Virus record (IMG/VR): IMGVR_UViG_3300046328_000001
Span: 1 to 24,565 of that record
Length of the DNA: 24,565 nucleotides
Reading direction: 5' to 3' (one strand)
Source of the DNA: a virus
The notes beneath the pieces are model-generated. The model did not search any database. It saw only the letters and a list, made by a program, of their open reading frames with translations, and was not told the origin of the DNA. Position numbers and translations under genes: made by a program. Every line of letters starts with the position of its first letter. The first letter of the stretch is position 1. Positions 1 to 24,565 of this stretch are shown piece by piece.

Positions 1-1231
1 TGAGATAGCTGCACTAACTGCAAACAATGTTTCTGAGTATGCGACTGAAGAAGTTCACGATGTAATTTTTTATAAGATTTTGCCTTCTGGTGGAAAGGCT
101 GTGCCAGTAAAGCTTTGGGGTACAAGTGCTGGAATCCTCACAGATACAGGAACACTAACAGGGCAGGCAAGAGTTGCTACAGAGGATGCACCAACAGTAT
201 ATGACCTAGGCGTTGAGTATGAAACAGTGGGGAATACTCGTAGATTCTACCTTTACCTAAACAACAGTCTTGTTCAAATTATTGATGATGAAGATCCATT
301 GCCAATTGTAAACAATATCGCACCTTTTATTCGTGGTGCATCACGTGCAATGTTTGAGAATATCTATGCCATTACAGCTAACTACTCTCAGAATTCAGCA
401 ACGTCAGTCAATCTTCCAGCAGCGTCAGTGTTTGCAAAGAACGATGTGTCTGTAGAAGATTCATTTAGAAAGTATGCAATGAGCGGTATCGTTCAGTCGT
501 CATACCTTGCTGGAGTTAGCCCAGCTCAGCCACCAGCCTACGACCTATACTTTGACGAGTTTGGAACCATTATGCGTGAAGCTGCATACATTAATGCTAG
601 ATATGACAAGGCATTCCCTGCACTATACGCTAAGCTTATCCCATCAACATCACGACTAAAGGGCTATACAGTTTCTGGATTTATGGCTGGGGCATACAAA
701 GCAGAGTTTCTAATCTTCAACCACACAGACAACAGAATTGTTCTTGGAGACGACGGCAACGAACTAAACATTGCTGGTGTGACATTTACCAATGAGTCAC
801 CAAACGAGTACACAGTTGATGACTATTTCTCAAAGAGAAGCGACTTCTCAAAGCCACAAACAACTGGTGGAGAAATTGTGGTATCACCAGAAAAAGAAGC
901 AGCAGACTATTATGAGATCAAAACAAGCAGACTTACATATGGCAAGAACGACTTTAGCCTAGCATCTCCATATCTTCAGACAGCAGACGATGCTGAAAAC
1001 CTAATGGGCTGGATGATTTCTAAGATCATGAAGCCAAGACTTGCGGTTGGAGTAAAGGTTTTCTCAAACCCAATGATACAGCTTGGAGATATCGTAAACA
1101 TATCATACAAGGATACAGACGGTGTTGATATCATTGCTTCAGATTCATCAAGATTTATCGTGTACAATATTCAACATGAAAGAGATAGCTCTGGTCCAAC
1201 TATGACTATCTATCTAAGCGAGGTTAAATAA
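1..1231 (+). CDS. minor tail protein with concanavalin-like (LamG-type) domain, 5' partial
   Basis: The frame is open from base 2 with no stop, so the gene begins before the window; a TTG at 80 is in frame but is only an internal codon. About 409 residues are visible. The N-terminal third has a LamG/concanavalin-like pattern of short beta strands, including FYLYLNNSLVQIIDDEDPL followed by an IAPFIRG segment, as in sugar-binding domains of tail proteins. The C-terminal third (MIQLGDIVNISY ... RFIVYNIQHERD) resembles the beta-rich end of baseplate hub or tail-tip proteins. I infer a tail-tip protein that contacts the cell surface. The stop overlaps the ATG of the next gene by one base (TAATG), so translation is probably coupled. 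The fold assignment is by eye; the tail role is supported by the downstream fibre-type genes. Confidence 0.6.
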   Translation, partial: EIAALTANNVSEYATEEVHDVIFYKILPSGGKAVPVKLWGTSAGILTDTGTLTGQARVATEDAPTVYDLGVEYETVGNTRRFYLYLNNSLVQIIDDEDPLPIVNNIAPFIRGASRAMFENIYAITANYSQNSATSVNLPAASVFAKNDVSVEDSFRKYAMSGIVQSSYLAGVSPAQPPAYDLYFDEFGTIMREAAYINARYDKAFPALYAKLIPSTSRLKGYTVSGFMAGAYKAEFLIFNHTDNRIVLGDDGNELNIAGVTFTNESPNEYTVDDYFSKRSDFSKPQTTGGEIVVSPEKEAADYYEIKTSRLTYGKNDFSLASPYLQTADDAENLMGWMISKIMKPRLAVGVKVFSNPMIQLGDIVNISYKDTDGVDIIASDSSRFIVYNIQHERDSSGPTMTIYLSEVK

Positions 1232-1728
1232 TGGTTGACGCAACTCCAGCAGTATCATTCTCTCAGACTTCAGCCCAATCAGCCCTGAACGGAATCAAGG
1301 CAGCAGGCCAACAGCTGATTATAGATAACGGCATTGTCTCAGAAGAAGCACAGTATGTTCTCACATTTGAGGACATCTCATCTAAAGAGTTGATTAATAT
1401 TGCTAGGAATGACACAGTTAATGGTCAAAAGGTTGCCTACAACCCAATCAAAAACTTAGCAAGCTTGGGCGTAAAGTATGGACCAGACACGTTGGTTCCA
1501 GTTTCAGGCACTAGCAAAACCTATTTTGACAACTTTCCAATTAAGCTAGAGCGTAAAATTCCAGACATTGGGACTGGACCTCTTGGCGAAGTGGTATATA
1601 TTGACCCAGTAACCAAAGATTTGATCGTAAATGTCTTTAATCTGCTAGATGATGAGTTTGTTGAGGTTGAAATTCTTAGCCGTGGAGACGTTCTAAATGA
1701 TACAATATATACTGAAGGAAGTAATTAA
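1231..1728 (+). CDS. putative tail/baseplate-associated protein, unknown function
   Basis: A 165-residue soluble protein without signal peptide or membrane segment. The N-terminal 30 residues are Ala/Ser/Gln rich and probably helical; the rest is mixed beta with an acidic C-terminal part (LLDDEFVEVEILSRGD). I do not recognise a named family. Its position between a minor tail protein and a fibre-like protein, with a one-base overlap upstream and a two-base gap downstream, argues for a structural or baseplate role. The start is fixed by the TAATG overlap. Confidence 0.6.
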   Translation: MVDATPAVSFSQTSAQSALNGIKAAGQQLIIDNGIVSEEAQYVLTFEDISSKELINIARNDTVNGQKVAYNPIKNLASLGVKYGPDTLVPVSGTSKTYFDNFPIKLERKIPDIGTGPLGEVVYIDPVTKDLIVNVFNLLDDEFVEVEILSRGDVLNDTIYTEGSN

Positions 1729-1730
1729 TA

Positions 1731-3323
1731 ATGTTGACTAATACTGGTAAGAATATCCTAGCTAAATACCTCATTGGCCAGGCCCCTGCATACGCATCAT
1801 ACATAGCCTTTGGCTGTGGCCCATCAGCAATTGACGCTGACGGTGGAACCTTTGGGGACTACTCAGGAAAAACCAACCTAGACTTTGAGATGTTTCGCTC
1901 ACCAATCGTATCTAGAGGATACGTAACAGACACTGAGCAGGCAACGATTACAAATGCTGTAGGTAACGGAACTATCATTACTTATAATGCTAGCAATAGA
2001 TTTAATCCAGGAGACTCCGTAGATATCACAGGAACAAATGTTGCTGGATTTAATATCAAGAGTGCAATTGTTGCATCAGCTACCGCAAGCTCGTTTACAG
2101 TCGCTAGCTCAGCTACAGGAACATGGACCAGCGGTGGAGTTGCAACAAAGGTTGTGTCAAGCATTGTACTTACTGCACAGCTACCAACTGAAGAGCGATA
2201 CGAAATCACTGAGATTGGTGTATACTCAGCAGGATCAAACCCATCCGCAGGACCAGCAGATAGCAGGGGTCTGTACTCATTCTCTACTGGAGAAAACTGG
2301 GAATACCACCAAGCAACAGGATCGTCAACACTAACTCAGTACTCTCAACCACTAGACAAGCTAGCAGATGGCACATTGCCAGACGGAGCGTCGCTAAATT
2401 CAATCAACGTACCTGACCTAGTATTCCAGGCAAATGCAGATAACTCAATCTTTGATAATAGCGTTAGAATAAATAGAAATGAACGCTCACGCTTTCTAAA
2501 CAATATGGTCTTGGTTAGAGGAGATGCTGCATCAATTATAGGATCTGACCAAGCCATAGAGCCATTGCCACTAGATGGAACTCACATTCACTTAAATGGA
2601 ATCTCTCTTAGCCTAGACAAAAACTCTGGACAAGACGAGATTAGATTGGCTATGTCAATTATCAATAAAGACACTGACACCTCAAACCCATCTGATGTAA
2701 AAATCATTGTTGACTTTGTTTCATCAGACGATATCACTGGCGTTAACCAGCAGTATGCTAGAATGAGGGGTCACCTCAAGACAACCCCAAACAACTTTAA
2801 TTCAAATAGATATTTTGTGCTATCTTCAAAGATAGAAGATCTAGAAAGATCACAAGAGTTTAGCTGGAGAAACGTTGCTGCAATCAAGATATTTGTATCT
2901 ATTCCAGCACCAATCGTAGATATAACACACAAGCAGGTTACTAACAACATTGCAACTATGACGCTTGCAGCTGAGCACGACTTTGGTGTGGGCGGAAGAG
3001 TAACCATTTCAGGGGTTGGAACACCGTTTGATGGAGTACGCAAGATTTCTGCGGTAAGTGCTGACGGACTAACCTTAAGCTTCCCACTAACTACAAGCGA
3101 TCTAGCTAAGACAGCAGTCACAGCTGGTTCAAAAGCTGCAGGGTATTCAAGCAAATACTATGTATCACTAGACTCAATGAGAATAGAAAACACAGCAACA
3201 ATCAATCCACTATATGGATTGGTTGGATACACAGTAGCAAAAACTGCATCTGGAAACCCAATCGTAAAAGAAACAAACACTTCCAGCCTACTGGAGTTTA
3301 GATTTGCTATGGACGTGATGTAG
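1731..3323 (+). CDS. tail fibre-like structural protein with duplicated beta module
   Basis: A 530-residue protein. The N-terminus (LTNTGKNILAKYLIGQAPAYA, then IAFGCGP) looks like the conserved start of phage tail-fibre/baseplate-attached proteins. Residues about 70-140 (FNPGDSVDITGTNVAGFN ... SSFTVASSATGTW) and about 397-465 (HDFGVGGRVTISGVGTPFDG ... GLTLSFPLTT) are two divergent copies of one small beta module built around a GD/GG-x-V-x-I-x-G core. The first copy sits inside what otherwise reads as one continuous N-terminal domain (up to about residue 60, resuming near 141). The role is inferred from length, composition (Ser/Thr/Asn/Ala rich) and context: attachment of the fibre and possibly receptor contact. 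The ATG follows the upstream stop by two bases; the stop overlaps the next GTG. Confidence 0.65.
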   Translation: MLTNTGKNILAKYLIGQAPAYASYIAFGCGPSAIDADGGTFGDYSGKTNLDFEMFRSPIVSRGYVTDTEQATITNAVGNGTIITYNASNRFNPGDSVDITGTNVAGFNIKSAIVASATASSFTVASSATGTWTSGGVATKVVSSIVLTAQLPTEERYEITEIGVYSAGSNPSAGPADSRGLYSFSTGENWEYHQATGSSTLTQYSQPLDKLADGTLPDGASLNSINVPDLVFQANADNSIFDNSVRINRNERSRFLNNMVLVRGDAASIIGSDQAIEPLPLDGTHIHLNGISLSLDKNSGQDEIRLAMSIINKDTDTSNPSDVKIIVDFVSSDDITGVNQQYARMRGHLKTTPNNFNSNRYFVLSSKIEDLERSQEFSWRNVAAIKIFVSIPAPIVDITHKQVTNNIATMTLAAEHDFGVGGRVTISGVGTPFDGVRKISAVSADGLTLSFPLTTSDLAKTAVTAGSKAAGYSSKYYVSLDSMRIENTATINPLYGLVGYTVAKTASGNPIVKETNTSSLLEFRFAMDVM

Positions 3324-3817
3324 TGGCAGATACTAAGGTAAGAAAGGTTACAGTTTCCAAAGACAGCCTACCACCAATTAATGCTGATGAAAATCAGTAT
3401 GTTGTTAGATTTAGGATTATCTCAGAAGACCGTAACCGCTGGAGCCACTGGTCTCCACAGTACCTACTATCGCCTGCACCAATTGATCTGTCTGCCACTG
3501 AAGATAGAAACATCGTACTTACTAAAACTGCTGGTGTCTTAACCGCACAGTGGAATGTTAGTGCAGCCGCCCAGGCCCAGTTTATCAAGAATCCAAGCTC
3601 TGCAATTAATAACTATGACATATATGTAGCCTGGGGAACGTCTCCTGGAAGCACTGGAACCCTAGAGTACTTTGCTACTGTCGCAGGTAACTCAGCAATT
3701 ATTCCAATTCCAGATGGCAAGGTATCAGCAAGAGTATTAGTACAAACAATGACTTATCCAAGAAAGGTGTTATCATCCGTGGCTATCGCTGATTCAGCAG
3801 TATTTGCTTTAGTCTAG
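3323..3817 (+). CDS. putative tail protein with fibronectin III-like fold
   Basis: 164 residues, starting with GTG that overlaps the upstream stop (TAGTG). The middle part has a pattern seen in Fn3-like modules of phage tail proteins: YVVRFRIISEDRNRWSHWS near residues 26-44, then strands ending in LTAQWNV (about residues 72-78) and NNYDIYVAW (about residues 92-100). No catalytic motif, signal peptide or membrane segment is visible. Its position at the end of the tail operon suggests a fibre-associated or decoration protein. The Fn3 call is by eye. Confidence 0.55.
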   Translation: MADTKVRKVTVSKDSLPPINADENQYVVRFRIISEDRNRWSHWSPQYLLSPAPIDLSATEDRNIVLTKTAGVLTAQWNVSAAAQAQFIKNPSSAINNYDIYVAWGTSPGSTGTLEYFATVAGNSAIIPIPDGKVSARVLVQTMTYPRKVLSSVAIADSAVFALV

Positions 3818-3832
3818 CTCGCATGATATAAT
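3804..3832 (+). promoter_or_regulatory. near-consensus promoter, almost leaderless
   Basis: TTGCTT (3804-3809), 17-base spacer, TATAAT (3827-3832). A start about 7 bases after the -10 box would be at 3839-3840, two or three bases before the ATG at 3842. The -35 box lies inside the end of the preceding gene. Confidence 0.65.
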
Positions 3833-3841
3833 AATATAACT

Positions 3842-4285
3842 ATGGCACAAATTCCACTACCAGAACGTGGTCAACCTATTGACCTTACATACATCTATCA
3901 GATCGCTGATGCTGTAAACACGCTATCTAATCAGGTAGCTCCATCAACCAATAAGTACGTAACTGTAGATACCCCATCTGGTGGTAAGCAGAGCGTTCTA
4001 TCTTCTGGTGTAAAGATGAATGCAGCCTACGTTGAAGTCTACAACAACTCAACAGTTCTTGCTGGATCAGAGCAGCCATTCTCTTACACATATCCAGCAG
4101 AGTACAAGTATTCTCCTGTAGCAACAGCCACTCCAGTAAACGTTGGCGGTACTACTGCAGGTAAGGACATCACAGTAATCTTGAAGAGCGTAACTACATC
4201 ACGTGTTGATGGAATCGTTAAGTTCAATGCTTCTGGAGATGTAACTGTTGGTGTTAATCTTATTGTTATTGGTATTCCAAACTAA
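3842..4285 (+). CDS. structural-type protein of unknown function, near-leaderless gene
   Basis: 147 residues: an N-terminal helix (PIDLTYIYQIADAVNTLSNQV), a Ser/Gly-rich linker, then a beta-rich C-terminal domain (about residues 57-147) resembling a fibre-head or lectin-like sandwich. I do not recognise the family. The gene is separated from the tail operon by 24 bases that carry a near-consensus promoter, so it may be expressed more strongly or at another time than the genes before it. There is no ribosome binding site between the -10 box and the ATG, which fits a leaderless transcript. An abundant small structural protein is the simplest reading. Confidence 0.55.
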   Translation: MAQIPLPERGQPIDLTYIYQIADAVNTLSNQVAPSTNKYVTVDTPSGGKQSVLSSGVKMNAAYVEVYNNSTVLAGSEQPFSYTYPAEYKYSPVATATPVNVGGTTAGKDITVILKSVTTSRVDGIVKFNASGDVTVGVNLIVIGIPN

Positions 4286-4294
4286 GGTTTTCTC

Positions 4295-4825
4295 ATGGCT
4301 TATAGGACCAGAGAAGAGTATAACAATGCTCCTACCATCGTTGGTAATAAAAAGGTTTGGTTTTTAAACGGAGACCTTGTTAGGGTCCACCATCTAAATA
4401 GATCTAACGGCATCATGTCAGTCTACAATATCATTAAGGATCAGATTGAAAGCTGTCTTATCAGTGATTTTAAGAAGAATCGTGAAAGAGCCTACACGGT
4501 TGGCCAAGCAGCTGATCTGGTTAATCGTCACAAAAAGTACATGCCAAACCTGATGAACCGTGGGGTTATACCATTTCCAACTGGTGCCCAAAAGGGTGGT
4601 GCTACTGGCTGGCAGGTAAGAAGTTACTACTCAGAGTCGCAAGTTAGGTCAATCCGTGATATACTAGCTTCCTACCACATTGGCAGGCCAAGGGCAGACA
4701 AGCTGATTACAAATGACATAACTCCTACAAAACAGGAGTTGACAAGGCGTATGGGCGATGGTATACTTACATATACAAGAACTGAAGATGGCAGATTTAT
4801 CCCAGTTTGGTCAGAATCAATTTAA
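4295..4825 (+). CDS. MerR/excisionase-like helix-turn-helix DNA-binding protein
   Basis: 176 residues, basic. A helix-turn-helix of the MerR/excisionase type is visible at about residues 66-92: AYTVGQAADLVNRHKKYMPN followed by the RGVIPFP wing. A second helical segment (YYSESQVRSIRDILASYHIG) follows. There is no cofactor or metal-binding domain, so it is not a classical MerR sensor. It opens the replication module and may regulate it or bind an origin; this is inference from position. AAGG at 4284-4287 lies 7 bases before the ATG. Confidence 0.6.
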   Translation: MAYRTREEYNNAPTIVGNKKVWFLNGDLVRVHHLNRSNGIMSVYNIIKDQIESCLISDFKKNRERAYTVGQAADLVNRHKKYMPNLMNRGVIPFPTGAQKGGATGWQVRSYYSESQVRSIRDILASYHIGRPRADKLITNDITPTKQELTRRMGDGILTYTRTEDGRFIPVWSESI

Positions 4826-4840
4826 TTAAGAGGTATGGGT

Positions 4841-5032
4841 ATGGACGAGACAAAAGTAAACGTAGCACTAGGCTACACATTAAACCTAGGTAATTTTCAA
4901 TCATTGCGTATTGATATTGGTATCCAGGACTCCAAGCGAGATGGCGAAACAACAAGCGAAGCTTTTGACCGCATCTATTCGTTTGTTGAGGCAAAACTCC
5001 ACGACAAGATCAAAGAGAACCAAGAAGACTAA
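4841..5032 (+). CDS. small acidic phage protein, unknown function
   Basis: 63 residues when started at 4841. An in-frame ATG at 4835 is only one base from the ribosome binding site AAGAGG (4828-4833), while the ATG at 4841 is seven bases away, so I prefer the second. Two beta strands (VNVALGYTLNLGNFQSLRID) are followed by an acidic helix (SEAFDRIYSFVEAKLHDKI). It looks like a conserved small phage protein but I know no function. The stop overlaps the next ATG (TAATG), and the helicase gene is two genes on. Confidence 0.6.
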   Translation: MDETKVNVALGYTLNLGNFQSLRIDIGIQDSKRDGETTSEAFDRIYSFVEAKLHDKIKENQED

Positions 5033-5343
5033 TGGCTGTAGAACGCAAAGACCGCATGGCTTTGCTCTCTCGCTATAGCAAGTTACATACAGCTAAGTAT
5101 GAGGAAAAGCCATTATTAAATTTGAACGTAGAGCAATGGGCAGCTGACGCACTCATTGAATCCTATACTTTACCTTTCTGCTACGATCTGCTAGACTATT
5201 ACTTTGAGACAGCAGAAAAGCCAGCATGGAAGTATTTTGCAAACTATGCTGACAAGATTATTGAAGCAAGATCAGACTATAAACGAGACATTGAGGAGAG
5301 AGCTGAGCGACGTAAGTTAGCTCAGGCGTGGTTAAATGAGTAA
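5032..5343 (+). CDS. small helical protein upstream of the helicase, possible helicase loader
   Basis: 103 residues, nearly all helical, charged, with aromatic pairs (LLDYYFETAEKPAWKYFANY) and a basic C-terminal helix (RAERRKLAQAWLNE). No catalytic motif is visible. It overlaps the helicase start by 8 bases, so the two are translationally coupled. Phage helicase loaders are often small helical proteins next to the helicase gene; that is the only basis for the suggestion. It could equally be an unrelated replication accessory protein. Confidence 0.55.
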   Translation: MAVERKDRMALLSRYSKLHTAKYEEKPLLNLNVEQWAADALIESYTLPFCYDLLDYYFETAEKPAWKYFANYADKIIEARSDYKRDIEERAERRKLAQAWLNE

Positions 5344-6556
5344 TACAGAAGCCAAACTAATATCAGCAGTCCTACAGGACAAACAAGTACACGTTCTATT
5401 GCAAGCCAATGTGGACGGTATTTTGCGTACCCACAATGATATCTGGCAATTTATTCGTAACTACTCTGAGATGAACGGAACAGTTCCACCAACCACCCTC
5501 CTAGTAGATAAGTTCCGTGACTTCCAGCCAGTGGATGGCGTGGGGGCAACCAAGTACCACCTAGAAGAGCTACAGGTAGAATACCTTAACGATAGCCTCA
5601 AGGACATTCTGCGTACCACAGCAGGAGAGGTTCAGGCAGGTCAGGGTGTAAAGGCACTAGAAGATATCATTACAAAGACATCTGCCCTAAAGAAAAACAC
5701 CTCAGTCATTCGTGACATTGATGCTACAGACATTGAGGATGCAGTTGCATACTACGAAAATGTTAAGCGACAGAATGAAATTGGATCAATTGGTATCAAG
5801 ACTGGACTAGCTGGATTTGACAACTATCTGCCTGCTGGAATTACACCAGGACAGCTGGGAGTATTCCTAGCCTATCCAGGTATTGGTAAGTCATGGATGG
5901 CACTATACTTTGCGGTACAGGCATGGAAACAGGGTAAGTCACCACTAATCATCTCACTTGAAATGAGCGAGACAGAAGTTCGTAACCGTGTATTTACTAT
6001 CATGGGTGAGGGTCTATGGTCACACCGTAAGCTATCAGCAGGTGCAGTAGAGACTGACGACCTTCGCCGTTGGCACTCAAAGGAACTTGTTGGCAAGCCA
6101 GAGTTCCATATCATCTCAAATGATGGCGGTGGAGAAGTAACGCCAAGCGTTATTAGAGGAAAGATTGATCAGTACAAGCCTGACCTAATTATCGTTGACT
6201 ATCTACAGCTAATGAGTCCTAACCAAAAGTCAGACAACGAAACAGTTCGCATGAAGAACCTTTCTCGTGAGCTAAAGCTTATGGCTATTGGAGAAGAGAT
6301 GCCTATCATTGCAATCTCATCAGCAACGCCAGATGACGTTAACAAGCTTGATACTGTTCCTACTCTAGGACAGACTGCTTGGTCACGCCAGATCGCATAC
6401 GATGCTGACTGGGTCCTAGCACTTGGTCGTGCAACCAACTCTGACATCATTGAATGCGTATTCCGTAAAAACCGTAATGGCTTTATGGGGGAATTTATTG
6501 TTCAGGCAGACTTTGATAAGGGCTGGTACAAGTACAAGGACTTTGAAGATAAGTAG
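5336..6556 (+). CDS. dnaB: replicative DNA helicase, DnaB family
   Basis: 406 residues. A short helical N-terminal domain is followed by a RecA-like motor: Walker A AYPGIGKS at about residues 179-186, the SLEM motif near 207-210 with its Glu, Walker B LIIVDYLQL with Asp near 288, and an RKNRNG segment near 377-382 typical of the C-terminal DnaB motif. The hexamer would unwind the fork on the lagging strand and recruit the primase encoded by 6814-7758. It is slightly shorter than bacterial DnaB (about 450-470), mainly at the N-terminus. It overlaps the preceding gene by 8 bases. The stop TAG is directly followed by a TATAAT. Confidence 0.92.
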   Translation: MSNTEAKLISAVLQDKQVHVLLQANVDGILRTHNDIWQFIRNYSEMNGTVPPTTLLVDKFRDFQPVDGVGATKYHLEELQVEYLNDSLKDILRTTAGEVQAGQGVKALEDIITKTSALKKNTSVIRDIDATDIEDAVAYYENVKRQNEIGSIGIKTGLAGFDNYLPAGITPGQLGVFLAYPGIGKSWMALYFAVQAWKQGKSPLIISLEMSETEVRNRVFTIMGEGLWSHRKLSAGAVETDDLRRWHSKELVGKPEFHIISNDGGGEVTPSVIRGKIDQYKPDLIIVDYLQLMSPNQKSDNETVRMKNLSRELKLMAIGEEMPIIAISSATPDDVNKLDTVPTLGQTAWSRQIAYDADWVLALGRATNSDIIECVFRKNRNGFMGEFIVQADFDKGWYKYKDFEDK

Positions 6557-6562
6557 TATAAT
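6557..6562 (+). promoter_or_regulatory. possible leaderless -10 element
   Basis: TATAAT sits six bases before the ATG at 6569, which would place the transcription start on the start codon. No convincing -35 box is seen 16-18 bases upstream, so this is a candidate only. The gene at 6569 has no ribosome binding site in this gap. Confidence 0.4.
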
Positions 6563-6568
6563 TGGTTT

Positions 6569-6895
6569 ATGGCAAGCTATCACCATAGAGCAATTAAACG
6601 CTTTAGCCTTGATGGGGTTATCCACAATGATTCCCTAATTGGCAGACTCAAAGACGAGTATGTTAGGCTGCTAGTTTCAGAAATGAGGCTATCAGGCTAT
6701 GTACCAAGAATAGATATTGACACAGACTTTACAATAAGCTATAATGAAACAGCACAAACATTTAATTTTGAGTTATCACTATACGGAATATATACAGGAA
6801 AGAAACAAGCAGAGTGCATACAGGGAATAGACGGAGTTACGGTAATACCTACTCAGCAGAACAGATCAAAAGAGTTCTCGCAGGAGCAGGTATAG
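6569..6895 (+). CDS. small phage protein between helicase and primase, unknown function
   Basis: 108 residues, basic at the N-terminus (MASYHHRAIKRFSLDGVIHN), with a helix (LIGRLKDEYVRLLVSEMRLSG) followed by a beta hairpin (YVPRIDIDTDFTISY ... FNFELSLYGIYTGKKQAECI). I recognise the general look of a conserved phage replication-module protein but no function. Its last 82 bases are also read in a second frame as the start of the primase. A leaderless start is suggested by TATAAT at 6557-6562. Confidence 0.6.
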   Translation: MASYHHRAIKRFSLDGVIHNDSLIGRLKDEYVRLLVSEMRLSGYVPRIDIDTDFTISYNETAQTFNFELSLYGIYTGKKQAECIQGIDGVTVIPTQQNRSKEFSQEQV

Positions 6896-7758
6896 ATGTA
6901 GCATCTGAGGTTGACTCTGACTACATTATCTTCTGCCCATACCACAATAACTATCGTTCTCCTGCTGGAGAAATTGATAAGCGTAATGGCACATTCTTTT
7001 GCTTTTCCTGCCAGAAGATTGCAGACCTAACAGAGTTTGTAATGCACACCTCAGCAAGATCCTACTTTGAGGCAGTTCGTTTTATTAAGTCAAAAGAGAC
7101 TGAGACTGATCTATCTAGAGACATTGAGCAAAAGCTTTACACCAAGCCAGAGTTTACCCAGTATGACCAAGTTCTAATCAAACGTTTAAACCAGCAAGCA
7201 CTAGAGTCACCACGTGCAATGAGATACTATGCTGGCAGACTTATATCAGAAGACTCAGTCAAGAAGTTTGCACTAGGGTTCTCTGAGAAACAGGACATGG
7301 TGACCATTCCAGTTCACTCACCAGATGGTATGGAGATTGGATTTGTTGGTCGCTCAATTGAGGGCAAAGAGTTTAAGAATACTCCAGGGTTGCCAAAGAG
7401 CAAGACCCTATTCAATATCCATCGTGTAAAGACTTCAAGCAAGGTGTACGTGGTTGAATCATCATTTGATGCCATACGCCTTGACCAATCTGGATTCCCA
7501 GCGGTAGCAACATTAGGGGCTAACGTATCCACAGCACAAACAGACCTACTACAAAAATACTTCAATAACATTATCGTTATTGCAGACAATGATGAAGCAG
7601 GCGGTAATATGAAAGACAAGATTGTAGAACGTCTTGGCTCTCGTGTTAGCGTAGTAAAACTAGATAAACAGTATAAGGACATTGGTGACATGTCAGACGA
7701 AGCGATCAAGAACCTTGACGAATCATTTGACAAAGCCATTTCCAGTATGCTACAATAA
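6814..7758 (+). CDS. dnaG: DNA primase, CHC2 zinc finger and TOPRIM domain
   Basis: 314 residues from GTG. The zinc-binding site is C41-x2-H44 and C63-x2-C66. The TOPRIM core has the catalytic Glu in VVESSFDA (E215) and the DxD pair in IVIADNDEAG (D258, D260). The protein makes RNA primers for replication. It is much shorter than cellular DnaG (about 600) and lacks the C-terminal helicase-binding domain, so contact with the helicase would be by another route. The GTG at 6814 is the only ATG, GTG or TTG that keeps the zinc finger: the next lies beyond it. This forces an 82-base overlap with the preceding gene. Confidence 0.9.
   Translation: MHTGNRRSYGNTYSAEQIKRVLAGAGIDVASEVDSDYIIFCPYHNNYRSPAGEIDKRNGTFFCFSCQKIADLTEFVMHTSARSYFEAVRFIKSKETETDLSRDIEQKLYTKPEFTQYDQVLIKRLNQQALESPRAMRYYAGRLISEDSVKKFALGFSEKQDMVTIPVHSPDGMEIGFVGRSIEGKEFKNTPGLPKSKTLFNIHRVKTSSKVYVVESSFDAIRLDQSGFPAVATLGANVSTAQTDLLQKYFNNIIVIADNDEAGGNMKDKIVERLGSRVSVVKLDKQYKDIGDMSDEAIKNLDESFDKAISSMLQ
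7727..7756 (+). promoter_or_regulatory. strong extended -10 promoter for the SSB gene
   Basis: TTGACA (7727-7732), 18-base spacer, TACAAT (7751-7756) preceded by TGC, an extended -10. It lies in the last codons of the primase gene. A start near 7763 gives a leader of about 23 bases containing AAGGAG (7776-7781). Confidence 0.75.
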
Positions 7759-7785
7759 TAAACCAATTACAAAACAAGGAGAAAA

Positions 7786-8439
7786 ATGAGCGTAATTAAA
7801 GGGCTAAAAGATATCAGTGCACTAATGGATAAGCCAAAGTATGAAAACACAGGACAGAAGGTCCGCTGGGTAAAGCTAGCAGACGGACAGTCAGCAAAGA
7901 TTCGTTTCGTGGAAGAGCTGGACCAGGATTCAGCAAGCTACTCAGAGGCACGTGGCCTATCTGTAGTTATTTCAGAACACACTAATCCAAAGGATTACAA
8001 GCGTAAGGCAGCATGTACAGTTGACTCAGAAGGCCGTTGCTACGGCTGTGAGATGGCTCGTAAGGAGCCTAAGTCAGGCTGGCGTTCACGTCTACGCTTC
8101 TACTGCAACGTGGTCATTGACGACGGTACAGAGGACCCCTACGTGGCTGTTTGGTCGCAGGGCATCTCAAAGCAGTCTGCGTTTAACACTATTCGTGAAT
8201 ATGCACTAGAGACTGGATCTATCTCAAACCTTGAGTGGAAAATCAAGCGTAATGGTCAGGGAACTGAAACCAGCTACACCTTGCTACCAACCAAGCCAGA
8301 CTCAGAGCCTTTCAAGTGGGATGGCATTGAAACATTCAACCTTGAAAAGGTTGTTCGTGAAGTTGCCTACGCAGAGCAGGAAAACTTCTACTTTGGATTT
8401 GACGCTCCGTCAATTACATCAAGCAACACAGATTGGTAA
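7786..8439 (+). CDS. single-stranded-DNA-binding protein, T4 gp32-like zinc site
   Basis: 217 residues. H65, C77, C85 and C88 form a His-Cys-Cys-Cys set very like that of T4 gp32, where the ligands are H64, C77, C87 and C90. Basic and aromatic residues around them (GWRSRLRFYCNVVI) fit ssDNA binding in an OB fold. It would coat the template at the fork and assist RecA. Unlike gp32 it does not end in a strongly acidic tail (the end is SITSSNTDW). It has its own strong promoter, AAGGAG five bases-plus before the ATG, and a downstream hairpin, which fits a protein made in large amounts. Position between primase and polymerase supports the call; sequence similarity outside the zinc site is not obvious. 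Confidence 0.7.
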   Translation: MSVIKGLKDISALMDKPKYENTGQKVRWVKLADGQSAKIRFVEELDQDSASYSEARGLSVVISEHTNPKDYKRKAACTVDSEGRCYGCEMARKEPKSGWRSRLRFYCNVVIDDGTEDPYVAVWSQGISKQSAFNTIREYALETGSISNLEWKIKRNGQGTETSYTLLPTKPDSEPFKWDGIETFNLEKVVREVAYAEQENFYFGFDAPSITSSNTDW

Positions 8440-8454
8440 TCTAAATAGATTCGT

Positions 8455-8480
8455 GGGGGGCAGCTTAACAACTGCTCCCC
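8455..8480 (+). terminator. hairpin after the SSB gene, probable terminator
   Basis: A nine-base-pair stem (8455-8463 with 8472-8480, one G-T wobble) with an eight-base loop, 15 bases after the SSB stop. The following T-run is weak (ATTTCTGCTT), so termination may be partial or factor dependent. A promoter for dnaE begins 9 bases downstream. Confidence 0.6.
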
Positions 8481-8488
8481 ATTTCTGC

Positions 8489-8517
8489 TTGACAAATACT
8501 AATGAATATGACATACT
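8489..8517 (+). promoter_or_regulatory. promoter for the dnaE-mazG-recA operon
   Basis: Perfect TTGACA (8489-8494). The -10 is less clear: CATACT (8512-8517) at a 17-base spacing or TACTGT (8514-8519) at 19. The leader contains AAAGGA (8541-8546) five bases before the ATG at 8552. Confidence 0.6.
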
Positions 8518-8551
8518 GTTATAACAACATAAACCTACTAAAAGGAAATTA

Positions 8552-11500
8552 ATGAGTTACGCTGGACTTCACGTACACACACACTACTCGCTATTTGACG
8601 GAATTGCCACACCACAGGAATATGTGGACCGTGCCGTAGAGCTGGGAATGCCAGCTATCGCAATCACTGACCACGGTTCGCTATCTGGCCACCGTGAAAT
8701 GTATCGTACTGCTAAGGCTGCAGGCATCAAGCCTATCCTTGGTATTGAGGGGTACATCACCAAGGATCGTTTTAATCACGAAGACAAGAAGGAAAAGAAT
8801 GACCTTCTTGACCTTAACTACAACCACCTTATTATCCTTGCTAAGAATGCAAAGGGTCTAGAGAACCTTAACAAGCTTAATGAACTTGCATGGACAGAGG
8901 GTTTCTACAAGAAGCCTCGTATGGACTGGCAGATTCTAGAGCAGTATAAAGAGGGACTAATCATTACCTCTGGCTGTCTATCAGGATTCCTTGCCAAAGC
9001 AATTGAAGCAGAGAACCTTGCTGTTGCAAAGGAGCACATCCAGTGGGCCAAGAAGACCTTTGGAGACGATTATTACATTGAGGTAATGCCACACAACCCT
9101 GCAGAAGTAAACAAGCTCCTGCTGGATCTGGCAGATGAATTTGGGGTAACTCCAGTAGTGACTCCAGACTGCCACCACGCAGACACCTCCCAGAAAGAAA
9201 TTCAGGAACTTAAGCTAATCCTAAACTCATACTCTAACAAGACTGAGAAGGATGTTAGCTACCAAGAGTCAACTAAGTACGATACTCTTATGGAGCGACT
9301 AGATTACCTGTACGGTGCAGACCGTCAAATGTCATTCAATAAGTTTGACATCCACCTACTATCTGACGAAGAGATGCACAATGCCATGAAGGCACAAGGT
9401 ATTGATCGTGAAGATATGTACCAGGCTACCCTAGATATCGTAGATAAGATTGAAGACTACAACATTCAGGATTACCAGGACCTACTTCCTGTTCAGTATC
9501 AGGATCCAGACGGAGAGCTATATGATTTGGCTATTGCTGGTCTAAAGGCTAGGGGGCTTGCAGACAACCAAGAATACCTAGACCGTCTAGATGAAGAGCT
9601 TCGCATCATCAAGGACAAGAAGTTTGGACCTTACTTCCTAGTCGTACGCTCTATGATTGCATGGGCTAAAAAGGAAGGCATCATGGTAGGCCCAGGACGT
9701 GGTTCTGCTGCTGGTTCATTGCTTTGCTATGCTCTAGAGATTACAGACATTGATCCTATCGTTCATGGTCTGCTGTTCTTCCGTTTTATTAACCCAGAAC
9801 GTGCAGACTTCCCAGATATTGATACAGACATCCAGGACTCACGTCGTGAAGAAGTAAAGGACTATCTGGTTCGCCAGTACCGTCACGTAGCGTCTATCGC
9901 AACATTCCTTGAGTTCAAGGGCAAGGGTATGGTTCGTGACATTGCTCGTGTGCTAAATATTCCACTTGCTGACGTTAACAAGGTATTGAAGCTTGTTGAT
10001 GACTGGGATGACTACTGTAACTCAAAGCAGACTCAGGAGTTCCGTGAGAAGTACCCAGAGGTTGAGGTGTATGGAGAAAAGCTTCGTGGCCGTATCCGTG
10101 GTACTGGTATTCACGCTGCTGGTGTTGTAACATCTAAGGAGCCAATCTTTAAGTTTGCTCCACTAGAAACTCGCACGGCACCAGGAACCAAGGAACGTAT
10201 TCCAGTAGTAGCAGTAGACATGGCAGAAGCAGAGAAAATTGGTCTAATTAAGATTGATGCTCTTGGTCTAAAGACCTTGTCTGTTATTCAGGACACTTTG
10301 GCTATCATTAAAGATCGCACAGGGGAAGATATTGACCTACACAAGATTAATATGGAGGATGCAAACATCTACCGTATGCTATCAGATGGATACACGAAGG
10401 GTGTGTTCCAGTGTGAAGCGACACCATATACAAATCTTCTAATCAAGATGGGCGTAAAGAACTTTGCAGAACTTGCTGCATCTAACGCTCTTGTTCGTCC
10501 AGGTGCCATGAACACCATTGGTAAGGACTACATTGCTCGTAAGCACGGTAAGCAAAACATCTCTTACCACCACCAGCTAATGAAGTCATTCACCATTGAC
10601 ACCTATGGTTGTGTATTGTATCAGGAACAGGTTATGCTTGCCTGTACGGAGCTTGGTGGCATGACAATGGTTGAGGCGGACAAGGTTCGTAAGATCATTG
10701 GTAAGAAGAAAGATGCCAAGGAGTTTGACCAGTTTAAGGATAAGTTCGTAAAGGGTGCGTCACAGCACGTACGCCCAGAAGTTGCAGAAGAACTATGGCA
10801 TGACTTTGAGGCCCACGCAGGGTACTCATTTAACAAGTCTCACGCTGTAGCATACTCTACACTATCATACTGGACCGCATGGTTGAAGTATAACTACCCA
10901 CTAGAGTTCATGTACTCTCTGCTAAAGAACGAGAGTGACAAGGACGCACGTACAGAGTATTTGATTGAGGCAAAGCGTATGGGTATTCCTGTTCGTCTGC
11001 CACACATCAACGACTCAGACGTTGACTTCAAGATTGAGGGCAAGGGTATCCGCTTTGGACTAAGTGCTATTAAGTTTATTAGTGATAACATCGCTAACAA
11101 GTACATTGCAGCACGTCCGTTCAAGTCATACAAGGAGCTAGAAGAGTTTACTTTTGGCAAGGGTAATGGAGTTAACTCACGAGCACTGGCAGCACTAAAG
11201 CTAGTTGGTGCAGCAACCTTTGAGGATAACCCACGTAATGATGAAGAGATTAAAGAAAATCTTTACGAGTACCTGAACCTGCCAGAGTTCAACATCTCTA
11301 TTCCACAGCACTTCTATCCATTCATTAATGACATTGAAGAGTTTGAGGAGAAGGGGTCATTCATTGTAATGGGTATGGTCAAGACAATTAAGCGTGGCCA
11401 GGGTTGGTCACGTGTTGAGATCCTAGACAAGACTGGATCAGTTGGAATATTTGATGAGGAGCAGACAGCCATTGAGGCTGGTAGAACTTATCTGATGCTG

Positions 11501-11830
11501 GCTAGCGATAACAGAATCGTATCTGCAGTTCCTGTGGATGAGATTAAGGGGTCAGACTCGTCATTGATTAAGTTCTTGAACTATCGCCAACTGCCCTACA
11601 AGGAAGATGAGATGTATGTTGTATCCTTTAGACCACGTGTAACAAAGGCAGGCAAGAAGATGGCATCGCTAACACTAGCGGATGCAAGTCGTGAACTTCA
11701 CCCAGTAACAGTTTTCCCAACAGCCTTTCCAAAGGCATACATGAAGATTGACGAAGGTAAGGCTTACAAATTTAGCTTTGGTAAGACCAAAGATGGAACA
11801 GTAATTATGGAGGATGTAGAAAATGTTTAG
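8552..11830 (+). CDS. dnaE: DNA polymerase III alpha subunit (C-family replicative polymerase)
   Basis: 1092 residues. The N-terminal PHP domain keeps its metal ligands (H7, H9 in HVHTHYS; D40-H41 in ITDHG; E66 in GIEGY; PDCHHAD near 208), so it could act as a proofreading exonuclease as in actinobacterial DnaE1. The polymerase core shows GPGRGSAAGSLL near 380, the Asp pair D424/D426 in PDIDTDIQD and the third Asp D569 in IGLIKIDALGL. A helix-hairpin-helix region and an OB domain (about 930-1000) follow. It is a little shorter than E. coli DnaE (1160). No clamp or clamp loader is encoded in the window, so host ones are probably used. It overlaps the MazG-like gene by 8 bases. Confidence 0.95.
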   Translation: MSYAGLHVHTHYSLFDGIATPQEYVDRAVELGMPAIAITDHGSLSGHREMYRTAKAAGIKPILGIEGYITKDRFNHEDKKEKNDLLDLNYNHLIILAKNAKGLENLNKLNELAWTEGFYKKPRMDWQILEQYKEGLIITSGCLSGFLAKAIEAENLAVAKEHIQWAKKTFGDDYYIEVMPHNPAEVNKLLLDLADEFGVTPVVTPDCHHADTSQKEIQELKLILNSYSNKTEKDVSYQESTKYDTLMERLDYLYGADRQMSFNKFDIHLLSDEEMHNAMKAQGIDREDMYQATLDIVDKIEDYNIQDYQDLLPVQYQDPDGELYDLAIAGLKARGLADNQEYLDRLDEELRIIKDKKFGPYFLVVRSMIAWAKKEGIMVGPGRGSAAGSLLCYALEITDIDPIVHGLLFFRFINPERADFPDIDTDIQDSRREEVKDYLVRQYRHVASIATFLEFKGKGMVRDIARVLNIPLADVNKVLKLVDDWDDYCNSKQTQEFREKYPEVEVYGEKLRGRIRGTGIHAAGVVTSKEPIFKFAPLETRTAPGTKERIPVVAVDMAEAEKIGLIKIDALGLKTLSVIQDTLAIIKDRTGEDIDLHKINMEDANIYRMLSDGYTKGVFQCEATPYTNLLIKMGVKNFAELAASNALVRPGAMNTIGKDYIARKHGKQNISYHHQLMKSFTIDTYGCVLYQEQVMLACTELGGMTMVEADKVRKIIGKKKDAKEFDQFKDKFVKGASQHVRPEVAEELWHDFEAHAGYSFNKSHAVAYSTLSYWTAWLKYNYPLEFMYSLLKNESDKDARTEYLIEAKRMGIPVRLPHINDSDVDFKIEGKGIRFGLSAIKFISDNIANKYIAARPFKSYKELEEFTFGKGNGVNSRALAALKLVGAATFEDNPRNDEEIKENLYEYLNLPEFNISIPQHFYPFINDIEEFEEKGSFIVMGMVKTIKRGQGWSRVEILDKTGSVGIFDEEQTAIEAGRTYLMLASDNRIVSAVPVDEIKGSDSSLIKFLNYRQLPYKEDEMYVVSFRPRVTKAGKKMASLTLADASRELHPVTVFPTAFPKAYMKIDEGKAYKFSFGKTKDGTVIMEDVENV

Positions 11831-12182
11831 TCAGACACTAGATAGTATGGCCCAGGCTGTACACGAAACAGCAGTAGAAAAGGGATTTTGGAACATTGTT
11901 TCAAAGTCACAGGAGCCAGTTGGAGAAGAGCTTGTAAACATCTTCCTGACCAAACAGCTAATGATGATCGTATCTGAGGCAGTAGAAGTCATGGAGGCTA
12001 TTCGCAAGTCTCATGGACCAGAGGCAATTGCAGATGAGATGGCAGACATTGTTATACGTACCCTAGACCTATACCAAGGTCTAAAAGATTTGGAGTATGT
12101 AAACACAGACCTACAGGCAGCCTTCAATAACAAGACTAGCTTTAACTTAACACGACCAGAGAGAAACGGAGTAAAGTTCTAA
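11823..12182 (+). CDS. MazG-like nucleotide pyrophosphohydrolase
   Basis: 119 residues, all helical. The metal-binding motif of the MazG/dUTPase-like superfamily is present: E52-x2-E55 (SEAVEVMEAI) and E72-x2-D75 (DEMADIVI). The C-terminal RPERNGVKF is typical of small phage MazG-like enzymes. It would hydrolyse nucleoside triphosphates to monophosphates, either cleaning the dNTP pool or acting on regulatory nucleotides. GGAGG (11809-11813) inside the end of dnaE lies nine bases before the ATG. It lies between polymerase and RecA with an 8-base and a 1-base overlap. Confidence 0.85.
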   Translation: MFSQTLDSMAQAVHETAVEKGFWNIVSKSQEPVGEELVNIFLTKQLMMIVSEAVEVMEAIRKSHGPEAIADEMADIVIRTLDLYQGLKDLEYVNTDLQAAFNNKTSFNLTRPERNGVKF

Positions 12183-13195
12183 TGACAACAATGGAAGAAG
12201 CTTTAGCAGCATTGGATCCACGCATCCGTAAGCGTTTGTCTAACGGCGTTGGTTTTAAAACAGAGTTCTTGAAGACTCCAAGTCATGGACTTAACCGTGC
12301 ACTCAATGGTGGACTGCCAATGGGTAGACAGGTGCTAATCTGGGGATCTAAGTCATCAGCCAAGTCATCGCTATGTCTACAGATGATTGGCGATGCTCAG
12401 GCAGAGGGCAAGCTTTGTGCATGGATTGATGCTGAGATGTCATACTCTGAAGAGTGGGCAAAGTCTTTGGGGGTAGACACAGATAACCTCATCGTATCAC
12501 AAGCACGTACTATCAATGAGATGGTAGATGTAGGAACCAACCTAATGAACGCAGGTGTTGACTTGATTGTGGTAGACTCTATCACATCCCTGCTACCTGC
12601 AATCTACTTTGAGAAGGGAACAGATGAACTTAAAGAGTTGGAAAACACCAAGCAAATTGGAGCAGAATCTAGAGACTTTAGTAATGCGTGGAAGATGCTT
12701 AATTACGCAAACAATAAAGTTAAGCCAACTATGCTGGTCCTTATCAGTCAATCTCGTAACAATATTAGTGCTATGTATACTAGTCAGCAGCCAAGCGGTG
12801 GCCAGGCTACTAAGTTTTACAGTTCTACCGTCATTAAACTATTTAGCTCTGAGTCTGATAACCAAGCGATCAAAGGTAAGATTGCTGTGGGAGACAAGCT
12901 CATTGAGGAAAAGGTTGGTCGCAAAGTTCGTTGGGAAGTACAATTTAGTAAGACAAGTCCTGCGTTTCAAAGTGGCGAATACGATTTCTATTTCAGAGGC
13001 CCTCTATTGGGTATTGATAGCGTGGGCGATCTTGTGGACACTGCAGAGATGATGGGTATCGTAGAGCGTACAGGAGCCTGGTACATCCTACCAGATGGAT
13101 CTAAGGTCCAGGGTAGAGAAGCATTTGTAAACCGTGTAAGAGAAGACCTAGATCTTCAAGATTCAATTAGGGCTAAGGTCAATGGCGAAGTATAA
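12182..13195 (+). CDS. recA: RecA-family recombinase
   Basis: 337 residues, close to bacterial RecA (about 350). The motor is recognisable: Walker A GSKSSAKS (55-62), catalytic Glu in IDAEM (E85), Walker B LIVVDS (D132), loop 2 region with SGGQATKFYSS (about 205-215). It would form a filament on ssDNA and carry out strand exchange with the SSB and nucleases encoded nearby. The Walker A has Ala60 where the family has Gly (GxxxxGKS/T), which may alter ATP turnover. There is no obvious C-terminal acidic tail. The start overlaps the preceding stop (TAATG). Confidence 0.92.
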   Translation: MTTMEEALAALDPRIRKRLSNGVGFKTEFLKTPSHGLNRALNGGLPMGRQVLIWGSKSSAKSSLCLQMIGDAQAEGKLCAWIDAEMSYSEEWAKSLGVDTDNLIVSQARTINEMVDVGTNLMNAGVDLIVVDSITSLLPAIYFEKGTDELKELENTKQIGAESRDFSNAWKMLNYANNKVKPTMLVLISQSRNNISAMYTSQQPSGGQATKFYSSTVIKLFSSESDNQAIKGKIAVGDKLIEEKVGRKVRWEVQFSKTSPAFQSGEYDFYFRGPLLGIDSVGDLVDTAEMMGIVERTGAWYILPDGSKVQGREAFVNRVREDLDLQDSIRAKVNGEV

Positions 13196-13361
13196 CGTTT
13201 ATGCAGGCAAGTTTAAGTGCCAGGTTTGTAACCAAGAGGTGACATCTCTAAGGTCATATCCAGAGGCAAAAGAGCTAACCTGGATGTGTTCTGAGAAGCA
13301 TATGAGTAGGGTAAGCCTTAACACTAAAAAGACTAAGAAGGATTATGAGCGAGAAGAGTGA
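13182..13361 (+). CDS. 59-residue zinc-finger protein
   Basis: A short gene overlapping the end of recA by 14 bases. C13-x2-C16 and C36-x3-H40 form a C-C-C-H zinc site (KCQVCNQEV ... WMCSEKH). The C-terminus is Lys/Glu rich (NTKKTKKDYEREE). The function is unknown; a DNA-binding accessory role is possible because of the basic tail and location. It is a real gene by its overlaps on both sides and the preserved Cys/His pattern. Confidence 0.65.
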   Translation: MAKYNVYAGKFKCQVCNQEVTSLRSYPEAKELTWMCSEKHMSRVSLNTKKTKKDYEREE

Positions 13362-13632
13362 GTCTAAAAGACTTGGAGCCAAGCAACACAAGAACTCAGG
13401 TAGAGGAACCCACAAGGGAGATGCAACTTGGGAAAACTTCACGGTTGACTTCAAGGAGGTTGGCAAGTCATTTACCCTAAATAAAGAGGTATGGGCTAAG
13501 GCAACCACAGACGCTATTCGTAATGGCAATGATCCAGCTATCGTAGTGGTCATTGGCGACAGCGGAATCAAGACAAGATTGGCCATAATAGAGCTCTCCT
13601 TACTTGACCAGATACTGGCTGATGGTGTATAA
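13345..13632 (+). CDS. putative Holliday-junction resolvase-like PD-(D/E)XK nuclease
   Basis: 95 residues. The order of motifs resembles Hjc-type resolvases and related PD-(D/E)XK nucleases: a basic N-terminus (KRLGAKQHKNSGRGTHKGD) with D26 in KGDAT, then D35-x-K37 in TVDFKEVGKSF, then helices with a hydrophobic strand (DPAIVVVIGD). A Glu is more usual than Asp35. It would cut branched recombination intermediates. A RuvC-like gene 1.4 kb downstream could have the same role, so the assignment is open. The stop codon lies inside the -10 box of the next promoter. Confidence 0.5.
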   Translation: MSEKSESKRLGAKQHKNSGRGTHKGDATWENFTVDFKEVGKSFTLNKEVWAKATTDAIRNGNDPAIVVVIGDSGIKTRLAIIELSLLDQILADGV

Positions 13633-13633
13633 T
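13604..13633 (+). promoter_or_regulatory. promoter for the second recombination segment
   Basis: TTGACC (13604-13609), 18-base spacer, TATAAT (13628-13633). The TAA stop of the preceding gene (13630-13632) is embedded in the -10 box. The leader carries AAAGGA about nine bases before the ATG at 13663. Confidence 0.7.
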
Positions 13634-13662
13634 AGAAATTACAATATTAAAGGATATTTAAA

Positions 13663-13968
13663 ATGGAACAACAACAAACAACAATAGAAATGGTCAATGG
13701 TCTAACAGAGATCGCTGACTTCATGAACGATGAAGAGCTGACAACAGCCCTAACTTTTATTGCCAAAGTTATTCTTAAACCAGATATCCCCCTCAATGTT
13801 GCTACCGTAGAAATTGTACGCCTACAGGCTATTGCAGCTAAGATGGCGTTCAAGGCTACGTGGCTAACTAACGTAGATAAAGGAGACAGAGCGAAGAAGA
13901 ATATATACTATACAGCAGCAGAGTCAATTAACCAATTGGTCTCAGCCCTGAAGTATATTACTCGCTAG
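13663..13968 (+). CDS. small helical phage protein, unknown function
   Basis: 101 residues, entirely helical by appearance. Visible segments are EMVNGLTEIADFMNDEELTT, IPLNVATVEIVRLQAIAAKM and KKNIYYTAAESINQLVSALK. There is no Cys, signal peptide or catalytic pattern. It resembles conserved small proteins of phage recombination modules but I can give no function. It is the first gene after a good promoter and is followed nine bases later by the Cas4-like nuclease, so a partner role for that nuclease is possible. Confidence 0.6.
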   Translation: MEQQQTTIEMVNGLTEIADFMNDEELTTALTFIAKVILKPDIPLNVATVEIVRLQAIAAKMAFKATWLTNVDKGDRAKKNIYYTAAESINQLVSALKYITR

Positions 13969-13976
13969 GTACTATT

Positions 13977-14786
13977 ATGGCAAACAGTTTATTAAAGCAG
14001 GTAATGCTTAAACCAGTCCAGAAGAAGATTGATTCTTTCTTGGACCCAGAAGAGCTAATTGAAAAGATTCGCTCTGGATATACTATTAACAGAGTTCCAA
14101 AGTTCACACAAAAGAAAACCTTTGCACCATCAACGATCGCATTCTCTCACGGAGAGTGTCCTCGTTACTGGTACCTAGCTTTTACTGGTGGTGTGTTTGA
14201 GGACAATGCTGATGCGTATGGCGGTGCAAACATGACCGCTGGTACAAAGTCACATGAGCGTATCCAGGAAGCAATGGGCAATGTCCCAGACTTCTTGGTA
14301 GACTCAGAATTTAAAATCACCTACAATGATCCTCCAATCTTTGGTTACGGAGACGTAATGCTAAACTGGGGCGGAGAAGAACTTCTAGGTGAAATTAAGA
14401 CTATGCCAAACGAAGGGTTTGAGTATAGAAAGCAAGCAGGTAAGCCAAAGACTGGCCACCTGATTCAGTTGCTTATCTATATGAAGATTCTTGGCAAGTC
14501 AAAGGCAGTTCTTATATATGAGAATAAGAATAATCACGATTTGTTGATTCTGCCAATTGAGGTAACTCCTGGTAGTTACTATGTACAGTGGGTAAACCAA
14601 GCATTTGATTGGATGCGTGAAGTTCGTAAGGCATGGGAAGATAAGACTCTTCCTACCAAGAACTATCGTTCTAACTCAAAGATCTGCAAGACATGTCCGT
14701 TAAGGTCTGTATGTGATCAAGCTGGCGAGGGGCTAATCAAGATTAAGTCTTTGGAGCCACTAGATGAAACAATGTCAATGGTGTGA
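13977..14786 (+). CDS. Cas4/RecB-like PD-(D/E)XK exonuclease with Fe-S cluster
   Basis: 269 residues. Nuclease motifs are in order: His in KSHERI (H93), Asp in GYGDVML (D126), E139-x-K141 in GEIKT, and QLLIY (Q164, Y168). Four cysteines, C61 in GECPRYW and C237, C240, C246 in CKTCPLRSVC, match the 4Fe-4S site of Cas4 and AddB-type nucleases. The enzyme would resect DNA ends to give single strands for RecA, or process replication ends. No CRISPR array or other cas gene is present, so a CRISPR role is not indicated. Confidence 0.85.
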   Translation: MANSLLKQVMLKPVQKKIDSFLDPEELIEKIRSGYTINRVPKFTQKKTFAPSTIAFSHGECPRYWYLAFTGGVFEDNADAYGGANMTAGTKSHERIQEAMGNVPDFLVDSEFKITYNDPPIFGYGDVMLNWGGEELLGEIKTMPNEGFEYRKQAGKPKTGHLIQLLIYMKILGKSKAVLIYENKNNHDLLILPIEVTPGSYYVQWVNQAFDWMREVRKAWEDKTLPTKNYRSNSKICKTCPLRSVCDQAGEGLIKIKSLEPLDETMSMV

Positions 14787-15060
14787 CGCACAGTTCACAA
14801 GCAAGATCTCTTATCAGATTTATTGCTCTGCAACCTGTAGGGAAGCAGCAACAAAAGAAAAGATTGTAGAGCGTTATGCTTTTACAAGAAGAAGTCGTAG
14901 ACACGGCAAGGTCAGGAAGTGTAAGGGCTGCTCTGCTAATCTGTCAGCTTATAATGATGACTCTCTATGCACGGCATGCGTGGTTAATCCAGGCGATGTC
15001 TCCAAGGCACTGAAAGACATTAAGGGGTTTATGAATGGTAAATCTAGCACAGATCAGTAA
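14764..15060 (+). CDS. double zinc-ribbon protein
   Basis: 98 residues with two four-cysteine sites: C4-x2-C7 with C21-x3-C25, and C53-x2-C56 with C69-x2-C72. A very basic linker (YAFTRRSRRHGKVRK) joins them, suggesting nucleic-acid binding. It overlaps the Cas4-like gene by 23 bases and the RuvC-like gene by 26. GGAG (14753-14756) is seven bases before the ATG. It may present DNA to the neighbouring nucleases; that is inference. Confidence 0.7.
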   Translation: MKQCQWCDAQFTSKISYQIYCSATCREAATKEKIVERYAFTRRSRRHGKVRKCKGCSANLSAYNDDSLCTACVVNPGDVSKALKDIKGFMNGKSSTDQ

Positions 15061-15610
15061 GGCTCCCTCACGTGTTTGCTCAATTGATGCAAGCACTAAT
15101 AGCCTAGCCTTTGCAATCTTTTCTGATAAGAAGCTAACTTCGTTTGGCAAGATTGAGTTCTCTGGAAAGAACACCTTTCAGAAGGTTGGAGATGCATCTA
15201 GAAAGACGAAGGCACTCTTTGAAAAGTTTGACATTGACGCAATAGTTATTGAGCATGCGGTTTTTATGAATAGCCCAAAGACTATGGCAGACCTTGCTAT
15301 GGTCCAGGGTGCACTTCTGGGGGCAGCCATGGAGACAGGCATTAAGACAGTTGGCTCTATTAATCCAATCACTTGGCAGATCTATCTTGGCAATGGTAAG
15401 CTAACCAAAGAAGAGAAAGCTGCAATAGTAAAAGACAATCCAGGTAAGTCAGTATCTTGGTATAAGGCCAAAGAGAGAGACTTCCGCAAACGAAGAACTA
15501 TTAACATTCTTAATATTAATTACAATACTAGCGTTAGTGATAATGACGTAGCTGATGCGATTGGCATTGGGCATTACGCAATTAATAACTGGGGAAAGAT
15601 TGACAAATAA
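15035..15610 (+). CDS. RuvC-like Holliday-junction resolvase
   Basis: 191 residues, close to RuvC (about 170). The RNase H-fold acidic residues are all visible: D18 in SIDAST, E73 in IVIEHAVF, and D171 and D174 in DNDVADAIGIG. The GKxxK-type basic region (KLTKEEKAAIVKD) fits. It would resolve four-way junctions, trimming branched replicating DNA before packaging. AAGGGG (15022-15027) is seven bases before the ATG at 15035. The next gene follows with no gap. Confidence 0.85.
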   Translation: MVNLAQISKAPSRVCSIDASTNSLAFAIFSDKKLTSFGKIEFSGKNTFQKVGDASRKTKALFEKFDIDAIVIEHAVFMNSPKTMADLAMVQGALLGAAMETGIKTVGSINPITWQIYLGNGKLTKEEKAAIVKDNPGKSVSWYKAKERDFRKRRTINILNINYNTSVSDNDVADAIGIGHYAINNWGKIDK

Positions 15611-15763
15611 ATGGCAAAGCTATATACTAATGAGGCATGGTTAAAGAAACGCTACTGGATGGACAAGAAGAGTCCTGAAGAGATAGCAAAAGAGTGTGGG
15701 ACAAGCGTAGAGACTATTTACGTTTATCTTGCTAAGTTTAAGTTGAGAAGATCAAGACGATGA
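15611..15763 (+). CDS. 50-residue helix-turn-helix protein
   Basis: The ATG follows the RuvC-like stop directly. The sequence WLKKRYWMDKKSPEEIAKEC continues into GTSVETIYVYLAKFKLRR, a clear helix-turn-helix (about residues 20-47) like those of resolvases and homing endonuclease DNA-binding parts, with a basic end. There is no catalytic domain. It overlaps the next ATG by four bases (ATGA). It could be a small regulator or a DNA-binding partner; function unknown. Confidence 0.6.
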   Translation: MAKLYTNEAWLKKRYWMDKKSPEEIAKECGTSVETIYVYLAKFKLRRSRR

Positions 15764-15921
15764 TTATCTTACACCTAGTAAGCGTAGTGAAAGCAAAGCT
15801 AAAAAGTTTTAGATGCAAGCACAATGATGTTCGCCTTGCATCGTGTCCATTTACTGGTCTGACATACACAATATGCAAGGTATGTTCGTCCAGAATAAAA
15901 GCAGAAAGAGTTGCAGAATGA
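15760..15921 (+). CDS. 53-residue zinc-finger protein
   Basis: A short gene set between ATGA-type four-base overlaps on both sides. Potential zinc ligands are C19-x-H21, C29 and C39-x2-C42 (RCKHND ... SCPFTG ... ICKVCSSR). The N-terminal 15 residues are hydrophobic and basic but too short for a transmembrane segment. Function unknown. The exact overlap at both ends is the main support that it is translated. Confidence 0.55.
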   Translation: MIILHLVSVVKAKLKSFRCKHNDVRLASCPFTGLTYTICKVCSSRIKAERVAE

Positions 15922-16220
15922 GAAAAAAGAATAGTCCTCAGATCGCACAAACAAAGTTTACTCGCTTAGACGAGGTCCAGGTTAATGGATTCACAATCGT
16001 CAAAGGCGAAATTATTAAGATTCAGGGTGAGTACGGCGGTAGATTTAAGTTTATGGCTTTGGTTACTAACACTGAAACAGGAGCAACATGGATTGACTGC
16101 CTACAGTTAGAACGAGGACAGTTCGCTGGATGGAGATCATTCTATGTAGATCGTATTAAGAGAATCCCTAAGAAACGAGGTAAGCGTGTCAGCAGAAGAC
16201 CAGCTAGTACAACATCTTGA
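15918..16220 (+). CDS. small basic phage protein, SH3-like beta barrel, unknown function
   Basis: 100 residues. The frame is open further upstream to a GTG at 15843, but the ATG at 15918 gives a four-base overlap with the preceding gene and the conserved-looking protein begins there. It has a run of short beta strands (VNGFTIVKGEIIKIQGEYGG ... FKFMALVTNTETGATWIDCL) with an Arg/Lys-rich end (RIKRIPKKRGKRVSRRP). This suggests a small barrel that binds nucleic acid. It lies just before the terminase genes. Confidence 0.6.
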   Translation: MRKKNSPQIAQTKFTRLDEVQVNGFTIVKGEIIKIQGEYGGRFKFMALVTNTETGATWIDCLQLERGQFAGWRSFYVDRIKRIPKKRGKRVSRRPASTTS

Positions 16221-16722
16221 TGAAGTAAACAAGGTTGTAGAGAAGTATCTTTCAGGATCTGACGCAACTCAGATTTCTAAAGAACTAATGATGCCAAGAC
16301 AAAAGGTTGTTGGCTATATTAATGAGTGGCGTTCTATGGCTGCAGACAATGCTGCTATTCGTGCACGTGCAAAAGAGGCACTCGTTGGTGCAGACACTCA
16401 CTACAGCCTACTAATTAGCAAGGCATACGAAGTTATTGACGAAGCCTCTACTACTGCTAACCTAGGTGCAAAGACCGCAGGCATCAAGCTTGTGATGGAC
16501 CTTGAGTCTAAGCGTATTGATATGCTGCAGAAAGCAGGACTCCTAGAAAACAAGGAGCTTGCAGAAGAGATGCTTGAGATTGAGTCAAGACAAGAAGTAT
16601 TGGTAAGCATTCTTAAGGACATTGCATCAGAGTATCCACAGATTCGTGATGAGATTATGCGTAGACTATCTACGATTGCCAAAGACAAAGAAGTAATTAC
16701 GGTGGTTAACAACGATGTTTGA
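16186..16722 (+). CDS. terS: putative terminase small subunit
   Basis: 178 residues from GTG, with CGAGG (16176-16180) five bases upstream. An N-terminal helix-turn-helix (about 24-49: SDATQISKELMMPRQKVVGY) fits the DNA-recognition part of small terminases; the rest is long helices, as in the oligomerisation domain, ending in a beta-like VITVVNNDV that could contact the large subunit. It overlaps the large terminase by 8 bases. The call rests on this context and layout rather than on sequence similarity I can name. Confidence 0.65.
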   Translation: MSAEDQLVQHLDEVNKVVEKYLSGSDATQISKELMMPRQKVVGYINEWRSMAADNAAIRARAKEALVGADTHYSLLISKAYEVIDEASTTANLGAKTAGIKLVMDLESKRIDMLQKAGLLENKELAEEMLEIESRQEVLVSILKDIASEYPQIRDEIMRRLSTIAKDKEVITVVNNDV

Positions 16723-18487
16723 TGATTTCTTTAATGCTCTTAAGTCTGATAACTTTGCAGAGATTCCTGTAGACGCTAAGACATTCGTTGAGGGTCAGCA
16801 GTATCTTAACCAGCCACCATTGTCGCAAATTCAGTACGACATTGTGGAAGCAATGAGTCAAATTTATAAGCTTGAGGATCTTATTGATCTAATGGGTGAG
16901 GAAGAGGGTAGACGTTATTATAAAAAGTATACAAAGAATGAAGTTATCCTACAACTTGGCAAGGGTAGTGGTAAGGACTTTACGTCTACAGTTGCTTGTG
17001 CTTACATCGTATATAAACTTCTATGTCTTAAGGACCCTGCTCGTTATTTTGGTAAACCTTCAGGCGATGCTATTGACATTATTAACGTCGCTATCAATGC
17101 CCAACAGGCTAAGAACGTTTTCTTTAAGGGATTTAAGACAAAGATTGAAAAATCTGAATGGTTTGCTGGAAAGTTTAACCCTAAAGCAGAAAGCATTGAG
17201 TTTGACCACTCTGTCACTGTTTACTCTGGACACTCTGAAAGGGAATCGCATGAGGGGCTTAACCTCATACTCGCAGTTCTTGATGAGATTTCTGGATTTG
17301 CACAAGAGATTGGAACAGGCAACGACCAAGGCAAGACTGCAGACAATATTTACAAAGCTTTCCGTGCGTCAGTTGACTCTCGCTTCCCAGACCTTGGCAA
17401 GGTAGCACTGCTATCGTTCCCTCGTTATCCAGGTGACTTCATCTCACAGAGATACGATGCCGTAATTGCAGAGAAGGAAGTTGTTACAAAGCATCACAAG
17501 TTTATTATGAATGATGAACTACCAGAAGATGCAGAGGGAAACTCTCTAGAGATTGAGTGGGAAGAAGATACAATCTTGTCATACAAGTTTCCAGGCATGT
17601 TTGCCCTAAAGCGTCCAACCTGGGTAGTAAATCCTACTCGTCAGATTGACGACTTTAAGGTATCATTCTATACTGACCTTGGTGACGCTATGCAGCGTTT
17701 TGCTTGTGTTCCAACCTTTGCCTCTGACGCATTCTTCAAGCAGCAAGAAAAGGTTCGTGCCTGCATGACGATTAGAAACCCAATTGATACAGCCAAGAGG
17801 TTTGAGGAAACCTTCAAGCCAGATCCAACCAAGAAGTATTATGTACATGCTGACCTTGCACAGCGACACGACAAGTGTGCTGTTGCTATTGCTCACGTAG
17901 AAAAGTGGGTATCTGTTCAGGTAATGAAGGACTATGAACAGGTAGTGCCAGTTGTAGTCGTAGATGCTGTAGTATACTGGGAGCCAAGAGTTGAAGGCCC
18001 TGTAAACCTTTCAGAGGTTAAGCAGTGGATTCAGAACCTGCGTAGACAGGGCTTTGACATTGGCATGGTGTCATTTGACCGCTGGCAGTCATTTGATATT
18101 CAGAATGAGCTTAAATCAGTAGGTATTAGAACTGAGACTGTTTCTGTTGCTAAGAAGCACTATGAGGACATGGCTATGCTTATGTATGAAGAGCGTCTAG
18201 CCATACCTGCAATTGAGCTACTATTTGAAGAGCTTACAGAGCTTAAGATCATTAAGAATCGTGTGGACCACCCTAGAAAGTCTTCTAAGGACCTTGCGGA
18301 TGCTGTCTGTGGTGCTATATTTGGTGCCATTAGCCACACACCAAGGGATCTAAACCTTGAAGTGGAGGTTCATACTTTCAAAGATAGGCCAAAACAGCCA
18401 CTTGACATGAGGGATAATAATGTGATAAAATATAATCCTGTGCCCAAAGACGTGGCAGACTATCTATCAAGATTTGATTTAATATAA
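16715..18487 (+). CDS. terL: terminase large subunit
   Basis: 590 residues. ATPase domain: Walker A LGKGSGKD (81-88), Walker B LILAVLDE (D190, E191) followed by SGF. Nuclease domain of RNase H type: D380 in YVHADLAQ, D455 in VSFDRWQSF, and D526/D529 in SKDLADA. The protein cuts concatemeric DNA and drives it into the prohead. The residue after the Walker A lysine is Asp rather than Ser/Thr. The gene ends with a promoter inside its last 90 bases. No portal or capsid gene is in the window, so the head module lies elsewhere. Confidence 0.92.
   Translation: MFDDFFNALKSDNFAEIPVDAKTFVEGQQYLNQPPLSQIQYDIVEAMSQIYKLEDLIDLMGEEEGRRYYKKYTKNEVILQLGKGSGKDFTSTVACAYIVYKLLCLKDPARYFGKPSGDAIDIINVAINAQQAKNVFFKGFKTKIEKSEWFAGKFNPKAESIEFDHSVTVYSGHSERESHEGLNLILAVLDEISGFAQEIGTGNDQGKTADNIYKAFRASVDSRFPDLGKVALLSFPRYPGDFISQRYDAVIAEKEVVTKHHKFIMNDELPEDAEGNSLEIEWEEDTILSYKFPGMFALKRPTWVVNPTRQIDDFKVSFYTDLGDAMQRFACVPTFASDAFFKQQEKVRACMTIRNPIDTAKRFEETFKPDPTKKYYVHADLAQRHDKCAVAIAHVEKWVSVQVMKDYEQVVPVVVVDAVVYWEPRVEGPVNLSEVKQWIQNLRRQGFDIGMVSFDRWQSFDIQNELKSVGIRTETVSVAKKHYEDMAMLMYEERLAIPAIELLFEELTELKIIKNRVDHPRKSSKDLADAVCGAIFGAISHTPRDLNLEVEVHTFKDRPKQPLDMRDNNVIKYNPVPKDVADYLSRFDLI
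18402..18431 (+). promoter_or_regulatory. promoter for the secreted surface protein
   Basis: Perfect TTGACA (18402-18407), 18-base spacer, TAAAAT (18426-18431), inside the 3' end of the large terminase gene. A start near 18438 gives a leader of about 82 bases, A-rich at its end, with AAGGAG (18510-18515) four bases before the ATG. Confidence 0.65.
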
Positions 18488-18519
18488 ATCAAAAAACAAA
18501 AATAACAATAAGGAGAATA

Positions 18520-19452
18520 ATGACTTCATTAAAGAAGCCACTAATCGCTATTGCCTCTGCAGTAGCACTTGTAACATCTGCTCTAGTAGCAGCTCCAGCT
18601 AATGCAGCTATCTCAGCAGCATTGACTGTGAACAACGTAGCAGTTACCGCTGCTGCCACTACCGCTGATCCAGTGCTACTTCCAGTTCCTGCAGACAATT
18701 CTGTAGATTCTGCTGACGCACTAAAGATCGTAGTAACTGTTGCTGCAAACACTGCTGTGTCTGCAACTGCAACTGGTGCTAAGATTGTTGCTGCAACTGC
18801 AACTGTTTCTGCTCCAGTAGCTGCTTCTGCAGGTGCTACAACCTTCTCAGCTAACTCTGGTTCAGGAACCACTGTTACCTTCTATGTATTCACTACCTCA
18901 ACTACTGCTGGCTCAGTTGTAGTTACCGTTGGTGGAGACACAACTACTTATGTAGTTAAGGGTACTGCAGGTGCTGCCTACAACCTAGTTGCATCTGTTC
19001 CAACCGTTGCTGGCTTGGGTGTAGATGTTAACTTTACCGCAACCGTAACTGACGTATTTGGTAACGCTGTAACTAACGCAGCAATCACCACATCAGTTCT
19101 TCGTGGTACAGTTAAGACTGTTCTAACCTACGATGCAACTGACAAGCGTTACGAGGGTGTAATCACCACTCCTGCTGAAGCAGGTGCTGTTGCTGGTATT
19201 GCTACAATCTCAGCTACTGACGTAACTGGTCTAGCAAAGGCTGTTAAGGAAGTTTCTTTCTCAATCGCAGCTGCTGACCTAACAGTCCAGGTAACTACTC
19301 TACAGGCAGAGCTAGCTGCTGCTAAGGCTGACCTTGCAAAGGCTCAGGCTGACCTAGCTGCTCTAAAGGCTGCAGAGATCAAGAAGTATAACACCCTTGC
19401 TACTAAGTGGAACAAGAAGTTCCCTAAGTCAAAGGTTGCACTTCGCAAGTAA
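18520..19452 (+). CDS. secreted surface protein: signal peptide, Ig-like domain, coiled coil
   Basis: 310 residues. A Sec signal peptide occupies residues 1-29 (basic KK, hydrophobic core, ending APANA before A30). Residues about 31-155 are Ala/Thr/Val-rich beta sequence; about 155-250 contain a bacterial Ig-like (Big) pattern, NFTATVTDVFGNAVTNAAIT. Residues about 252-283 form a heptad coiled coil (VTTLQAELAAAKADLAKAQA), and the end is basic (YNTLATKWNKKFPKSKVALR). The end resembles what I remember of surface proteins of freshwater Actinobacteria, which I cannot verify here. It has its own promoter and is followed by a hairpin. Not a typical virion, lysin or holin gene; a host-surface, decoy or superinfection-exclusion role is inference. 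Confidence 0.7.
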   Translation: MTSLKKPLIAIASAVALVTSALVAAPANAAISAALTVNNVAVTAAATTADPVLLPVPADNSVDSADALKIVVTVAANTAVSATATGAKIVAATATVSAPVAASAGATTFSANSGSGTTVTFYVFTTSTTAGSVVVTVGGDTTTYVVKGTAGAAYNLVASVPTVAGLGVDVNFTATVTDVFGNAVTNAAITTSVLRGTVKTVLTYDATDKRYEGVITTPAEAGAVAGIATISATDVTGLAKAVKEVSFSIAAADLTVQVTTLQAELAAAKADLAKAQADLAALKAAEIKKYNTLATKWNKKFPKSKVALRK

Positions 19453-19464
19453 TTGAAGTATAAT
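19435..19464 (+). promoter_or_regulatory. promoter just before the nrd operon hairpin
   Basis: TTGCAC (19435-19440), 18-base spacer, TATAAT (19459-19464). The predicted start near 19471 coincides with the first base of the hairpin, so the nrd transcript would begin with that stem. Confidence 0.55.
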
Positions 19465-19470
19465 TGATTT

Positions 19471-19496
19471 GGGGAGAGGGCATTAGCTCTCTCCCC
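19471..19496 (+). terminator. GC-rich hairpin between surface protein and nrdI
   Basis: An 11-base-pair stem (19471-19481 with 19486-19496, one G-T wobble) and a four-base ATTA loop, 18 bases after the surface-protein stop. The following sequence TTATCTATC is a poor T-run. It may be a weak terminator for the upstream gene or a 5' stem of the nrd mRNA. The rest of the 80-base gap holds AAGGG (19523-19527) five bases before the nrdI ATG. Confidence 0.6.
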
Positions 19497-19532
19497 TTAT
19501 CTATCACTTAATTAGAAGGGCTAAGGGTATTT

Positions 19533-19932
19533 ATGTCAATAAGTATTGTTTATTTTTCTAATTATTCAGGTAACACTAAAAGATTCGTGGAGAAGTTAGA
19601 TGGAAGTTATCCTATTACTAGGATTCCTATTACTTGGGATGGGGACAATCCTCTGGTTCACTTTATGGATTATGTCCTTTTTGTACCTACTTATGGTGGG
19701 GGAAAAGAAGGACACGCAATACCAAGATCAGTTAGACAGTTTCTCAATATTCAAACAAACAGACAATCTCTAAAAGGGGTTATTGGGTTTGGCAACACAA
19801 ACTTTGGAGAGCATTACTGCAAGGCTGCAGATATGATCTCACAAAAGACTGGGGTACCAGTAATAGCCAAGGTGGAAATCTTTGGCACAGACGATGATGT
19901 AATTAAAGTAAACGAAAGGCTAGGTCTGCTAT

Positions 19933-19940
<8 letters not shown>
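19533..19940 (+). CDS. nrdI: NrdI, flavodoxin-like activator of class Ib ribonucleotide reductase
   Basis: 135 residues, the usual size. The FMN phosphate loop is [11 protein letters not shown] (about 8-18), followed by VPTYGGG (about 50-56) and [16 protein letters not shown], all NrdI hallmarks. NrdI supplies the oxidant that builds the dimanganese-tyrosyl radical in NrdF. It overlaps nrdE by 8 bases. No nrdH (redoxin) gene is present in the window, so the host would have to reduce NrdE. I see no NrdR box upstream. Confidence 0.92.
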
Positions 19941-22968
<3,028 letters not shown>

Positions 22969-22982
22969 TCTTTGTTTCTTAG

Positions 22983-23010
22983 AGGGGATCTAGCATTGTC
23001 TAGGTCCCCT
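22983..23010 (+). terminator. rho-independent-type terminator after nrdF
   Basis: An 11-base-pair stem (22983-22993 with 23000-23010, one T-G wobble), six-base loop CATTGT, followed by TTTCC. It starts 15 bases after the stop of the conserved nrdF tail, i.e. spaced for the full-length gene. Confidence 0.75.
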
Positions 23011-23028
23011 TTTCCATTAGGTAAATAA

Positions 23029-23037
23029 TGGTATAAT
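23029..23037 (+). promoter_or_regulatory. extended -10 promoter for the last gene
   Basis: TGGTATAAT, a TGn extended -10 (TATAAT at 23032-23037). The -35 region is poor, which is common with extended -10 boxes. A start near 23044 gives a leader of about 32 bases with AGGAGG at 23062-23067. Confidence 0.65.
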
Positions 23038-23075
23038 AGCTTTGTTAGACATCCACACCCCAGGAGGCGTTAACA

Positions 23076-24565
23076 ATTAAACTAAATAAAGTAGGAAGAT
23101 TACTTTTAGCTGCGGCTCTAGCCATAGGTCCGCTGTTTTTTGCTACTCCAGCCCACGCAGAAGACGTGCCACCATTAGTTGTCGTTGTTTCTGAGCCAGC
23201 AGCACCTGTTGTGACGGTAGTAGAGACTCCTGGCGGAGATGATTCATCCTATCAGGTCCCACTGACAACCACAGTGACCTTTGACGGTGTGCAGTACGAC
23301 GCTGTTTATGCAACCACCAACTCTGTAATTACCTTTGGAAGACCAGATGGCACTTATTGGACATATCCGTCAACTCCATCAATTTCTCTATACTCAATGG
23401 ACTGGGTTGTCTATCCAAACGCACGTGCTGATGAGCACCTAACTATTGCTGCATCAGATGGCGGATTTCAGGTAGATATTTCTGCTCGTCCCATTTGGCT
23501 TCAGAATGCTACAGAGCCTACCAATATTAATATTGTTGCTGCCATTAACGTTGATGGTACAGTTGCCATATCATATTCTATTACTGGCCCTACATACGAT
23601 GGTCAAACAAGAACTGGTGTCACACTAACAAGTGGTCAGGTGGTAACCCTTGAGGAATATGGTGTTGTACAAGTTGAGACTCCACCTGTTCTAACTCCAG
23701 AGCCTGTTATCCCAACCCCAACCCCCATCCCAGAACTAACGGTAGAACCTACACCAAGTCCAACTCCAGAGCCAACAGTAGAGCCAACTCCCACACCTAC
23801 GCCTACAGTTGAGCCAACCCCTACTCCAGAACCAACACCTATTCCTACCGTAGAGCCTACACCCACCCCAGAACCTAGTCCAACAACCCCACCACCTTTT
23901 ATTCCTCAAGGAGCTACGCTTCTTGGTGAAGGATCAAGCATCCAAGTAGTGGCCCCAGAAGGTCAGCGTATTGTAAGCATCACAGCCTGGTACGGAGATC
24001 CAAACGATGGCTCTCGTGGCATTGAGGTATCTTCTAATCTAACTCAGCTAGCTTCTGGGCAGACTTCAGTAACCATTGACTCAAACAATATGTATGGTGA
24101 TCCAGCCCCAGGAACAGTAAAGACACTTATTTTTGTTGTGAACTATGAGACAATCCCAACACCTGTAGAGCCCACTCCTACGCCAGAGCCAACACCAACA
24201 CTTCCACCAGTCGTAATGCCAGAGCCTACGCCTACTCCACAGCCACCAGCACCAGAGCCTCAGCCTACCCCAGAGCCATCTCCAGCACCAAGCCCAGAAC
24301 CTGCTCCACCAGTGGTAGAGCCAGAACCTCCTGTTGTAGAGCCAGAGCCACCTATTGTAGAACCTGAACCAGAGCCAGCCCCAGAACCACCTACAGAACC
24401 TGAGCCACAACCTGAACCTGAACCAGAGCCTCCTGTAGAACCAGAGCCAGCCCCTGAGCCTGCTCCAGAGCCACCTACAGAAGAAGCGGCGGTAGAGCAG
24501 ATCTCAAATCTAGTAGAGACTGCACCAGAAGATCTAACAGATGCACAGGTAGAGCAGCTTGTAGA
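23076..24565 (+). CDS. secreted Pro-Glu-Thr-repeat protein with ATT start, 3' partial
   Basis: The frame is open from 23049 to the end of the window (about 496 residues from 23076). There is no in-frame ATG, GTG or TTG before the signal peptide; ATT at 23076 is eight bases after a perfect AGGAGG. The signal peptide is [20 protein letters not shown] then FATPAHA, cleaved before EDV. Next come a beta domain (about 50-200, with [18 protein letters not shown] recalling nidogen-like secreted domains), a Pro-rich linker (about 202-274), a second beta domain (about 275-359), a second Pro-rich stretch (about 360-468) and an acidic helical start ([20 protein letters not shown]). Long Pro/Glu/Thr linkers are typical of proteins that span the actinobacterial cell wall. 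The function is unknown; a surface role is inferred. Confidence 0.7.
23679..23897 (+). repeat. Pro-Thr-Glu codon repeat, first block
   Basis: About 73 codons of imperfect PTPEP / VEPTPT units, encoding the first linker of the secreted protein. Codons for Pro and Thr vary, so this is a protein-level repeat rather than a recent DNA tandem expansion. Confidence 0.8.
24153..24479 (+). repeat. Pro-Glu codon repeat, second block
   Basis: About 109 codons, first PTPEPTP-like, then [12 protein letters not shown] and PAPEP units, encoding the second, more acidic linker of the secreted protein. The reverse strand is free of stops only because of the repeat composition. Confidence 0.8.

Follow-up and report, generated by a model that had tools for sequence, protein, structure and literature searches.

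An ATT start codon behind a strong leader in an actinophage gene for a predicted exported protein, and its retention among relatives

A gene for a predicted exported protein almost certainly begins with ATT in the phage DNA surveyed here, and near-cognate starts of the ATH type (ATT, ATC or ATA) are retained at the same place in many divergent relatives, behind a strong leader. The window, i.e. the whole stretch of DNA that was analyzed (24,565 nucleotides), is a 24.6 kb virus record of IMG/VR with 43% GC, which carries tail, replication, terminase and nrdI-nrdE-nrdF genes. The reading favoured here, at a probability of about 0.62, is that the AUU start throttles translation in an IF3-sensitive manner downstream of a promoter and a Shine-Dalgarno sequence (SD) that are both strong, in the first gene of a transcription unit of an actinophage.

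The gene lies on the plus strand. An in-frame TAG stop at 23046-23048 is followed by the SD AGGAGG at 23062-23067 (predicted anti-SD pairing of -10.3 kcal/mol) and, 8 nt past it, by the ATT at 23076-23078, just as the sequence-only reading had laid it out; the second codon is AAA (ATT AAA, 23076-23081). The frame 23049-24563 is open and exits the end of the window, which truncates the coding region (23076-24563) after 496 codons. The earlier claim that no usual start is available was also borne out, because ATG, GTG and TTG are absent in frame from the upstream stop to the signal-peptide core and the earliest in-frame NTG is the GTG at 23166, beyond the signal peptide. A textbook signal peptide directly after the ATT was found as described: it spans 23076-23159 (28 residues, the first read as fMet), has a basic n-region, a hydrophobic core and an AHA cleavage motif, and is kept in relatives. 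Going by these sequence features, the gene is almost certainly translated from the AUU, which is presumably decoded as fMet.

Relatives were gathered by protein searches in IMG/VR; they lie on separate metagenome contigs and amount to 161 distinct family genes. A gene was assigned to the ATH class when the stretch from the upstream stop to the hydrophobic core had no NTG and an ATH followed a strong SD. This class holds 78 of the 161 (the window gene and 77 other distinct homologs, none of which has a usable ATG, GTG or TTG), while 74 have an NTG in that interval. The other 9 fit neither description; they include L010 (ATC) and L081 (ATA), whose ATH fell outside the cut-offs. The 78 starts are ATT (68), ATC (5) and ATA (5), each followed by an AAN codon (AAA in 65), and the SD is strong and properly spaced, mostly 5-9 nt from the ATH, though the ATH calls themselves required an SD. 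In L025, L042 and the L275-L282 group the ATT opens the reading frame directly after a stop, so that an upstream in-frame start is impossible there. ATT, ATC or ATA is retained across domains down to about 30% identity, and this keeping of the start type in divergent relatives was seen both in the domain comparison and in a search by leader alone. In four genes (L274, L287, L303 and L304) the position of the ATT of their close relative L291 is taken by GTT, behind a different hairpin leader (GGCATATATTGCC-TTGGAG); this GTT may be the start, GTC and GTT starts being known from Streptomyces sigR.

Other open reading frames of the same loci (n=351) start with ATG (285), TTG (38) or GTG (28), and only two ATH candidates, both weak, were noticed among such frames. 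The family leaders having TGnTATAAT (n=92) are followed by ATT (56), ATC (5), ATA (2), TTG (26), GTG (2) and ATG (1). The difference in ATG use, 1/92 against 285/351, gives a Fisher P of about 5e-50, a value which overstates the evidence as the counts share ancestry. On the domain tree 15 switches between ATH and NTG are needed, at least 9 of them forced by well-supported branches, so the contrast between ATH and ATG does not go back to one event; from these comparisons the start type looks independent of domain ancestry and tied to the leader and signal-peptide module. Whole clades retain ATH despite ATG being one base change away. Near-cognate starts are favoured and not essential, since some relatives have TTG after this leader and L365 has ATG. 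TTG is tolerated by IF3 far better than ATH.

The leader was also searched alone, as the DNA pattern TATAAT-N6-GTTAG-N4..14-CTAAC-NAGGAG, which is blind to the start codon, in IMG/VR and in 257 Gb of bacterial and archaeal genomes. It matched 106 stretches in IMG/VR and only 3 in the bacterial and archaeal genomes, these being unrelated (two before ATG, one before no gene). The phage leaders fall into two classes. Class A (53 distinct) leads to ATT (46), ATC (5) or ATA (2). Class B (about 21 distinct, two of them cut by contig ends) reads TCT-ATG-CAA-TAA-A-TTG/GTG or nearly so: a mini-ORF of one or two codons precedes a weak start, which lies 13-14 nt past the SD. The mini-ORF (ATG-CAA-TAA, ATG-CGA-TAA or ATG-TAA) precedes TTG or GTG in L092, L093, L202-L208, L217, L232 and others; L140 and L192 have class B leaders without the ATG of the mini-ORF. 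ATG was the main start behind none of the phage leaders from the pattern search, in either class, and the single exception with the same leader type, L365, came from the protein search. The proteins behind these phage leaders form one similarity group with varied middle parts, a few short fragments aside.

The feature thus belongs to a conserved leader, beyond the original observation of an ATT. After nrdF the window has, in order, a terminator-like hairpin, an extended -10 element, the AGGAGG, ATT AAA and the signal peptide. The hairpin, at the boundary of nrdF and leader (22984-23009; 10 bp, T tail 23010-23013), resembles an intrinsic terminator; the fold of 22980-23020 has -19.8 kcal/mol (z -4.1), and the consensus terminator scan left it unflagged, its T run being short. 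The extended -10 element, TGGTATAAT, lies at 23029-23037, TGnTATAAT being found at the same place in the 92 family leaders; the promoter scan found no consensus -35 upstream of it. Transcription usually begins 7 nt past the -10 element, and by this spacing the start is predicted at G23044. If so, the 5' end of the mRNA would be formed by the left arm of a hairpin that adjoins the SD with its right arm. Of 62 non-redundant leaders, 43 have a perfect 5-bp stem whose first base is at +1 to +4, against 2.6 on average and 8 at most in shuffles. As 20 of the 62 had been retrieved through the GTTAG/CTAAC pattern itself, the other stem types are more telling: besides GTTAG/CTAAC, compensatory types GTTAC/GTAAC, GTTAT/ATAAC, ATTAG/CTAAT and AGGCA/TGCCT occur at the predicted +1, a position that follows from the spacing. 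In the window itself the stem is altered. The left arm GTTAG is present at 23044-23048, but the window, like its near relative L372, lacks the CTAAC arm that usually precedes the SD, and the best partner, TTAAC at 23070-23074, lies 3' of the SD and pairs no better than shuffles (z -0.57). The median anti-SD pairing is -8.3 kcal/mol in the ATH relatives against -5.8 kcal/mol in neighbouring ATG genes, a comparison biased by the SD required for ATH calls. No Rfam family was matched in the window.

Behind the signal peptide there is a family-conserved all-beta domain followed by Pro-rich linkers (23157-23690; AlphaFold2 mean pLDDT 90.9). The domain has no fold match in PDB, and its close structural matches are only uncultured phage proteins, one of the best of which carries a TerB-like annotation; a nidogen-like fold, the first impression, was dropped as unsupported by any PDB fold match. 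The protein gave no significant match in Pfam or PHROG and was placed in no known family, and no GenBank phage record matches the conserved domain. Complete relatives are mostly about 450-830 aa long and carry Pro-rich or acidic linkers, and many have a basic RRK-type tail at their end. The stop lies -7 to +1 nt from the next start, overlapping or abutting it, in 52 of 57 complete ATH genes; the next gene usually codes for a membrane protein of about 58 aa, and translational coupling downstream is probable. A holin-like gene (weak PHROG lysis match) lies close downstream in L164, L121, L020 and L022. From this arrangement the product would be exported and probably membrane-anchored, and co-produced with a small membrane partner in the neighbourhood of lysis genes. 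The phage origin supposed for the gene is strongly supported, and because WhiB is encoded in 19 of 23 carrier records the carriers are taken as actinophages. A second gene for an exported protein, at 18520-19452 between terminase and nrdI, has an ordinary ATG with the SD AAGGAG and is conserved in relatives; it has no Pfam or PHROG match.

A conserved weak start behind a strong promoter and SD points to deliberate throttling and not to a sequencing error. In the mechanism proposed, the ATT gene would head its own transcription unit beside lysis-type genes. Its strong extended -10 promoter and 5'-terminal leader with strong SD would give abundant mRNA and good 30S binding, and the near-cognate start (AUU, AUC or AUA) would slow the last step of initiation. 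IF3 would destabilise the 30S complexes on such starts, and output would then stay low and depend on the IF3 level or the initiation state of the infected cell. Where the stop overlaps the ATG of the next gene, the small membrane protein would probably be throttled too. A 5'-terminal stem protects mRNA, and the hairpin may in this way add to mRNA stability. That the weak start was selected for its weakness is likely judging from its conservation, and that initiation at the ATT is IF3-sensitive in the host is probable by analogy with known genes. Low or IF3-dependent translation, as the sequence-only reading had proposed, would agree with close precedents (PMC5472188, PMC13009471). Regulation of the output during infection is doubtful. 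It is equally tentative that the whole module (extended -10, 5'-terminal hairpin, strong SD, ATH and signal peptide), widespread in actinophages, might be an IF3-sensing switch which times a surface protein together with the membrane partner coupled to it, probably in connection with lysis.

Some other explanations have to be weighed. That the ATT stands for an ATG through faulty sequencing or assembly has a negligible probability: there is a lesion elsewhere in the window, where nrdF has lost 38 nt at 22857-22860 relative to L020 and L022, which shifts the frame and removes the normal C-terminus (a true lesion or an assembly fault), and the relatives still refute such an error at 23076. Dozens of independent contigs have ATT, ATC or ATA there, including the near relative L003/L372 (85% identity), and the closest relatives (79-86% protein identity), on contigs of their own, also have ATT, which excludes chance and sequencing error. 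The concern about a variant or error, raised when only the sequence was read, is thereby removed, and the comparison with related phages proposed at that time gave ATG in just one leader-sharing relative (L365). Initiation further upstream, or termination and reinitiation at mini-ORFs with the ATH as a mere restart site, would suit the class B leaders, where ATG-CAA-TAA or ATG-TAA stands just before TTG, as well as L025, where ATG-TAA abuts the ATT, and others with GTG-NNN-TAA; it is improbable, as the stretch from the predicted mRNA start to the ATH is free of ATG, GTG and TTG in all frames in 39 of 47 distinct class A leaders, and the SD sits mostly at the short spacing given above.

Translation would not be weak at all if a variant initiator tRNA or initiation factor coded by the phage read ATH efficiently. 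Many carrier-phage loci, e.g. L020, do have tRNA genes in clusters, but these are mostly Asn-GTT, Asp-GTC, Thr-TGT and Gly-TCC, with few for Met or Ile; no recurrent unusual initiator tRNA was found alongside the ATH gene in the carrier loci, none of 34 carrier records (which may be fragments) has an IF3 domain, and other genes start with ATG, all of which makes this explanation highly improbable. The main rival to the IF3-sensitive model is a constant low output without regulation, in which the weak start fixes the level of a protein harmful in excess and this level stays unchanged through infection. It would fit the mildly weak TTG or GTG that substitute for ATH behind the same leader, and the staphylococcal cvfC1, whose AUU gave about 10% output with no effect of condition (PMC13009471). 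A weaker promoter or SD would cut output just as easily, yet both stay strong, and the clades that keep ATH are one base from ATG; we consider this rival rather unlikely.

To our knowledge, conserved non-NTG starts are known for a mere handful of bacterial genes. infC starts with AUU in E. coli and AUA in S. aureus, and pcnB of E. coli starts with AUU. The phage gene is like infC in its ATH start behind an SD and like pcnB in its ATH start, and unlike infC, which autoregulates IF3, it codes for a probably exported product in carrier records (n=34) without an IF3 domain. In Streptomyces, infC starts with ATC, and sigR with GTC (GTT in two species) behind the SD AGGAGGTG and is repressed by IF3 (PMC5472188). 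The likeness to sigR is close, both being actinobacterial systems with a non-NTG start behind an extended SD, kept across species, and a next gene that is translationally coupled, in the phage probably so; sigR differs in being a chromosomal sigma factor with GTC/GTT and not ATH, and IF3 repression was measured for sigR and is proposed for the phage gene. In S. aureus in poor medium, AUU and AUA starts with extended SD gave about 10% of the output obtained with AUG (PMC13009471), and the staphylococcal cvfC1 (AUU) and ccpN (AUA) resemble the phage gene in a conserved ATH start with a strong extended SD, cvfC1 also being first in its operon. Unlike the phage gene, cvfC1, ccpN and pcnB are bacterial genes, and their descriptions, in the portions available, do not include a 5'-terminal hairpin module. 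The open-access literature searched gave no relevant example of a phage ATT/AUU start.

Gene callers limited to ATG, GTG and TTG would place the start past the signal peptide (here at the GTG 23166), and with such calling exported phage proteins of this type would be missed or stripped of their signal peptides. A phage family in which dozens of lineages have ATT, ATC or ATA behind a strong leader offers a natural comparative test of weak-start selection.
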